A stretch of 64,000 bases of DNA. It comes from Curvibacter sp. GWA2_63_95. Its GTDB lineage: Bacteria; Pseudomonadota; Gammaproteobacteria; Burkholderiales; Burkholderiaceae_C. This document shows, piece by piece, positions 1-64,000 of this stretch (its first letter is position 1; every line of letters begins with the position of its first letter). Where the stretch lies: NCBI GenBank assembly GCA_001795455.1, contig MGPB01000030.1, forward strand, positions 1 through 64,000. The letters are read 5' to 3'. Made by a program: the position numbers and the translations under genes. Below the pieces are notes generated by a model that was given only the letters and a program-made list of their open reading frames with translations, was not told where the DNA came from and did not search any database.

Positions 1-228
1 CACGTGGTCGTTGATGGTATTAACTTGGTGAAAAAACACACCAAGCCAAATCCCATGAAGGGCACAACCGGCGGCATCGTTGAAAAGACCATGCCCATTC
101 ACCAATCCAACGTGGCAATCTTCAATGCTGCGACTGGCAAGGCTGACCGTGTTGGTATCAAGGTGCTGGCGGATGGTAAGCGTGTTCGCGTTTACAAATC
201 CAGCGGCGAAGAAATCAAGGTGGCATAA
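1..228 (+). CDS. rplX: 50S ribosomal protein L24 (5' truncated)
   Basis: The visible 75 residues match the C-terminal three quarters of bacterial L24, an early assembly protein of the 50S subunit. Diagnostic stretches are [13 protein letters not shown] and [18 protein letters not shown]. The reading frame is open to the left edge, and about 30 N-terminal residues are missing compared with the roughly 105-residue family, so the GTG at position 4 is not the start. It lies 2 bases before rplE in the spc operon order. Confidence 0.96.
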
Positions 229-230
229 CC

Positions 231-770
231 ATGGCACGTCTCCAACAACACTACCGCGAAAAAGTGGCAGCTGAGCTGACAGCCAAGTTTGGCTACACCT
301 CGCCCATGCAAGTGCCCCGTTTGACCAAGATCACTCTGAACATGGGTGTGAGCGAAGCGGTTGCCGACAAGAAGGTTATGGATAACGCTGTCAGCGACCT
401 GACCAAAATTGCAGGCCAAAAGCCTGTGGTGACCAAGTCCAAGAAAGCTATCGCTGGTTTCAAAATCCGCGAAAACCAGGCTATTGGCTGCATGGTGACT
501 TTGCGTGGCGTTCAGATGTATGAATTCCTGGATCGTTTCGTGACGGTGGCTTTGCCCCGTGTTCGCGACTTCCGTGGTATTTCTGGTCGTGCGTTCGATG
601 GCCGTGGTAACTACAACATCGGCGTCAAAGAGCAGATCATTTTTCCTGAAATTGAATACGACAAGGTTGATGCCTTGCGCGGCCTCAATATCAGTATCAC
701 CACAACGGCCAAGACCGACGAAGAGTGCAAGGCGCTGCTCGCTGGTTTCCGCTTTCCGTTCAAGAACTGA
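231..770 (+). CDS. rplE: 50S ribosomal protein L5
   Basis: This 179-residue protein has the normal L5 length. L5 binds 5S rRNA and helps form the central protuberance of the 50S subunit. Typical L5 stretches are visible, including [16 protein letters not shown] near residue 31 and the C-terminal [15 protein letters not shown]. The ATG lies 2 bases after the rplX stop, which indicates translational coupling. It is followed directly by rpsN. Confidence 0.98.
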
Positions 771-778
771 GGTCACCT

Positions 779-1084
779 ATGGCAAAAATGGCTTTAATCC
801 AGCGCGAGCTGAAGCGTGATCAGCTGGCTGCCAAGTACGCGAAGAAATACGCGGAACTGAAGGCTGTCGCAGGTGATGCAAAGCGTTCTGACGAAGAGCG
901 CGCAGCAGCCCGTTTGGGTCTGCAAAAGTTGCCCCGCAACGCAAACCCCACACGCCAGCGTAACCGCTGCTCCATTACGGGTCGTCCCCGTGGAACGTTC
1001 CAGCACTTCGGTCTGGCTCGTGCGAAGATCCGTGAAATGGCTTTTGCCGGTGAGATTCCCGGCATTGTCAAGGCCAGCTGGTAA
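779..1084 (+). CDS. rpsN: 30S ribosomal protein S14 (long, zinc-free form)
   Basis: S14 is a 30S head protein. The start is the ATG at 779, giving 101 residues beginning [21 protein letters not shown] ribosome-binding sequence overlaps the rplE stop a few bases upstream. An in-frame start farther upstream would run into rplE and has no S14 homology. Only one cysteine is present (in CSITGRPRG), so this is the long form without the CxxC zinc ribbon, as usual in proteobacteria. Confidence 0.97.
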
Positions 1085-1102
1085 GCGATAGGAGAACTGA
1101 AC

Positions 1103-1498
1103 ATGAGTATGAGTGATCCCATCGCCGACCTGTTGACACGCATTCGCAATGCACAAATGGTTGCCAAGACGACTGTCTCGGTGCCTTCTTCCAAAGTGAA
1201 GATTGCCATTGCCCAAGTGTTGAAAGACGAAGGCTACATTGACGGCTTCAAAGTTTCTACCGAAGGTGGAAAGGCTGAACTCGAAATCGCCTTGAAATAT
1301 TACGCCGGTCGCCCAGTGATCGAACGTATTGAGCGTGTAAGCCGTCCCGGCCTGCGCGTGTACCGTGGTAGCGAAGCAATTCCGCAAGTCCAAAATGGAC
1401 TCGGTGTCGCTATCGTGACCACCCCCAAGGGTGTTATGACTGATCGCAAAGCGCGTGCCTCCGGTGTCGGTGGCGAAGTGCTGTGCTACGTCGCTTAA
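1103..1498 (+). CDS. rpsH: 30S ribosomal protein S8
   Basis: This 131-residue protein starts [18 protein letters not shown], the standard S8 N-terminus, and ends with the GGEVLCYVA tail. S8 binds the central domain of 16S rRNA. In Escherichia coli it is also the translational repressor of the spc operon. A GGAGA sequence lies 7 bases before the ATG. A second in-frame ATG at 1109 is possible but less well spaced. Confidence 0.98.
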
Positions 1499-1522
1499 CA
1501 CTACATTGAGGAGTAATAAACA

Positions 1523-2056
1523 ATGTCCCGTGTAGGCAAACTTCCTGTCACCATCCCTGCGGGTGTCGAGGTGTCCATCAAGGCTGATCAAATCAGCGTG
1601 AAGGGTACTGGCGGCTCTCTGCAGTTGGCTCAAAACAGCCTGGTGAAAATCGCTAATGACGCTGGCAAGCTCAGCTTCCAGCCCGCCAATGAATCCCGTG
1701 AAGCTGACGCAATGACCGGTACTTTCCGCCAGTTGGTCAACAACATGGTGGTTGGTGTGACCAAGGGTTTTGAGCGCAAGCTGACCCTGATTGGTGTGGG
1801 TTACAAAGCACAAGCGTCCGGCAACAAGTTGAACTTGGCTGTGGGGTACTCCCACCCAGTCAACCTGGATATGCCTGTTGGTATCACCGTGGCTACCCCC
1901 ACGCCCACCGAAATCTTGATCAAGGGTGCTGATCGCCAACGTGTTGGCCAGATTGCAGCCGAGATTCGTGCGATTCGTCCTCCTGAGCCTTACAAGGGCA
2001 AGGGCATCCGCTATGCGGATGAGAAGATCACGATCAAAGAAACCAAGAAGAAATAA
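1523..2056 (+). CDS. rplF: 50S ribosomal protein L6
   Basis: This 177-residue L6 is full length, with [17 protein letters not shown] at the N-terminus and the conserved second-domain signature [12 protein letters not shown] near residue 153. L6 sits near the base of the L7/L12 stalk and supports factor binding. GAGGAG precedes the ATG. It is followed 11 bases later by rplR. Confidence 0.98.
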
Positions 2057-2067
2057 GGAGCTGCAAC

Positions 2068-2433
2068 ATGTTGACCAAAAAAGAGCAGCGTCTTCGCAGA
2101 GCCCGTCAAACCCGTATCCGCATTGCAACGCAAGGCGTGGCACGTTTGACAGTGACACGCACCAATCTGCACATCTACGCCAGCGTTATCTCTGGCGACG
2201 GCGGCAAGGTGCTGGCAAGTGCATCCACTGCAGAAGCAGAAGTGCGCAAGTCCCTGGGTGCAGCAGGCAAGGGCGGCAACGTCGCCGCAGCCCAGATCAT
2301 TGGCAAGCGCGTGGCTGAAAAAGCCAAGGCAGTGGGTGTGGAGAAGGTCGCGTTCGATCGCTCCGGATTCGCCTACCATGGTCGCGTCAAGGCGTTGGCA
2401 GATGCCGCGCGTGAAGCTGGCTTGCAGTTCTAA
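2068..2433 (+). CDS. rplR: 50S ribosomal protein L18
   Basis: This 121-residue L18, with L5 and L25, binds 5S rRNA. The basic N-terminus ([19 protein letters not shown]) and the C-terminal [21 protein letters not shown] are characteristic. The start has AAGGAG 8 bases upstream. It sits between rplF and rpsE as in the standard spc order. Confidence 0.98.
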
Positions 2434-2450
2434 GCAGATCGGAAATAAAG

Positions 2451-2975
2451 ATGGCTAAAGTTCAAGCAAAAATGCAAGGTAAGGCCGAGGGTCCTGAGGA
2501 CGGTCTGCGCGAGAAGATGATCGCGATCAATCGCGTCACCAAAGTGGTAAAGGGCGGCCGTATTCTCGGTTTCGCTGCTTTGACCGTGGTGGGTGATGGC
2601 GATGGTCGCATTGGTATGGGTAAAGGCAAATCCAAAGAAGTCCCTGCAGCAGTGCAGAAGGCTATGGAAGAGGCCCGTCGCAACATGCTCAAGGTCTCCT
2701 TGAAAAACGGCACCATTCACCACAAAGTGATGGGCCACCACGGCGCGGCCAGTGTCATGATGGCGCCAGCTCCCAAGGGTACCGGCATCATCGCTGGCGG
2801 TCCTATGCGCGCAGTGTTTGAAGTGGTTGGTATTACTGACATCGTGGCCAAGAGCCATGGTTCTTCCAACCCCTACAACATGGTTCGTGCCACTTTGGAT
2901 GCCCTGTCTGTGTCTACAACACCGTCGGAAGTTGCAGCCAAACGCGGCAAGACTGTTGAAGAAATCTTCGCCTAA
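2451..2975 (+). CDS. rpsE: 30S ribosomal protein S5
   Basis: This 174-residue S5 carries the double-stranded-RNA-binding N-terminal fold ([18 protein letters not shown]) and the C-terminal fold ending with the [20 protein letters not shown] stretch. S5 contributes to decoding fidelity and mRNA helicase activity at the entry channel. The length is normal and no truncation is seen. Confidence 0.98.
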
Positions 2976-2989
2976 TCGAGGAATTCAAA

Positions 2990-3172
2990 ATGACAACACA
3001 ACAAACTGTGAAGATCCAATTGGTGCGTAGCCCAATTGGTACAAAAGAATCCCACCGTGCAACTGTGCGTGGTTTGGGTCTGCGCAAGCTCAACAGTACC
3101 AGTGAGTTGCAAGACACACCGGCTGTGCGCGGAATGATCAACAAGATCAGCTACCTGGTCAAAGTGCTCTAA
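2990..3172 (+). CDS. rpmD: 50S ribosomal protein L30
   Basis: This 60-residue L30 has the typical [20 protein letters not shown] start and the [12 protein letters not shown] end. The short bacterial form has one ferredoxin-like domain. It lies 14 bases after rpsE and directly before rplO, the expected spc position. Confidence 0.97.
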
Positions 3173-3181
3173 AGGTTGATG

Positions 3182-3613
3182 ATGGAACTCAATAACATCA
3201 AGCCCGCAGAGGGTGCAAAGCACGCGAAGCGTCGCGTCGGCCGTGGTATCGGTTCCGGTCTGGGTAAAACCGCCGGCCGTGGTCACAAAGGTCAAAAGTC
3301 CCGTTCGGGCGGCTACCACAAGGTTGGCTTTGAAGGCGGTCAGATGCCTATGCATCGTCGTTTGCCCAAGCGTGGCTTCAAGTCGCACTTGCTGCAGTTC
3401 AATGCAGAAATCACCTTGACGGCTCTGGAAGCGCTGGGCGCGGCTGAAGTGGATCTGTTGTCGCTTAAGCAAGCAGGTCTCGTAGGTCAATTGGCCAAGG
3501 TCGTGAAGGTCATCAATACCGGCGCGATTGCCAAGGCTGTCAAGCTCAATGGTATTGGTGCAACCGCTGGTGCCAAAGCTGCGATTGAAGCAGCTGGCGG
3601 AAGCGTTGCGTAA
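3182..3613 (+). CDS. rplO: 50S ribosomal protein L15
   Basis: L15 is a late-assembly 50S protein. With the ATG at 3182 the product is 143 residues, starting [22 protein letters not shown]. Two alternative in-frame starts (TTG 3176, ATG 3179) lie immediately upstream. The AAAGG at 3171-3175 gives best spacing to 3182. The glycine- and arginine-rich region around residues 17-55 ([19 protein letters not shown]) is the L15 signature. Confidence 0.96.
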
Positions 3614-3637
3614 GTTTGCTTAGGCGAAAGTTAGCAA

Positions 3638-4948
3638 GTGGCAACAAACGCGGCTCACACAGCAAAAACAGGTAAGTTCGGCGACTTGCGTCGTCGACTT
3701 GTCTTTTTGCTGCTCGCTCTGGTGGTTTACCGCCTGGGCGCACACATTCCTGTGCCTGGCATTGATCCTGCGCAGCTCCAGCAGCTGTTCAAGGGTCAGC
3801 AAGGCGGCATATTGAGCTTGTTCAATATGTTCTCTGGTGGTGCGCTTTCTCGCTTTACGATTTTTGCGCTGGGGATCATGCCGTACATTTCGGCCTCCAT
3901 CGTGATGCAGTTGTTGACATACGTCTTGCCGGCGTTTGAGCAACTGAAGAAAGAAGGCGAAGCAGGCCGTCGTAAGATTACGCAGTACACCCGCTATGGA
4001 ACGCTTGGTTTGGCACTGTTCCAATCCTTGGGTATTGCCATGGCGCTGGAGGCTTCTGCTGGCTTGGTTATTGCCCCTGGCTTCGGCTTCCGGATGACGA
4101 CAGTTGTGACCTTGACCGCCGGTACCATGTTTTTGATGTGGTTGGGCGAGCAGATTACTGAGCGCGGTTTGGGCAACGGAATTTCGATTCTGATCTTTGG
4201 CGGTATTGCTGCAGGTCTGCCCAATGCTGTGGGTGGTTTGTTGGAGTTGGTTCGCACCGGTTCGATGAGCATCATCGTGGCGTTGTTGATCGTTGTTTTG
4301 GTAGCGTTGGTTACCTACTTTGTAGTATTTGTTGAGCGTGGTCAACGCAAGATATTGGTGAACTATGCGCGTCGCCAGGTGGGTAACAAGGTCTATGGTG
4401 GACAGTCGTCTCATCTGCCCTTGAAGCTCAATATGGCGGGCGTGATTCCTCCGATCTTTGCTTCGTCGATCATCTTGCTGCCTGCAACCATTGCAAATTG
4501 GTTCAGTGCCGGAGACTCCATGCGCTGGCTAAAAGATATCTCCAGCACACTGAGTCCAGGTCAGCCGGTCTATGTGATGTTGTACGCGGCGGCGATTGTA
4601 TTTTTTTGTTTTTTCTACACGGCCTTGGTCTTTAACAGCCGTGAGACTGCCGATAACTTGAAAAAGAGCGGCGCGTTCATCCCGGGAATTCGGCCTGGTG
4701 ATCAGACAGCCAAATACATCGATAAAATACTGCTCCGCCTGACATTGGCTGGTGCGATTTACATCACCTTTGTATGTCTGTTGCCCGAGTTTTTGATCTT
4801 GAAGTACAACGTTCCGTTCTACTTCGGTGGCACTTCGCTATTGATCATTGTGGTGGTAACCATGGATTTCATGGCTCAAGTTCAGAACTACATGATGTCG
4901 CAGCAATATGAGTCACTGCTAAAGAAGGCGAACTTCAAGGCTTCTTGA
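3638..4948 (+). CDS. secY: Sec translocon channel subunit SecY
   Basis: SecY forms the protein-conducting channel of the inner membrane with SecE and SecG. The 436-residue product starts with GTG and has the conserved first segment with [14 protein letters not shown], the plug-region [24 protein letters not shown], and ten hydrophobic segments ending near [10 protein letters not shown]. It is the last protein gene of the spc block. No infA follows it here. Confidence 0.98.
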
Positions 4949-5065
4949 AGATAGATCAAGTCGCACGGTTTCTATCGTGTGCACATTGTGTTTAGAACGA
5001 AAGTAACAGCGCATGTTCCGCGCGATTCAAAGTCGGAACGGGGCGAAGAGTTTTAGGAGAGAAAT

Positions 5066-5179
5066 ATGAAAGTTTCGGCTTCGGTCAAGAAAATTTGCCG
5101 TAACTGCAAAATTATCCGTCGCAAGGGCGTTGTGCGTGTGATCTGTACAGATCCACGTCACAAGCAGCGTCAGGGTTAA
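5066..5179 (+). CDS. rpmJ: 50S ribosomal protein L36
   Basis: A 37-codon gene begins [15 protein letters not shown] and ends DPRHKQRQG. It is the zinc-binding form of L36, with ligands Cys11, Cys14, Cys27 and His32 all present. TAGGAGAG lies just upstream of the ATG. It sits 117 bases after secY and 24 bases before rpsM, linking the spc and alpha operons. Confidence 0.97.
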
Positions 5180-5203
5180 TTGCAAGAGTTTTAGAGGACG
5201 AAA

Positions 5204-5569
5204 ATGGCACGTATCGCTGGCATCAACATTCCGCCGCATCAGCATTCCGAAATTGGCTTGACAGCTATTTTTGGCATCGGTCGCACCCGCGCACGCAAAA
5301 TTTGCGAAGCTTGCGGCATTGCTTACTCCAAAAAAGTCAAAGACTTGACTGATGGTGATTTGGAGAAAATTCGCGACCAAATCGCTCAGTTTACAATTGA
5401 GGGTGATTTGCGTCGTGAAACAACCATGAACATCAAGCGTTTGATGGATATTGGTTGCTATCGCGGCTTCCGCCATCGTCGTGGCTTGCCCATGCGTGGG
5501 CAACGCACTCGCACGAACGCACGTACCCGCAAAGGCCCGCGTAAGGCTGCTGCGTCCTTGAAGAAATAA
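5204..5569 (+). CDS. rpsM: 30S ribosomal protein S13
   Basis: This 121-residue S13, a 30S head protein contacting the P-site tRNA and the 50S bridge, begins [20 protein letters not shown]. It contains the [20 protein letters not shown] basic tail typical of the family. It is the first gene of the alpha operon (rpsM-rpsK-rpsD-rpoA-rplQ). GAGGAC lies 6 bases before the ATG. Confidence 0.98.
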
Positions 5570-5584
5570 TTGGGATAAACCAAC

Positions 5585-5989
5585 ATGGCAAAAGCTCCCT
5601 CCAATAGCGCTGCACAGCGTGTTCGCAAGAAGGTTCGCAAGAACGTTGCGGACGGTATCGCACACGTGCATGCGTCGTTTAACAACACCATCATTACCAT
5701 CACCGATCGCCAAGGAAATGCTTTGTCCTGGGCTTCTTCCGGTGGTCAAGGTTTCAAGGGTTCGCGTAAATCCACACCGTTTGCTGCCCAGGTAGCATCC
5801 GAAGTGGCTGGACGAGCAGCCTTGGAGCAAGGTATCAAGAACCTCGACGTCGAGATCAAAGGCCCCGGTCCTGGTCGCGAATCCTCGGTTCGCGCCTTGG
5901 CAGCACTGGGTATTCGCATCAACATGATTGCTGATGTGACGCCCGTGCCGCACAACGGTTGCCGCCCTCAAAAGCGCCGCCGCATTTAA
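5585..5989 (+). CDS. rpsK: 30S ribosomal protein S11
   Basis: This 134-residue S11 forms part of the 30S platform near the Shine-Dalgarno cleft. Recognisable stretches are [20 protein letters not shown] and the C-terminal [18 protein letters not shown]. The position 15 bases after rpsM and before rpsD is standard. Confidence 0.98.
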
Positions 5990-6007
5990 TTTATCAACAA
6001 GCCCACC

Positions 6008-6047
6008 GCCGTCAACTTCCGTTGACGGCTCCCGCATTTGTATGCGG
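6008..6047 (+). promoter_or_regulatory. Tandem hairpins between rpsK and rpsD
   Basis: Two adjacent perfect stem-loops occupy the gap. GCCGTCAAC and GTTGACGGC (6008-6016, 6021-6029) enclose TTCC. CCGCAT and ATGCGG (6032-6037, 6042-6047) enclose TTGT. No long T-run follows, so they are not obvious terminators. They may be an attenuator, a processing site or a ribosomal protein target; that is inference. Confidence 0.6.
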
Positions 6048-6071
6048 CAGATGACATAAAAGGAAGTTCAA

Positions 6072-6695
6072 GTGGCACGCTATCTCGGCCCCAAGGCCAA
6101 ACTCTCCCGCCGCGAAGGCACGGACCTGTTCCTGAAGAGCGCACGTCGCTCCATTGGTGACAAGGCCAAATTCGACTCCAAGCCAGGTCAGCACGGACGC
6201 ACTTCGGGTGCCCGTACCTCCGACTACGGCCTGCAACTGCGCGAAAAGCAAAAAGTCAAACGCATGTACGGCGTGCTGGAGCGTCAGTTCCGTCGCTACT
6301 TTGCAGAAGCCGACCGCCGCAAGGGCAACACCGGTGCCAACCTGATGTTCCTGCTGGAATCGCGTCTGGACAACGTGGTGTACCGCATGGGCTTTGGCTC
6401 CACACGTGCCGAAGCACGCCAATTGGTCTCCCACAAGGCGCTGACTGTGAACGGCCAATCCGTGAACATTCCTTCGTACATGGTCAAGGCTGGTGACGTG
6501 ATCGCCGTGCGCGACAAGTCTAAGAAGCAGAACCGCATTGTCGAAGCCCTGCAGTTGGCCCAACAAGTCGGCATGCCTGCTTGGGTGGAAGTCAGCATCG
6601 AAAAGGCAGAAGGCACTTTCAAGGCAGTTCCCGACCGTGACCAATTCGGTGCCGACATCAACGAATCGTTGATCGTCGAACTGTATTCGCGCTAA
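6072..6695 (+). CDS. rpsD: 30S ribosomal protein S4
   Basis: S4 nucleates 30S assembly by binding 16S rRNA and in E. coli represses the alpha operon. The 207-residue product begins at a GTG ([20 protein letters not shown]), with AGGAAG 5 bases upstream. The N-terminal domain lacks the zinc cysteines. The S4 RNA-binding domain is visible around residues 97-160 ([20 protein letters not shown]). The 82-base gap before it holds two hairpins. Confidence 0.98.
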
Positions 6696-6720
6696 TAGCA
6701 TCTGAGTCGTTGAAATCGTT

Positions 6721-6747
6721 CCTACGTCGCGGGTCCCGCGATGTAGG
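6721..6747 (+). promoter_or_regulatory. Hairpin between rpsD and rpoA
   Basis: CCTACGTCGCGGG is followed almost immediately by its near-perfect reverse complement, with one G/T wobble and a very tight central loop. The 106-base rpsD-rpoA gap has no T-run after the stem. It may set the rpoA expression level or be a processing site; that is inference. Confidence 0.55.
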
Positions 6748-6801
6748 TGCTTCACCAGCCTTACTGACGTAACGAGTCGGGGGTATTGAGAGGAAGTTTG
6801 A

Positions 6802-7791
6802 ATGCAAAATAGTTTGCTGAAGCCCAAGTCCATCAGCGTTGAACAGACCGGTGTCAATCGCGCCAAAGTCGCTCTGGAGCCGTTTGAGCGTGGCTACGGC
6901 CATACGCTTGGCAATGCCCTGCGGCGTGTGCTCTTGTCTTCCATGCCTGGATTTGCAGCAACCGAAGTGACCATCGCAGGTGTGCTGCATGAGTACTCTT
7001 CGATCGACGGTGTGCAGGAAGATGTCGTGAACATTCTTCTGAACCTCAAGGGTGTGGTGTTCAAGCTCCACAACCGCGAAGAAGTGACCTTGAGCTTGCG
7101 CAAGGACTCCGACGGTGTTGTGACCGCCGCAGACATCCAGACTCCGCATGATGTTGAAATCATCAACCCTGAGCACGTGATTGCCACGCTGTCGCATGGC
7201 GGCAAACTGGACATGCAGATCAAGGTTGAAAAAGGCCGCGGCTATGTGCCCGGCAGCATGCGCCGTTACGCCGATGAACCCAACAAGTCCATTGGTCGCA
7301 TCGTTTTGGACGCATCGTTCTCTCCCGTGAAGCGCGTGAGCTACACAGTGGAAAGTGCGCGCGTTGAACAACGTACCGACTTGGACAAGCTGGTCGTCGA
7401 GATCGAAACCAATGGTGCCGTGTCTGCTGAAGACGCGGTGCGCGCATCGGCCAAGATCCTGGTGGAGCAGCTAGCTGTGTTTGCACAGCTGGAAGGCAGC
7501 GAGTTGGCTGCGTTCGACTCTCCTGCACCGCGCGGCAACACGCAGTTCGATCCGATTCTGCTGCGCCCCGTGGACGAGCTGGAATTGACCGTGCGTTCCG
7601 CCAACTGCCTGAAGGCCGAAAACATCTATTACATCGGTGACCTGATTCAGCGCACCGAGAACGAGTTGCTCAAGACTCCCAACCTGGGTCGCAAGTCGCT
7701 CAACGAAATCAAGGAAGTGTTGGCCTCTCGCGGTTTGACATTGGGAATGAAGCTGGAAAGCTGGCCTCCCGCTTCCCTGGAAAAGCGTTAA
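6802..7791 (+). CDS. rpoA: RNA polymerase alpha subunit
   Basis: This 329-residue alpha subunit has the assembly and dimerisation N-terminal domain ([29 protein letters not shown] near residues 21-50), a short linker, and the C-terminal domain that contacts UP elements and activators ([19 protein letters not shown] near 269, then [16 protein letters not shown]). AGAGGAAG precedes the ATG. It is full length and in the normal alpha operon position. Confidence 0.98.
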
Positions 7792-7799
7792 ACCAAATC

Positions 7800-7850
7800 G
7801 AACCCCCATGGGGTTCCGTGCCACGGGCAGTACCTGATCCGGCTGCCCGT
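7800..7850 (+). promoter_or_regulatory. Two hairpins between rpoA and rplQ
   Basis: GAACCCC/GGGGTTC (7800-7806, 7810-7816) is followed by ACGGGCAG/CTGCCCGT (7823-7830, 7843-7850), then TAATAAAA. The second stem with the AT-rich tail resembles a weak attenuator. rplQ starts 24 bases later with its own GAAGGA site. Confidence 0.5.
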
Positions 7851-7874
7851 TAATAAAACTGAAGGAAAATTACC

Positions 7875-8273
7875 ATGCGTCACGGACACGGACTACGTAA
7901 ACTCAATCGCACAAGCTCGCACCGCCTGGCAATGCTGCGCAACATGATGAACTCGTTGATCGAACACGAAGTCATCAAAACCACAGTACCCAAAGCCAAG
8001 GAGTTGCGCCGCGTTGTGGAGCCCATGATTACTTTGGCCAAAGAAGCCACTGTGGCCAACCGCCGTTTGGCCTTTGATCGCCTGCGCGACCGCGACAGCG
8101 TGACTAAGTTGTTTGACGTGCTGGGTCCCCGTTTCAAGGCCCGCCCCGGTGGCTATACCCGCATCCTGAAGATGGGCTTCCGCGTGGGTGACAATGCGCC
8201 CATGGCCTTGGTCGAATTGGTGGACCGCGCTGAAGAAGTTTCTGAAGTTTCTTCAGCAGCGGCAGCAGAATAG
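7875..8273 (+). CDS. rplQ: 50S ribosomal protein L17
   Basis: This 132-residue L17 starts [20 protein letters not shown], the family signature. It ends with an acidic, serine- and alanine-rich tail slightly longer than the E. coli protein. It is the last gene of the alpha operon. Its 3' end overlaps the promoter region of the following tRNA. Confidence 0.98.
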
Positions 8274-8275
8274 GT

Positions 8276-8281
8276 TATAAT
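8276..8281 (+). promoter_or_regulatory. -10 box of the tRNA-fMet gene
   Basis: A perfect TATAAT lies 11 bases before the tRNA 5' end, in the right place for a transcript starting near 8288. The -35 region would fall inside the rplQ 3' end; the best candidate, TTCAGC near 8252, is poor. The tRNA may therefore be transcribed both from here and by read-through from the alpha operon. Confidence 0.55.
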
Positions 8282-8292
8282 TCAAGTCTTGA

Positions 8293-8369
<77 letters not shown>

Positions 8370-8395
8370 ATAGACACGTGGGATTCCACGACAGC

Positions 8396-8422
8396 AAAGG
8401 CTCACTTCGGTGAGCCTTTTTT
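8396..8422 (+). terminator. Rho-independent terminator after tRNA-fMet
   Basis: AAAGGCTCAC, loop TTCG, GTGAGCCTTT, followed by a run of T. The TTCG tetraloop and T-tract make this a textbook terminator, closing the tRNA-fMet (and possibly alpha operon) transcript. Confidence 0.9.
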
Positions 8423-8497
8423 GTTTGTAGCCCAGAAGTAGCCCGCCTGTTGCCGTCTTGTGTGGCTGCTCGCTATAGGGCCGCTTGCTGCGTCTCT

Positions 8498-8515
8498 AAA
8501 AATCGCCACGGCGAT
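8498..8515 (-). terminator. Terminator of the LysR gene (minus strand)
   Basis: Read on minus: ATCGC, loop CGTG, GCGAT, then TTTT. It lies 28 bases past the LysR stop codon. The stem is short, so strength is uncertain. Confidence 0.5.
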
Positions 8516-8542
8516 GTCTGATTTGCATTGAATGTGGGTGCG

Positions 8543-9571
8543 CTATACATCGGCAGCCGCTTCAAAGACTTCTCTTGCCACTGCGTTTTCAACATCACCC
8601 ACTAACGTGGGCACGCTCGGCTCCCCCCAACCCTTGCACATCGCCTCTGGCAAGGTACTCTTGCGCTGAATCAGATCGTGCTTGGCGAATAGCTCCGCAA
8701 TCCAGTCCACAAACACACGCACCTTGTTGCTCAGGTGGCGATTGGGTGGGTAGACCACGTAGATGGGCTTTGCTTCTGTGCACCAACCAGTAAACAGGGG
8801 CTCCAGCGTGCCGTTGCTGATGTGGTCCTGGATCAGGAAGGTAGCGGTGTAGAGCACGCCCAGGCCGGCAAGGGCTGCTGTCACGCCCGCGTTGGAGTCG
8901 TTGACCGAGAGCTTGTGTTTGCCATGGATCTCCACCGAGCCCTTTTCGCTGTGCAGGGTGAACGCATACAGCTTGCCGTCGCGCGGTGAGGCGTACCGGA
9001 TCATCTGGTGCGTGGTTTCCAACTCACTCGGGTGCTGCGGCGTACCGTGGCGCTTCAGGTACTCAGGCGATGCGCAGGTCATCATGTAGAACTCACCGAT
9101 GCGCCTAGCCACCAGCGACTGGTCGGTGATCTCGCCACCGCGCACCACGCAGTCTACATTCTCGGCAATGATGTCGATCGGCCGGTCGCTCACGCCCAGG
9201 TCGAGCTGGATGTCGGGGTAGCGGACATAAAAATCCGGCAACGCAGGAATGATGATGGCCAGGCCCAGCGACGAGGGCACGTCGACCTTCAGCTTGCCGC
9301 GTGGGTTGGCCTTAGCGCGTGACATGCTTGATTCGAGCTCCTGAACCTCACTCAGCAAACGGCTGGCCTGTTCGTAATACGCGGCGCCGTCCACAGTGAC
9401 CGTGACCATGCGGGTGGTGCGGTTGAGCAACTTGGTGTCCAGCTCTCTTTCCAGGTCCTGGATCAAGCGGGTCACCGAGGGTTTGGGCACTCCCATGGAG
9501 TCGGCGGCCTTGGTAAAAGTGCCCGCTTCCACGACCCGTACAAAAGCCTGCATGGCTGAAAACTTGTCCAT
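8543..9571 (-). CDS. LysR-family transcriptional regulator, probably of the efflux genes
   Basis: This 342-residue protein has an N-terminal winged helix-turn-helix (MDKFSAMQAFVRVVEAGTFT, then SVTRLIQDLERELDTKLL) and a LysR effector-binding domain from about residue 90. It is about 40 residues longer than the usual 300, with an unmatched C-terminal tail. It is divergent from the esterase-like gene and RND efflux genes, with a palindrome in the shared 147-base promoter region. By analogy to many LysR-efflux pairs (for example MexT-MexEF), it is inferred to control them. The effector is unknown. Confidence 0.93.
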   Translation of the reverse strand: MDKFSAMQAFVRVVEAGTFTKAADSMGVPKPSVTRLIQDLERELDTKLLNRTTRMVTVTVDGAAYYEQASRLLSEVQELESSMSRAKANPRGKLKVDVPSSLGLAIIIPALPDFYVRYPDIQLDLGVSDRPIDIIAENVDCVVRGGEITDQSLVARRIGEFYMMTCASPEYLKRHGTPQHPSELETTHQMIRYASPRDGKLYAFTLHSEKGSVEIHGKHKLSVNDSNAGVTAALAGLGVLYTATFLIQDHISNGTLEPLFTGWCTEAKPIYVVYPPNRHLSNKVRVFVDWIAELFAKHDLIQRKSTLPEAMCKGWGEPSVPTLVGDVENAVAREVFEAAADV

Positions 9572-9606
9572 AAAAATCCTGCCGCTTCACTGTGGGGGTG
9601 ATTTTA

Positions 9607-9626
9607 TTGTTTCACCCATGAAACAA
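9607..9626. promoter_or_regulatory. Palindromic operator candidate between LysR and efflux genes
   Basis: Arms TTGTTTCA and TGAAACAA are perfect inverted repeats with a 4-base spacer (CCCA), 35 bases upstream of the LysR start and about 93 bases before the + strand gene. A half-site-like CATGAA recurs at 9636. Position and symmetry fit a LysR autoregulatory site; that is inference. Confidence 0.6.
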
Positions 9627-9718
9627 AGTTTACTCATGAATGCTATTTATTTCGCTGACCATACGCCCTACATTCTGCTGCATCGCAACAAATTGAAGCC
9701 GTTTCCTGGCTTGGCAAG

Positions 9719-10612
9719 ATGCACAGCCTTCAAAAACCCGCCGTCGCAACCGCCCCCACGGGCACGGCCTGGGTCGAAAAACAGATCAATATTGGTCTGA
9801 CCCCGCCGGACAGCCCGCTGCTGACGGTGCGCCTCTATGGCCAGCAGGCTCCGGTGGCTGCAGGCCCCATGCCGCTGGTGGTGCACTTTCACGCCGGGGC
9901 TTTTGTAGCCGGATCGCTGGAAGAGGGGAGCTGCGTGCCACGCTTGCTGGCGGCGTCTGGCGCGTTCGTGGTGTCGCTGGACTACCCCCTTGCTCCAGCT
10001 AATCCATTTCCCAAGGCCATAGAGACCGGCTATGCGGCTCTGGTCTGGGCGTTCAAGAATCGGCAACGGCTGGCCGGCAAAGATGCGCCGGTTTTTGTGG
10101 CTGGCGAAGAGGCGGGAGGCAATCTGGCCGCAGCGGTCGCGCTGATGGCGCGTGACCGACATGCGCCCGCATTGGCCGGGCAGATTCTGCTGTCACCGAT
10201 GCTGGATCCGTGCATGGCGACCGCGTCATTGCGCAGTGCCGATGCCGGCCCGGTCGGCTGCACCTGGACGGATGGTTGGAACCAGTACCTCGCACGTGTG
10301 GACAACGCCGCCCACCCCTACGCCGCGCCCGGCAATGCGCTGCGCCTCAACAGCCTGCCGCCGACTCTGTTGCTGACGGCACAGGACGATCCACTGCGAG
10401 ACGAAGCCCTGGCCTATGCAGACCGTCTGCGGGTGTTTGGCCGCCTGGTGCATGCGGCCGTGCTGCCTGGCCCGACCCACTGGCCTGCGAGCTATCTGCA
10501 CCGCGCTGATGAGGCCTGCAACAAAGCCGCCTGGTCCACCGGCCTGCAACAACAGTTCCAGGACTTCTTCCGCCCATTCACCAAATCCCCAACTCCATTG
10601 ACCACTCTCTAA
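9719..10612 (+). CDS. Alpha/beta-hydrolase of the HSL-like esterase fold, nucleophile serine absent
   Basis: This 297-residue protein resembles the hormone-sensitive-lipase esterase group: HFHAGAF in place of the usual HGGGF oxyanion motif, then DYPLAPANPFP, and TAQDDPLRDEALAY with the acid Asp. A late PTHWP could supply the histidine. At the nucleophile elbow the sequence is VAGEEAGGNLAA, so the expected Ser of GDSAGG is Glu. It may be catalytically inactive or use another chemistry. It lies 21 bases ahead of the efflux adaptor gene and is probably in that operon. Start is ATG 9719, with no strong ribosome-binding site. Confidence 0.85.
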   Translation: MHSLQKPAVATAPTGTAWVEKQINIGLTPPDSPLLTVRLYGQQAPVAAGPMPLVVHFHAGAFVAGSLEEGSCVPRLLAASGAFVVSLDYPLAPANPFPKAIETGYAALVWAFKNRQRLAGKDAPVFVAGEEAGGNLAAAVALMARDRHAPALAGQILLSPMLDPCMATASLRSADAGPVGCTWTDGWNQYLARVDNAAHPYAAPGNALRLNSLPPTLLLTAQDDPLRDEALAYADRLRVFGRLVHAAVLPGPTHWPASYLHRADEACNKAAWSTGLQQQFQDFFRPFTKSPTPLTTL

Positions 10613-10633
10613 TTTTTCAAGGACCTGACCATC

Positions 10634-11854
10634 ATGCAAGCCATCCGTCTTCACCTCTCCAACCGCCGCCTGCTGGCCATTGCCGCCGCCGTACTGGCAC
10701 TGACCGGCGGCGCCGCTGCCATCTTTGGTACCACCAGTACCAGCGCACAACCCGCGGCCCAAGCGCCGGCCACGCCGGTGTCCGTTGCCACCGTGGTGCA
10801 AAGCGAGGTTGTCGCCTGGGAAGAGTTCTCCGGCCGACTGGAAGCCGTCGAACGCGTGGACATCCGACCCCGGGTGGCCGGCACGCTGCAGGCGGTGCAC
10901 TTTCGCGAAGGTGCCCTCGTCAAAAAAGGCGAGCTGCTGTTGACGATTGACCCAGCACCCTACGCCCTAGACGTGCAGCGCGCGGAAGCGCAGGTCGCTG
11001 CCGCACAGGCCAAGGCTGCGCAGGCCAAGGGTGAACAGGAGCGCGCGCAACGCCTGTGGAACGAGCAGGCGATTTCCAGGCGCGACATGGAAGAGCGCGG
11101 CAACGGCCAGCGCGAGGCCGACGCCAATCTGCGTGCCGCGCAAGCCGCACTGCAAACGGCGCAACTCAGCCTGGACTACACGCAAGTCCGTGCACCCGTG
11201 TCGGGCCGCGTGGGCAAGCTGGAGCTGACCGTGGGCAACCTGGTGGCTGCAGGCCCGGGAGCACCGGTGTTGACCACGCTGGTCTCCGTCAGCCCCATCT
11301 ACGCCAGCTTCGATGCCGATGAGCAAGTCGTGGCCAAGGCCTTGCGCGAAGTGAACGCCGGCGGCGACCGCAAGCTGGACCGCATCCCGGTGCAGATGGG
11401 CACCTCCGCCAGCAGCGACACACCGTTCGCCGGCAAGCTGCAACTGGTCGACAACCAGGTCGATGCCAAAAGCGGAACGGTGCGCGCCCGCGCGGTGTTC
11501 GATAACAAGGACGGCCAGCTCATGCCCGGCCAGTTTGCACGCATCCGCATGGGCCAGGCCACGAAAGCCACGGCACTGCTGATCAGCGAGCGCGCGGTCG
11601 GCACGGACCAGAACAAGAAATTTGTGATGGTCGTCGGCGCGGACAACAAGGTCGCCTACCGCGAAGTGACATTGGGCGCGTCGGTCAATGGCCTGCGCGT
11701 CATCAAGAGCGGTTTGGAAGCCAACGAACGCATTGTCGTTAATGGCCTGCAGCGCATCCGCCCCGGCGCGCTGGTTGCACCCGAGGTGGTCGAGATGACG
11801 GCCAAGGCCGATACCGCTGGTGGCGGCAAGCCCGTCCAGGTCGTGCAGAAGTAA
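10634..11854 (+). CDS. RND efflux periplasmic adaptor (MexE/AcrA-type membrane fusion protein)
   Basis: A 406-residue adaptor that bridges the inner-membrane pump and the outer-membrane channel. An N-terminal hydrophobic segment (residues 11-33) without a lipobox cysteine suggests a membrane anchor or cleaved signal. It is followed by the biotinyl-lipoyl half-motif (RVAGTLQAVHFREGALVKKGELL), a coiled-coil hairpin (about residues 110-180) and the second lipoyl half (LDYTQVRAPVSGRVGKLELTV). The pump gene follows 45 bases later. Confidence 0.95.
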   Translation: MQAIRLHLSNRRLLAIAAAVLALTGGAAAIFGTTSTSAQPAAQAPATPVSVATVVQSEVVAWEEFSGRLEAVERVDIRPRVAGTLQAVHFREGALVKKGELLLTIDPAPYALDVQRAEAQVAAAQAKAAQAKGEQERAQRLWNEQAISRRDMEERGNGQREADANLRAAQAALQTAQLSLDYTQVRAPVSGRVGKLELTVGNLVAAGPGAPVLTTLVSVSPIYASFDADEQVVAKALREVNAGGDRKLDRIPVQMGTSASSDTPFAGKLQLVDNQVDAKSGTVRARAVFDNKDGQLMPGQFARIRMGQATKATALLISERAVGTDQNKKFVMVVGADNKVAYREVTLGASVNGLRVIKSGLEANERIVVNGLQRIRPGALVAPEVVEMTAKADTAGGGKPVQVVQK

Positions 11855-11899
11855 ATCCGGCGCTGCCACGCTCCGTTTTAGCCAACAAGAAGAACTCTC

Positions 11900-14800
11900 A
11901 TGAATCTGTCCAAATTTTTTATTGACCGGCCGATCTTTGCCGGCGTGCTGTCGCTGCTGATGCTGATCGCCGGCCTCGTCGCGCTGCGTGGTTTGCCGAT
12001 CTCCGAATACCCGGAAGTCGCACCGCCCACCGTCGTGGTGCGGGCCCAGTACCCCGGTGCCAATCCCAAGGTGATTGCCGAAACCGTGGCCACGCCGCTG
12101 GAAGAGTCCATCAACGGCGTCGAAGGCATGCTTTACATGAACAGCCAGGCCACCACCGATGGCGTGATGACGCTGGCCGTGACCTTCAAGCTGGGCACCG
12201 ACCCGGACAAGGCGCAACAGATGGTGCAAAACCGCGTCTCGCAGGCCGAGCCGCGCCTGCCTGAAGAGGTGCGCCGTCTGGGGGTGAGTACCGTGAAGAG
12301 CTCGCCCAACATCACGATGGTGGTGCACCTGGTGTCGCCCAATGACCGTTACGACATCAACTACCTGCGCAACTACGCGGTGCTGAATGTCAAAGACCGC
12401 CTGGCCCGCATTCAAGGCGTGGGGCAGGTGCAGGTCTTCGGTGGCGGTGACTACTCGATGCGCGTCTGGCTGGATCCGCAAAAGGTCGCGCAGCGCGGCC
12501 TCTCCGCCAGCGATGTGGTGGCCGCCATCCGTGGGCAGAACGTACAAGCTGCAGCCGGTGTGGTTGGCGCATCGCCGGGTTTGGCGGGTGTGGACATGCA
12601 GCTCTCCATCAACGCACAAGGCCGTTTGCAGAACGAGGAAGAGTTTGGCGACATCATCGTCAAGACCGGTGCGGATGGCGCTATCACCCGGCTGCGTGAC
12701 ATTGCGCGGCTGGAACTCGGTGCTGCCGACTACGCGCTGCGTTCGCTGCTGAACAACAAGCAGGCGGTTGGCATGGGGGTGTTCCAGGCACCAGGCTCCA
12801 ATTCGCTGGAAATTTCCGATGGCGTGCGCCAGGCCATGGATGAGCTGTCCAAGAGCATGCCCGAAGGTGTGGAGTACCGCATCGCCTACGACCCCACGCA
12901 GTTTGTGCGGGCCTCCATCAGCTCGGTGATCCACACCCTGCTGGAAGCGATTGTGCTGGTGGTACTGGTCGTCATCCTGTTTTTGCAGACCTGGCGCGCC
13001 TCCATCATTCCGCTGCTGGCCGTACCGGTCTCGGTGGTGGGCACGTTTGCCGTGCTGGATATGCTCGGTTTTTCCATCAACGCGCTGAGCCTGTTCGGTC
13101 TGGTGCTTGCCATCGGGATCGTGGTTGACGATGCCATCGTGGTGGTCGAAAACGTCGAGCGCAACATCGGTGACGGCCTGAGCCCGCGTGAAGCCACCTA
13201 CCGCGCCATGCGCGAGGTGTCGGGCCCCATCATCGCGATTGCGCTGGTGCTGGTCGCCGTGTTTGTGCCTCTGGCTTTTATCAGTGGCCTGACCGGGCAG
13301 TTCTACCGCCAGTTTGCGGTGACGATAGCGATCTCCACCGTGATCTCGGCCATCAACTCGCTGACGTTGTCGCCCGCGCTGGCCGCCTTGCTGCTCAAAG
13401 GCCACGATGCGCCCAAGGACGCGCTGACACGCGGCATGGACAAGGTCTTTGGCCGCTTCTTCGCCGCCTTCAACCGCCTGTTCAGCCGTGGCGCCCATGG
13501 CTACAGCAGCGGTGTCAGAACTGCCATCTCGCGCAAGACGGCCATGCTGGCCGTGTACCTGGTGCTGGCCGCTGCCACGGTCGGCATTTTCCAGCTGGTG
13601 CCGGGCGGCTTTGTGCCTTCGCAGGACAAACAGTATCTGATCGGCTTTGCGCAGCTGCCCGACGGTGCCACGCTGGACCGCACCGAAGACGTGATTCAGC
13701 GTATGGGCGACATCATGAAGAAGAACCCCAACGTGGAAGACGCCATCGCCTTCCCCGGCTTGTCGATCAACGGCTTCACCAACAGCTCCAACTCCGGCAT
13801 CGTGTTTGCCACGCTCAAGCCGTTTGCAGAACGCACGCACAAGGACCAGAGTGGCGGCGCCGTCGCCGGTCAGTTGAACCAGGCATTCGGCGGCATTCAG
13901 GACGCCTTCATCGTGATGTTCCCGCCGCCACCCGTGGAAGGTCTGGGAACGACCGGTGGCTTCAAGCTGCAACTGGAAGACCGGGCATCGCTGGGCTACG
14001 ACGCCATGGACGCGGCCGTGAAGGCCTTCATGGGCAAGGTCTACCAGGCCCCCGAACTGGCTGGCGCCTTCACGAGTTGGCAGGTCAACGTGCCGCAGCT
14101 GTATGCCGATATCGACCGCGCCAAGGCACGCCAACTCAATGTGCCGGTGACCGATATTTTTGACACCATGCAGATCTACCTGGGCAGCCTGTACGCCAAC
14201 GACTTCAACAAGTTTGGCCGCACCTACAGCGTGCGGGTGCAGGCCGATGCGGCCTACCGTGCACGTGCCGAAGACGTGGGCCTGCTCAAGGTCCGCTCCA
14301 CTACCGGTGAGATGGTGCCACTGTCGGCCTTGATGAAGGTGCAATCCAGTTTCGGCCCCGAGCGTGCGATGCGCTACAACGGCTACTTGTCCGCAGACGT
14401 GAGTGGTGGCCCGGCCCCCGGCTATTCATCGGGCCAGGCACAAGCCGCCATTGAACGCATCGCTGCCGAGACTCTGCCCAAGGGCATTAGTTTTGAATGG
14501 ACCGAACTGACCTACCAGGAAATTCTGGCGGGCAATTCGGCCGTGCTGGTGTTCCCGCTGGCGATTCTGCTGGTCTTTCTGGTGCTGGCCGCGCAGTACG
14601 AAAGCCTGACGCTGCCGATCGCCATCATCCTGATCGTGCCCATGGGCCTGCTGGCGGCGATGACCGGCGTGTGGATATCCGGTGGCGAGAACAACGTCTT
14701 TACGCAGATCGGATTGATGGTGCTGGTGGGCTTATCGGCGAAGAACGCGATTCTGATTGTCGAGTTCGCCCGAGAGCTGGAATTTGCCGGCCGTACGCCG

Positions 14801-15133
14801 CTGCAGGCCGCGATTGAGGCCAGCCGTTTGCGCCTGCGTCCTATCCTGATGACCTCACTGGCGTTTGTGATGGGCGTGCTGCCTCTGGTGCTGTCCACCG
14901 GTGCGGGGGCGGAGATGCGCTCTGCCATGGGCGTGGCGGTGTTCTCCGGAATGATTGGCGTGACGGCGTTTGGTCTCTTCCTGACACCCGTGTTCTACGT
15001 CGCCCTCCGTGCCATGGCGGGCAATCGCCCACTCAAGCTGCATGGAGACGTACCGCACATTGCGGATGCCATCGGCTCTGGCGGCGGTGCCTTGCACGCG
15101 CAACCTGCGGCGCCCCTCAAATTGCATGAATAG
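11900..15133 (+). CDS. RND multidrug efflux pump, HAE-1 family (MexF/AcrB-type)
   Basis: A 1077-residue inner-membrane proton antiporter. It starts MNLSKFFIDRPIFAGVLSLL, the typical HAE-1 first helix, and shows the duplicated topology of 12 membrane helices with two large periplasmic loops. The proton-relay aspartate pair of helix 4 is present (VVDDAIVVVEN, near residue 410). Length and motifs are those of AcrB/MexF rather than heavy-metal pumps. The substrate range cannot be read from sequence. It forms a three-gene tripartite operon with the adaptor and the outer-membrane factor. Confidence 0.96.
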   Translation: MNLSKFFIDRPIFAGVLSLLMLIAGLVALRGLPISEYPEVAPPTVVVRAQYPGANPKVIAETVATPLEESINGVEGMLYMNSQATTDGVMTLAVTFKLGTDPDKAQQMVQNRVSQAEPRLPEEVRRLGVSTVKSSPNITMVVHLVSPNDRYDINYLRNYAVLNVKDRLARIQGVGQVQVFGGGDYSMRVWLDPQKVAQRGLSASDVVAAIRGQNVQAAAGVVGASPGLAGVDMQLSINAQGRLQNEEEFGDIIVKTGADGAITRLRDIARLELGAADYALRSLLNNKQAVGMGVFQAPGSNSLEISDGVRQAMDELSKSMPEGVEYRIAYDPTQFVRASISSVIHTLLEAIVLVVLVVILFLQTWRASIIPLLAVPVSVVGTFAVLDMLGFSINALSLFGLVLAIGIVVDDAIVVVENVERNIGDGLSPREATYRAMREVSGPIIAIALVLVAVFVPLAFISGLTGQFYRQFAVTIAISTVISAINSLTLSPALAALLLKGHDAPKDALTRGMDKVFGRFFAAFNRLFSRGAHGYSSGVRTAISRKTAMLAVYLVLAAATVGIFQLVPGGFVPSQDKQYLIGFAQLPDGATLDRTEDVIQRMGDIMKKNPNVEDAIAFPGLSINGFTNSSNSGIVFATLKPFAERTHKDQSGGAVAGQLNQAFGGIQDAFIVMFPPPPVEGLGTTGGFKLQLEDRASLGYDAMDAAVKAFMGKVYQAPELAGAFTSWQVNVPQLYADIDRAKARQLNVPVTDIFDTMQIYLGSLYANDFNKFGRTYSVRVQADAAYRARAEDVGLLKVRSTTGEMVPLSALMKVQSSFGPERAMRYNGYLSADVSGGPAPGYSSGQAQAAIERIAAETLPKGISFEWTELTYQEILAGNSAVLVFPLAILLVFLVLAAQYESLTLPIAIILIVPMGLLAAMTGVWISGGENNVFTQIGLMVLVGLSAKNAILIVEFARELEFAGRTPLQAAIEASRLRLRPILMTSLAFVMGVLPLVLSTGAGAEMRSAMGVAVFSGMIGVTAFGLFLTPVFYVALRAMAGNRPLKLHGDVPHIADAIGSGGGALHAQPAAPLKLHE

Positions 15134-15170
15134 CAAAAACGACCCCATTGAAAGATAGAAAGAGTTCACA

Positions 15171-16583
15171 ATGAACCACACGTATTCCAAGCTGCGCGCA
15201 CCATTGCGCTCCAGCCTTTTGCCCCTCGCCGTGGCTCTGGTCCTAGCCGGTTGCGCGAGCTCTGCCATCGTTGACACATCGCAAGTGCCCGCCGCGCCCG
15301 CAGCATTCAAGGAAGTCACAACTGCGGTGACGGTAAGCACGGCGGCTTCTCAGGCGCAAGGCATGTGGTGGACCGTCTTTGCGGACCCCGTACTTGATGG
15401 CTTGATCGCTGAGGCCAATGGCAACAACAACAGCGTGCAGGTTGCTGCAGGTCGATTGGCGCAGGCACGCGCGCTCGCGGGTCAGGTGGACGCTAATCGC
15501 TTTCCACAGCTCGGGATTGGCGCAGGCGCCACACGCCAGCTCAATGCCTCGACCAACAACGTCGCACAAACGGTGGTGAGTGCGGGCGCCAACCTGTCGT
15601 ATGAGGTGGACCTGTTCGGCAAACTCTCCGGTGCAGCCAATGCCGCGTCGCTGGATGCCAGTGCACGCGAAGCCTTGCTGCGCAGCACCCAACTGTTGGT
15701 GCAGGTCGATGTCGCGCAAACCTATCTGAGCCTGCGCGCGCTGGATGCCGAGAGGGAGCTGGTACGCAGCACGCTGCAGGCCTACCAGAATACGCTGCGC
15801 CTGACGGAAGTGCGCTTTAGGGAGGGGGATGTGGCCGAGCTGGATGTGGCCCGTGTGCGCAGTGAGGCCGCGTCTACAGAGTCTGAAGCTCTGGCGTTGG
15901 ACCAGCGCCGCGCGGTGCTGGAACATGCATTGGCCGTGCTGGTGGGTGAGGTTGCGTCCAACTTCACACTTGCGTCCACCCCCTGGTCGGCCGCCTTGCC
16001 GGCTATCCCGGCTGGCGTGCCCAGCACGGTACTGACGCGTAGACCCGACATCGCCGCTGCACAAAACACCATAGAGGCAGCGCAGGCGCGGGTGGGCGTG
16101 GCCAAGGCCGCGTGGTTTCCGACGTTCTCACTGACGGGCAATGGTGGTTATGCCGCGCCCGATATCCAGGATTTGTTCAAACTATCGAGCCAGGCCTGGG
16201 TCGCGGGTGCGCTGCTGTCGCTGCCCATCTTCGACGGCGGCCGACGCGAGGCTAGTGTGCAGGGCGCCAACGCAGATCTGCGTATTGCGCTGGCCAACTA
16301 TCGCGAACAGGTGCTTGTCGCTTTCCGCGACGTAGAAGATCAGCTAGCGACCCTGCGCCTGTTGGCAGACCAGTCCGAAGCGCAATCCCGCTCCGTAGCT
16401 TCCAGCCACCGTGCAACCGCGTTGTCTGGCTCACGCTACCGGAATGGCTTGGTCAGCCAGTTGGAGCTGTTGGATGCGCAACGCAACGAATTGCGCAATC
16501 GCCGTCAGGCTTTGCAGGTCAAGTCGGCGCAATATGTGGCGACGGTGGGGCTGATTCGGGCCCTCGGCGGTGGATGGGTCTAA
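15171..16583 (+). CDS. Outer-membrane efflux channel, NodT/OprM-type lipoprotein
   Basis: A 470-residue outer-membrane factor completing the RND system. A signal peptide ends with lipobox LAGC (Cys28), predicting lipid anchoring. Two repeats of the OEP fold follow, around residues 60-260 and 270-465. Typical stretches include WWTVFADPVLDGLIAEA, ARVGVAKAAWFPTFSLTG and LLDAQRNELRNRRQAL. It starts 37 bases after the pump stop codon. No clear terminator is seen after it. Confidence 0.95.
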   Translation: MNHTYSKLRAPLRSSLLPLAVALVLAGCASSAIVDTSQVPAAPAAFKEVTTAVTVSTAASQAQGMWWTVFADPVLDGLIAEANGNNNSVQVAAGRLAQARALAGQVDANRFPQLGIGAGATRQLNASTNNVAQTVVSAGANLSYEVDLFGKLSGAANAASLDASAREALLRSTQLLVQVDVAQTYLSLRALDAERELVRSTLQAYQNTLRLTEVRFREGDVAELDVARVRSEAASTESEALALDQRRAVLEHALAVLVGEVASNFTLASTPWSAALPAIPAGVPSTVLTRRPDIAAAQNTIEAAQARVGVAKAAWFPTFSLTGNGGYAAPDIQDLFKLSSQAWVAGALLSLPIFDGGRREASVQGANADLRIALANYREQVLVAFRDVEDQLATLRLLADQSEAQSRSVASSHRATALSGSRYRNGLVSQLELLDAQRNELRNRRQALQVKSAQYVATVGLIRALGGGWV

Positions 16584-16911
16584 AACAGAGGGGGGGGCTG
16601 TCAGCTCAATTGTGTGCGCTATCGCTATGTGAGTCGTAAGCGCATCCATCCTGTGGCCCTAACACACCAAACCAGTGTGACTTTGGGCGACAGTCCCTTG
16701 ACGGGCTTGTCACTGCTGAATGCAACGTAAGTTGTTGATTTATATAAAGTCTACGCGTCTTCTGCTTTCTGAGGTAAAGCAGTTTTGCTGAAAGATTTCA
16801 GCAAATTCCCGAACACTGGTAACCCAGCGCAATAATGTTTGCGTAACCAGCTCTACCTGATGCCGTTGCGCAGAGGTTGGGCTTGCTCCAAATATTGACT
16901 CGGGAATAGCC
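16584..16911 (+). other. Intergenic region before cheV (328 bases)
   Basis: No coding sequence is supported here. The region is AT-richer than its neighbours toward the middle (TTGATTTATATAAAGT near 16736). It carries a 10-bp perfect inverted repeat at 16784-16805 and a CACAC/GTGTG dyad near 16665. It probably holds the cheV promoter; no convincing sigma-28 box was found by eye. Confidence 0.5.
16784..16805. promoter_or_regulatory. 10-bp inverted repeat upstream of cheV
   Basis: TTTGCTGAAA and TTTCAGCAAA are separated by only 2 bases (GA). The short spacer argues against an RNA hairpin and for a dimeric protein-binding site. It lies 107 bases upstream of the cheV start. The cognate regulator is unknown. 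Confidence 0.5.
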
Positions 16912-17886
16912 ATGAACATGTCACCAACGACGAATAAAAACCATTCTGTGGCAGCTCAGAACGCCAGTGGCCGCCTGGAGTTGCTGTTGTTTCGCTTGGG
17001 TGAGGCGAGTGACTCCAAGCAACGCGAGCTGTTTGGCATCAATGTGTTCAAGGTGCGTGAAATCGTGGTGGCACCGCACATCACATCCATCGTGAATGCG
17101 CCCGCACATGCCTTGGGCCTTGCGAACGTGCGTGGACAATTGATTCCTGTGATTGATCTGCCCGGGTTGGCTGGATGTGTGCCGCAAACCGACTCCAAGA
17201 TCGTCCTGGTCACGGAGTTTGCGCGTACCACGCAGGCTTTCCTGGTGGATGAGGTCGTCGAGATTGTGCAGCTGGAGTGGCGGCATTTGCTCGCGGCGGA
17301 CAGCAGCAGTTCGGTGTTGTTGTCGGGAATCGCGCGCATTGATGGTGACGCGCCGGACTCGCGTTTGGCGCAAGTCTTGGATGTGGAGCAGATCCTGCGC
17401 GATGTATTGCCCGGTGGGCACAACAACTCCGACAAGAACTCCAGCCTCGCGAAACTCCGCTTGCCAGAGGGAACCGTTGTGTTGGTGGCGGAAGATTCCG
17501 CGGTCGCACGCATGCTGGTGGAGGAAAGCCTCAAGGCGATGGGGGTTCAATTCGTGGCACTCAAAAACGGGCGTGAGGTCTGGGACCGCTTGATCAGCTT
17601 GCAAGCGGAAGCCGTGGCCCAGGGCAAACGTGCGCGCGACAAAGTTGCTTTGGTGTTGACGGACCTGGAGATGCCAGAGATGGATGGATTTACGCTGACA
17701 CGCAATATCAAGCAGGACGCACGCTTCGCGGGTATACCGGTGATCGTTTATTCCTCATTGACTGGAACCGCGAGTGAAGGTCACGCGAGCAGCGTGGGTG
17801 CGGATGCCTATGTTGCCAAGTTTGAGCCCCATGAGTTGGCCGACTCGATAGCCAAGACCTTGGCAGAGCGGCATTTGCTCCCTTAG
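16912..17886 (+). CDS. cheV: Chemotaxis coupling protein CheV (CheW-receiver fusion)
   Basis: This 324-residue protein has a CheW-like domain (about residues 22-165; GINVFKVREIV, NVRGQLIPVIDLPG) that couples receptors to CheA. A response-regulator receiver follows (about 185-318) with the acidic pocket VAEDSA, phospho-acceptor Asp251 in LTDLEMPEMDGF and the later conserved S/T and K (VYSSL, VAKFEP). CheV is thought to adapt chemoreceptor signalling through receiver phosphorylation. It stands alone here, without other chemotaxis genes. The ATG at 16912 is the first good start; an internal ATG lies 6 bases later. Confidence 0.93.
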   Translation: MNMSPTTNKNHSVAAQNASGRLELLLFRLGEASDSKQRELFGINVFKVREIVVAPHITSIVNAPAHALGLANVRGQLIPVIDLPGLAGCVPQTDSKIVLVTEFARTTQAFLVDEVVEIVQLEWRHLLAADSSSSVLLSGIARIDGDAPDSRLAQVLDVEQILRDVLPGGHNNSDKNSSLAKLRLPEGTVVLVAEDSAVARMLVEESLKAMGVQFVALKNGREVWDRLISLQAEAVAQGKRARDKVALVLTDLEMPEMDGFTLTRNIKQDARFAGIPVIVYSSLTGTASEGHASSVGADAYVAKFEPHELADSIAKTLAERHLLP

Positions 17887-18062
17887 CCAGAGGGGCGTGC
17901 CATCGCGCGTGTCCCATGGACAAGCAACGCCACTGCGGCATGTGCACAATCAAAAAATATGGGGAGACGCACCATGCATGCTATGGCGCAAATGCGTGTG
18001 CAGCGAATGGCACACGACTTGGAGATGGACGCAACGTTTAGCGAACGATGCGCCACGAAAAT

Positions 18063-18138
18063 TGGAGCGGGAAAAGAGTCTCGAACTCTCGACCTCAACC
18101 TTGGCAAGGTTGCGCTCTACCAACTGAGCTATTCCCGC
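18063..18138 (-). tRNA. tRNA-Gly (GCC)
   Basis: Read on minus, a 76-nt cloverleaf begins GCGGGAATAGCTCAGTTGG, has anticodon GCC in the loop of AACCTTGCCAAGGTT, the T-arm GAGTTCGAGACTC, and ends CCCGCTCCA with encoded CCA. It is isolated, between cheV and the ParB-like gene. Confidence 0.96.
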
Positions 18139-18299
18139 GTTTCTGAGGGGCAGATTGTAGCCCGGTTTTCGTGCTGTTTGCCCCGTGTTGCGAATAAAAA
18201 AATACGGGTCGTGCTAAGTAACCGTGGGGCGCGGGTCCACGTGTCTCTGGCGTAGGGGCCTCTCTACAATTCAGACCCTTTGCCCTTTGCTGCTACCCC

Positions 18300-19103
18300 A
18301 TGGATATTGTTGTCAACGAATCGCTTAAAGCCTATATCGACCCGCTTACCGAGGAGGAACATGCGGCATTGGAGCGCAGCATCCTGACCGAAGGTTGTCG
18401 CGATGCCTTGGTGCTCTGGGGCAATGTTCTGGTGGACGGACACAATCGTTACGGTATCTGCCAAAAACACGGCCTGCCATTCCAGACGGTGCAGAGCAGT
18501 TTGTTCCGGTCTTTGGAGGATGTGCATCTCTGGATGATTGACCAGCACCTCGGACGGCGCAGTGTGTCGGATTTTCAGCGCGGTGTGCTGGCATTGCGCA
18601 AACGGGAAATTCTGGCGGAGCGCCGGGCGCAGTCTCCTGGTGTTGCCGCGGTGCCTGTGGTGGAGTCAGCGCAGGATGAGGGCGTTGCGCCCGATGTGGC
18701 GGCCCCCAGTGCCATGAAAAGTCGCGAGGACATCGCCAAGGCAGCCCGTCTGAGCAGTGGCCAGGTGGTGATGATTGAAAAGATCCAGAAGCAGGCCACG
18801 CCAGAGCTGGTCGCGGCCGTCAAGGCCGGCGCGATCTCCATCAATGCCGCAGCGGCTGTTGCCACCCTGCCTGCCGAAGAGCAGGTGGCGGCCGTCGCCG
18901 CGGGCAAAGAGCAGCTGAAGCAGGCTGCCAAGCGGGTGCGAGAAGCGCGACGTACGGCGCGCGAAGATCTGGCCACGCAGGCATCCCCCCAAATGGAGGA
19001 TTCGTCGGTGTCCCCAATGCAGGCTTTGCAACAGCGCGTCGCGGCACTGGAGGCTGAAAACGCCGACCTGCGCCAGCAACTGGCTGCATTGCAGGCTGCG
19101 TAA
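18300..19103 (+). CDS. ParB-like N-terminal domain protein (orphan)
   Basis: A 267-residue protein with a ParB/sulfiredoxin-type N-terminal domain (residues 1-95; LVLWGNVLVDGHNRYGICQ corresponds to the ParB catalytic-box region). A helix-turn-helix-like segment follows (DIAKAARLSSGQVVMIEKI near 141) and then an alanine-rich stretch. It ends in a C-terminal leucine-rich coiled coil (ALQQRVAALEAENADLRQQL). No parA lies beside it, so it is unlikely to be the chromosomal partition protein. Related proteins occur on plasmids and integrative elements, but no mobility genes are nearby. Function unknown; DNA binding is inferred. Confidence 0.85.
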   Translation: MDIVVNESLKAYIDPLTEEEHAALERSILTEGCRDALVLWGNVLVDGHNRYGICQKHGLPFQTVQSSLFRSLEDVHLWMIDQHLGRRSVSDFQRGVLALRKREILAERRAQSPGVAAVPVVESAQDEGVAPDVAAPSAMKSREDIAKAARLSSGQVVMIEKIQKQATPELVAAVKAGAISINAAAAVATLPAEEQVAAVAAGKEQLKQAAKRVREARRTAREDLATQASPQMEDSSVSPMQALQQRVAALEAENADLRQQLAALQAA

Positions 19104-19269
19104 GGCGGCGCGAGGCACGCCCCCTGTCGAAGTCACAAAAAAAAGGAGGTTTCTAGCGCCGGTTATTGCAAAATGCTATATCAAAGTGAGCCGAATCGCG
19201 ATTGCACAAGCGCGGTTTAAGCGCGATATTGCTGCCAGTGTGAAATGAAAAACCTCTAGGAGACAACAC

Positions 19270-20442
19270 ATGAACAAACGTCACTTTTTGCATGCCACTG
19301 CCTTGGCCACTTTGGCGCTGGCGGGTACGGCAGTGCTGGCACAAGACAATGTCTTCAAGATCGGTTTGGTCTTGCCGATGACCGGCCAGCAGGCCACGAC
19401 TGGCCGCCAGATTGAAGCTGCCGCCAAGCTCTACATGGCACAAAACGGTGACACCGTGGCTGGCAAGAAGATCCAGCTGATCATCAAGGATGACACCAGC
19501 ATTCCCGATGTGACCAAACGCATGGCGCAAGAGCTGGTCGTCAACGACAAGGTCAACGTACTAGCCGGTATGGGCATCACGCCCTCGGCCCTGGCCACTG
19601 CCAGTATCGCCACACAGTCCAAGACACCGTTGGTCGTGATGGCTGCGGCCACTTCCAGCATCACCGAAGCCTCGCCCTATATCGTGCGGACCAGCTTCAC
19701 GCTGCCGCAAGCCGCGGTAGCGATTGCCGACTGGGCACCCAAGAACGGCATCAAGAAGGTCGTCACCCTGGTGTCCGACTACGGCCCCGGTATCGATGCC
19801 GAGAAGTATTTCAAGGACCGACTGATCTTCAACGGCGGCACCATCACCGAATCTTTGCGCGTGCCCATGCGCAACCCCGACTTCGCTCCCTTCCTGCAAA
19901 AGGTGCGTGACCTCAAGCCCGATGCGCTGTTTGTGTTTGTGCCCTCTGGCGCGGGTGCCGCGGTGATGAAGCAGTTCCTGGAACGCGGCATGGACAAGGC
20001 CGGCATCAAGCTCATTGGCCCTGGCGACATTACCGATGACGACCAGTTGAACGACATGGGGGATGGCGCCCTGGGCGTGGTCACCTCGCACCACTACTCG
20101 GCGGCCCACCCCTCGGCGCTGAACAAGAAGTTCGTCGAGTCCTTCAAGAAAGCCAACAACAACCTGCGCCCCAACTTCATGGCGGTCGGTGGTTATGACG
20201 GCATGCGCGTGATCTACGAAGCCCTGCGTGCCACCAAGGGTGCCGGTGGCGGTGACGCATTGTTGGCGGCCATGAAGGGCCAGATCTTCGAGAGCCCGCG
20301 CGGTCCCATCTTTATTGACGCACAAACCCGCGACATCGTGCAGAACATTTATCTGCGCAAGGTCGAGAAGAAAGACGGCCAGCTTTACAACATCGAGTTC
20401 GATGTGATCAAGGATGTGAAAGATCCCGGCAAGAACCGCTAA
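19270..20442 (+). CDS. Branched-chain-type ABC transporter substrate-binding protein
   Basis: A 390-residue periplasmic binding protein of the Leu/Ile/Val family (Peripla_BP_6). It has a signal peptide (residues 1-24, AVLA before QDN), then FKIGLVLPMTGQQATTGRQ and a two-lobe fold to the end. It heads a five-gene importer operon, binding protein then livH-livM-livG-livF. A terminator-like hairpin after it would make it the most abundant product. The substrate is unknown; this family also carries aromatic acids, urea and amides. Confidence 0.94.
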   Translation: MNKRHFLHATALATLALAGTAVLAQDNVFKIGLVLPMTGQQATTGRQIEAAAKLYMAQNGDTVAGKKIQLIIKDDTSIPDVTKRMAQELVVNDKVNVLAGMGITPSALATASIATQSKTPLVVMAAATSSITEASPYIVRTSFTLPQAAVAIADWAPKNGIKKVVTLVSDYGPGIDAEKYFKDRLIFNGGTITESLRVPMRNPDFAPFLQKVRDLKPDALFVFVPSGAGAAVMKQFLERGMDKAGIKLIGPGDITDDDQLNDMGDGALGVVTSHHYSAAHPSALNKKFVESFKKANNNLRPNFMAVGGYDGMRVIYEALRATKGAGGGDALLAAMKGQIFESPRGPIFIDAQTRDIVQNIYLRKVEKKDGQLYNIEFDVIKDVKDPGKNR

Positions 20443-20484
20443 CCCGGACCTTGACCGCAGACTCTGGCGGTACACCAAGCAGGC

Positions 20485-20515
20485 AAAAAAGCGATGGCAA
20501 GCCCCTCGCTTTTTT
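20485..20515 (+). terminator. Terminator or attenuator after the liv binding protein
   Basis: AAAAAAGCGA pairs with TCGCTTTTTT (20485-20494 with 20506-20515) around an 11-base loop, ending in a T-run. It lies 42 bases past the binding protein stop and 50 bases before livH. Partial termination here is a common way to over-express the binding protein. Confidence 0.7.
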
Positions 20516-20565
20516 GTTGCCCAAAATGATGATCCAGAGTTGCATTTACCAGCGATTGGCGAAAT

Positions 20566-21441
20566 ATGTTGACCATACTTTTTGACGGCATTGCCTACGG
20601 CATGCTGCTCTTCATTCTGGCGGTGGGCTTGGCAGTGACCATGGGTCTGATGAACTTCATCAACCTCGCGCACGGAGCTTTTGCCATGGTGGGGGGCTAC
20701 ATCACGGTGCTGCTGATGCAGCGCCTGGGGGTGCCCTTTCTCCTGTGCTTGCCGGCTGCGTTCATCGGCGCCGGTCTGCTGGGCGGGGTGCTGGAGCGCA
20801 CGCTCTATCGCCCGCTATACCACAAACCCCATCTAGACCAGGTGCTGTTCTCCATTGGCCTGACCTTCATGGCCGTGGCCAGCGTGGACTACTTTGTGGG
20901 TTCAACCCAGCAAATCGTGCAGTTGCCCGAATGGCTCAAGGGCCGCACCGAGCTCGGTGACGGCGCCTGGATGCTGGGCATGGGCCACTACCGTCTGTTC
21001 ATCATCGCCGTGTGTGCCGCGCTGACCGTGGCCCTGCAATACATCCTGACCAAGACCCGATTTGGCAGCCGACTGCGTGCCTCGGTGGACGACCAGCGCG
21101 TCGCTGCCGGTCTGGGCATCAACGTCAACGCCGTGTTCCTGTCGACCTTCGCGGTCGGCTCCGGTCTGGCCGGATTGGGCGGTGCTTTGGGTGCCGACGT
21201 ACTGGGCATGGACCCCACTTTCCCCCTCAAGTTCATGATTTACTTTTTGATCGTTGTCGCCGTCGGCGGCACTTCCAGCATCACCGGCCCGCTCTTGGCG
21301 GCGCTGCTGCTGGGCATTGCCGACGTGGCGGGCAAGTACTACATCCCCAAGCTGGGCGCTTTTATCGTCTACAGCCTGATGATTGTGATTCTGGTGTGGC
21401 GCCCGCAAGGCCTGTTTGTGCGCAAAGGGGGCAAGGCATGA
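20566..21441 (+). CDS. livH: Branched-chain-type ABC permease LivH
   Basis: A 291-residue inner-membrane permease with about eight hydrophobic segments, including the family stretch MGLMNFINLAHGAFAMVGGY near residue 26 and the C-terminal VAVGGTSSITGPLLAALLLG. It pairs with LivM to form the channel of the importer. Its stop overlaps the livM start by ATGA, indicating coupling. Confidence 0.94.
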   Translation: MLTILFDGIAYGMLLFILAVGLAVTMGLMNFINLAHGAFAMVGGYITVLLMQRLGVPFLLCLPAAFIGAGLLGGVLERTLYRPLYHKPHLDQVLFSIGLTFMAVASVDYFVGSTQQIVQLPEWLKGRTELGDGAWMLGMGHYRLFIIAVCAALTVALQYILTKTRFGSRLRASVDDQRVAAGLGINVNAVFLSTFAVGSGLAGLGGALGADVLGMDPTFPLKFMIYFLIVVAVGGTSSITGPLLAALLLGIADVAGKYYIPKLGAFIVYSLMIVILVWRPQGLFVRKGGKA

Positions 21442-22427
21442 GCGTCGATTCCAAACCCAATATCCTGCTCGCCTCGCGCCGCTGGCGCTGGTGGGAGGTG
21501 GTGTTGTGGGCTGCGGCCCTGGCCTCACCCTGGGCCCTGTCCAGCCACGCCTTGATCATCAACGAGATTGCCATCGTGGCGCTGTTTGCGCTCTCGCTGG
21601 ACATCATCCTGGGCTACACCGGCATTGTGTCGCTGGGCCACGCAGCCTTCTTTGGCATGGGCGCTTACTCGGCGGCCCTGTTTGCCAAACACGTGATGCC
21701 CGATCCGCTGGTGGGCATGGCGGTCGGCATTGGCACCGCCACGGTGCTGGGCGCCATTTGCAGTGTCACCATCCAGCGCGGTACTGACCTGACCCGCCTC
21801 ATGGTGACCCTGGGCGTGGGCCTGATCCTGATGGAACTGGCCAACAAGCTCGACTGGCTCACCGGCGGCGCCGATGGCTTGCAGGGCGTGATGATGGGCC
21901 CCGTGCTCGGCCGGTTTGAGTTTGACCTGTATGGCCAGGTGGCCGCCTGGTACTCGCTGTGCATCTTGCTGGTGGTGTTCGTGTTGGCACGGCGTTTTGT
22001 GGGTTCGCCCTTTGGGGCCACGCTCAAGGCCATCCGCGACAACCGCCTCCGTGCCATGGCCATCGGTATCCCGGTGGCCAGTCGGCTGGCGGTGGCCTAC
22101 ACCGTGGCGGCCGGTGCGGCCGGTGCGGCTGGTGCGCTGCTGGCGCAGACCTCGGGCTTTGCCTCGCTGGATGTGTTTGAGTTTCACCGTTCGGCCGACG
22201 TGATGCTGGTACTGGTGATTGGTGGTGTGGGCTGGTTGTATGGCGGCGTCGCCGGGGCCTTGATCTTCAAGCTCATGCAGGACTTCATCTCCAACATCAC
22301 CCCGCAGTACTGGACCTTCTGGATTGGCCTGTTCCTCGTCGTGCTGGTGCTGGTGGGGCGTGAACGCCTGGTCCGGCCCTGGACCTGGTTCAGTGCCCAA
22401 AAGAACAAGACTGGAGGTGCCGCATGA
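21438..22427 (+). CDS. livM: Branched-chain-type ABC permease LivM
   Basis: A 329-residue permease starting MSVDSKPNILLASRRWRWW at ATG 21438, overlapping livH by four bases. Conserved LivM stretches are LDIILGYTGIVSLGHAAFFGMGAY and GATLKAIRDNRLRAMAIG, the EAA-like loop that contacts the ATPases. Its stop overlaps livG by ATGA. A longer frame open upstream on the same strand runs through livH and is not the gene. Confidence 0.94.
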   Translation: MSVDSKPNILLASRRWRWWEVVLWAAALASPWALSSHALIINEIAIVALFALSLDIILGYTGIVSLGHAAFFGMGAYSAALFAKHVMPDPLVGMAVGIGTATVLGAICSVTIQRGTDLTRLMVTLGVGLILMELANKLDWLTGGADGLQGVMMGPVLGRFEFDLYGQVAAWYSLCILLVVFVLARRFVGSPFGATLKAIRDNRLRAMAIGIPVASRLAVAYTVAAGAAGAAGALLAQTSGFASLDVFEFHRSADVMLVLVIGGVGWLYGGVAGALIFKLMQDFISNITPQYWTFWIGLFLVVLVLVGRERLVRPWTWFSAQKNKTGGAA

Positions 22428-23233
22428 GCCGCCCCACAACGAACAACGCAGTGCAAGCCGCACCAACCGTTCTTAGCGCCCAAGGGCTGGTGATGAAGTT
22501 TGGTGGTATCACGGCCACCAACAATGTGACGCTGGACCTGCACCAGGGTGCACGCCATGCGCTGATTGGCCCCAATGGTGCGGGCAAGACCACACTGATC
22601 AACCTGCTGACCGGCGTGCTGCAACCCACATCGGGCCAGATCATCCTGGAAGGCCAGGACATCACCGATCTGGCGCCACACCAGCGTGTGCGCCGCGGCA
22701 TGGTGCGCACTTTCCAGATCAACCAGTTGTTTGACACCTTGACGCCTCTGGAAACACTGGCCATGGTGGTGAGCCAGCATACGGGCTTGGGTGGCAAGTG
22801 GTGGCAGGCCCTAGGCGCCAACCGCCGTGTGATCGAGCGCTGCGAGCAACTGCTGGAGCAATTCCACCTGACCGAGGTGATGGCGCAAGAGACACGTGTG
22901 TTGGCCTACGGCAAGCGCCGCCTGCTGGAGATCGCCATTGCACTGGCCTGCGAGCCGCGTGTGCTGCTGCTGGACGAACCGGTGGCCGGTGTGCCCGCCG
23001 GCGAGCGCGAAGAACTGCTGCAAACGGTGGCGGCCCTGCCGGCCGATGTGTCCATCCTTTTGATTGAACATGACATGGATCTGGTATTTAGCTTTGCCAA
23101 GCGCATGACGGTACTGGTCAATGGCACGGTGCTGACCGAGGGCGACCCCGAGCAGATTGCCAACGACCCGCAGGTCAAGGCGGTGTACCTCGGCCACGCC
23201 GAAGGTGAACTGGAAGGAGCTGCACATGGCTGA
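22424..23233 (+). CDS. livG: Branched-chain-type ABC ATPase LivG
   Basis: A 269-residue ATP-binding subunit. Walker A is GPNGAGKTT (near residue 47) and Walker B is VLLLDEPVAG. The signature LAYGKRRLLEIA is the LivG-type replacement of LSGGQ, and the switch histidine is in LLIEHDMDLVF. The N-terminal 20 residues precede the domain and lack homology. It overlaps livM by four bases and livF by eight. Confidence 0.94.
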   Translation: MSRPTTNNAVQAAPTVLSAQGLVMKFGGITATNNVTLDLHQGARHALIGPNGAGKTTLINLLTGVLQPTSGQIILEGQDITDLAPHQRVRRGMVRTFQINQLFDTLTPLETLAMVVSQHTGLGGKWWQALGANRRVIERCEQLLEQFHLTEVMAQETRVLAYGKRRLLEIAIALACEPRVLLLDEPVAGVPAGEREELLQTVAALPADVSILLIEHDMDLVFSFAKRMTVLVNGTVLTEGDPEQIANDPQVKAVYLGHAEGELEGAAHG

Positions 23234-23951
23234 GCTGCTCAAAGTCGAAAATCTCTCCGCCGGTTACGGCGAAGCCGTGGTGCTGCATGGCGTATCGGTG
23301 TCCATCAACGAAGGTGAAACCCTGGCGCTGCTGGGCCGCAACGGTACCGGCAAAACCACGTTCATGAACACCCTGGCCGGCGCCACGCGCCAGCACGGCG
23401 GCACCATCGCATTGGGTGGTGCCGCCTTGCACAAGCTGCCCCAGCACGAGCGCGCGGCAGCCGGTATTGGCTGGGTACCGCAGGAGCGCAATATCTTCAA
23501 GTCGCTCACGGTGGACGAGAACCTGACTGCCGTGGCGCGCCCGGCACGCGCCGGACGCAAGGCCGCCATGTGGACGCCCGAGCGGGTGTACGAGCTGTTC
23601 CCCCGCCTGGCCGAACGCAAGACCAACCTGGGTACCCAACTCTCGGGCGGCGAGCAACAGATGCTGGCCGTGGGCCGCGCGCTGGTGCTCAACCCCACCA
23701 TCCTGCTGCTGGACGAGCCCTGTGAAGGACTGGCGCCCATCATCGTGCAGGAGTTGCTGCGGGCGATTCGCCGCATCACGCGGGACGAAGGTCTCAGCGC
23801 CATCATCGTGGAGCAGCACCCGCAGGCCATCCTAGCCATCAGCGATACGGCGGCCGTGCTGGACCGTGGCACCGTGGTGCACAGTGGCACGGCGCAAAGT
23901 CTGCGTGAACAACCCGAGTTGCTGGACAAGCTGCTGGGTGTCGCACGGTAG
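23226..23951 (+). CDS. livF: Branched-chain-type ABC ATPase LivF
   Basis: A 241-residue ATPase that dimerises with LivG. The start is ATG 23226 (MAELLKVENLSAGYGEAVVL), just after GGAGCTG. The longer upstream frame has no homology. Walker A GRNGTGKTT, signature LSGGEQQMLAVGRAL, Walker B ILLLDEPCEG and switch VEQHPQ are all present. It is the last liv gene; a repeat follows and then a solute-receptor gene. Confidence 0.94.
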   Translation: MAELLKVENLSAGYGEAVVLHGVSVSINEGETLALLGRNGTGKTTFMNTLAGATRQHGGTIALGGAALHKLPQHERAAAGIGWVPQERNIFKSLTVDENLTAVARPARAGRKAAMWTPERVYELFPRLAERKTNLGTQLSGGEQQMLAVGRALVLNPTILLLDEPCEGLAPIIVQELLRAIRRITRDEGLSAIIVEQHPQAILAISDTAAVLDRGTVVHSGTAQSLREQPELLDKLLGVAR

Positions 23952-23957
23952 TTTGTT

Positions 23958-24008
23958 TGCTATTGAATTTATAGCTATTGCCGCATATTCTATAAAGGCT
24001 GGAGGCCA
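23958..24008 (+). repeat. Interspersed repeat family 1, copy A
   Basis: The stretch from GCTATTGAATTTATAGC through GGCTGGAGGCC fills the gap between livF and the Bug receptor gene. It shares its layout with copies at 28625-28674, 44630-44679 and 50313-50361: GCTATT, an A/T-rich spacer, ATAGCTG(C/T)TTGCGC, then GGCC. I recall this repeat as frequent in Comamonadaceae genomes, without having checked. Confidence 0.65.
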
Positions 24009-24015
24009 ATTTCGT

Positions 24016-24996
24016 ATGAAAAACCTGAACCGTCGCACTGTGTCTTTGGGCCTGGCCCTGCTGGCCGGTACCGTGGGCGCACTGCCTGCCTGGGCCGACA
24101 CCTTTCCCAGCAAACCCATCCGCATCGTTGTGCCCTTTGGGGCCGGTGGTGTGGCCGACCTGACCGCGCGCACCGTAGCGCAGAAGATGTCCGAATCGCT
24201 GGGCCAGCCCGTGGTGATTGACAACAAACCTGGCGCTGGCGGTGTGGGCGCAGGTGAGGCCGTGGCCAAGGCCGATCCCGATGGCCACACGCTCTTGCTG
24301 ATGTCCAACGGCACGGCGGTGAGCGCCAGCCTGTTCAAATCCCTGCCGTTTGATGCACAGCGGGACTTCGCCCCGGTCTCCACGATGGGCTACTTTGACC
24401 TGGCTGTGCTGGCCTCGCCCAACGCGCCTTACAAAACCATGGCCGACCTGCTGGCCTACGCCAAGGCCAACCCCGGCAAACTCAATGTGGGAACGGTCAA
24501 TATCGGCAGCACCCAAAACCTGGCGGCCGAACTGCTCAAGACCCGTGCGGGTGTGGATTTCCTCATCGTGCCCTTCAACGGCACACCGGCCGTCACCACC
24601 GCACTGCGCGGTGGCCAGATCGATGTGGCGGTCGAAATTCTGGGCCCCATGATGGGCCAGGTGAACGCCAAGGCCGTGCGCGCGCTGGCTGTGCTGAGCG
24701 ACACCCGTGCCAGCCAGATTCCAGATGTGCCCACGCTGATGCAAAGTGGCGTGAAGGACTTTGATGTGTCGTCCTGGAATGCATTGGCAGCACCGGCCAA
24801 GACCCCCAAGGAGGTGATTGCCCGCCTGAACAAGGAAGTGCAGGCTGCACTGAACCACCCGGACGTGAAGAAAAAACTTTACGAACTGAACGTAGAGGCC
24901 CGTGGCTCCACCCCCGAGAAACTGGCCGAGCTGCTGGCCACCGAGACCAAACGCTGGGCCGAGGTGATCGCCAAGGCCGGCGTACCCAAACTCTAA
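24016..24996 (+). CDS. Bug-family (tripartite tricarboxylate transporter) solute receptor
   Basis: A 326-residue periplasmic binding protein of the Bug/TctC family. The start is ATG 24016. It has a signal peptide (RRTVSLGLALLAGTVGALPAWA, cleaved before DTFP), then FPSKPIRIVVPFGAGGVADL and PVVIDNKPGAGGVGAGEAVA, the family core motifs. No TctA or TctB membrane subunits are in the window, as is typical for the many orphan Bug receptors of Burkholderiales. It lies 65 bases after livF and 11 bases before the dehydrogenase gene. Confidence 0.93.
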   Translation: MKNLNRRTVSLGLALLAGTVGALPAWADTFPSKPIRIVVPFGAGGVADLTARTVAQKMSESLGQPVVIDNKPGAGGVGAGEAVAKADPDGHTLLLMSNGTAVSASLFKSLPFDAQRDFAPVSTMGYFDLAVLASPNAPYKTMADLLAYAKANPGKLNVGTVNIGSTQNLAAELLKTRAGVDFLIVPFNGTPAVTTALRGGQIDVAVEILGPMMGQVNAKAVRALAVLSDTRASQIPDVPTLMQSGVKDFDVSSWNALAAPAKTPKEVIARLNKEVQAALNHPDVKKKLYELNVEARGSTPEKLAELLATETKRWAEVIAKAGVPKL

Positions 24997-25007
24997 GGAA
25001 GCGCGCC

Positions 25008-25904
25008 ATGGCCTTGCCGCTGCAACATCTGGGGCTGGTGGGCTATGGCGAGGTCGGGCGCATCTTCAGCGCCGGCCTGCACGGTCAATTCCAGTCTTGC
25101 GCCGTGTGGGACCTGAAGTTTGCCGACCCTGCCACGGGCGCCGCCGCCCAGGCCGCCGCTGCGGCCGGTGTGCAGGCGCTGCCATCGATGGCGGCGCTGT
25201 GCACGCAGAGCGACTTCATCCTGTCCGCCGTCACCGCCTCCAACACCCTGGCCGTGGCCCAAGCCGCAGCGCCTCACCTGCGGCCCGGTACGGTGTTTCT
25301 GGACCTCAACTCCGCTTCCCCTGGCACCAAGCAGCAGGCTGCGCTAGTCATTGAGGCGGCGGGTGGCCGGTATGTGGAGGCGGGCGTGATGACCTCCGTG
25401 CCGCCGTATGGCATCCGGGTGCCCATGCTCTTGGGTGGCCCGTTGGCGGCAGAGCTGGCCGAGCACCTGAACGCTCTGGGCATGGACGCCAAGGCCGTGG
25501 CTGCCGAGATCGGCGTGGCCTCCGCCATCAAAATGTGCCGCAGCGTCATGATCAAAGGGCTGGAGGCGCTGGTGATCGAGAGCTACAGCACGGCGCGCGC
25601 CTACGGTGTGGAAGATTACGTGCTGCCCACGCTGGCCGAGACCTTCCCCAGCATCGACTGGGAGAAGCAGGGCGCCTATTTCTTCAGCCGCGTGGTGCAG
25701 CACGGCCAGCGCCGGGCCGAAGAAATGCGCGAGTCCGCCCGCACGGTGCAGGAGGCCGGATTCACCCCGACCATGGCCAGCGCCATTGCCGACAAACAGC
25801 AGGCGGTGGCTGACCAGGCCCGCACCGGTGCGTTCGCCCATGTGGGCAAGCAGGCCACGTGGCAAACCTATGCAGACGCGCTACTGGCAGCACGCAAGCC
25901 CTGA
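25008..25904 (+). CDS. NAD(P)-dependent oxidoreductase, 6-phosphogluconate / 3-hydroxyisobutyrate dehydrogenase-like (DUF1932-type)
   Basis: A 298-residue protein with an N-terminal Rossmann fold (GLVGYGEVGRIF, GxGxxG at residues 12-17) and an all-helical C-terminal domain. The family lysine is in the GVASAIKMCRS region. Length and layout fit the beta-hydroxyacid dehydrogenase superfamily, in the subgroup with a DUF1932 C-terminus. The substrate is unknown. It follows the Bug receptor by 11 bases and precedes an AEC permease, suggesting a small hydroxy-acid catabolic unit. Confidence 0.85.
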   Translation: MALPLQHLGLVGYGEVGRIFSAGLHGQFQSCAVWDLKFADPATGAAAQAAAAAGVQALPSMAALCTQSDFILSAVTASNTLAVAQAAAPHLRPGTVFLDLNSASPGTKQQAALVIEAAGGRYVEAGVMTSVPPYGIRVPMLLGGPLAAELAEHLNALGMDAKAVAAEIGVASAIKMCRSVMIKGLEALVIESYSTARAYGVEDYVLPTLAETFPSIDWEKQGAYFFSRVVQHGQRRAEEMRESARTVQEAGFTPTMASAIADKQQAVADQARTGAFAHVGKQATWQTYADALLAARKP

Positions 25905-25951
25905 GATCGCCGCTGCAGCGCTTCTTTTCTCTTCTCTCCCTCCAGATTCCG

Positions 25952-26899
25952 ATGCTTGATATTCTGGCCATCACCGGCCCCATTTACCTGTGCATAGCCC
26001 TAGGGTACCTCTGCACCCGTACCGGCGTATTCAGTAAACCGGACCTGCGCGTGCTGGGCAAGTTCGTGCTCAACCTTGCGTTGCCCGCGCTCCTGTTCAA
26101 CGCCATCGCCCAACGCCCGCTGCGCGACGTGATGCACGTCGACTACTTGTTGGCCTATGGCCTGGGGTCATTGGTCATGCTGCTGTGCAGCTACCTGTGG
26201 GCCCGGTATGTGAACCGCAGCACTGGCAGCTACCGCGCCTTTTTCGCCATGGGCACCGCCTGCTCCAACAGCGGCTACATGGGTTACCCGGTGGTGCAAC
26301 TGGTGCTGGGCAGCATTGCGCCGGTTGCGCTGGCGCTCAACATGCTGTTTGAAAACCTCATCAAGCTGCCCGTGTTGCTGACGTTGGCCGACAACGCCGA
26401 TGCCGGCGGCCACCGCCCCTGGGGCACCGTGCTGCGCGACATTGCCCGCGGCTGGGTGCGCACGCCCATGCTGGTGGTGATTCCGCCGGCGCTCTTGGTG
26501 TCCGTCATGGGCTGGAGCCTGCCCGACCCGCTGGCCCGCACCATCACCTTGTTCTCACAAGTCACCACTGGCTTGGCACTGTTTGTCATCGGTGGCGCGT
26601 TGGTGGGCTTGCGGCTCAAGGGCAAGCGCCGGTTGGTGGGGCAGATCACCTTCGGCAAACTGGTGTTGCACCCGCTGTGCGTGTTCCTCGCGTTCACCTT
26701 TGTGGTGCCGATTGCCGACCCGCAGCTGCGCACCGCCGCACTGCTGTTTGCCGCCATGCCCATGCTGGGTGTCTACCCCATCCTGGCGCTGAAGTATGGG
26801 CATGAAGAGGTGAGTGCGGCCACCTTGCTGGCCGCCACCATCGGATCCTTCTTCACACTCAATGCCTTGTTGTGGGGGCTGAAGCACTATCCCCTATAG
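25952..26899 (+). CDS. AEC-family transporter (auxin efflux carrier / malate permease type)
   Basis: A 315-residue integral membrane protein with about ten hydrophobic segments in two halves. The N-terminus MLDILAITGPIYLCIALGYLC is typical, with the family stretch LGKFVLNLALPALLFNAIAQ in the first half. The start ATG 25952 is chosen because the longer frame from 25859 overlaps the preceding gene with no homology. Members transport malate, malonate or related dicarboxylates; the direction and substrate here are unknown. Confidence 0.9.
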   Translation: MLDILAITGPIYLCIALGYLCTRTGVFSKPDLRVLGKFVLNLALPALLFNAIAQRPLRDVMHVDYLLAYGLGSLVMLLCSYLWARYVNRSTGSYRAFFAMGTACSNSGYMGYPVVQLVLGSIAPVALALNMLFENLIKLPVLLTLADNADAGGHRPWGTVLRDIARGWVRTPMLVVIPPALLVSVMGWSLPDPLARTITLFSQVTTGLALFVIGGALVGLRLKGKRRLVGQITFGKLVLHPLCVFLAFTFVVPIADPQLRTAALLFAAMPMLGVYPILALKYGHEEVSAATLLAATIGSFFTLNALLWGLKHYPL

Positions 26900-26931
26900 C
26901 GATATTTTGGGGACCACAACAGTACCCTTGG

Positions 26932-26949
26932 ATAGTCCGAATGGACTAT
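26932..26949. repeat. Short inverted repeat upstream of PEP-CTERM gene
   Basis: ATAGTCC and GGACTAT around GAAT. It lies in the 125-base gap, 33 bases after the AEC stop, ahead of a terminator-like hairpin. It could be an operator or part of the read-through barrier. Confidence 0.4.
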
Positions 26950-26979
26950 TGAATTAAGCCTGCAGCCTCTGACAATTCA

Positions 26980-27005
26980 AAGCTTCTGCAATGCAGAAGC
27001 TTTTC
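26980..27005 (+). terminator. Terminator-like hairpin before PEP-CTERM gene
   Basis: AAGCTTCTGCA and TGCAGAAGCTT with a tiny loop, followed by TTTT and then CTATTC. It probably closes the liv-Bug-AEC transcript and isolates the next gene. Confidence 0.65.
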
Positions 27006-27024
27006 TATTCAAAGGGGCATATAA

Positions 27025-27621
27025 ATGAAAATTTCACATGTGGTTTTCGGGTTGATCGCGGGCGTCGCATTGACTGCCGCGCAGGCGGCCACAACGGATA
27101 CTCGGCAGTATGGCAATGCAGGTCCAAATACGTACTTTGTGGATGTTGATGCGAATAAGTACTCTGAGCCCTACTACCGCTTTAACTCCGATGGCGATTG
27201 GGGTTGGACACACGGGGCAATCGCTGGGAGCTTCAGCGCGGCCACTCTTAACATCAGTGCGTTTGACGTCGATTTCAGCGATGGTGAAATCGACAAGATT
27301 TGGGCCCTGGATAGCGGCACTTGGACGCTGTTGGGAAGTTTGGCTGGCAATAGTGATGTCTGGGCGTTTTCGACGTTCAATCTGGGCATGAATTTTTTCG
27401 ATGACATTGCAGGCGGTCTTCAGGTCAAGATGGACATCGATTCCAACAACACTGGCTGGGCGGTTACCTTGGCTAAATCCAGTTTGTCGGTGGATGGCGG
27501 GTCTTTGCCTCCCCCTATCCCCAGCGCTGTGCCAGAACCCGAAACCTACGCCATGATGCTCGCAGGTCTCGGGTTGGTCGGTGCCATTGCGCGTCGTCGC
27601 AAGGCCAGCAAATCAATCTGA
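27025..27621 (+). CDS. PEP-CTERM sorting-domain protein
   Basis: A 198-residue exported protein. The signal peptide is residues 1-21 (MKISHVVFGLIAGVALTAAQ). A roughly 145-residue passenger domain rich in Asp, Asn, Gly and aromatic residues follows. The C-terminal tripartite sorting signal has VPEPETYAMM, a hydrophobic helix, then RRRK. Such proteins are processed by an exosortase and handed to the outer surface in EPS-producing Gram-negatives; no exosortase is in this window. The passenger resembles no family I recognise. GC content is visibly below that of its neighbours. AAAGGGG precedes the ATG. Confidence 0.92.
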   Translation: MKISHVVFGLIAGVALTAAQAATTDTRQYGNAGPNTYFVDVDANKYSEPYYRFNSDGDWGWTHGAIAGSFSAATLNISAFDVDFSDGEIDKIWALDSGTWTLLGSLAGNSDVWAFSTFNLGMNFFDDIAGGLQVKMDIDSNNTGWAVTLAKSSLSVDGGSLPPPIPSAVPEPETYAMMLAGLGLVGAIARRRKASKSI

Positions 27622-27649
27622 TGGTCTAGACGATCACGTGTCAGATTCC

Positions 27650-27674
27650 ATGGGAGCGCAGGCTCCCATTTTTA
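27650..27674 (+). terminator. Terminator after PEP-CTERM gene
   Basis: ATGGGAGC, loop GCAG, GCTCCCAT, then TTTTA. It lies 28 bases after the stop codon and also separates this gene from the convergent Bug receptor gene. Confidence 0.85.
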
Positions 27675-27701
27675 TTGGTGGGCGTGTGCAGCACGCCTCC
27701 C

Positions 27702-28691
27702 TCAGTCCGCCTTCACCCGCCCGCCGCTGATCACCGGCTTCCAGCGCGCAATCTCGGCGGCAATCAGCTTGCCAAAGTTGGCCGGGGTATCGGGCGTGGC
27801 GATGGCACCTTCTGCATTCAGTCGGTTTTTCAGTTCTGCAGAGCTCAGTGCCTGGTTGATCTGGGTGTTGAGCTTGGCAATCACATCGGCGGGCGTGCCG
27901 GTCGGGGCCACTACGCCATACCATTGGTCGGCCTCAAAGCCGGGGTAGCCGCTCTCGGCCACGGTGGGCAGGTCGGGCAGGGCGTCCATGCGTTTGGGGC
28001 TGGAGACCGCCAGCGCCCGCACCTGCCCGTTTTTGATTTGACTGAGTACCGCCGGTGCCCCCGTGAACAGCAGCTGCGTTTGCCCGCCCACCAGGTCCGT
28101 CACCGCAGGGGCCGTGCCGCGGTAGGGGATGTGCAGCAGCGAGGTGCCGGTCTGCAGTTTGAAGTATTCGGTGGCCAGGTTGGCCGCACTGCCGTTGCCA
28201 CCCGAGCCGTAGTTCATCTGCCCCGGCTTGGCCTTGGCCAGCGCCACCAGTTCTTTCACGGTTTTGGCGGGCACGCTGGGGTGCACCACCAGCACATTGG
28301 GCACACGCGCCACCCAGGCCACGGGGGCAAAACTCTTGATCGGGTCGTAGGGCAGGTTGGGGTAGAGCGAGGGGTTCACCGCCAGCGTGCCGATGTGACC
28401 CATCAGCAGGGTGTAGCCGTCGGCCGGGGCTTTGGCCACCTTGTCGGCCCCAATGGCGCCGGGCACGTTGTCTATTACCACTGGCTGGCCCCAGGCCTCG
28501 GTGAGTTTTTGCCCAATGGCACGCGCCAGGATGTCGGTGGAGCCGCCCGGCGTGAAGGGCACCACCAGGCGGATGGTTTTGCCGGGGTAACCGGCGGCGC
28601 TCTGGGCGCTGGCCGTTTGGGCATAAAAGAGGCCGCTAGCCCCCATGGATATTGCGCAAGCAGCTATCAATTTATGAGTATTTTTGGACAT
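27702..28691 (-). CDS. Bug-family solute receptor beside the protocatechuate locus
   Basis: A 329-residue TctC/Bug-type periplasmic receptor, with a signal peptide ending near QTASAQ and the motifs YPGKTIRLVVPFTPGGSTDI and PVVIDNVPGAIGADKVA. It is transcribed in the same direction as the adjacent LysR gene, 110 bases downstream. The hydrophobic core of the signal peptide (about residues 6-23) is encoded by an interspersed repeat. No membrane partner is nearby. It may bind an aromatic or dicarboxylic acid linked to the lig pathway; this is inference from location. Confidence 0.92.
   Translation of the reverse strand: MSKNTHKLIAACAISMGASGLFYAQTASAQSAAGYPGKTIRLVVPFTPGGSTDILARAIGQKLTEAWGQPVVIDNVPGAIGADKVAKAPADGYTLLMGHIGTLAVNPSLYPNLPYDPIKSFAPVAWVARVPNVLVVHPSVPAKTVKELVALAKAKPGQMNYGSGGNGSAANLATEYFKLQTGTSLLHIPYRGTAPAVTDLVGGQTQLLFTGAPAVLSQIKNGQVRALAVSSPKRMDALPDLPTVAESGYPGFEADQWYGVVAPTGTPADVIAKLNTQINQALSSAELKNRLNAEGAIATPDTPANFGKLIAAEIARWKPVISGGRVKAD
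28625..28674 (-). repeat. Interspersed repeat family 1, copy C (inside a coding region)
   Basis: Read on minus, TTGATAGCTGCTTGCGCAAT through GGCTAGCGGCCTCTTTT matches copy B (44630-44679) along about 45 bases, including the spacing between the GATAGCTG core and the GGCC-T-run end. It covers codons about 6-23 of the Bug receptor and so encodes its signal peptide core. Confidence 0.65.
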
Positions 28692-28801
28692 GGTACGGTC
28701 TCCTGCGGTTATTGGTTTGGCAGGGAGTGTGGGCGGGCGCCGCCCGGATCGGCAAGTTCGCCCCTGCCATAGCAGCTATGCACAAAAGCGCAGGGCCCGC
28801 G

Positions 28802-29719
28802 CTAGCGGTGGATGGCCTTGAGCACCACCTGGCTCACCACGTCCATGGCCTTGCGCTGGGTCTGCGTGGTAGGGCGGCGGGCCGACCACACCAGCATCAG
28901 CTGGCTCATGATGCGCGGGCTGTGGATGGATTGCACGGTGAAGGTGTCGGGGTTGTCGAAGTTGCTCAGCGTGTAGCTGGGTAGCACGGCATGGCCCATG
29001 CCTTCCTTCACCAGGTTCAGGATGGCGTTGAGCCCGTCCACCTCCAGCATCACCTCGGGGCGGCGGCCTATGGCCATCATCTCGCCCTCGATCAGGATAC
29101 GAAAGGCGTTGGGCCGACTGGGCAGGATCAGCGGCAGATCGGCCACGTCCTTGAGGCTGATAGCGGGTGCGGGCTTGGCACGTTTGCCTTTGCCGCTGGA
29201 TTGCGGGTTGTGCGAGATCAGCGACAGCTCGTCCTCGTCCAGCGTGCTCATCTCCAGTTCGGTACTTTGGCCGGGGTTGTAGAGCACGGCCATGTCCAGG
29301 TTGCCCAGGCGCAGGCCTTCGTGCATCTGCACCGAAAAGCCCTCGGTCAGCGTCAGCTGCGCCTGCGGCAACTGCTCGCGAAATGCCAAGACCAGCGGCA
29401 CCGTGATGAGCTTGGACAGGCTAGGCGGCAGGCCGATGGAGACCCGCCCGGCCAGCGCGCCGCGGGCCGCGCCCAGCTCTTCACGCGTGAGCTGCACCTG
29501 GTGCAGAATGCCGCGCCCGTGCTCCAGCAGCAGCTTGCCGGCTTCGGTAGGCACAGCGCCACGGCCATTGCGCGTCAGCAGGTTCTGCCGCAGTTCCACC
29601 TCCAGCAGGCGGATTTGGCGGCTCAGCGCGGGCTGGGCCACGTCCAGCGAGATGGAGGCGCGCGTGAAGCTGCCCATTTCGGCCACGCGGACAAAGTATT
29701 CCAGTTGCTTGAGGTCCAT
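28802..29719 (-). CDS. LysR-family regulator, probable regulator of the protocatechuate 4,5-cleavage operon
   Basis: A 305-residue LysR protein of normal length, with helix-turn-helix at residues 1-60 ([38 protein letters not shown]) and effector domain from about 90 onward. It is divergent from the substrate-binding-like gene and the lig genes, a usual arrangement for LigR/PmdR-type activators. The 124-base divergent region includes a degenerate repeat copy and CTTGGCTTATCAAAG, which could be a LysR site. The effector is probably a pathway intermediate; that is inference. Confidence 0.93.
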
Positions 29720-29771
29720 CGCGGGGCTCCAGATCGGTAAGTCAGATCAGCGAATAGCTGCGCTCCGATTA

Positions 29772-29816
29772 TGCCAATTTGAGATAGCTGCTAGTGCCCC
29801 CCTTGGCTTATCAAAG
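29772..29816 (+). repeat. Degenerate repeat family 1 fragment, copy D
   Basis: TTTGAGATAGCTGCTAGTGC resembles the core TTGATAGCTGCTTGCGC of family 1, but the rest is weak. It lies in the divergent promoter region between the LysR gene and the lig operon, so it could affect regulation. This assignment is tentative. Confidence 0.35.
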
Positions 29817-29843
29817 GGCAGTACGCCGACCAGAATACCGAGC

Positions 29844-30554
29844 ATGTCAACACCCATCCCCACCCCATCCGTGGCCCTGAAGTGCATCTCGTCCATGGCC
29901 ACGCGTTTGCTGTTGACCGAGCTGGCAGCCGGCTTCACGGCCCAGACCGGTCAGGTGGTGGCCATGGAGTCTGTGGGCGGTGTAGACGCAGCCAAACGCG
30001 TGCAGGCGGGGGAGGTGTTTGATGCCGTGTTTCTGGCGTCCGATGCCATCGACAAATTGCTGGCCGCTGGCCACCTGCAACGTGGCAGCCGGGTGGACCT
30101 GGTGCACTCCGGCGTGGCCGTGGCGGTGCCGGCCGGTGCAGTGGCCCCCGACATTTCTTCGGAGGCCGCCGTGCGAGCCGCCGTGCTGGCCGCGCCCACG
30201 CTGAGCTACTCCACCGGCCCCAGCGGCGTGGCGCTGGCCCAGCTGTTTGCGCGCTGGGGCATTGCCGACGAGATCCACAGCCGCATCGTGCAGGCGCCGC
30301 CTGGCGTGCCCGTGGGTGTCCTGGTAGCGCGTGGCGATGTGGCGCTGGGCTTTCAGCAGCTCAGCGAGCTCATCCATGTGCCGGGCATCACCATCGTGGG
30401 GCCGTTGCCCGCCGCCATCCAGATCACCACCACGTTTTCGGCCGGCATCGGCAGCCATTCCACGCAAGCCGATGCCGTGCGCGCCTTGTTGGCTTTTATG
30501 GCAGCACCGCAGGCCGCCGCGGCCAAGCAGCGCCAGGGCATGCAGCCCGCCTGA
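29844..30554 (+). CDS. Cytoplasmic periplasmic-binding-fold protein (ModA-like) heading the lig operon
   Basis: A 236-residue protein related to molybdate-binding (ModA-type) class II binding proteins: [23 protein letters not shown] at the N-terminus, [24 protein letters not shown], and AVPAGA. It lacks a signal peptide; the N-terminus is short and polar ([14 protein letters not shown]). It should therefore remain in the cytoplasm. It starts at ATG 29844 and ends 36 bases before ligJ, so it is probably the first gene of the lig transcript. Function is unknown. It could sense or handle a pathway acid; no catalytic motif is visible. Confidence 0.85.
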
Positions 30555-30590
30555 CCCCCTCTATTCCAAAAGACCCCAGGAGAGACATCC

Positions 30591-31631
30591 GTGAAAAAGC
30601 CCTTGATCATTGACTGCCACGGCCACTACACCACCGCGCCCAAGGCGCTGGAGAACTGGCGCAATGCGCAGATTGCCAATCTCGCTACGCCCGAGCTGGG
30701 CCCCAAGGTGGCCGACCTGAAGATCAGCGATGACGAGCTGCGCGAAACGATTGAGCAGAACCAGTTGCGTCTGATGAAAGAGCGCGGCTCCGACCTCACC
30801 ATCTTCAGCCCGCGTGCCAGTTTCATGGCCCACCACATTGGTGACTTCAACACCAGCGCCACCTGGGCGGCCATCTGCAACGAGCTGTGCTTCCGCGTGA
30901 GCGAGCTGTTCCCCGACAACTTCATCCCCGCCGCCATGCTGCCGCAAAGCCCTGGCGTGGACCCGGCGACCTGCATCCCCGAGCTGGTGAAGTGTGTGGA
31001 ACAGTACGGCAACGTGGGTATCAACCTGAACCCCGACCCCAGCGGTGGCCATTGGACCTCGCCGCCCTTGAGCGACAAACAGTGGTTCCCCATCTACGAG
31101 AAGATGGTGGAGTACGACATCCCCGCGATGATCCACGTCAGCACCAGCTGCAACGCCTGCTTTCACACCACCGGCGCCCACTACCTGAACGCCGACACCA
31201 CCGCCTTCATGCAGTGCCTGACCAGTGATCTGTTCAAGCAGTTCCCCACACTCAAGTTCCTCATCCCCCATGGCGGCGGCGCAGTGCCTTACCACTGGGG
31301 CCGTTTCCGCGGCTTGGCACAGGAGCTCAAGAAGCCCTTGCTGGAAGAGCATTTGCTCAACAACATTTACTTCGACACCTGCGTGTACCACCAGCCCGGC
31401 ATTGATTTGCTCAATACGGTGATCCCGGTCAAGAACGTGTTGTTTGCGTCCGAGATGATTGGCGCGGTGCGTGGCATTGATCCGCAGACCGGCAACTACT
31501 ACGACGACACCAAGCGCTATATCGAAGCGTCCAAGATTTTGAGCAATGAAGACCGGTTTGAGATTTATGAGGGGAATGCGCGTCGCGTGTTTCCGCGCTT
31601 GGATGCGGCTTTGAAGGCTAAAGGACAGTAA
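30591..31631 (+). CDS. ligJ: 4-oxalomesaconate hydratase
   Basis: This 346-residue amidohydrolase-fold hydratase (LigJ/PmdE) converts 4-oxalomesaconate to 4-carboxy-4-hydroxy-2-oxoadipate in the protocatechuate 4,5-cleavage pathway. The metal-site start IIDCHGHYTTAPKALE (His10, His12) and later PHGGGAVPYHWGRFRG and FASEMIGAVRG are distinctive of LigJ. A GTG start is preceded by AGGAGA. It is separated from ligK by an unusually long 219-base gap holding an inverted-repeat element. Confidence 0.95.
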   Translation: MKKPLIIDCHGHYTTAPKALENWRNAQIANLATPELGPKVADLKISDDELRETIEQNQLRLMKERGSDLTIFSPRASFMAHHIGDFNTSATWAAICNELCFRVSELFPDNFIPAAMLPQSPGVDPATCIPELVKCVEQYGNVGINLNPDPSGGHWTSPPLSDKQWFPIYEKMVEYDIPAMIHVSTSCNACFHTTGAHYLNADTTAFMQCLTSDLFKQFPTLKFLIPHGGGAVPYHWGRFRGLAQELKKPLLEEHLLNNIYFDTCVYHQPGIDLLNTVIPVKNVLFASEMIGAVRGIDPQTGNYYDDTKRYIEASKILSNEDRFEIYEGNARRVFPRLDAALKAKGQ

Positions 31632-31655
31632 CTTTTCTGCGTGATGTGGTGGTGA

Positions 31656-31747
31656 GGATAGTGGTGGCCATGCGTTTTGCTGCGTGTCCCCCGCCCGCGT
31701 TGCGGGCTCCTCCTTTACCTCCGCAAAACGCATAGCCACCACTATCC
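31656..31747. repeat. Long inverted-repeat element between ligJ and ligK
   Basis: Arms of 25 bases at 31656-31680 and 31723-31747 (starting GGATAGTGGTGG; 24 of 25 positions complementary) enclose 42 bases. The loop contains its own perfect hairpin, GCCCGC/GCGGGC (31693-31707). No coding capacity. It resembles a small palindromic interspersed element. As RNA it would form a very stable stem inside the lig transcript. Confidence 0.75.
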
Positions 31748-31850
31748 CGGCCAGCGTGCTTGGAGCGGTGGAGTGAAAGCCAGCTTGTTCGCAGCGGTGG
31801 AGGCACTCACCCCTGATCCGCCGCGGGTCCAGCAACAACATTGAGGAGAA

Positions 31851-32540
31851 ATGAGTATGTACGAACTAGGCGTTGTCTACAAAAACATCCAGCGCGCAGA
31901 CCGCGCTGCCGCCGATGGCCTGGCCGCCCTCGGCTCTGCCACGGTGCACGAGGCCATGGGTCGCGTGGGCCTGCTCAAGCCCTATATGCGCCCCATCCAG
32001 AGCGGTGTGCAGGTGTCCGGCACCGCAGTCACCGTGCTGCTGCAGCCCGGCGACAACTGGATGATGCATGTGGCGGCCGAGCAGATTCAGCCCGGTGACA
32101 TCGTGGTGGCCACCGTCACGGCGGAATGCACGGATGGTTTTTTTGGTGACCTGCTGGCCACCTCCTTCCAGGCCCGTGGCGCCCGCGCCCTCATCATCGA
32201 CGGCGGTGTACGCGATGTGAAAGAACTGCAGCGCATGGGCTTCCCCGTGTGGAGCAAGGCCATCAGCAGCAAGGGCACGATCAAGGCCACGCTGGGTTCG
32301 GTGAATATTCCCATCGTCTGCGCCGGCATGCTGGTCACGCCCGGAGACGTGATCGTCGCCGATGATGATGGTGTGGTCTGTGTGCCTGCCGCACGCGCCG
32401 TCACCACACTGGCAGCCGCCCAAAAGCGCGAGAGCTTTGAAGGTGAGAAGCGCGAAAAACTGGCCGCCGGCGTGCTGGGGCTGGACATGTACAAGATGCG
32501 CGAGCCCTTGGCGGCGCTCGGCTTGAAGTACGTCGACTAA
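31851..32540 (+). CDS. ligK: 4-carboxy-4-hydroxy-2-oxoadipate aldolase
   Basis: A 229-residue class II pyruvate aldolase of the LigK/RraA-like fold. It splits 4-carboxy-4-hydroxy-2-oxoadipate into pyruvate and oxaloacetate, the last step of the pathway. The metal- and substrate-site stretch [22 protein letters not shown] (near residues 116-137) and [20 protein letters not shown] are typical. ATG 31851 has GAGGAGA directly upstream; an internal ATG at 31857 is the alternative. It begins a tightly packed ligK-I-A-B-C run. Confidence 0.94.
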
Positions 32541-32549
32541 GGGGCTGTG

Positions 32550-33488
32550 ATGAGCAAACCAACTTCAGGTGATTTCACCAAGACCGCCGGCTGGTTGGAC
32601 TGGTACACCGGTCCCGCCAAGCCTGCCTTCCAACTTCCCGCTGGTGCGGTGGACGCACACTGCCACGTGTTCGGCCCGGGGGCCGAGTTCCCCTATGCGC
32701 CCGAGCGCAAGTACACGCCCTGTGATGCGTCCAAGCAGCAGCTGTTCGCCCTGCGTGACCATCTGGGCTTCGAGAAAAACGTGATCGTGCAGGCTACCTG
32801 CCATGGTGCCGACAACCGCGCCATGGTGGATGCGCTCTTGCACAGCAAGGGCAAGGCACGCGGCGTGGCCACGGTCAGGCGCAGCGTGACGGACGAGGAG
32901 ATTCAGGCCATGCACGACGCCGGCGTGCGCGGCGTGCGCTTCAATTTCGTCAAGCGCCTGGTGGACTTCACGCCCAAGGACGAGTTGATGGAAATTGCCG
33001 GGCGCATTGCGAAGTGGGGCTGGCACGTGGTGATCTACTTTGAAGCGGTAGACCTGCCCGAGCTGTGGGACTTCTTCACCGCGCTGCCCACCACCGTGGT
33101 GGTCGACCACATGGGCCGGCCCGATGTGTCGCTGCCCGTGGACGGCCCACAGTTCGCCCTATTTGAAAAGTTCATGCGCGAGCACCAGAATGTGTGGAGC
33201 AAGGTGAGCTGCCCGGAACGCCTGTCGGTCAGCGGCCCCAAAGCTCTGGGCGGAGAGCAGAACGCCTACCGCGACGTGATCCCGTTTGCCAAGCGCATCG
33301 TCGAGCAGTTTCCTGACCGCGTGTTGTGGGGCACCGACTGGCCGCACCCCAACCTGAAGGACCACATGCCCGACGACGGCCTGCTGGTGGACTTCATTCC
33401 CCACATCGCGTCCACCGCCGCGTTGCAGCGCAAGCTGCTGGTGGACAACCCCAATCGCCTCTATTGGCCTGAAACTCTGAAAGACTGA
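32550..33488 (+). CDS. ligI: 2-pyrone-4,6-dicarboxylate hydrolase
   Basis: A 312-residue amidohydrolase-superfamily lactonase (LigI/PmdD) opening 2-pyrone-4,6-dicarboxylate to 4-oxalomesaconate. VDAHCHVFGP (His37, His39), VVVDHMGRP and LWGTDWPHPN (active-site Asp) are characteristic, and no metal is needed in characterised members. The start is ATG 32550 with AAGGGG upstream; an in-frame GTG lies immediately before it. It follows ligK by 9 bases. Confidence 0.95.
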   Translation: MSKPTSGDFTKTAGWLDWYTGPAKPAFQLPAGAVDAHCHVFGPGAEFPYAPERKYTPCDASKQQLFALRDHLGFEKNVIVQATCHGADNRAMVDALLHSKGKARGVATVRRSVTDEEIQAMHDAGVRGVRFNFVKRLVDFTPKDELMEIAGRIAKWGWHVVIYFEAVDLPELWDFFTALPTTVVVDHMGRPDVSLPVDGPQFALFEKFMREHQNVWSKVSCPERLSVSGPKALGGEQNAYRDVIPFAKRIVEQFPDRVLWGTDWPHPNLKDHMPDDGLLVDFIPHIASTAALQRKLLVDNPNRLYWPETLKD

Positions 33489-33489
33489 T

Positions 33490-34826
<1,337 letters not shown>

Positions 34827-34827
34827 T

Positions 34828-35790
34828 ATGAGCAAAACCATCAAAGTCGCCCTCGCTGGCGCAGGTGCTTTCGGCATCAAACACCTGGACGGTATCAAGA
34901 ACATCGAAGGCGTGGAGGTCATCTCCCTCATCAGCCGTGACTTGGACAAGACCAAGGAAGTGGCCAGCAAGTACGGCATCGGCCACGTCACCACCGAGCT
35001 GGCGGACAGCCTAGCACTGCCCGAGCTGGACGCGGTGATCCTGTGCACTCCCACGCAAATGCACGCCGAGCAAACCCTGGCCTGCCTGAAGGCCGGGAAA
35101 CACGTGCAGGTGGAAATCCCCCTGGCCGACAGCTGGGCCGGTGCCGATGCCGTGGTGGCCGAGCAGAAGAAGACGGGCCTGGTCGCCATGTGCGGCCACA
35201 CGCGCCGCTTCAACCCCAGCCACCAGTATGTGAACCAGCAGATCACCGCGGGCAAGTTCAATATCCAGCAGATGGATGTGCAGACCTACTTCTTCCGCCG
35301 TACCAATACCAATGCGCTGGGCCAGGCCCGCAGCTGGACCGACCACCTGCTGTGGCACCACGCCGCCCACACCGTGGACCTGTTTGCCTACCAAGCCAAC
35401 AGCCCCATCGTGCAAGCCAACGCCATCCAGGGCCCCATCCATCCCGTGCTGGGCATCGCCATGGACATGAGCATCCAGCTGCGCGCCGCCAATGGCGCCA
35501 TCTGTACCCTGTCTTTGAGCTTTAACAACGACGGCCCCTTGGGCACCTACTTCCGCTACATCGGCGACACGGCCACCTACCTCGCCCGTTACGACGACCT
35601 GTACACCGGCAAGGAAGAAAAGATTGACGTGAGCCAGGTCGCCGTCAGCATGAACGGCATCGAGCTGCAAGACCGCGAGTTTTTCGCCGCCATCAAGGAG
35701 GGCCGCGAGCCCAACTCCAGCGTGGGCCGCGTGCTGGACTGCTACCGCGTGTTGCACCAGCTGGAGCAGCAACTGGCACAGCAGCGCTAG
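34828..35790 (+). CDS. ligC: 4-carboxy-2-hydroxymuconate-6-semialdehyde dehydrogenase
   Basis: A 320-residue Gfo/Idh/MocA-family NADP-dependent dehydrogenase oxidising the ring-cleavage product (as its hemiacetal) to 2-pyrone-4,6-dicarboxylate. The Rossmann motif ALAGAGAFGIKHLDG is at the N-terminus, then CTPTQMHAEQTLACLKAGKHVQVEIPLAD and MCGHTRRFNPSH. It follows ligB by one base and ends the operon at a strong terminator. Confidence 0.95.
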   Translation: MSKTIKVALAGAGAFGIKHLDGIKNIEGVEVISLISRDLDKTKEVASKYGIGHVTTELADSLALPELDAVILCTPTQMHAEQTLACLKAGKHVQVEIPLADSWAGADAVVAEQKKTGLVAMCGHTRRFNPSHQYVNQQITAGKFNIQQMDVQTYFFRRTNTNALGQARSWTDHLLWHHAAHTVDLFAYQANSPIVQANAIQGPIHPVLGIAMDMSIQLRAANGAICTLSLSFNNDGPLGTYFRYIGDTATYLARYDDLYTGKEEKIDVSQVAVSMNGIELQDREFFAAIKEGREPNSSVGRVLDCYRVLHQLEQQLAQQR

Positions 35791-35844
35791 TCCGTCTTGG
35801 GGCGGTGATGGAGCGTGGGGGCGCTGCATCGCGACCTACAATGC

Positions 35845-35880
35845 AACGCCATGCGGGGTTCTGCCCGCATGGCGTTTTTT
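35845..35880 (+). terminator. Terminator of the lig operon
   Basis: A perfect 13-bp stem, AACGCCATGCGGG with CCCGCATGGCGTT, around a 6-base loop, ending in TTTTTT. It lies 54 bases past ligC. The upstream spacer near 35797-35822 (GGAGCGTGGGGGC) resembles a fragment of repeat family 2. Confidence 0.9.
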
Positions 35881-35894
35881 ATTGAGGTGCGCAG

Positions 35895-36344
35895 ATGGTT
35901 TTTCCCATGGATCCCGATACGGTGTCGCACGGCATCCAGCTGGCGGTGGCGCCGGTGTTTTTGCTCACGGCAGTGTCCGGCATGATTGCGGCGGTGGCGC
36001 AGCGGTTGGCGCGCATCATCGACCGGGCGCGCAATGTGGAGACGCGCATCAAACAGGGCACACACCCTGCCGAAGACGCCGATGGTTATGCCGAATTGGC
36101 TGAGCTGCGCACCCGCGGCCTGCTGGCCAACAGCAGCATTGCGCTGCTCACGTCCTGTGCGTTTCTGATTGGCGTGACCATCGTGGTGCTGTTCCTGGGC
36201 GAAACGATTGATTTCCCCGGCCTGCGTATTTCCATCTTCAGTTTCCTGGGCGGGGTGGTGTGCTTTTTGAGCGCACTGATCTGCTTCATGGTGGAAACCT
36301 TCATCGCCACCCGCCTGCTCAATTTCGGGCGCAAGCGGCGTTGA
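35895..36344 (+). CDS. DUF2721 family membrane protein
   Basis: A 149-residue protein with three predicted membrane helices: IQLAVAPVFLLTAVSGMIAAVA near residue 16, then two adjacent ones near residues 80-125 (LLTSCAFLIGVTIVVLF, FSFLGGVVCFLSALICFMV). Between the first two is a soluble segment with RLARIIDRARNVETRI. This matches DUF2721, whose function is not known. ATG 35895 has GAGG 7 bases upstream. It directly follows the lig terminator and is convergent with the molybdoenzyme gene. Confidence 0.88.
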   Translation: MVFPMDPDTVSHGIQLAVAPVFLLTAVSGMIAAVAQRLARIIDRARNVETRIKQGTHPAEDADGYAELAELRTRGLLANSSIALLTSCAFLIGVTIVVLFLGETIDFPGLRISIFSFLGGVVCFLSALICFMVETFIATRLLNFGRKRR

Positions 36345-36363
36345 GCCCCAGCGCCCCGCGCGA

Positions 36364-38433
36364 TCAGGCTTTTTTCACTTCCACCGCACAGTCGTAAAAC
36401 GTGGGCGCCCGGCCCATATCGGTCAGGCGCTGGCTGGTCAGTTCGTTCACATTGGTGCCATCGCGGCCCAGCTTGCGCCACCAGATGCCCAAGCCGTTGA
36501 CCACGCCGGGGCGTGCGCGGGCGGATACATGGGCCACACAACGGTGGGTGCCGCGGGCGTTGAACACCACCACTTCATCCCCATTCGCGATGCCGCGCGC
36601 CACTGCATCCGTCTCGTGCAGCTCCACCAAAGGCTCGCCTTCAATGTCGCGCAGGCTTTTTACGTTGACGAAGGTGGAGTTGAGGAAGTTGCGCGCGGGC
36701 GGCGAGATCATGGCCAGCGGGTAGCGAGCATCCGCCCCGGCGGGTTCGTAGTTGGGTACATGATCGGGCAGGCCGTCTTCGCCGCGTGCAGCCAGGCGGG
36801 CGCTGAAGAACTCGCATTTGCCACTGGGTGTAGGGAAGCCGCCGTTGGCGAACGGCGCGTCGGGCACGGGCAGGGGCGCGTAGCCCTGGCTCAGCAACAG
36901 CGCAAAGTCCACCTTGTCGCTAAAGGCGGTGCGGCACAGGCTTTCGTCAGACTCTGCAAACACATCCTCGGTGTAGCCCATGCGCTGCGCCAGGTCGCGG
37001 AAGAACTGGGTGTTGGTGCGCGCCTCCCCCAGCGGGGAAATGGATGGGCGGTTCAGCAGGATGTCGGTGTGGCCGTAGCTGCTGTGCACATCCCAGTGCT
37101 CCAGCTGGGTGGTCGCGGGCAACACGTAGTCGGCGTAGTCGGCGGTATCGGTCTGGAAGTGCTCCAGCACCACGGTGAACAGATCTTCACGCGCAAAGCC
37201 TTGCACCACTTTGGCGGACTCGGGGGCCACGGCTACCGGGTTGCTGTTGTAGACGATGAGGGCTTCAATGGCTGGGCCGAATTCCGGGCTGGCCGGGCGC
37301 AGCAGGTCGTCGCCAATCGTGCTCATGTTGATGGTGCGTGGCGTGCGGCCGGCCAGCAGTTCGGGCCGTTCCAGTGCCATGGTCTGTGTGGGTACATGGC
37401 CCGAGCTCGACAGCAGAACGCCCCCGGCGCGGTGGCGCCAGGCGCCCACCAGCGCGGGCAGGCAGGCAATTGCGCGCACGGCATTGCCGCCGCCACGCAC
37501 CCGTTGTAGCCCGTAGTTCATGCGGATGGCCACGGGTTTTCCCGCGCGTGCGGTCTCGCCGTACTCGCGGGCCAGTGCGCGCACCTCTTCGGCGGTAATG
37601 CCGCAGATCTCCGCGGTGCGCTCAGGCGTCCATTGCAGGGCGCGCTCGCGCAAGCCTTCCCAGCCCAGGGTGTGGCGGGCAATGTAGTCGTGGTCCAGCC
37701 AGTCGTGGGTGATGAGCTCGTGCATCAGGCCCAGCGCCAGCGCGGCATCCGTGCCGGGCAGCAGGGCGATGTGCTGGTGGCATTTTTCGGCCGTTTCGGA
37801 GCGGCGTGGGTCAATGCAGATGATGCGTGCGCCATTGCGTTTGGCGGTTTGCACATGGCGCCAGAAGTGCACATTGCTGGCAATCGAGTTACTGCCCCAG
37901 ATCAGGATGAGTGGGGACTCGGCAAAAAACTCGACCCGCATGCCGACTTTGTTGCCCAGGGTTTGGGTTAGCGCTTCGGCTCCGGCGGAGGCGCAGATGG
38001 TGCGGTCCAGCCGGGCGGCGCCCAGCTTGTTGAAAAAGCGGGCCGCCATGCCTTCTCCCTGCACACGCCCCATGGTGCCGGCGTAGCTGTAGGGCTGAAT
38101 GGCCTGCGGATCACGGGCCGCGATGTGCTGGAGGCGCTGTGCAATGTCGTCCAGCGCCTCGTCCCAGGGCACCGGCTCGAACCGACCGGACCCTTTGGGG
38201 CCCACGCGCTTGAGTGGGTGTAGCAGGCGTTCGGGGTGGTAGGTGCGCTCGGTATAGCGCGACACCTTGGTGCACAGTGCGCCGTTGGTGGCGGGGTGAT
38301 CCGGGTTGCCCTGGACCTTGATGGCCACGCCGTCCTGGACCGTGACCACCATGGAGCAGGTGTCGGGACAGTCGTGGGGGCAGGCGCCGAGGACTTTGTG
38401 CTCGGACGCGGGGTGCGAATTCTCTGGATGCAT
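36364..38433 (-). CDS. Molybdopterin oxidoreductase with N-terminal [4Fe-4S] site
   Basis: A 689-residue member of the DMSO-reductase superfamily. The Fe-S motif is Cys18, Cys22, Cys26 and Cys54 (GACPHDCPDTCSM). It has molybdopterin-binding domains (LILIWGSNSIASNVHFWR, IICIDPRRSETAEK) and a C-terminal dinucleotide-binding domain (LAMISPPARNFLNSTF). It has no twin-arginine signal, so is probably cytoplasmic. No partner subunits or cofactor chaperones are adjacent. The substrate cannot be assigned. The metal-ligand residue was not located by eye. Confidence 0.9.
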   Translation of the reverse strand: MHPENSHPASEHKVLGACPHDCPDTCSMVVTVQDGVAIKVQGNPDHPATNGALCTKVSRYTERTYHPERLLHPLKRVGPKGSGRFEPVPWDEALDDIAQRLQHIAARDPQAIQPYSYAGTMGRVQGEGMAARFFNKLGAARLDRTICASAGAEALTQTLGNKVGMRVEFFAESPLILIWGSNSIASNVHFWRHVQTAKRNGARIICIDPRRSETAEKCHQHIALLPGTDAALALGLMHELITHDWLDHDYIARHTLGWEGLRERALQWTPERTAEICGITAEEVRALAREYGETARAGKPVAIRMNYGLQRVRGGGNAVRAIACLPALVGAWRHRAGGVLLSSSGHVPTQTMALERPELLAGRTPRTINMSTIGDDLLRPASPEFGPAIEALIVYNSNPVAVAPESAKVVQGFAREDLFTVVLEHFQTDTADYADYVLPATTQLEHWDVHSSYGHTDILLNRPSISPLGEARTNTQFFRDLAQRMGYTEDVFAESDESLCRTAFSDKVDFALLLSQGYAPLPVPDAPFANGGFPTPSGKCEFFSARLAARGEDGLPDHVPNYEPAGADARYPLAMISPPARNFLNSTFVNVKSLRDIEGEPLVELHETDAVARGIANGDEVVVFNARGTHRCVAHVSARARPGVVNGLGIWWRKLGRDGTNVNELTSQRLTDMGRAPTFYDCAVEVKKA

Positions 38434-38509
38434 GGCGCTACTTTAGCGACTCTGGCCTGCGGGCGTCATCAGAGCGGTGCACAATCCTTCTCCTTGCTGG
38501 AGTTCTTCC

Positions 38510-39703
38510 ATGAAACTGCTGGATCCCATTGTCGCCAATACCCCGCAAATTGCTGCCTTGCGCCGCGATTTGCACGCCCACCCCGAACTGTGTTTTGAAG
38601 AGGTGCGCACTGCCGACCTGGTGGCCGCCAAGCTGACCGAGTGGGGTATTCCCATCCACCGCGGCCTGGGCACCACGGGCGTGGTGGGCATTGTGAAAGC
38701 GGGGACCTCCAGCCGCGCGCTGGCGCTGCGCGCCGACATGGACGCGCTGCCCATGCAGGAGTTCAACACCTTTGCCCACACCAGCCAGCACCCCGGCAAG
38801 ATGCACGCCTGCGGCCACGACGGCCACACCGCCATGCTGCTGGGCGCCGCCCAGTACCTGGCCCAACACCGCCACTTCGATGGCACCGTGTACCTGGTGT
38901 TCCAGCCGGCTGAGGAGGGCGGCGGCGGTGCGCGCGAGATGATCAAGGACGGACTGTTTGAGCAGTTTCCGGTGGAGGCCGTGTTTGGCATGCACAACTG
39001 GCCCGGCATGCGTGCCGGCACGTTTGCCGCCAGTGCGGGGCCGGTGATGGCGTCCAGCAACGAGTTCAAGATTGTGATTCGGGGCAAAGGTGGTCACGCC
39101 GCCATGCCGCACAACGCCATCGACCCGGTGGTGGTGGCTTGCCAGATGGTGCAGGGTTTCCAGACCATCATCAGCCGCAACAAAAAACCCATCGATGCAG
39201 GTGTCATTTCGGTCACCATGATCCATACCGGTGAGGCCACCAATGTGATCCCCGACCAGTGCGAGATCCAGGGCACGGTGCGCACCTTCACCATTGCGGT
39301 GCTGGACATGATCGAGCAGCGCATGCGTGACCTGGCCCAGCACACCAGTGCGGCCTTTGGCACCACCTGCGATTTTGAGTTTGTGCGCAACTATCCACCC
39401 ACCATCAACAGCGCCAAAGAGGCCGAGTTTGCACGCAAGGTGATGGCTGGCATCGTGGGCGAAGAGAACGTGCTGGCGCAGGAGCCCACCATGGGGGCGG
39501 AAGACTTCGCCTACATGTTGCAGGCCAAGCCGGGTTGCTACAGCTTTATTGCCAATGGCGACGGCACCCACCGCGAGATGGGCCATGGTGGGGGGCCTTG
39601 CATGCTGCACAACCCGAGCTACGATTTCAATGACGCCCTGCTGCCCCTGGGCGCCACCTACTGGGTGCGCCTGGCCGAACAATGGCTCGCAACGCAGCCT
39701 TGA
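38510..39703 (+). CDS. M20-family amidohydrolase (hippurate hydrolase / N-acyl-amino-acid deacylase type)
   Basis: A 397-residue di-metal peptidase M20D protein. HACGHDGHTAMLLGAA contains the first metal ligands, QPAEEGGGGAREMI has the catalytic glutamate pair, and GAEDFAYML lies near the C-terminal histidine. The dimerisation lid domain is in the middle. The start ATG 38510 (MKLLDPIVANTPQIAALRRD) is chosen over one 33 bases upstream. Likely substrates are N-acyl amino acids or hippurate. It is divergent from the molybdoenzyme gene. Confidence 0.92.
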   Translation: MKLLDPIVANTPQIAALRRDLHAHPELCFEEVRTADLVAAKLTEWGIPIHRGLGTTGVVGIVKAGTSSRALALRADMDALPMQEFNTFAHTSQHPGKMHACGHDGHTAMLLGAAQYLAQHRHFDGTVYLVFQPAEEGGGGAREMIKDGLFEQFPVEAVFGMHNWPGMRAGTFAASAGPVMASSNEFKIVIRGKGGHAAMPHNAIDPVVVACQMVQGFQTIISRNKKPIDAGVISVTMIHTGEATNVIPDQCEIQGTVRTFTIAVLDMIEQRMRDLAQHTSAAFGTTCDFEFVRNYPPTINSAKEAEFARKVMAGIVGEENVLAQEPTMGAEDFAYMLQAKPGCYSFIANGDGTHREMGHGGGPCMLHNPSYDFNDALLPLGATYWVRLAEQWLATQP

Positions 39704-39742
39704 ACTCAGTATGATCGCCAGAAAATGTAACGGGAGGTAGGT

Positions 39743-40354
39743 GTGACCAATTGGAGTGAACTCAGTCCCCGAGAGCATCCCCCCGGTCTGCCCCGTGCGA
39801 CCCCGAGGCAGCTACAAGCCGGTGTAACCCGCTACACCTTTGTCCACGACGACCTGGAAATCGATGATCCCTCGCTGGACATCAGCGGGCGGCATTTCAT
39901 GTCTCCGCGCGAATATGGTTTCAGCATCCGCGGTTTTCTGGGTGGGAAAACTGCCTGGGCACGGGACTTCGCCAACGGCACCATGCTGGTTGTGAATGCA
40001 GACGGCCAGTCCCATGTGTTGTCGCCGCGAGGCTCCTCACGGGTGTTGTTTGTGGCCCGCGATGGCACGGTGCTGCAAGACAGCGGTTTGGTATCACGGG
40101 CACCGCAGCGCGCCCCCGACTTGGCGACGGTTCGTTTAACGCTGGTCGCTACCGTGGATTTGCAGGGAGAGTCGCCCGAGGCGGCGCGCGCCTTGTTGAT
40201 GCGCATGGTGGACCGTGCGGTGTTGGCGGGCGCTTCGCCTGGTGAACCTGAGGTGCGCGTGTTGGAACATGCATTTGAGGGCAGTGCGGTGCTGTCTGCC
40301 GACAACAGCCCCAGCTCCACCCACACCGATTTCTCGCAGCTGCTGGACCTCTAG
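39743..40354 (+). CDS. Conserved-looking protein of unknown function
   Basis: A 203-residue protein I do not recognise. It starts at GTG 39743 with GGGAGG 6 bases upstream. No signal peptide or membrane helix is seen. Predicted features are beta-rich stretches in the middle (GTMLVVNADGQSHVLSPRGSSRVLFVARDG) and a serine-rich end. It lies 39 bases after the M20 gene and is convergent with coaX, 12 bases apart. Codon usage matches its neighbours. Confidence 0.7.
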   Translation: MTNWSELSPREHPPGLPRATPRQLQAGVTRYTFVHDDLEIDDPSLDISGRHFMSPREYGFSIRGFLGGKTAWARDFANGTMLVVNADGQSHVLSPRGSSRVLFVARDGTVLQDSGLVSRAPQRAPDLATVRLTLVATVDLQGESPEAARALLMRMVDRAVLAGASPGEPEVRVLEHAFEGSAVLSADNSPSSTHTDFSQLLDL

Positions 40355-40366
40355 GCCCGCACGGCT

Positions 40367-41146
40367 TCAGGCCTGCATGGCGGGGGCATAGCGCCCCTGT
40401 GCCATGTGCAGCAGGCCATCAAAAATCAGGTTGTCCACCAGTTCAAACGGACGGGTCATGCTGGGTGCCATCTTCCAGCCCGCACCGCCGGTCATCACGC
40501 ACTTGGGTTCGGCGCCGCAGTGGGCGCGCACGTGTTGCACCATGCGCTCCACCGCACCCGCAATGGCGTAGGTGCCGCCGCTCGTCAGGGCGTCGCTGGT
40601 GTTGGTGGGGAATTCGCGCACCTCCCCTGTGGGCACGTGCAGGCCCGCTGTACCGGATTCGAGCGCGCGCAACATGATGCCGTGGCCCGGCAGGATGAGC
40701 CCGCCCAGAAATTTGCCTTCGGCGTCGATCGCTTCCACGGTCACCGCGGTGCCCACCATCACCACCACCATGGGGCGTGATGTGCCTTGGGCCCGCATGC
40801 GGTGGTAGGCACCAATCATGGCCACCCAACGGTCCGCGCCCAGCCGCGTGGGGTGGTCGTAGCCGTTGCGCAGGCCGGCTTCGCCTTCGCTGGCCACCAC
40901 CCACTGTGGCACCACGTCCCAGGCATCCATCTGCTCCTGCACACGGCGTTTGACCGCGTCGCCGGCCACCACACAGCCCAGCACATGGCGCGGCGCGCGC
41001 AGGCCGCGCCACGCGCCATCGCCCAGCTTGTCGATGTTCTCCAGGAACTCGGCGCCTTGGGCCAGCAGGGCGGCACCGGGTTGCGGGCTGGCGTACTGGG
41101 CCCATTTGAGGCGGGTGTTGCCGATGTCCAGCGCAAGAAATGTCAT
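40367..41146 (-). CDS. coaX: Type III pantothenate kinase
   Basis: A 259-residue CoaX, catalysing the first step of coenzyme A synthesis (pantothenate phosphorylation). The actin-like ATPase fold is visible: [13 protein letters not shown] at the N-terminus, [15 protein letters not shown] with the pantothenate-contact motif, [12 protein letters not shown], and [16 protein letters not shown]. In many betaproteobacteria coaX sits next to birA; here it does not. Confidence 0.95.
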
Positions 41147-41191
41147 GGTCTTGTTTTTGTCGAGTTGTCTCTGGGCGTTATTGTGCGGGCA

Positions 41192-42304
41192 TTAGCCTTG
41201 CCGCCACGGCAGGCCACGCAGGCGCCAGCCGCCGCGGTGGCCGCGCTGGGCGTTGGCGTCGGGGTCACCCTCAAAACCTTCGAGGATGTTGTAGGCCTGC
41301 AGGCCCAGCTCGGTGGCACGTTTGGCCGCGGCAATGGAGCGCACGCCGCTGCGGCACAGCAGCACTACTTTCTTGCCGGCAGGCACAGCGGCCTGCAGGC
41401 CGGCATCAAACTGCGGGTTCATCGCCATGCCGGGCCACTGCTTCCAGGCCAGGGCCACGGCGCCGGGCACAAAGCCCACCCATTCGCGCTCGGCATCGCT
41501 GCGCACATCCACCAGCACGGCCTCACCGGCCTGCCACCAGGCAAAGGCCAGTTCGGCACTCACATCGCCCGCATAGCCTGCGGCGGCCTGGGCCGCGGTG
41601 GCACCCGCACTGCCGGCGTCGTGGCGCACGCCCGAGCTCAGGTTGGCGGGCACGGCCTCGTCGATGCGGCGCGGGCGTGGCAGGTTCAGGCCTTCCATGA
41701 TGGCGGTGAATTCCGCCAGGCTCTTGCCCGCCACGCGGGCATTGCTGGCCTTCTCGGTGCCAATGGTGGTGCGCGTACGGCCCTGGTAGTCATGGCCGGG
41801 CCAGACCGTGGTGGCATCGGGCAGGGCAAACAGCACGCTGGTCAGGCTGCGGTACAGGTCCTCGGCACTGCCGGACTGGAAGTCGGTGCGGCCGCAGCCG
41901 CCGATGAGCAGAGTGTCGCCCGTGAACACATGGTCGCGCCAGGTGAAGCTCATGCTGCCGCTGGTGTGGCCCGGTGTGTGCAATGCGCGGATGGACTCGG
42001 TGCCAAATGCCAGCGTGTCGCCATCGTTCAATTGGACGGCCGCAGTGCCAATGCCGCAACCGGCCGGTGCGGCGGTCTTGGCGCCGGTGTGTTCGGCCAG
42101 CAGCGCAGCGCTGGTGATGTGGTCGGCGTGGGCGTGGGTTTCCACCGCCCATTGCAGCTTCAGGCCGTACTGGCGCAGCGTGGCCAGGTCGCGCTCCAGC
42201 TGTTCGTCCACCGGATCCACGATCAGTGCATCGCGGCTGGCCTGGTCAAACAGGATGTAGGTGTAGGTGCTGGACGCCGGGTCGAAGAGCTGGATGGGTT
42301 GCAT
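41192..42304 (-). CDS. Persulfide dioxygenase-rhodanese fusion (PRF)
   Basis: A 370-residue fusion. The N-terminal metallo-beta-lactamase domain of ETHE1 type (residues 1-235) has the iron-binding ETHAHADH motif, LHTPGHTSGSM and WPGHDYQG. A C-terminal rhodanese domain (about 250-360) has active-site cysteine in LLCRSGVRS. Such fusions are described in Burkholderia, where they oxidise glutathione persulfide to sulfite and move sulfane sulfur. Both active sites appear intact. It is transcribed alone, 45 bases upstream of coaX. Confidence 0.93.
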   Translation of the reverse strand: MQPIQLFDPASSTYTYILFDQASRDALIVDPVDEQLERDLATLRQYGLKLQWAVETHAHADHITSAALLAEHTGAKTAAPAGCGIGTAAVQLNDGDTLAFGTESIRALHTPGHTSGSMSFTWRDHVFTGDTLLIGGCGRTDFQSGSAEDLYRSLTSVLFALPDATTVWPGHDYQGRTRTTIGTEKASNARVAGKSLAEFTAIMEGLNLPRPRRIDEAVPANLSSGVRHDAGSAGATAAQAAAGYAGDVSAELAFAWWQAGEAVLVDVRSDAEREWVGFVPGAVALAWKQWPGMAMNPQFDAGLQAAVPAGKKVVLLCRSGVRSIAAAKRATELGLQAYNILEGFEGDPDANAQRGHRGGWRLRGLPWRQG

Positions 42305-42391
42305 GGCGGGGCAGGTCTGGAACAGGTAACAAGGCGTAACACACGCCTTGCCACTGTACTGGATTTAGCCGGCCCCGGGCCTTGCCACAGG

Positions 42392-43576
42392 TCAAGCGCT
42401 GCAAGCGTCGCCCAGGCGTGTCCACTTGGCGGTGCCGCGCGAGGACTCCAGCACCTTCTCGATGAAGTGCACACCCCGCGCCCCATCCTCCACACGCGGG
42501 TAGTCCGCCGCCAATGGGTCCATGGCCACACCCTGCAGGCGGGCCCGGATATCGGCGGCCACGCCGAGGTAGACGTTGGCAAAGGCTTCGATAAATCCTT
42601 CCGGGTGGCCTGCGGGCAGGCGCGAGGCGCGTTGGGCGGATTCGCATAGCCCGGCGGATGCGCGCGTGAGCGTGCGTGGTGCGCCTTCCAGCGGCATGTG
42701 CAGCAGCTGGTTGGGGTTCTCCTGGCACCAGAGCAGGCTGCCGGTGGTGCCGCTCACGCGCAGGCGCAGGTCGTTCTCGCTGCCGGTGCAAATTTGCGAG
42801 GCGATCAGCACACCCCGAGCGCCGCCTTGCAGGCGCAGCAGCATATTGCCGTCATCGTCCAGCGTGCGGCCTGCGCCCATGGCGCTGAGGTCGGCGCAGA
42901 GCGACTCAATCTCCAGCCCGGTCACGGTGCTCAGCAGGTTTTCGGCATGCGAACCGATGTCGCCCATGGCGCCCGCGGCGCCGCTCAGCGCCGGGTCCAC
43001 GCGCCAGGCGGCTTGCTTGCTGCCACTGTCCTCCACGGCGGTGGCCAGCCAGCCCTGGTGGTACTCCACCACCACCTTGCGCACCGTGCCGATGGCGCCG
43101 CTTTGCACCATGTGGCGCATCTGGCGCACCAGCGGGTAGCCGGTGTAGTTGTAGGTCACGCCAAACACCGTGCCCTGTTTCTTGACAGCGGCCACCAGCT
43201 CACGCGCCTGTGCGCCGGTGTGCACCAGGGGCTTGTCGCAGACCACGTGAAAGCCGGCTTCCACAAAGGCCTGGGCCACGGGGTAGTGCACATGGTTGGG
43301 GGTGACGATGGAGACGAAGTCGATGCGCTCTTCGGGCGGACGCTTCAGTTCGTCGGCCAGCAATGCCTGCCAGCTTCCGTGGTTGCGGTCCTCGGCCAGG
43401 AACAGGTCGCGGCCCGAGGCCCGCGCCTTGTCCGGGCTGCTGGAGAGGGCACCGGCCACCAGTTCGATCTGGCCGTCCAGCGCGGCGGCTTTGCGGTGTA
43501 CGGCGCCGATGAAGGCGTCGCGGCCACCGCCCACCATGGCGTAGCGCAGGCGGCGTGGGGTGTAGGCAAGGGTCAT
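42392..43576 (-). CDS. Gfo/Idh/MocA family oxidoreductase of a sugar or polyol operon
   Basis: A 394-residue NAD(P)-dependent dehydrogenase. The N-terminal Rossmann segment is [20 protein letters not shown], followed by [20 protein letters not shown] and [13 protein letters not shown]. The C-terminal domain has [15 protein letters not shown]. It overlaps the isomerase gene by ATGA and is the last gene of the ROK-ABC operon. Substrate unknown; inositol-, levoglucosan- or glycoside-type 3-keto chemistry is possible for this family. Confidence 0.92.
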
Positions 43577-44586
43577 GGGGCTTGTTGGTCCTTGGCGAAT
43601 ACGGCGTCAAACGCGCCGGCCGCCGGTTTGAAATCCAGGCGCTTGCAGAAGGCCGCACTCTCGGTGGCGCCATGCACGCGGTCCATGCGGCTGTCTTCCC
43701 ACTCCACGCTCAGTGGGCCGGCGTAGCCGATGTCATTGAGCGCAACGATGATGGATTCGAAATCGATCATGCCGCGGCCCACGCTGCGGAAATCCCAGGT
43801 GCGGCGTGCATCGCCAAAGCTGGTGTGGCCGCCAAAGGTGCCCACGGTGCCGTCGCCCTTGCCCCACCAGGCGTCTTTCATGTGGGCGTTGAAGATGCGC
43901 GGACCGAAGGTGCGGATGAAGCGGATGTAGTCCACCCCCTGGTAGGCCAGGTGGCTGGGGTCGAAGTTGAAGCCAAAGCGGCGGTGCTGGTTGACTGCGG
44001 CCAGCGCACGTTCGCTGGTGGCGATGTCAAACGCGATTTCGGTAGGGTGCACTTCCAGCGCAAAGTTCACGTCGACGGACTCGAACACATCGAGGATGGG
44101 CGTGAAACGCGCACCGAAGTCGGCAAAGCCCGCATCCCAGTAGGCCTGGCTGGTGGGCGGGAAGGCGTAAATGGAATGCCAGATGGAGGAGCCGGTGAAG
44201 CCGGTCACGGTCTTCACGCCAAACTTCTTGGCCGCACGCGCCGTGTCCTGTAGCTCGGCGGCAGCCCGGCGGCGTACGCCTTCGGGGTTGCCATCGCCCC
44301 ACACATGGGCCGGCAGGATGGACTGGTGGCGCTCGTCAATGCGGTCGCACACGGCCTGGCCCACCAGGTGGTTGCCGATGGCCAGGCACTGCAGGCCATG
44401 GCGCGCCAGCAGTTCGCGTTTGTCTTGTACATAGGTGGAGGAGGCCAGTGCCTCCTGCACATTGAAATGGTCGCCCCAGCAGGCGAGCTCCAGGCCGTCG
44501 TAACCCATGCGCTGGGCCAGCGGGGCCAGTTCGGCCAGAGGCAGGTCGGCCCATTGGCCGGTGAACAAGGTGACAGGTCTTGCCAT
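43573..44586 (-). CDS. Sugar phosphate isomerase/epimerase-like (xylose isomerase TIM barrel)
   Basis: A 337-residue AP-endonuclease-2/xylose-isomerase-like barrel. [20 protein letters not shown] and [15 protein letters not shown] open the protein. Metal-site candidates are [31 protein letters not shown] and [12 protein letters not shown]. Partner of the Gfo/Idh enzyme, a pairing common in inositol and keto-sugar pathways. It is separated from the binding-protein gene by 118 bases carrying a repeat. Confidence 0.92.
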
Positions 44587-44629
44587 GGAGACGCTCCAGA
44601 GAAAAAGGGAGAGAGGGCCTGTGGCTGAA

Positions 44630-44679
44630 TGCTATTGTTTTGATAGCTGTTTGCGCATATTCAATGGGCGCCACAGGCC
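44630..44679 (+). repeat. Interspersed repeat family 1, copy B
   Basis: GCTATTGTTTTGATAGCTG through GCGCCACAGGCC, the best-preserved copy. It is flanked by an inverted pair, GGCCTGTGGC (44616-44625) and GCCACAGGCC (44670-44679). The whole fragment can therefore fold into a long hairpin between the binding-protein and isomerase genes. Confidence 0.7.
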
Positions 44680-44704
44680 TTTTTCTTATAAATCTACCGC
44701 CGGC

Positions 44705-45667
44705 TTAGAACGGAGAGTCGGGGAAGTAGAAGTTCTTCGCGGTGTCCTTGGTGATCAGCACCGACGGAATGATGGTGGTCGCAGGCAGCTTGGCGCCCTT
44801 CAGGCGGGCTTCTGCGGTCATCTTCACGGCGTCGTAGATGAACTTGGGCGAGTAGGACACGTTGGCCTGGATGCGTGCATCGCTGCCGTCCATCAGGGTC
44901 TTGATGGAACCCTTGGCACCTGCACCGCCGAACACCAGCTTGATGTCGGTGCGCTTGGCCTGGTCGATGGCCTTGAGCACGCCGACCGACATGTCGTCGT
45001 CCGCTGCCCACACGGCGTCGATCTGCGGGAAGCGGGTCAGGTAGTCCTGCATCACCTTGAAGGCATCGTCGCGGTTCCAGTTGCCGTACTTGGCGTCCAG
45101 CACCTTGATGCCGGGGAAGGCCTTCAGGCCGCCGTTGAAGGCGTCATTGCGTTCGTTGTCCACGTTGGACGCGATGCCGCGCAGCACCACCACATTGCCC
45201 TTGCCACCCAGGGCTTTGCCAATGTAGGCGGCTGGCACTTCACCAAAGGTGGTGTTGTTGGGGGCCACGTAGGCGTCTTGCGCGCTGGTGTCGGTCAGGC
45301 CGCGGTCCACCACGGTCACGTACACGCCCTTGCCCTTGAGCTGGGCCACGGGCTTGGTGAGGGCTGCGGATTCAAACGGCAACACCACCAGGGCGTTGAT
45401 CTTGTTGACGGTCAGCAAGTCCTGCAGCTGGTTGGCCTGTTCGGGCGAACCGCTGGCGGTCTTGACGATCACTTGCAGGCCGGGGTTGGCTTTTTCGAGC
45501 TCGGCCTTGGCCTGGTTGGCCCAGAACACCACACCGGCCATGAAGCTGTGTGTTGCTGCGGGAATGGACACGCCCAGCACGACCTTCTCGGCCGCGAAGC
45601 TGGGTGCGCCGCCCAAAGTGGCCAGGGCCACGGCGGTCAGTGCGAGTCTGCGTGTGATTTTTTTCAT
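44705..45667 (-). CDS. Ribose-type ABC sugar-binding protein
   Basis: A 320-residue periplasmic binding protein (Peripla_BP_4). It has a signal peptide ([20 protein letters not shown], cleaved after FAA), then [20 protein letters not shown] and GRGL-like loop VVDRGLTD. It has two lobes ending [13 protein letters not shown]. Substrate unknown; inositol, ribose or a rare sugar are typical. It follows the permease gene with a 148-base gap containing a family 2 repeat. Confidence 0.93.
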
Positions 45668-45734
45668 TTCAGTTGTCTCCTAGAGTGCAGGTTAAAAAAC
45701 AGCGCTTGCTGTGGTTGGGGGAAAACGTAGGGAT

Positions 45735-45813
45735 GCCCGCCGCCGGGCCGCCCCAAGGCGGGCAACGCCCCCTTGGGGGGGCAGCGACCCGCGTAGCGGC
45801 GGAGCGTGGGGGC
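45735..45813 (+). repeat. Interspersed repeat family 2, copy 1
   Basis: GC-rich unit running from GCCCGCCGCCGGGCCGCCCC through GCAGCGACCCGCG to GGAGCGTGGGGGC. An inverted copy with high identity is at 62667-62747. It contains CCCCAAGGCG and CGCCCCCTTGGGG palindromic parts. It sits immediately after the permease stop codon. I recall this type as common in Comamonadaceae intergenic regions. Confidence 0.75.
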
Positions 45814-45815
45814 TT

Positions 45816-46823
45816 TCATCTCTTCGAGCGCTGCATGAAAGCGACCGCGATGATCACGAAGCCCTGCACCGCCGCGTTGAGGTAGACGCTGATGATGCTG
45901 GTGAGGTTGAGGATGTTGCTGATGACCGAGAGCAGCACGGCGCCTACCACCGTGCCGGTGATGGTGCCCGCGCCCCCCTTGAGTGCAGTGCCGCCCACGA
46001 TGACAGCGGCAATCGCTTCGAGCTCCCACAGCAGGCCGGTGGTGGGCGAGGCCGACCCCAGGCGCGGCACATAGAGCAGGGTGGCAATGCCCACACACAC
46101 GCCCAGCAGCACATAGGTCAGCAGCTTCACGCGGTCCACATCCACCGCGGCGTAACGCGCCACCTGTTCGTTGGACCCTATGGCCTGCACATAACGGCCA
46201 AAGGTGGTGCGGTTGAGGATCACGCTGCCCACCAGTGCCACGACCAGGAACACCCACACCGGGATGGGGATGCCGGCTAGGCTGCCGTAGTAGACCGGGC
46301 TGTAGATGTCGGTCAGGTCGTTGTCCAGCGTGATGGCGCCGCCGTTGGAGAAGTAGGTGAGGTAGGCGCGGAAGATGCCCAGCGTGCCCAATGTCACGAT
46401 GAAGGGCTCGATGCGCCCCTTGGTGATCAAGAGGCCGTGTGCCAGGCCAAACGCGGCACCCAGCACCAGCGCCAGTGCCATGCCCAGTACCACCGTCCAC
46501 ACGGGCGAACCGAGGTGGGGGCTGAGGTAGTTCATGGCCAGGATGACGCTGCCTGCAATCAACGCGGCCATGGAGCCCACCGACAGGTCAATGCCGCCGG
46601 ACACGATGACAAAACACATGCCCACGGCGATGATGCCGATGAAGGCCGTGCGCGTGAGCACATTGGTGATGTTGTCCAGCGTGGCGAAGTTGCTGTTGAG
46701 CAAGGTGCCCACCACACACAGCAGCACCAGGCCGATCACCGGGCCCATGCCCTGCAGTTTGGCAAGCCACTGGCCTGCCTGCGATGCAGCGGGGGCGGCG
46801 GCTTTAGTGAGTTCCTGTGGCAT
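45816..46823 (-). CDS. Ribose-type ABC permease
   Basis: A 335-residue inner-membrane permease of the RbsC family. The start ATG 46823 ([13 protein letters not shown]) is chosen; a start 63 bases farther upstream would add an unrelated tail. About eight to ten helices are present, with [48 protein letters not shown] and [21 protein letters not shown] motifs. It overlaps the ATPase gene by 20 bases. Confidence 0.94.
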
Positions 46824-48318
46824 GGGCGATGAGCTCCTCTTCGGTGAGTTGTTGGGATTCCAGAACGGTCTGCAAGCGGCCCGCACGCATCACCGCCACG
46901 CGGTGGCACAGGCCAATGAGCTCCATGAGTTCGCTGGAAATAATGACGACGGCCAGGCCCTGGCTGGCCAGCTTCTGGATGAGTAAATAGATGTCGCGCT
47001 TGGCGCCCACGTCCACGCCGCGCGTGGGTTCGTCCAGCACCACGACCTTGGGGCCGGGGTGCAGCACCTTGGCCAGCGCCACCTTTTGCTGGTTGCCGCC
47101 CGACAGGCTGGACGCCTTGATGTGCAGGCTGCCGGTGCGGATGCCAAATTCGTCCACCGCGTGGGCCAGGGCCTGGTCTTCCAGTGCGGGTTGCAGCCAG
47201 GGCGTGGCGTAGCGCTCCAGTGCCATCAGCGTCAGGTTTTCGCGCAGACCAAAGTGCACATGCAGGCCCTTGCCCTTGCGGTCTTCGCTCAGGTAGGTGA
47301 GGCCCAGGCGCACGGCGTCGCGCGGGTTGCGGATGGTTTGCACCTTGCCTTGCAGCTCCACCGTGCCCGCGTTGCGGGCGCGCAGGCCCATGATGCCCTC
47401 GAACAGCTCGGTGCGGCCCGCGCCCACCAGGCCCGCAAAGCCCAGAATCTCGCCGGGGCGCACCTCAAAGCTCACGTCCTGCGCCCAGCCCGGCACGCTC
47501 AGGCCCTGCACGCGCAGCGCCGGAGTGGCGCTTGTCGGCCGTGCGGCTTTGGGCGGGTAGAGGTCGGCCAGTTCGCGGCCCACCATCAGGTTGGCCATTT
47601 GCTGGCGCGAGAGGCTGGCCGTGGGTTGTTGGGCCACGCAGCGGCCATCGCGCATCACCACCACCTGGTCGGTCATGCGCTCCACCTCGTCCAGCTTGTG
47701 CGAGATATAGACCAGGGTCACGCCCTCGCTTTTGAGCTGGCGCATCAGGCCAAACAGGCGTTCGGTTTCGGTGGGCGTGAGGGTGGCGGTGGGCTCGTCC
47801 ATGATGAGCACACGCGCCTTGCGCAACAGTGCACGCGCAATTTCCACCAGCTGTTTTTCGGCCACGATCAGGTCTTTCACCCGTGTGTTCACATCGGCGC
47901 TCAGCCCCACCTGGGCGATGGCCGCCTGCGCCTCGGTGCGCATGGTCTCTTCGTCCAGCAGCAGGCCACCCCAACCGCGTTTCTTTTCGTGGCCCAGGAA
48001 CAGGTTTTGCGCAATCGTCAGGTCCTCGGCCAGGCTGAATTCCTGGTGGATCAGCACAATGCCCTGGGCTTCCGCGTCGCGGGAACTGGTGAAGTGCTGC
48101 ACCACGCCGTTGACCAGCAAGCTGCCGCCCGTAGCGTGCTCAAAGCCGGCCAGTATCTTCATCAGCGTGGACTTGCCCGCGCCGTTTTCGCCCAACAAAC
48201 CCAGCACCTGGCCCGTGGGCAGGGAAAAGTCCACGCCGTGCAACACCTGCACCGGGCCAAAGGACTTGGTGGTCCCGCGAAATTCGATATCCATAGAAAG
48301 TCTTTCGCCCTGGCTCAT
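46804..48318 (-). CDS. Ribose-type ABC ATPase (two nucleotide-binding domains)
   Basis: A 504-residue RbsA-type protein with two ATPase domains. The first Walker A is GENGAGKST (near residue 43) with Walker [10 protein letters not shown]. The second half has the usual degenerate site GLVGAGRTE, signature [15 protein letters not shown] and Walker [11 protein letters not shown]. The start ATG 48318 overlaps the ROK stop by ATGA; ATG 48294 (MDIEFRG) is an alternative start closer to the domain edge. Confidence 0.94.
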
Positions 48319-49517
48319 GCGTTGGCCTTTCGGTGTTTCAAGGTTTCTTGCATGGCCAGCACACCAGCACCCACCACACCGGCGCGTTCGGCCAGGGGCG
48401 TGTACTGGATCTCCAGGTGCCGTGTGGACAGGGCCAGCGAGCGCTGGTACACGCTTTGCCGCACCGAGGCCAGTAGCTGCGGCCCCGTGCGTGTGAGCCC
48501 GCCGCCAATGAACACGTGCGAGGGGTTGAAAAAATTCACCACCGAGGCCAGCATCTGCCCGATGCGGTTGCCCGATTCCTGGATGATGCGGTTGGCCGCG
48601 GCGTCGCCATTGCGGCTAGCCTGGCCCACGAGTTCGGGCGTGATCACGCCGTTGGCTTCCAGCAAGGCCGCTAGCAAGGGGCTTTCGCCCGAGGTAGCGG
48701 CCTCGGTGGCCGAGCGCACGATGGCGGGGGCCGCGGCCATCACTTCCACACAGCCCAGCTTGCCGCAGTGGCAGCGCGGGCCGTCCACATCCACGCAGAT
48801 GTGGCCCACATCGCCCGCCGAGCCATTTGCGCCGCGGTACACCTCGCCATGGCAGACGATGCCGCAGCCAATGCCGGTGCCGACCTTGATGACCAGGAAG
48901 TTTTGCAACCCGCCCTGCAGGCGCCACAGTTCACCCAGCGCCATCAGGTTCACGTCGTTGTCCACAAACACCGGGGCGCTGTATTCCTCGCGCAGGTAGT
49001 CGCGGATGGAGAAGCTGTCCCACTCGGGCATCAGCGGCGGGTTCACCAGCTGGGCGCTTTCAAAGTCCACCGGGCCGGGCAAACCCATGCCAATGGCGAT
49101 GACCTGTTTGGTGGTCATCCCGCACTGGGTGAGCAGCTGGCGCATTAGCACGCGCAACCGGGCCAGCACCACGCCGGGGCCGGTGCGCACATCGGTGGTT
49201 TCGGTGTGGCGGGCCAGTACGGTCAGGTCCGGGCGCAGCACGGCTACATCCAGGCTGGTGGCGCCCAGGTCCACGCCCACCAGCACGCCCAGGTCGGCGC
49301 TGAGCTTGATGGTCTCGGGCCGGCGCCCGCCGGTGGAGCCGCGCAGGCCGCTCTCTTCCAGCAGGCCCACGTCCAGCAGGCCCGCAATCAGGGTGTTGGT
49401 TTTGCTCTTGGAGAACTCCAAGCGGTCGGACAGGGCGAAGCGCGAACTGCCTTCGGACCAAAAAATGGCCTGCAGCAAAGCGGTCTCGTCCATAGACAAA
49501 TCGTCCCAGGGTGCCAA
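48315..49517 (-). CDS. ROK-family transcriptional regulator
   Basis: A 400-residue ROK protein with an N-terminal winged helix (residues 8-65; SKSKTNTLIAGLLDVGLLEE) and a C-terminal sugar-kinase-like fold. It has VGVDLGATSLDVAVL, PVFVDNDVNLMALGE and zinc motif CHCGKLGCVE. It is the first gene of the operon ROK-ATPase-permease-binding protein-isomerase-dehydrogenase and probably represses it until a sugar ligand binds. It is divergent from icmF. Confidence 0.93.
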   Translation of the reverse strand: MAPWDDLSMDETALLQAIFWSEGSSRFALSDRLEFSKSKTNTLIAGLLDVGLLEESGLRGSTGGRRPETIKLSADLGVLVGVDLGATSLDVAVLRPDLTVLARHTETTDVRTGPGVVLARLRVLMRQLLTQCGMTTKQVIAIGMGLPGPVDFESAQLVNPPLMPEWDSFSIRDYLREEYSAPVFVDNDVNLMALGELWRLQGGLQNFLVIKVGTGIGCGIVCHGEVYRGANGSAGDVGHICVDVDGPRCHCGKLGCVEVMAAAPAIVRSATEAATSGESPLLAALLEANGVITPELVGQASRNGDAAANRIIQESGNRIGQMLASVVNFFNPSHVFIGGGLTRTGPQLLASVRQSVYQRSLALSTRHLEIQYTPLAERAGVVGAGVLAMQETLKHRKANA

Positions 49518-49688
49518 AGTCTGTCTCCTGTTGTGTGGTTCGCTCGCCGTCTGGCTCGGTGGCGTGGCGGGATCGTATGAGGGGTGCTTCAGCCAGACAA
49601 GATCAAACTTAGACCAAAATCAGGCCGAAGTCACGCGCATTCGGGCCGGGTAAATGCGTAAGCCCGGGTTGGGTGAACTGGTTTACAG

Positions 49689-49710
49689 TTGACGTTTACG
49701 TAAACGTCAA
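49689..49710. promoter_or_regulatory. Perfect 22-bp palindrome in the icmF promoter
   Basis: The two 11-base halves (TTGACGTTTAC and its exact complement) meet with no spacer, 35 bases upstream of the icmF ATG and 172 bases from the ROK start. Perfect symmetry and position indicate a protein operator. The TTTACGTAAA core recalls MerR-type LiuR sites of branched-chain catabolism as I remember them; this is unchecked. Confidence 0.7.
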
Positions 49711-49744
49711 TTCGCCAGTCCTGGCTTCTTTTTGCGAGTGCCCC

Positions 49745-52700
49745 ATGACCGATCTGTCTGCCGATTTCAAGGCCCTGGCCAACTACCGCCCCACGCACAA
49801 GGTGCGTTTTGTCACCGCGGCCAGCCTGTTTGACGGGCATGACGCGGCCATCAACATCATGCGGCGCATCCTGCAAGGCATGGGTGCCGAGGTCATCCAC
49901 CTGGGGCACAACCGCAGCGTGGACGAGGTGGTGACCGCTGCGCTGCAGGAGGATGTGCAGGGCATTGCCATCAGCTCTTACCAGGGCGGCCATGTGGAGT
50001 ATTTCAAGTACATGGTGGACCTGCTCAAGGCACGGGGTGGGGCGCACATCCAGGTGTTTGGGGGCGGTGGCGGTGTCATCGTGCCGGCCGAAATTCGCGA
50101 GCTGCATGCCTATGGTGTGGCCCGTATCTACAGCCCCGAAGACGGCCAACGCATGGGTCTGCAGGGGATGATTGGCGAGATGGTGATGCGCTGCGACAAG
50201 GACATCAGCGCGCTGGCACCCACCGACCTCTCCGCCATCCAAGGCCATACCGAGGCCAGCTGGCGCGCACTGTCCCAGTTGCTCACCGCGATTGAAGCTT
50301 CCAAGGTCAATCAGGCCCTGGCCCAGGAAGTACGTGCGCAAGCAGCTACTAAAAAGATAGCGGTAGTGGGCATCACCGGCACCGGTGGCGCCGGCAAGTC
50401 CAGCCTGACTGACGAGCTGATCCGCCGCCTGCGGCTGGACCAGAACGACAACCTGCGGGTGGCGGTGATCTCCATCGACCCCAGCCGCCGCAAGAGCGGT
50501 GGTGCGCTCTTGGGCGACCGCATCCGCATGAATGCCATTTCGCCATGGCAGCAAGGTTCCCGTGTCTTTATGCGCAGCTTGGCTACGCGGGATTTCGGTT
50601 CCGAGATCAGCGCCGCGCTGCCCGACGTGATTGCCGCGTGCAAGGTGGCTGGCTTCGACCTGATCGTTGTCGAGACTTCCGGCATTGGCCAGGGCGATGC
50701 GGCTATCGTGCCGCATGTGGATGTGCCACTGTATGTCATGACGCCCGAGTTTGGTGCCGCCAGCCAGCTCGAAAAAATCGACATGCTGGACTTTGCGGAG
50801 TTCGTGGCCATCAACAAGTTCGACCGCAAGGGTGCCAGCGATGCCTTGCGCGATGTGTCCAAGCAGGTGCAGCGCAACAAGGAGGCCTGGACCACGCCCG
50901 CCGACCAGATGCCGGTGTTCGGCACCATGGCTGCGCGGTTCAACGACGATGGTGTGACTGCGCTCTACCAGGCGCTGCTGCCGCGTCTGCAGGCCCTGGG
51001 CGTGCCGCTGAAGGACGGCATGCTGCCCAGGGTGGCGGTACGCCACAGCAGCAACCAGACGCCGGTGGTGCCGGCCGCACGCACGCGCTATCTGGCCGAG
51101 ATCAGCGATACCGTGCGCGGCTACAAGAAGCGGGCGCGCGCGCAGGCCAAGCTGGCCCGCGAGATCCAACAGCTGCGCGAAAGTGGGCGCATGCTGCAGG
51201 AAGCCAACCCGGACAAAGACCGTGCGGTCGCGGCCTTGCATGACCTGGCGACGCAGCGCGAAGCGCTGGTGGGGGCGGCAGAACGCAAGCTGCTGGCCCA
51301 GTGGCCCGAGATGCAGAAGGCCTATGCGGGCGACGAATACGTCGTCAAGATTCGCGACAAGGAAATTCGCACCGCACTCACCACCAAGAGCCTCTCCGGC
51401 ACCACCATCCGCAAGGTGGCCCTGCCGCAGTACGAGGACCAGGGAGAGGTATTGCAGTGGCTGATGCTGGACAACGTGCCCGGCAGCTACCCCTACACGG
51501 CGGGTACCTTTGCCTTCAAGCGCGAGGGCGAAGACCCCACGCGTATGTTCGCGGGCGAAGGGGATGCCTTCCGCACCAACACGCGTTTCAAGCTGCTCTC
51601 CAGTGGCATGGCGGCCAAGCGCCTCTCCACGGCGTTTGACTCGGTCACGCTCTACGGCAACGACCCGGATCCGCGGCCTGATATCTATGGCAAGGTGGGC
51701 AACAGCGGTGTGAGCATCGCCACGCTGGACGACATGAAGGTGCTGTACGGCGGGTTCGATTTGTGCAGCCCGTCCACCAGCGTGTCCATGACCATCAACG
51801 GCCCGGCGCCATCCATACTGGCCATGTTCATGAACACGGCCTTCGACCAGAACATCGAGAAGTTCCAGGCCGACAACGGCCGCGAACCCACCGACACCGA
51901 GGTCGCCAAGATCCGCGAATGGGTGCTGGCCAATGTGCGCGGCACGGTGCAAGCCGACATCCTGAAAGAGGACCAGGGCCAGAACACCTGCATCTTCAGC
52001 ACCGAGTTTTCATTGAAGGTGATGGGCGACATTGCCGAGTACTTTGTGCACCACGATGTGCGCAACTTCTACAGCGTGTCCATCAGCGGCTACCACATTG
52101 CCGAGGCCGGCGCCAACCCGATCAGCCAGCTGGCGTTCACGCTCTCCAACGGCTTCACGTTTGTGGAGGCGTACTTGGCGCGCGGCATGCACATCGACGA
52201 CTTTGCGCCCAATCTGTCCTTCTTCTTCAGCAACGGCATGGACCCCGAGTACACCGTGATGGGCCGCGTGGCGCGCCGCATCTGGGCCGTGGCGATGAAA
52301 GAGAAATACGGCGCTAATGAGCGCAGCCAGAAGCTCAAGTACCACATCCAGACCAGTGGCCGCAGCCTGCATGCGCAGGAGATCCAGTTCAACGACATCC
52401 GCACCACGCTGCAGGCCTTGATTGCGATCTACGACAACTGCAACAGCCTGCACACCAACGCGTTCGACGAGGCCATCACCACGCCCACTGAAGACAGCGT
52501 GCGCCGCGCCATGGCCATCCAGCTCATCATCAACCGCGAGTGGGGCCTGGCCAAAAACGAGAACCCGAGCCAGGGCGCCTTCATCATCGAAGAGCTGACC
52601 GAGCTGGTGGAGGAGGCGGTACTCAAAGAGTTTGAAAGTATTGCCGAGCGCGGCGGCGTGCTGGGTGCCATGGAGACCGGCTACCAGCGCGGCAAGATTC

Positions 52701-53038
52701 AGGACGAGTCCATGCACTACGAGATGCTCAAGCACACTGGCGAGCTGCCCATCATTGGCGTCAACACCTTCCGCAACCCGCATGGCGACCAGGTACTGGA
52801 GAAGCTGGAGCTGGCGCGCAGCACGGATGAGGAAAAGCAAAACCAGCTCACGCGCCTGGCCGACTTCCACACCCGCCATGCCGACGCCGCCCCGGCCATG
52901 CTCAAGAAGCTGCAGCAGGCGGTGATCGACAACCAGAACGTCTTCAACGTGCTGATGGATGCGGTGAGGGTGTGCTCCCTGGGCCAGATCACCAGCGCGC
53001 TGTTTGAGGTGGGCGGGCAGTACCGGCGCAATATGTAA
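49745..53038 (+). CDS. icmF: Fused isobutyryl-CoA mutase IcmF
   Basis: A 1097-residue adenosylcobalamin mutase interconverting isobutyryl-CoA and n-butyryl-CoA. It has an N-terminal B12-binding domain ([11 protein letters not shown], Co-ligand His32). A MeaB-like GTPase chaperone follows (P-loop [12 protein letters not shown] near residue 209; INKFDRKG). The large catalytic domain starts at about residue 530 ([15 protein letters not shown]). The B12-G-mutase order separates it from methylmalonyl-CoA mutase. ATG 49745 is chosen; an upstream frame start at 49673 would include the palindrome. A family 1 repeat spans the B12-GTPase linker. The inferred role is valine or short-chain branched acid metabolism. 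Confidence 0.93.
50313..50361 (-). repeat. Interspersed repeat family 1, copy E (inside icmF)
   Basis: Read on minus, GCTATCTTTTTAGTAGCTGC TTGCGC then CTGGGCCAGGGCC. GCGCAAGCAGCTA on + is identical to 13 bases of copy C. It encodes IcmF residues about 190-206 in the linker before the GTPase P-loop. Because a functional linker is also expected there, descent from the repeat is tentative. Confidence 0.45.
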
Positions 53039-53105
53039 ATAGGCGGTCTGCGCCAAGTTGGTGCGCTTATTGCTTGGCGTGTTCCTTCGTTGGGAAGGAC
53101 ACGCG

Positions 53106-56100
53106 ATGCTCTCAAAAATTCCGCTGTGGTTGGGGCGCCTGAGTGTGGGGCGCAAGCTCACCCTCATCTACCTGCTGGACCTCACAGCCGTGATTTATGT
53201 GTCCGGCATTCTGATCCACGAAAAATACTTGGCCATTGACTTTGCGCGCAAGGAGATTGTGGGGGCCCACTACGCGGAGGTGGTGCGCCGCAACCTCTTG
53301 GGTGTCTTTCGTGTGCCGCCGCCCGCCCCGGTGGCAACCGTGGTGCCAACCGCTTTTGTGGATGACCTCAAGGCGTTGGACGCCATCCGTGACGCCCACG
53401 ATGCGGAGCTGCACACCGCCGAGGCGTCACAGCGCTTGCACTCCTTGCTGCAAACCCCCTCCAGCAAGGCCAACAAGACCGCCTTGTTGTCACAGGGGCG
53501 TGATTTGCTCACCATTGTGGGTAACCAGTCCAATCTGATTCTGGACCCCGACCTGGACAGCTACTACGTGATGTCGCTCACGGTGTTGCGCTTTCCCGAG
53601 CTGTTACAGGTGCTCTATGACACCCGCGACTTCATGCAGCACCGGGGCCAGACGTCGCAGGGGCAAAACCCCAGTGCCCAGCTGCTCACGCTGGTGGGCC
53701 GGCTGGACGCGGTGTTGCAGGGCATGGAATCCGACTACGAACAGGCTTGGTTAGCTGGCACACCGCAGCTGCAAACCGGGCTGGGCGCCACCCGCACTGC
53801 GCTGCAGCAGCGGGCCCATGCGTTTTCGCGGACGGTGCAAACGGCATCTCTGGATGGATTAAGCGCCCAGGAGGAGGAAGCCCTGGAGCAGGCCTACCAG
53901 GCCGCATTGGCTGGGCTGGACGACGCCTGGCGTGTGGGGCTGGAGCAGATGCAGCAGTTGCTCAACGCCCGTGTCGATGGCCTGTTCCAGCGCATGTGGC
54001 TGCACTTGGGTACCGCATTGCTGTTGTTGGGCTGCATCTTGAGTCTGGTCTATCTGGTAGCCAGCCAGATCGCGCGGCCGCTGCAAGCCCTGGCACGCGT
54101 GGCTGACGATGTGCGCCACACCGCCGACTACACGCGTCGCGCCAACTGGCACAGCCGCGACGAAATTGGCCAGCTGTTCACCGCCTTCAACGGCATGCTG
54201 GCTCAGTTGGACCATGACCGCCTGGCCCAGCAGGAGTTGGCGGCCAGCGCCCGTGCGGCCGAGGCGCAGCGCGAGCTGGTGGAGGCCTTCCCGATACCCA
54301 TGGTGGTGACTTCGGTGCCCGACCACGAGGTGCTGCACGCCAATGCGCCGGCCCTGCCCTGGCTGGGCGAGCGCCATGCCGACCCCTGGCGCACCGGGCT
54401 GGAGTCGGGGGTGCGCAGCCGCTTCTTCCAGCGCCTGGCCGACTTTGATGCGGTGGACGAATTCGAGGTGCGCTGGCTGGGTGGGGCTGCACCATCCTGG
54501 GCTGTGCTGTCGGCGCGCCGCCTCAAGTACCAAGGGCAGGACGCGGTGCTCACGGCCTTTACCCCGATCAACAAGCTCAAGGTCATGGAGCAGCGCCTGG
54601 AACTCTGGGCCAAGGTGTTCGAGGCGTCCAGCGAGAGCATCATCATCATGGACGAGTCGCGCAAGATCATCAGCGTGAATCGCGCCTTCTGCCGCAGTAC
54701 CGCCTACGACTTTTACGAGGTGATTGGCCACGATCTGGGCCATGTGATGGACAGCCCGCAGGACATGCTGTGGTCCGACCTGGAGGACAAGGACGCTTGG
54801 CAGGGCGAGGTGCGCATCCGCAAGCAATCGGGCGGCAGCTACCCGGCCTGGCTCATGGTGTCGGCGGTGCACAAAAGCGCCACCAGCGGTGAGGTGGTCA
54901 ATTACATCGGCATTTCCATCGACATTACCGACCGCAAGGCCAAGGAGGAACGCATCCGCTTTTTGGCCCAGCACGATGTGTTGACCGAGCTGCCGAATCG
55001 CTCGCTGTGCCAGCAGCGCCTGGCGGAGGCCCTGGCGCAGGCCCAGCACACGGGGGAGCAAGTGGCGGTGCTGTTCATCGACCTGGACCGCTTCAAGTTC
55101 ATCAACGACACCCTGGGCCACCACATTGGCGACGGCCTGCTGCGCACCGTGGCGCGGCGCCTGACAGCGGCGGTGCGCGGGGACGACACCGTGAGCCGCC
55201 TGGGCGGCGACGAGTTTGTGGTCATCCTGCGCCATGTGGCCAGCCGCGAGGAGCTGGCCACCATGGTGAACCAGCGCCTGATCCCCTCGCTGCGCCAAAG
55301 CACCATGGTGGAAGGCAACAACCTCACCGTGTCCTGCAGCGTGGGCGTGGCCCTGTACCCCGAAGACGCTACGGCGCAAGACGAGCTGATGCGCCGCGCC
55401 GACGCCGCGATGTACGAAGCCAAGGCCGCCGGTCGAGACACCGCACGCTTCTTCTCGCCCGAGACCGACCAGCGTGTGCAGGCGCGCCAGGCCATGGAAG
55501 GCCAGCTACGCCAGGCCTTGGAGAACGACGAGTTCAGCCTGCACTTCCAGCCCCGCCTGAACGCACGCACGCGCCGTGTGCAGGGCGCAGAAGCCTTGCT
55601 GCGCTGGCACAACCCGCTCTTGGGGCAAGTGGCGCCCAGCCACTTCATCCACCTGGCCGAAGAAACCGGCCTGATCAAACCGATCGGCCTGTGGGTGCTG
55701 CGTGAGGCTTGTGCGCAGTGGGTGGCGCTGCAGGCGCAGGGCCTGTGCAGGGGCATGGAACTGTCGGTGAACCTGTCGGTGGCGCAACTGGCCGACCCAG
55801 AGCTGGTGGAGCAATTGCGCGAGGTGCTGGCAGCCTCCCGCATGGAGCCACACCTGCTGGAGCTGGAACTCACGGAGTCCACCCTGATGGACAACCCGGT
55901 GGCCGCGCAGGCGCAGGTCAGCGCGCTCAAGGCGCTGGGGGTGCAGATCGCCATCGACGACTTTGGTACCGGGTACTCCAGCCTGGCGTATCTGAAGCGC
56001 TTCGAGATCGACAAGCTCAAGGTAGACCAGTCGTTCGTGTACGGCATGCTGGACGACAGTGCCGACGCGGCCATCGTGCACGCCGTCATCGCTCTGGGCC

Positions 56101-56282
56101 ACACGCTGGGATTGAAGGTGGTGGCCGAGGGGGTGGAGAACTTGCCCACGGCCCAGACACTCACTGCGTTGGGGTGCGACGAACTGCAGGGCTACTGCTT
56201 CAGCCGGCCGCTGGCGGTGGACGACTGGGTGGCGTGGTTGCAGGCGCACGATGATCGGCCTGAGCGGAGGCGGGCGCGGTAG
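53106..56282 (+). CDS. Membrane GGDEF-EAL protein with HAMP and PAS domains
   Basis: A 1058-residue cyclic-di-GMP enzyme. There is a TM helix near residues 17-37, a long periplasmic sensor region to about 295, a second TM near 297-320, HAMP (319-369), a spacer, and PAS (about 502-608). GGDEF follows at 700-704 (RLGGDEF intact) with I-site RGDD five residues before it. EAL is at 829-831 (GAEALLRW), with DDFGTGYSS near 952. Both catalytic motifs look intact. Start ATG 53106 has GAAGGA upstream; ATG 53058 is an alternative. It lies 67 bases after icmF. Confidence 0.92.
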   Translation: MLSKIPLWLGRLSVGRKLTLIYLLDLTAVIYVSGILIHEKYLAIDFARKEIVGAHYAEVVRRNLLGVFRVPPPAPVATVVPTAFVDDLKALDAIRDAHDAELHTAEASQRLHSLLQTPSSKANKTALLSQGRDLLTIVGNQSNLILDPDLDSYYVMSLTVLRFPELLQVLYDTRDFMQHRGQTSQGQNPSAQLLTLVGRLDAVLQGMESDYEQAWLAGTPQLQTGLGATRTALQQRAHAFSRTVQTASLDGLSAQEEEALEQAYQAALAGLDDAWRVGLEQMQQLLNARVDGLFQRMWLHLGTALLLLGCILSLVYLVASQIARPLQALARVADDVRHTADYTRRANWHSRDEIGQLFTAFNGMLAQLDHDRLAQQELAASARAAEAQRELVEAFPIPMVVTSVPDHEVLHANAPALPWLGERHADPWRTGLESGVRSRFFQRLADFDAVDEFEVRWLGGAAPSWAVLSARRLKYQGQDAVLTAFTPINKLKVMEQRLELWAKVFEASSESIIIMDESRKIISVNRAFCRSTAYDFYEVIGHDLGHVMDSPQDMLWSDLEDKDAWQGEVRIRKQSGGSYPAWLMVSAVHKSATSGEVVNYIGISIDITDRKAKEERIRFLAQHDVLTELPNRSLCQQRLAEALAQAQHTGEQVAVLFIDLDRFKFINDTLGHHIGDGLLRTVARRLTAAVRGDDTVSRLGGDEFVVILRHVASREELATMVNQRLIPSLRQSTMVEGNNLTVSCSVGVALYPEDATAQDELMRRADAAMYEAKAAGRDTARFFSPETDQRVQARQAMEGQLRQALENDEFSLHFQPRLNARTRRVQGAEALLRWHNPLLGQVAPSHFIHLAEETGLIKPIGLWVLREACAQWVALQAQGLCRGMELSVNLSVAQLADPELVEQLREVLAASRMEPHLLELELTESTLMDNPVAAQAQVSALKALGVQIAIDDFGTGYSSLAYLKRFEIDKLKVDQSFVYGMLDDSADAAIVHAVIALGHTLGLKVVAEGVENLPTAQTLTALGCDELQGYCFSRPLAVDDWVAWLQAHDDRPERRRAR

Positions 56283-56324
56283 TTTTTGTCTTCTTTTGGG
56301 GTGGATTTTGTGGGGTTGCACCGC

Positions 56325-56394
56325 TTTTTTTTACACCCACTCCCCCAGCCCCTCGCCCCGTCGGCGAGGGGAGCTTTTAACAGCCGATTTGGTT
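56325..56394 (+). repeat. Left arm of a long inverted repeat, with terminator hairpin
   Basis: About 65 bases nearly identical to the reverse complement of 56628-56696. Inside is CCCCTCGCC, loop CCGTC, GGCGAGGGG (56349-56371), then AGCTTTT, a terminator for the GGDEF-EAL gene. Two or three mismatches separate the arms. It resembles GC-palindromic interspersed elements. Confidence 0.75.
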
Positions 56395-56627
56395 ACTTCA
56401 GTCCGGCCAGGGCACAACAAGGGAAAGGGTGCCAACGGGTGGGCACACTACGGCCAGCACCTACAGTTGTGGTGAACGCATAAGTACAGGCGCTGAGCCA
56501 CTGGCGGGCGCAGCCGCCAGCGTTGGCAAACCGACATCTCCGAGGTATCCACAACCGCAAGCGCGGGCCGTGGAACGAACCAACAGTGGTCACCTCACGC
56601 CAGAGGCCACGTAGTCGGTACGCAACA

Positions 56628-56696
56628 ACAAAATCTGGCTGTTGAAAGCTCCCCTCGCCGACGGGGCGAGGGGCTGGGGGAGTGGGTGTCAAAAAA
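56628..56696 (-). repeat. Right arm of the long inverted repeat
   Basis: The mirror copy of 56325-56394. On minus it provides the same CCCCTCGCC-GGCGAGGGG stem followed by AGCTTTC, placed to terminate the convergent hydrolase gene. The interior between the arms is non-coding. Confidence 0.75.
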
Positions 56697-56734
56697 GGTA
56701 CAGCCAAACACCCGAGCAGCGCAAAAAACCAGGG

Positions 56735-57598
56735 TCAGCTGCGCAACTGGGTGGCCAACCACTGCGCCATCGGGCTGTCGCTGCGCTCCAGCTCATGCAC
56801 GATGGTGAAGTGGTCCGCCCCCGGCACGTCGCGCAGCTCGGTCGGGTTGCCCAGCGCCTGCGCGGCCGCGTGGTACAGAGCCGACTGGCGGGCAAACTCG
56901 CTGCTCTCGGCCCCGCCCCAGGTCACCCAGGTGGGCGTGGGGCAGGCGCGCACATTGGCGGCGGGGGAGTAGCGGCGCACGGTTTGCTCATCGAGCTGGA
57001 TCATGGGTTGCAGGTAGCTGTAGCGCAATGGCTCCAGGTCGTGCAGGCCGCTGATGAGCACTGCGGCCTTGAGCGGGTCGCGCGGCAGGCCGTAGTCAGT
57101 GTCCCAGGCAGTTTCCAGGCACATGGCGCTCAGGTGGCCGCCGGCCGAGTGGCCGCCCACCCCCACACGCGTGGGGTCGCCCCCGTACTGCGCGATGTTG
57201 TGCAGCGTCCAGGCCACGGCGGCGCGGCACTGGCGGGTGATTTCGGCAATGGTGACAAAGGGGCACAGCGCGTAGTTCACCACCACGGTGGTGATGCCCA
57301 GCGGCTGCAGGCCCAGGGCCACGCCGCTGAACTCTTTGGAGGACAGGGCACGCCAGTAGCCGCCATGAATGAACACAAACACCGGCGCGTTCGGTGCATC
57401 GGCTGGAAAGATGTCCAGCGTCTCGTGGACCGTGGGGCCAAACGGAATGCCCAGATGGTTCCTCAGCGTGCTGCGTGCCTTGGTGGCCTGCGCCACAAAG
57501 TGTCGGCCGGGCGCAGCTTGGTCGGCAAGGCCAATGGAGGGGTTGTACTGCGCGTCGATTTGCGCTTGGGTGTCGAAGTCGCGGTAGAGCTTGGGCAT
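56735..57598 (-). CDS. Alpha/beta-hydrolase, kynurenine-formamidase / carboxylesterase-like
   Basis: A 287-residue hydrolase. FIHGGYWRALSSKEF carries the oxyanion HGGYW motif of the bacterial arylformamidase-like group, GGHSAGGHLSAM the nucleophile serine, and PGADHFTIV the late histidine. The catalytic acid lies between them. The catalytic set appears intact, unlike the esterase-like protein at 9719-10612. It lies 15 bases after livF of the second liv operon, so may hydrolyse a substrate imported by it; that is inference. Confidence 0.9.
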   Translation of the reverse strand: MPKLYRDFDTQAQIDAQYNPSIGLADQAAPGRHFVAQATKARSTLRNHLGIPFGPTVHETLDIFPADAPNAPVFVFIHGGYWRALSSKEFSGVALGLQPLGITTVVVNYALCPFVTIAEITRQCRAAVAWTLHNIAQYGGDPTRVGVGGHSAGGHLSAMCLETAWDTDYGLPRDPLKAAVLISGLHDLEPLRYSYLQPMIQLDEQTVRRYSPAANVRACPTPTWVTWGGAESSEFARQSALYHAAAQALGNPTELRDVPGADHFTIVHELERSDSPMAQWLATQLRS

Positions 57599-57613
57599 GT
57601 CGGGTTCCTGCAG

Positions 57614-58324
<711 letters not shown>

Positions 58325-58334
58325 GGGTGTTTCT

Positions 58335-59087
58335 TCAGACTTCATCGCCCAGGTAGGCGCGGCGCACCTCGGCGTCTTCGCGGATGGCCGCCGGTGCGCC
58401 GCTGGCAATCACTTTGCCAAACACCAACACCGAGATCGCATCGGCCAGCTGGAACACCGCGTCCATGTCGTGCTCCACCAGCAGCAGCGTGGTCTCGCTG
58501 CGCAGGCTATGCAAGAGCTCCACCATGCGCTGCGATTCGTCGGGCCCCATGCCGGCCAGCGGTTCGTCCAGCAACAGCAGCTTGGGTGCGCTGGCCAGTG
58601 CCAGGCCGACTTCCAGCTGGCGTTGCTCGGCGTGTGAAAGGGCACCGGCCAGCGCGTCCAGCCGTTGGGCCAGGCCGACGCGGCGCGCCACCGCGGCGGC
58701 GCGCTCCATGCGCTGGGCCTCGGCATGCGCGGCCTTCCAGAAACGCAGGCTGCTGCCGTCCACCGCCTGCAGGGCGAGCGCCAGGTTGTCCAGTACGCTC
58801 AGACGCAAAAACACATTGGTGATCTGGTAGCTGCGCGCCAGGCCGCGGTGCACGCGGCGGTGGATGGGCTGGTGGGTGACGTCGTGGCCGTCAAACACAA
58901 TGTGGCCAGCGTCGGGGTGCAGCGCGCCGGAGATTTGGTGGATGAGTGTGGTCTTGCCTGCGCCGTTGGGGCCAATCAATGCGTGGATCTGGCCCGGTTG
59001 CACCGTCAGCTTGGCGTGGTCGGTCGCGGCCAGTGCGCCAAAGCGCTTCACCAGATCTTTCACCTGCAGCAGCGGTGCGGTGCTCAT
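58335..59087 (-). CDS. livG: Branched-chain-type ABC ATPase LivG (second system)
   Basis: A 250-residue ATPase starting MSTAPLLQVKDLVKRFGALA at ATG 59087. A 213-base longer open frame overlaps livM and is rejected. Walker A GPNGAGKTT, signature LSHAEQRQLEVGLAL, Walker B LLLLDEPLAGMG and switch VEHDMDAVF are all present. It overlaps livM by four bases (ATGA). Confidence 0.93.
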   Translation of the reverse strand: MSTAPLLQVKDLVKRFGALAATDHAKLTVQPGQIHALIGPNGAGKTTLIHQISGALHPDAGHIVFDGHDVTHQPIHRRVHRGLARSYQITNVFLRLSVLDNLALALQAVDGSSLRFWKAAHAEAQRMERAAAVARRVGLAQRLDALAGALSHAEQRQLEVGLALASAPKLLLLDEPLAGMGPDESQRMVELLHSLRSETTLLLVEHDMDAVFQLADAISVLVFGKVIASGAPAAIREDAEVRRAYLGDEV

Positions 59088-60049
59088 GCCGCCCTCCGCT
59101 TCAGCAGACTCATCAGGCCTTGCGGCGCCACCAGCACCACCAGCAAGAGCAGGGCACCCAGGCCCAACTGCCAGTGCTCGGTCATATGGCCCAAAAACTC
59201 TTCCATGAGCAAAAAGGCCGCTGCGCCCACCAGGCCGCCCAGCACGTGGCCCACACCGCCCAGGATCACCATCACCATCAGCATGCCGGACTGGCTCCAC
59301 TGCATGAGCGACGGGCTGACAAAGCTGCCCTGGTTGGCCAGCAGCGCACCGGCCAGGCCGGCCAGTGCGCCCGCCAGTGTGAAGGCCACCAGCTTGTAGC
59401 GCAGCACCGCGTAGCCCAGCGCGGCCATGCGCACCTCGTTCTCGCGGATGGCCTGCAGGGCCTGGCCAAAACGTGCGTTGAGCAAGCGGGTGATGAAGAC
59501 GATGGTGGCCACCAGCAGGGTGAGCGTCAGGTAATACAGCGTGGTATCGGTCAGCTCCATCCCGCCACCCAGCGTCGAGCGGCCGGGCAACGAGAGGCCG
59601 TCGTCGCCCCCATAAGCCTTGAGCGACACGGCCAGGTAGTACAGCATCTGCGCAAAGGCCAGCGTGATCATGATGAAGTACACGCCTTGCGTGCGCAGGC
59701 TAATGGCCCCAATCAGCAGCGCCAGCAGTGCACTCACCGCCATGGCCAGGGGCCAGGCCAGCCAGGCGCTGCTGACGCCATGCTGCATGAGGATGCCCAC
59801 GGTGTAGGCGCCCACGCCCACAAAGGCCGCGTGGCCAAAACTCACCATGCCGCCAAACCCGAGGATCAGGTTCAGGCTGGTGGCCGCCAGTGCAAACACC
59901 AGAATGCGTGTGGCCAGCGTCACGTAAAAACTGTCACCCAGCGCAGCGGCCACCCATGGCAAGGCGCAGAGCGCAGCCAGCAGTGGCAATGTCCAACGCA
60001 GGGCCAGACTGTGTTGCAAAAGGCTAGGGGAATTGCGCGGTTTAGCCAT
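59084..60049 (-). CDS. livM: Branched-chain-type ABC permease LivM (second system)
   Basis: A 321-residue permease. Start ATG 60049 (MAKPRNSPSLLQ) overlaps livH by 8 bases; another ATG 18 bases upstream is possible. Hydrophobic helices and the LivM motif LNLILGFGGMVSFGHAAFVGVGAY and QALQAIRENEVRMAALG are present. Confidence 0.92.
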   Translation of the reverse strand: MAKPRNSPSLLQHSLALRWTLPLLAALCALPWVAAALGDSFYVTLATRILVFALAATSLNLILGFGGMVSFGHAAFVGVGAYTVGILMQHGVSSAWLAWPLAMAVSALLALLIGAISLRTQGVYFIMITLAFAQMLYYLAVSLKAYGGDDGLSLPGRSTLGGGMELTDTTLYYLTLTLLVATIVFITRLLNARFGQALQAIRENEVRMAALGYAVLRYKLVAFTLAGALAGLAGALLANQGSFVSPSLMQWSQSGMLMVMVILGGVGHVLGGLVGAAAFLLMEEFLGHMTEHWQLGLGALLLLVVLVAPQGLMSLLKRRAA

Positions 60050-60959
60050 GGGCAGGAAACAGGCCACGTGGCTTGAAGGCCAGCACGGTGGCCATCAGCA
60101 CGTAAATGAGGATGGAAGCCACGGCGGGTGCCGCGTCGGCCGCGACCTGCGGGCTGAACAGCGCCTCGAACAGCATGGGCAGCAGCGTGCGCCCGCCCGA
60201 ATCCACCAGGCCCACCAGCAGCGCGCCGACCAGCGCACCGCGGATGGAGCCAATGCCGCCAATCACGATGACCACAAAGGCCAGGATCAGGATGCTCTCA
60301 CCCATGCCCACCTGCACCGCCAGCAGTGGCCCCAACATGCCGCCGGCCAGCGCACACAGCGCCGCACCCAGGCCAAACACGGCGGTGAACAGGCGCTGCA
60401 CATTGGTGCCCATGGCCAGCGCCATGTCGCGGTTCGACGCCCCGGCGCGCACCTGCATGCCCATGCGCGTGCGCGTGACCAGCAGGTAGAGCACGAGCGC
60501 GGTGGCCAGGCCCACGCCGATGATGAGCAGGCGAAACGCGGGGTAATAAAAGCCGGGCAGCAACTCCACCGGGCCGGCCAGCGCGGCAGGTGGATTCAGC
60601 GAGATCGGTTGCGAGCCCCAGACCATGCGCACGCCCTCGTTGCACATCAGCAGAATCGCAAACGTGCCCAGCACCTGCGTCACGTGGTCGCGACTGTAGA
60701 GCCGGCGCAGCACGCTCACTTCCAGCAGCATGCCCAGCAGGGCCGTGGCCAGCACGCCCACCCCCAGGCCCACCCAGAAGGAATCCGCCACAGCCGACAC
60801 CGTGGCAATCAGGTAGGCGCCCACCATGTAGAGCGAGCCGTGCGCCAGGTTCACCATGTCCATGATGCCAAACACCAGCGTGAGGCCGGCGGCCAGCAAA
60901 AACAGCATGAGCCCCAGCTGCAGGCCGTTCAGGGCCTGCTCCAGCAACAAAATCCCCAT
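60042..60959 (-). CDS. livH: Branched-chain-type ABC permease LivH (second system)
   Basis: A 305-residue permease with the family FGIMDMVNLAHGSLYMVGAYL motif near residue 30 and GGIGSIRGALVGALLVGLVD near the C-terminus. It follows the binding protein gene by 22 bases and overlaps livM. Confidence 0.93.
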   Translation of the reverse strand: MGILLLEQALNGLQLGLMLFLLAAGLTLVFGIMDMVNLAHGSLYMVGAYLIATVSAVADSFWVGLGVGVLATALLGMLLEVSVLRRLYSRDHVTQVLGTFAILLMCNEGVRMVWGSQPISLNPPAALAGPVELLPGFYYPAFRLLIIGVGLATALVLYLLVTRTRMGMQVRAGASNRDMALAMGTNVQRLFTAVFGLGAALCALAGGMLGPLLAVQVGMGESILILAFVVIVIGGIGSIRGALVGALLVGLVDSGGRTLLPMLFEALFSPQVAADAAPAVASILIYVLMATVLAFKPRGLFPAHG

Positions 60960-60981
60960 CGTGTCGAATCAGCCTTGCGGT

Positions 60982-62178
60982 TTAGAGCGCCGGCATCTTG
61001 CAGTTGCCCACGTAGGCGTCGGCGTGGTTCTTGAACACGGTGCCCAGCGTGCGGTTGGTGATGCGGCCCTTGCTGTCCTTGGTGATCACGCGCAGGTAGT
61101 AGTCCTGGATGGGGAAGTGGTTGCTGTTGAACTTGAAGGCACCGCGGACGGAGTCGAACTTGGCCGCCTCCAGCGCCTTCTTCACGGCAGCCTTGTCGTC
61201 GAGTTTGCCCTTGCTGTCACGCACAGCAGCGTCCATCAGGCGGGCGGCATCAAAGCCCTGCGCGGCGTACAGCGTGGGCAGGCGGCCATAGGCCTTTTCA
61301 AACTCGGCCACAAACTTCTTGTTGGCCGCGTTGTCCATGTCATGGCCCCACTGCGAGGTGTTGAACATGCCCAGCATCGGGTCGCCCACGGCCTTGATCA
61401 CGTCCTCGTCGCCCGAGAAGCCGGGGCCGAACAGCGTGATGTCTTTGGACAGGCCGGCACCGACAAACTGCTTGATGAAGTTGATGCCCAGGCCGCCGGG
61501 CAGGAAGATGTAGACCGCGTCGGGCTTGCTGGCGCGCAGCTTGGAGAGCTCGGCGCTGTAGTCCAGCTGGTTCAGCGCGGTGTAGGTTTCAGACGCTACC
61601 TCTCCCTTGAAGAAACGCTTGAAGCCAGTGAGGGCATCTTTGCCGGCGGGGTAGTTGGGGGCGATCAGTGCCACGCGCTTGAAGCCCTTGTCGGTCACCG
61701 TCTTGCCCACGGCCTCGTGCATGTTGTCGTTCTGGTACGAGGCGCTAAAGAAATAGGGGCTGCACTGCTCACCCGCGTACTGCGAGGGGCCAGCGTTGGC
61801 GCTGATATAGAAAGTCTTGGACTGGAAGGTGGGGGCGCCCACGGCCAGCATGACGTTGGAGAACACGATGCCGGTCATGAAATCCACCTTGTCGCGCTTG
61901 ACCAAGCGGTCCGCGGTCTGGCGGCCCACGTCGGGGTTGGCCTGGTCATCGGCCACGATCACTTCGGCAGTACGGCCGCCGAGTTTGCCGTTGTTGAGTT
62001 TGACGGCGAGCTGGAAGCCATCCCGAATGTCCACGCCCAAACCGGCGCCAGGGCCGGACAAGGTGCTCAGCAGGCCCACGCGCACGGGTTCGGTGGACTG
62101 GGCCACTGCGGCCACAGAGCAGGCGGCCAGGGCAGCGGCGGCGACAAGGCGCAGGGAGGCAAGACGGGCGAGGGACAT
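60982..62178 (-). CDS. Branched-chain-type ABC substrate-binding protein (second system)
   Basis: A 398-residue periplasmic receptor. Start ATG 62178 (MSLARLASLRLVAAAALAACS); the 99-base longer frame upstream has no homology. The N-terminus could be a lipoprotein signal (LAAC, Cys20) or end at AVAQ. Core motifs are VRVGLLSTLSGPGAGLGVDIR and KDITLFGPGFSGDEDVIKAVG. It heads the second liv operon, which ends with the alpha/beta-hydrolase. Confidence 0.93.
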   Translation of the reverse strand: MSLARLASLRLVAAAALAACSVAAVAQSTEPVRVGLLSTLSGPGAGLGVDIRDGFQLAVKLNNGKLGGRTAEVIVADDQANPDVGRQTADRLVKRDKVDFMTGIVFSNVMLAVGAPTFQSKTFYISANAGPSQYAGEQCSPYFFSASYQNDNMHEAVGKTVTDKGFKRVALIAPNYPAGKDALTGFKRFFKGEVASETYTALNQLDYSAELSKLRASKPDAVYIFLPGGLGINFIKQFVGAGLSKDITLFGPGFSGDEDVIKAVGDPMLGMFNTSQWGHDMDNAANKKFVAEFEKAYGRLPTLYAAQGFDAARLMDAAVRDSKGKLDDKAAVKKALEAAKFDSVRGAFKFNSNHFPIQDYYLRVITKDSKGRITNRTLGTVFKNHADAYVGNCKMPAL

Positions 62179-62240
62179 TGCGAAGCTTCCTTTGTGGGAT
62201 GGGTGAGACCGAAACATTATCGGCCCATCCGGCTTCGCAC

Positions 62241-62288
62241 CCGGCCCTGCAAGGGCCGGTTTTGCATTCTGGCCCACAGGGGGCCAGA
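62241..62288. repeat. Pair of inverted repeats between small gene and liv binding-protein gene
   Basis: CCGGCCCT/AGGGCCGG (62241-62248, 62252-62259) followed on + by TTTT, then TCTGGCCC/GGGCCAGA (62268-62275, 62281-62288). Neighbouring genes run on minus, where no T-run follows. They may be transcript-processing signals or a + strand terminator without a visible gene. Confidence 0.5.
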
Positions 62289-62302
62289 TAGGCAGGGTTG
62301 GC

Positions 62303-62539
62303 TCAGTTCAGCAGGTAGCTGTCGGCCTGGTCTTCAAAGTCTTCGGCGTCGATGGCGGCGTCAAACGCTGCGCGGGCGGCGATGGCTTCCTTGGTGTAGG
62401 GGATCAGTGGCTTGTCCAGCGGGCGCAGCTTGTGGCGGCGCAGGCCACGCAGCTGTTGGGAGCGTTCCATGGTCTGCAAAACCAGCTCAGGCTCCATCAT
62501 CAGGCTGAAGGGGTTCAGGGCGGTGGCGGTGTCTTTCAT
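62303..62539 (-). CDS. Small acidic protein of unknown function
   Basis: A 78-residue protein starting MKDTATALNPFSLMMEPELV at ATG 62539, with GGAGAACTGCC upstream. It has a basic middle (RGLRRHKLRPLDKPLIP) and an acidic C-terminus rich in Asp and Ala (FDAAIDAEDFEDQADSYLLN). No signal or membrane helix. It is not recognised. Confidence 0.7.
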   Translation of the reverse strand: MKDTATALNPFSLMMEPELVLQTMERSQQLRGLRRHKLRPLDKPLIPYTKEAIAARAAFDAAIDAEDFEDQADSYLLN

Positions 62540-62666
62540 GGCAGTTCTCCGGTGGTTGCCGCGCCATCCAATGACTTTGGCGCTTGGATGAACTGTAGTC
62601 ACGCCCCCGGGGAACTGGAGTCCGACACGCGCTGTAAGTCGTGTAGGAATTTGCCTTACAGGCGTT

Positions 62667-62747
62667 GCCCCCACGCTCCACCGCTGCGCGGGTCGCTGCC
62701 CCCCTATGGGGGCTAACTCGCCTTGGGGCGGCCCGGCGGCGAGTTGC
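62667..62747 (-). repeat. Interspersed repeat family 2, copy 2
   Basis: On minus this reads like 45735-45813: CGCCGCCGGGCCGCCCCAAG, then GGGGGGCAGCGACCCGCGCAGCGG, then GGAGCGTGGGGGC. It lies in the 235-base gap between the small gene and dbpA; the rest of that gap holds nothing recognised. Confidence 0.75.
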
Positions 62748-62774
62748 AGCTCTCGCGCATGGGGCCTGGTGCTC

Positions 62775-64000
62775 TCAGATCAACCGTGCCCGCACGCTCT
62801 TGCCCTTCACCTTGCCCGCATTGAGCTTGGCGCAGGCGTCTTTGGCAACACTGCGCTCCACGGCCACAAAGGTGCAGTACTCGGTGACGGCAATCTTGCC
62901 AATCTGCTCACGCGTGTAGGCGGGGCCGCCGTCCAGGCTGGTCAGGGCGCCCAGCACATCGCCGGGGCGAATCTTCTCTTTGCGGCCACCGGCAATTTGC
63001 ACGGTGGTCATGGGGGGCAGCAGGCGGCCACTGCCCGTGGGCGTGAGTTCGTCACGCTTGAACCAGACCGACGGTGCATTCTGGTACTGCTCAATCTTGC
63101 CCACCGATCCCATTTCGTTCATGGACACCAGGCTCACCGCCAGGCCCGACTGGCCTGCGCGGCCGGTGCGGCCAATGCGGTGCACATGCACCTCGGCGTC
63201 GGGCGTGATGTCCACGTTGATGACCAGGTCCAGCTCTTTCACGTCCAGGCCGCGCGAGGCCACGTCGGTCGCCACCAGCACCGAGCAGCTGCGGTTGGCA
63301 AACTGCGCCAGCACCTGGTCGCGCTCGCGCTGCTCCAGGTCGCCGTGGAGGGCCTGGGCCACAAAGCCCTGGCCTTGCAGCAGCGTCACCAGCTCGTTGC
63401 ACTGCTGGCGTGTGTTGCAAAAGGCAATCGTGCTGGTGGGGCGGAAGTGGTTGAGCAGCAGGCCCACGGTGTCCAGCCGGTTGCTGCGCTCCACCTCGTA
63501 AAAGCGTTGTTCGATGGTGTTTTCGGCGACGGCAGCTTTTACGGTGATCTGCTGTGGATCGCGCATGAACTGTTTGGCCAGCTTCTCAATGCCCTCGGGG
63601 TAGGTGGCCGAGAACAGCAGGGTCTGGCGCTCCTTGGGGGTCTGCTTGACTACGGTGGCAATGTCGTCAAAGAAGCCCATGTCCAGCATGCGGTCGGCCT
63701 CGTCCAGCACCAGGGTGTTCAGGTTCTCCAGCGAGAGGTATTCACGCTCCAGCAGGTCCATGATGCGGCCCGGCGTGCCCACCACAATGTGTGCGCCGTT
63801 TTCCAGGCTGGCACGTTGGCCGCGGGTGGCCACACCACCGCACAGCGTCACTACCTTGATGTTTTCCTCGGCCCGGGCCAGGCGGCGAATTTCCACCGTC
63901 ACCTGGTCCGCCAGCTCACGCGTGGGGCACAGCACCATGGCCTGCACGGCAAACCAGCGCGGGTTTAGCTTGGCCAGCAGCGCCAGTGCAAAGGCCGCCG
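62775..64000 (-). CDS. dbpA: ATP-dependent RNA helicase DbpA (5' truncated by window edge)
   Basis: A DEAD-box helicase that in E. coli acts on 23S rRNA during 50S assembly. The visible 408 codons start inside the N-terminal domain, since an in-frame AAFALALLAKLNPRWFAVQAM continues to the right edge past the first GTG. Motifs PTRELADQV, TPGRIMDLLE, VLDEADRMLDMGFFDD, LLFSATYPE, VATDVASRGLDVKELDL and HRIGRTGRAGQSG follow, with the DbpA-type RNA-binding domain at the end (RKEKIRPGDVLGALTSLDG). Confidence 0.93.
   Translation of the reverse strand, partial: AAFALALLAKLNPRWFAVQAMVLCPTRELADQVTVEIRRLARAEENIKVVTLCGGVATRGQRASLENGAHIVVGTPGRIMDLLEREYLSLENLNTLVLDEADRMLDMGFFDDIATVVKQTPKERQTLLFSATYPEGIEKLAKQFMRDPQQITVKAAVAENTIEQRFYEVERSNRLDTVGLLLNHFRPTSTIAFCNTRQQCNELVTLLQGQGFVAQALHGDLEQRERDQVLAQFANRSCSVLVATDVASRGLDVKELDLVINVDITPDAEVHVHRIGRTGRAGQSGLAVSLVSMNEMGSVGKIEQYQNAPSVWFKRDELTPTGSGRLLPPMTTVQIAGGRKEKIRPGDVLGALTSLDGGPAYTREQIGKIAVTEYCTFVAVERSVAKDACAKLNAGKVKGKSVRARLI

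What the first reader, a model, noticed from the sequence alone, without database searches (positions are those of the whole stretch)
28625..28674. Interspersed repeat encodes the signal peptide core of a Bug receptor
Copy C of repeat family 1 covers codons about 6-23 of the receptor gene (27702-28691), so the hydrophobic core of its signal peptide derives from a repeat found elsewhere in non-coding gaps. The identity with intergenic copy B runs about 45 bases, including the GATAGCTG core and the GGCC end. This is a possible case of a repeat recruited as an export signal.
Basis: partly seen in the sequence, partly recalled or inferred. Interest (0 to 1): 0.72.

Follow-up and report, generated by a model that had tools for sequence, protein, structure and literature searches.

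The report
Repeat DNA recruited as export signals
A short repeated DNA sequence that mostly lies between the genes of this bacterium has also become the likely export tag of a periplasmic receptor, and of about ten other envelope proteins, which suggests that bacterial export signals can be made again and again from spare repeat DNA.

Summary
Window 28616-28682 (-), codons 4-26 of a TctC/Bug receptor gene, is a copy of a ~66-bp interspersed repeat (289 hits at <=3 mismatches in the 3.88-Mb genome; backward control 1). It covers most of the likely signal peptide. In 201 copies examined with flanks, 11 give the N-terminal signal-peptide region of a protein in the same reading frame (two TctC receptors, GspD, MltB, phospholipase A1, HupE, LolA, a cupredoxin, an SLT transglycosylase, a lipoprotein, one unassigned); one more extends Era. 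With amino acids held fixed, third codon positions match the repeat at 144 of 182 sites against 36 expected, which speaks against protein convergence. These copies mostly lack the Arg codons other copies encode. Among 30 LolA and 30 GspD loci from congeners, the repeat is in the signal peptide in 15/15 and 14/15 repeat-bearing genomes (two weak each) and 0/15 and 0/15 repeat-poor ones; these are few independent events. 65 of 80 Bug orthologue loci show no repeat match there. Precedent: one Yersinia protein with a predicted signal peptide partly from RU-2 (Delihas 2007). New, as far as the searches went: recurrence in one genome, well-known host genes, the comparison between congeners. Export itself is inferred, not measured.

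The parts
28616..28682 (-). copy of the ~66-bp interspersed repeat, read in the one sense frame that is stop-free in the consensus; codons 4-26 of the receptor gene
   Evidence: nhmmer E 2.8e-17; CM E 2.2e-11; 289 genome hits
28605..28691 (-). inferred Sec signal peptide MSKNTHKLIAACAISMGASGLFYAQTASA (cleavage after Ala29 inferred from the AxA motif)
   Evidence: sequence; no signal-peptide predictor was available
27702..28691 (-). TctC/Bug-type periplasmic substrate-binding receptor, 329 aa
   Evidence: Pfam PF03401 E 5.4e-71
   Evidence: nhmmer E 3e-11; alignment and gene calls
23956..24022 (+). copy of the repeat directly upstream of, and overlapping, the start codon of the gene called from 24016
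   Evidence: nhmmer E 7.7e-8; gene call
50306..50364 (-). weaker copy, antisense inside a called long ORF (49745-53038, +)
   Evidence: nhmmer E 3.7e-8
34714..34755 (+). weak partial match inside a called ORF; may be chance
   Evidence: nhmmer E 3.1e-4

Best explanation
A ~66-bp interspersed repeat inserted, or was copied, over the 5' end of the receptor gene in the ancestor of a Rhodoferax-like group. In the one sense frame that is stop-free in its consensus, the repeat reads (K)LIAACAISTGARG(Q/L)F, which is a few codon changes from a Sec signal peptide: hydrophobic core LIAACAxSTG and a near AxA site at GARG. Loss of the Arg codons (the TGC form in place of CGC; AGA to Ser/Met/Thr/Ala/Gly) turned it into a working signal peptide that took the place of the old one. 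The same happened in about ten other envelope genes of this genome, including lolA and gspD, mostly of unrelated families and so by separate events. Shown: origin from the repeat, shared frame, lack of Arg, and different signal peptides in repeat-poor congeners. Inferred: that the peptides direct export, the insertion mechanism, the order of events.
For: DNA matches of all 11 copies at E <= 5.2e-9 scaled to 3.88 Mb; the profile's 53 rows include two of the 11 (L013, L054), and without them the 11 score E <= 5.7e-9. Third codon positions: 144/182 match the commonest base of non-signal-peptide copies against 36.2 expected with amino acids fixed (largest of 2000 simulations 51). Arg/Lys at codon +10: 0/11 versus 64/145 other CM copies (p 0.003); at codon +31: 1/11 versus 122/145 (p 5e-7). 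Pfam families in 10 of 11, all of them envelope families by recalled knowledge. Nine repeat-free congeners give 4 CM hits at E <= 10, best 0.05 (150 first-look candidates scored per genome). LolA: 15/15 versus 0/15 loci; GspD: 14/15 versus 0/15. Bug.
Against: No export, cleavage or expression data; no signal-peptide predictor was run. Congeners are related: the LolA tree needs only 3 changes, so 15/15 versus 0/15 stands for few events. Two LolA hits (E 0.0018, 0.019) and two GspD hits (E 4.6e-4, 0.03) are weak; GspD of G162 (34 copies) has none. Some repeat-type orthologues keep an Arg in the core (L095, L131). In another genus with 43 copies (G093) 4 weak matches to the frame all held a stop. 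Era, not an envelope protein, carries the same frame at its N-terminus. Three of the 11 were found with the receptor's own segment as query (L065 and L087 by peptide; L033 by DNA) and are a biased addition. All 11 were found by similarity to the repeat, so the codon simulation is not a blind test.
Confidence: 0.87

Rival explanations
1. Convergence: signal peptides are rich in Leu/Ala/Ile, so they resemble the repeat's translation by chance.
For: Some repeat-free congeners have similar-looking LolA peptides (SIALIAACLSF in G166) with different codons.
Against: Amino-acid-fixed codon simulation: 144 third positions match versus 36 expected, maximum 51 in 2000. Nine repeat-free congeners give no CM hit better than E 0.05.
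Confidence: 0.02
2. The copies lie in 5' untranslated DNA and the ORFs merely run through them; the true start codons are downstream.
For: The home-made gene caller put the receptor start at 28646, inside the repeat; the repeat often adjoins gene ends and starts.
Against: A start downstream would leave proteins of exported families without a signal peptide. Lack of Arg, and the open frame in orthologues, point to translation. The receptor ATG at 28691 has AGGAG 8 bases upstream.
Confidence: 0.06
3. Neutral in-frame insertion of a selfish repeat, as with Rickettsia palindromic elements: the original signal peptide still does the work.
For: Copies also lie in frame inside other called genes (16 internal calls among 150 CM copies); Era has an N-terminal copy.
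Against: In the rows read, the repeat segment is the hydrophobic stretch before the mature domain (by eye; in the lipoprotein L206 a further hydrophobic stretch follows); Arg codons are mostly lacking in these copies.
Confidence: 0.05
4. The repeat family descends from a signal-peptide gene, so the direction of copying is reversed.
For: One sense frame of the repeat is stop-free and hydrophobic.
Against: Congeners without the repeat have other signal peptides in LolA and GspD; at codon +31 the other copies mostly encode Arg (122 of 145 Arg/Lys).
Confidence: 0.03

Closest known systems
RU-2/YPAL repeat in Yersinia YPO1552 (Delihas 2007, PMC2759123; passages seen)
   Same: A small interspersed repeat, open in one frame, forms residues 1-30 of a protein with a predicted signal peptide (1-41); related proteins elsewhere have signal peptides unrelated to the repeat.
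   Different: Another repeat in another bacterial class; that passage centres on one putative exported protein (with YPO2495 as a second prediction), against about eleven genes here, including well-known envelope genes, with codon-level and congener tests.
Rickettsia palindromic elements (RPE; as described in PMC2229807, passages seen)
   Same: Short repeat found in frame inside unrelated conserved protein genes.
   Different: RPE of 105-146 bp with inverted repeats, seen as neutral or slightly detrimental; here ~66 bp, no strong palindrome, and use as an export signal.
REP elements, e.g. GTAG REPs and RAYT transposases (PMC3733652, passages seen; PMC12306157, passages seen)
   Same: Hundreds of copies, next to gene stops, sometimes inside genes; one Y1_Tnp gene in this genome with a copy at its 3' end.
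   Different: Longer, and the consensus does not fold better than shuffles; no REP tag was tested.
Beta-proteobacterial repeat element BRE (PMC3110155, passages seen)
   Same: Repeat of betaproteobacteria, some copies inside coding sequence; reported in Rhodoferax and Polaromonas.
   Different: ~90 bp, 69% GC in Bordetella, often in tandem, at most 29 copies per genome; its sequence was not seen and not compared.

Membership tests
REP (repetitive extragenic palindrome) | high copy number in one genome | tested here: met
   289 pattern hits
REP (repetitive extragenic palindrome) | mostly extragenic, close to gene 3' ends | tested here: met
   114 of 150 CM copies overlap no called gene; called gene stops pile up at the element edges; home-made gene caller
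REP (repetitive extragenic palindrome) | short (20-40 nt) palindrome forming a stem-loop | tested here: not met
   ~66 bp; consensus fold z -0.27; alignment fold 6 pairs, 0 compensatory
REP (repetitive extragenic palindrome) | RAYT transposase in the genome, flanked by the repeat | tested here: inconclusive
   one Y1_Tnp match with a copy on its 3' side only; gene 3' ends are where copies usually sit
RPE-like intragenic repeat | in-frame copies inside unrelated conserved protein genes | tested here: inconclusive
   16 internal calls among 150 CM copies; host genes not checked against orthologues or Pfam
RPE-like intragenic repeat | descent from the Rickettsia RPE sequence | not tested
   no RPE sequence was compared
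Repeat-derived signal peptide (YPO1552 type) | repeat DNA encodes the signal-peptide region of a protein of an exported family | tested here: met
   (origin); export itself not testable here
BRE | sequence identity with BRE | not tested
   its sequence is in a figure and supplements, which could not be looked up
TctC/Bug receptor | TctC domain | tested here: met
   PF03401 E 5.4e-71

The most novel reading that the evidence does not exclude
The repeat is a portable export-signal cassette: because its one open sense frame is a near-ready signal peptide (core, near AxA site, and in some copies an in-frame ATG, GCTATG), its spread has repeatedly given genes a new signal peptide, about eleven times in one genome, the lipoprotein carrier LolA and the secretin GspD included, making signal-peptide turnover in this group repeat-driven.
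Probability: 0.6. Interest if true: 0.82.

Novelty: new variant of a known kind. Interest (0 to 1): 0.72.

Why it matters
How signal peptides arise and turn over is rarely observable. Here the source DNA is known, the many unrecruited copies serve as a reference, and congeners with and without the repeat give pairs for the same genes. It makes the old idea that many hydrophobic stretches can become signal peptides testable in natural genomes, and suggests that extragenic repeats can be raw material for well-conserved proteins.

Tried and rejected
Structured RNA: in 28400-28900 no Rfam match above a gathering score (one sub-threshold hit, E 0.29, outside the repeat); the consensus folds no better than shuffles; RNAalifold on 52 copies gives 6 pairs without a compensatory change. 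An apparent GCTAT/ATAGC to CTCC/GGAG covariation seen by eye did not hold: the two sides vary independently in rows.

The first consensus tally mixed strands and was redone. A first genome pattern with a wrong spacer gave 0 hits.

Generality outside the genus: a consensus-like peptide in G093 (another genus of the family, 43 copies) gave 4 weak matches, each with a stop codon. Two other same-family genomes (G049, G133) have no copy by the pattern.

Pattern copies that match poorly can be chance in coding sequence: the match in L273 looks like the RmlD family's own motif (recalled, not tested), so only CM copies are used for the internal count.

A protein that could have been counted was not: the copy at C38:6588 (L036/L063) reads ...FYAQTASA like the receptor, but its open frame ends seven residues later.

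Literature: 9 of 10 searches used: strings of the repeat, family and repeat words, signal peptide with repeat or mobile element, RPE, RAYT/REP. Only the listed top rows were seen (for example 20 of 308 and 20 of 104 papers), by title and start of abstract; among these I saw none that describes this repeat or its use as signal peptides in several genes. Only open-licence papers are held.

Full report
WHAT IS THERE. The ORF 27702-28691 (-) is a 329-aa TctC/Bug receptor (PF03401, E 5.4e-71). Its codons 4-26 (28682-28616) match the profile of an interspersed repeat with E 2.8e-17 in the window, while the reversed window gives no hit at E <= 10. Element consensus from 55 gapless copies of this genome: about AATTGCTATTAATTTGATAGCTGCTTGCGCAATATCCACGGGGGCTAGAGGCCTATTTGACTCAAAAAC, conserved from roughly -14 to +53 around the GATAGC core. 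The genome (3.88 Mb, 40 contigs) holds 289 hits at <=3 mismatches against 1 backward control. A CM search scored 150 of 2075 first-look candidates and listed 150 matches, the weakest at E 7.4e-8, with the receptor copy at 2.2e-11.

WHERE COPIES SIT. Flanks were examined for 201 copies: 150 CM, 41 pattern, and 10 of 21 extra copies found with the receptor's segment as DNA or peptide query (the other 11 extras had no locus in the set and were dropped). By a home-made gene caller, 114 of 150 CM copies overlap no called gene. Called gene stops pile up at the edges: 53 sense-strand stops lie at -40 to -1 of the core start and 80 antisense-strand stops at +20 to +79, as REP elements do. In the consensus the other two sense frames contain TAG; phase 1 reads IAACAISTGARGLF.

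SIGNAL PEPTIDES. Fifteen of the 201 copies fall at an N-terminus in sense phase 1 with an open frame. In three (L028, L020, L005) the start is downstream or uncertain, and these were set aside. One (L295) extends Era (GTPase plus KH domains; named Era from recall). Eleven give the signal-peptide region of a protein: TctC (window), a second TctC (L297), GspD (L013), MltB (L054), phospholipase A1 (L253), HupE/UreJ (L090), LolA (L289), a cupredoxin (L065), an SLT transglycosylase (L087), an ABC auxiliary lipoprotein (L206, where the repeat gives mainly the n-region), and an unassigned protein (L033; no Pfam, sub-threshold STM0539). Leaving out the three found by the receptor's own segment (L065, L087, L033), it is 8 envelope proteins to 1 (Era). 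That these families are envelope proteins is established knowledge, not a test made here.

DESCENT, NOT CONVERGENCE. Each of the 11 matches the profile at E <= 5.2e-9 scaled to the genome. The profile's 53 rows include two of the 11 (L013, L054); without them all 11 still score E <= 5.7e-9. With amino acids fixed and codons drawn from this genome's usage, third positions agree with the commonest base of the other CM copies at 36.2 of 182 sites on average (largest of 2000 simulations 51); observed 144. The 11 were found by similarity to the repeat, so this is not a blind test, but no single copy came below 11 of 17 against about 3 expected. Nine repeat-free congeners yield 4 CM hits at E <= 10, best 0.05 (150 candidates scored in each); a tenth, chosen as repeat-free, G214, turned out to hold 47 matches, best E 2.9e-7, that is diverged copies.

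ADAPTATION. At the codon that is CGC or TGC in the repeat, Arg occurs in 64 of 145 other CM copies and 0 of 11 signal-peptide copies (p 0.003). At the AGA codon, Arg/Lys occurs in 122 of 145 and in 1 of 11, the lipoprotein (p 5e-7). GARG became GASG, GAMA, GATA, GASA in several, towards an AxA site; LolA ends ARAGG. Against this, some repeat-type Bug orthologues keep an Arg in the core (L095, L131). Some copies carry an in-frame ATG within the repeat (GCTATG in L013, L087, L206), though GspD may start at an upstream ATG.

COMPARATIVE TEST. Bug: of 80 named orthologue loci (the best 80 of 411 relatives), 12 have a repeat score >20 bits at the signal peptide, 3 are weak and 65 show no match. A tree of mature domains puts ten of 13 repeat rows (with the window's) in one clade, 100/93; L100, L101 and L131 lie outside, so there were further gains, or losses. 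LolA: loci were held for the best 30 of 55 genomes with a match (61 searched); all 15 from genomes with >=16 copies match (13 at E <= 2e-6, two weak at 0.0018 and 0.019), and 0 of 15 from genomes with <=6 copies; two repeat-bearing genomes, G174 and G179, gave no LolA match at all. GspD, best 30 of 52 genomes: 14 of 15 (two weak; G162 none) versus 0 of 15. The LolA tree needs 3 changes, so these are few events, not 30. By eye, the repeat-type signal peptides have ordinary length, as if the repeat took the place of the old core rather than adding to it.

RANGE. Of 150 genomes of the order (own included), the own genome and one same-family genome have many copies (288 and 43); two others have one hit each, no more than the backward control gives elsewhere. 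Within the genus counts run from 0 to 349. In the other genus (G093) no open in-frame candidate was found.

MECHANISM. Most likely the repeat moved as a REP-like or MITE-like element whose mobiliser is unknown; one Y1_Tnp gene is present with a copy at its 3' side, which is weak evidence since copies usually sit there. Copies landing at 5' ends in the open frame offered a hydrophobic stretch; point changes removed Arg and sharpened the cleavage site; the old signal peptide was lost. Export by these peptides is inferred.

KNOWN OR NEW. [quoted passage not shown] RPEs (PMC2229807, passages) and GTAG REPs (PMC3733652, passages) occur inside genes. BRE (PMC3110155, passages) differs in length, GC and copy number, but its sequence was not compared. 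In the rows listed by nine searches I saw no paper on this repeat or on repeated recruitment as signal peptides. I rate it a new variant of a known kind.

Noticed in passing
L188, L203, L073, L211, L239 and others: Copies of the repeat lie in frame inside called genes (16 internal calls among 150 CM copies), some looking by eye like PurL, tRNA nucleotidyltransferase and ProA (recalled, not tested): RPE-like coding insertions.
   Followed up: partly
L295:1484-2536 (+): An Era-like GTPase has an N-terminal extension from the same repeat frame, but with polar substitutions (IAAGADSTGAGGQKD) instead of a hydrophobic core.
   Followed up: partly
genome copies: Called gene stops pile up at both edges of the repeat, and 14 sense genes near the 150 CM copies start at +40 to +59, several with an ATG formed in the repeat's 3' end (TTTGACATGAAA, TTTCATGCAT).
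   Followed up: partly
window 28600-28624, L033, L036/L063: The receptor copy, L033 and the copy at C38:6588 share TTTTATGCCCAA beyond the general consensus: a subfamily, or copying between signal-peptide copies.
   Followed up: partly
window 56326-56385 and 56637-56696: 60-nt inverted repeat, 97% complementary, 251 nt apart; possibly another repeat family.
   Followed up: no
L379:1462-2160 (+): The one Y1_Tnp (RAYT-like) match of the genome; a repeat copy abuts its stop codon.
   Followed up: partly
G214: A congener without a match to the strict pattern gives 47 CM matches at E <= 10, best 2.9e-7, so diverged subfamilies of the repeat exist.
   Followed up: no
window 27025-27621 (+): Small secreted-looking protein ending in a PEP-CTERM-like sorting signal (VPEPETYAMMLAGLGLVGAIARRRK; recalled motif) beside the receptor gene.
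   Followed up: no
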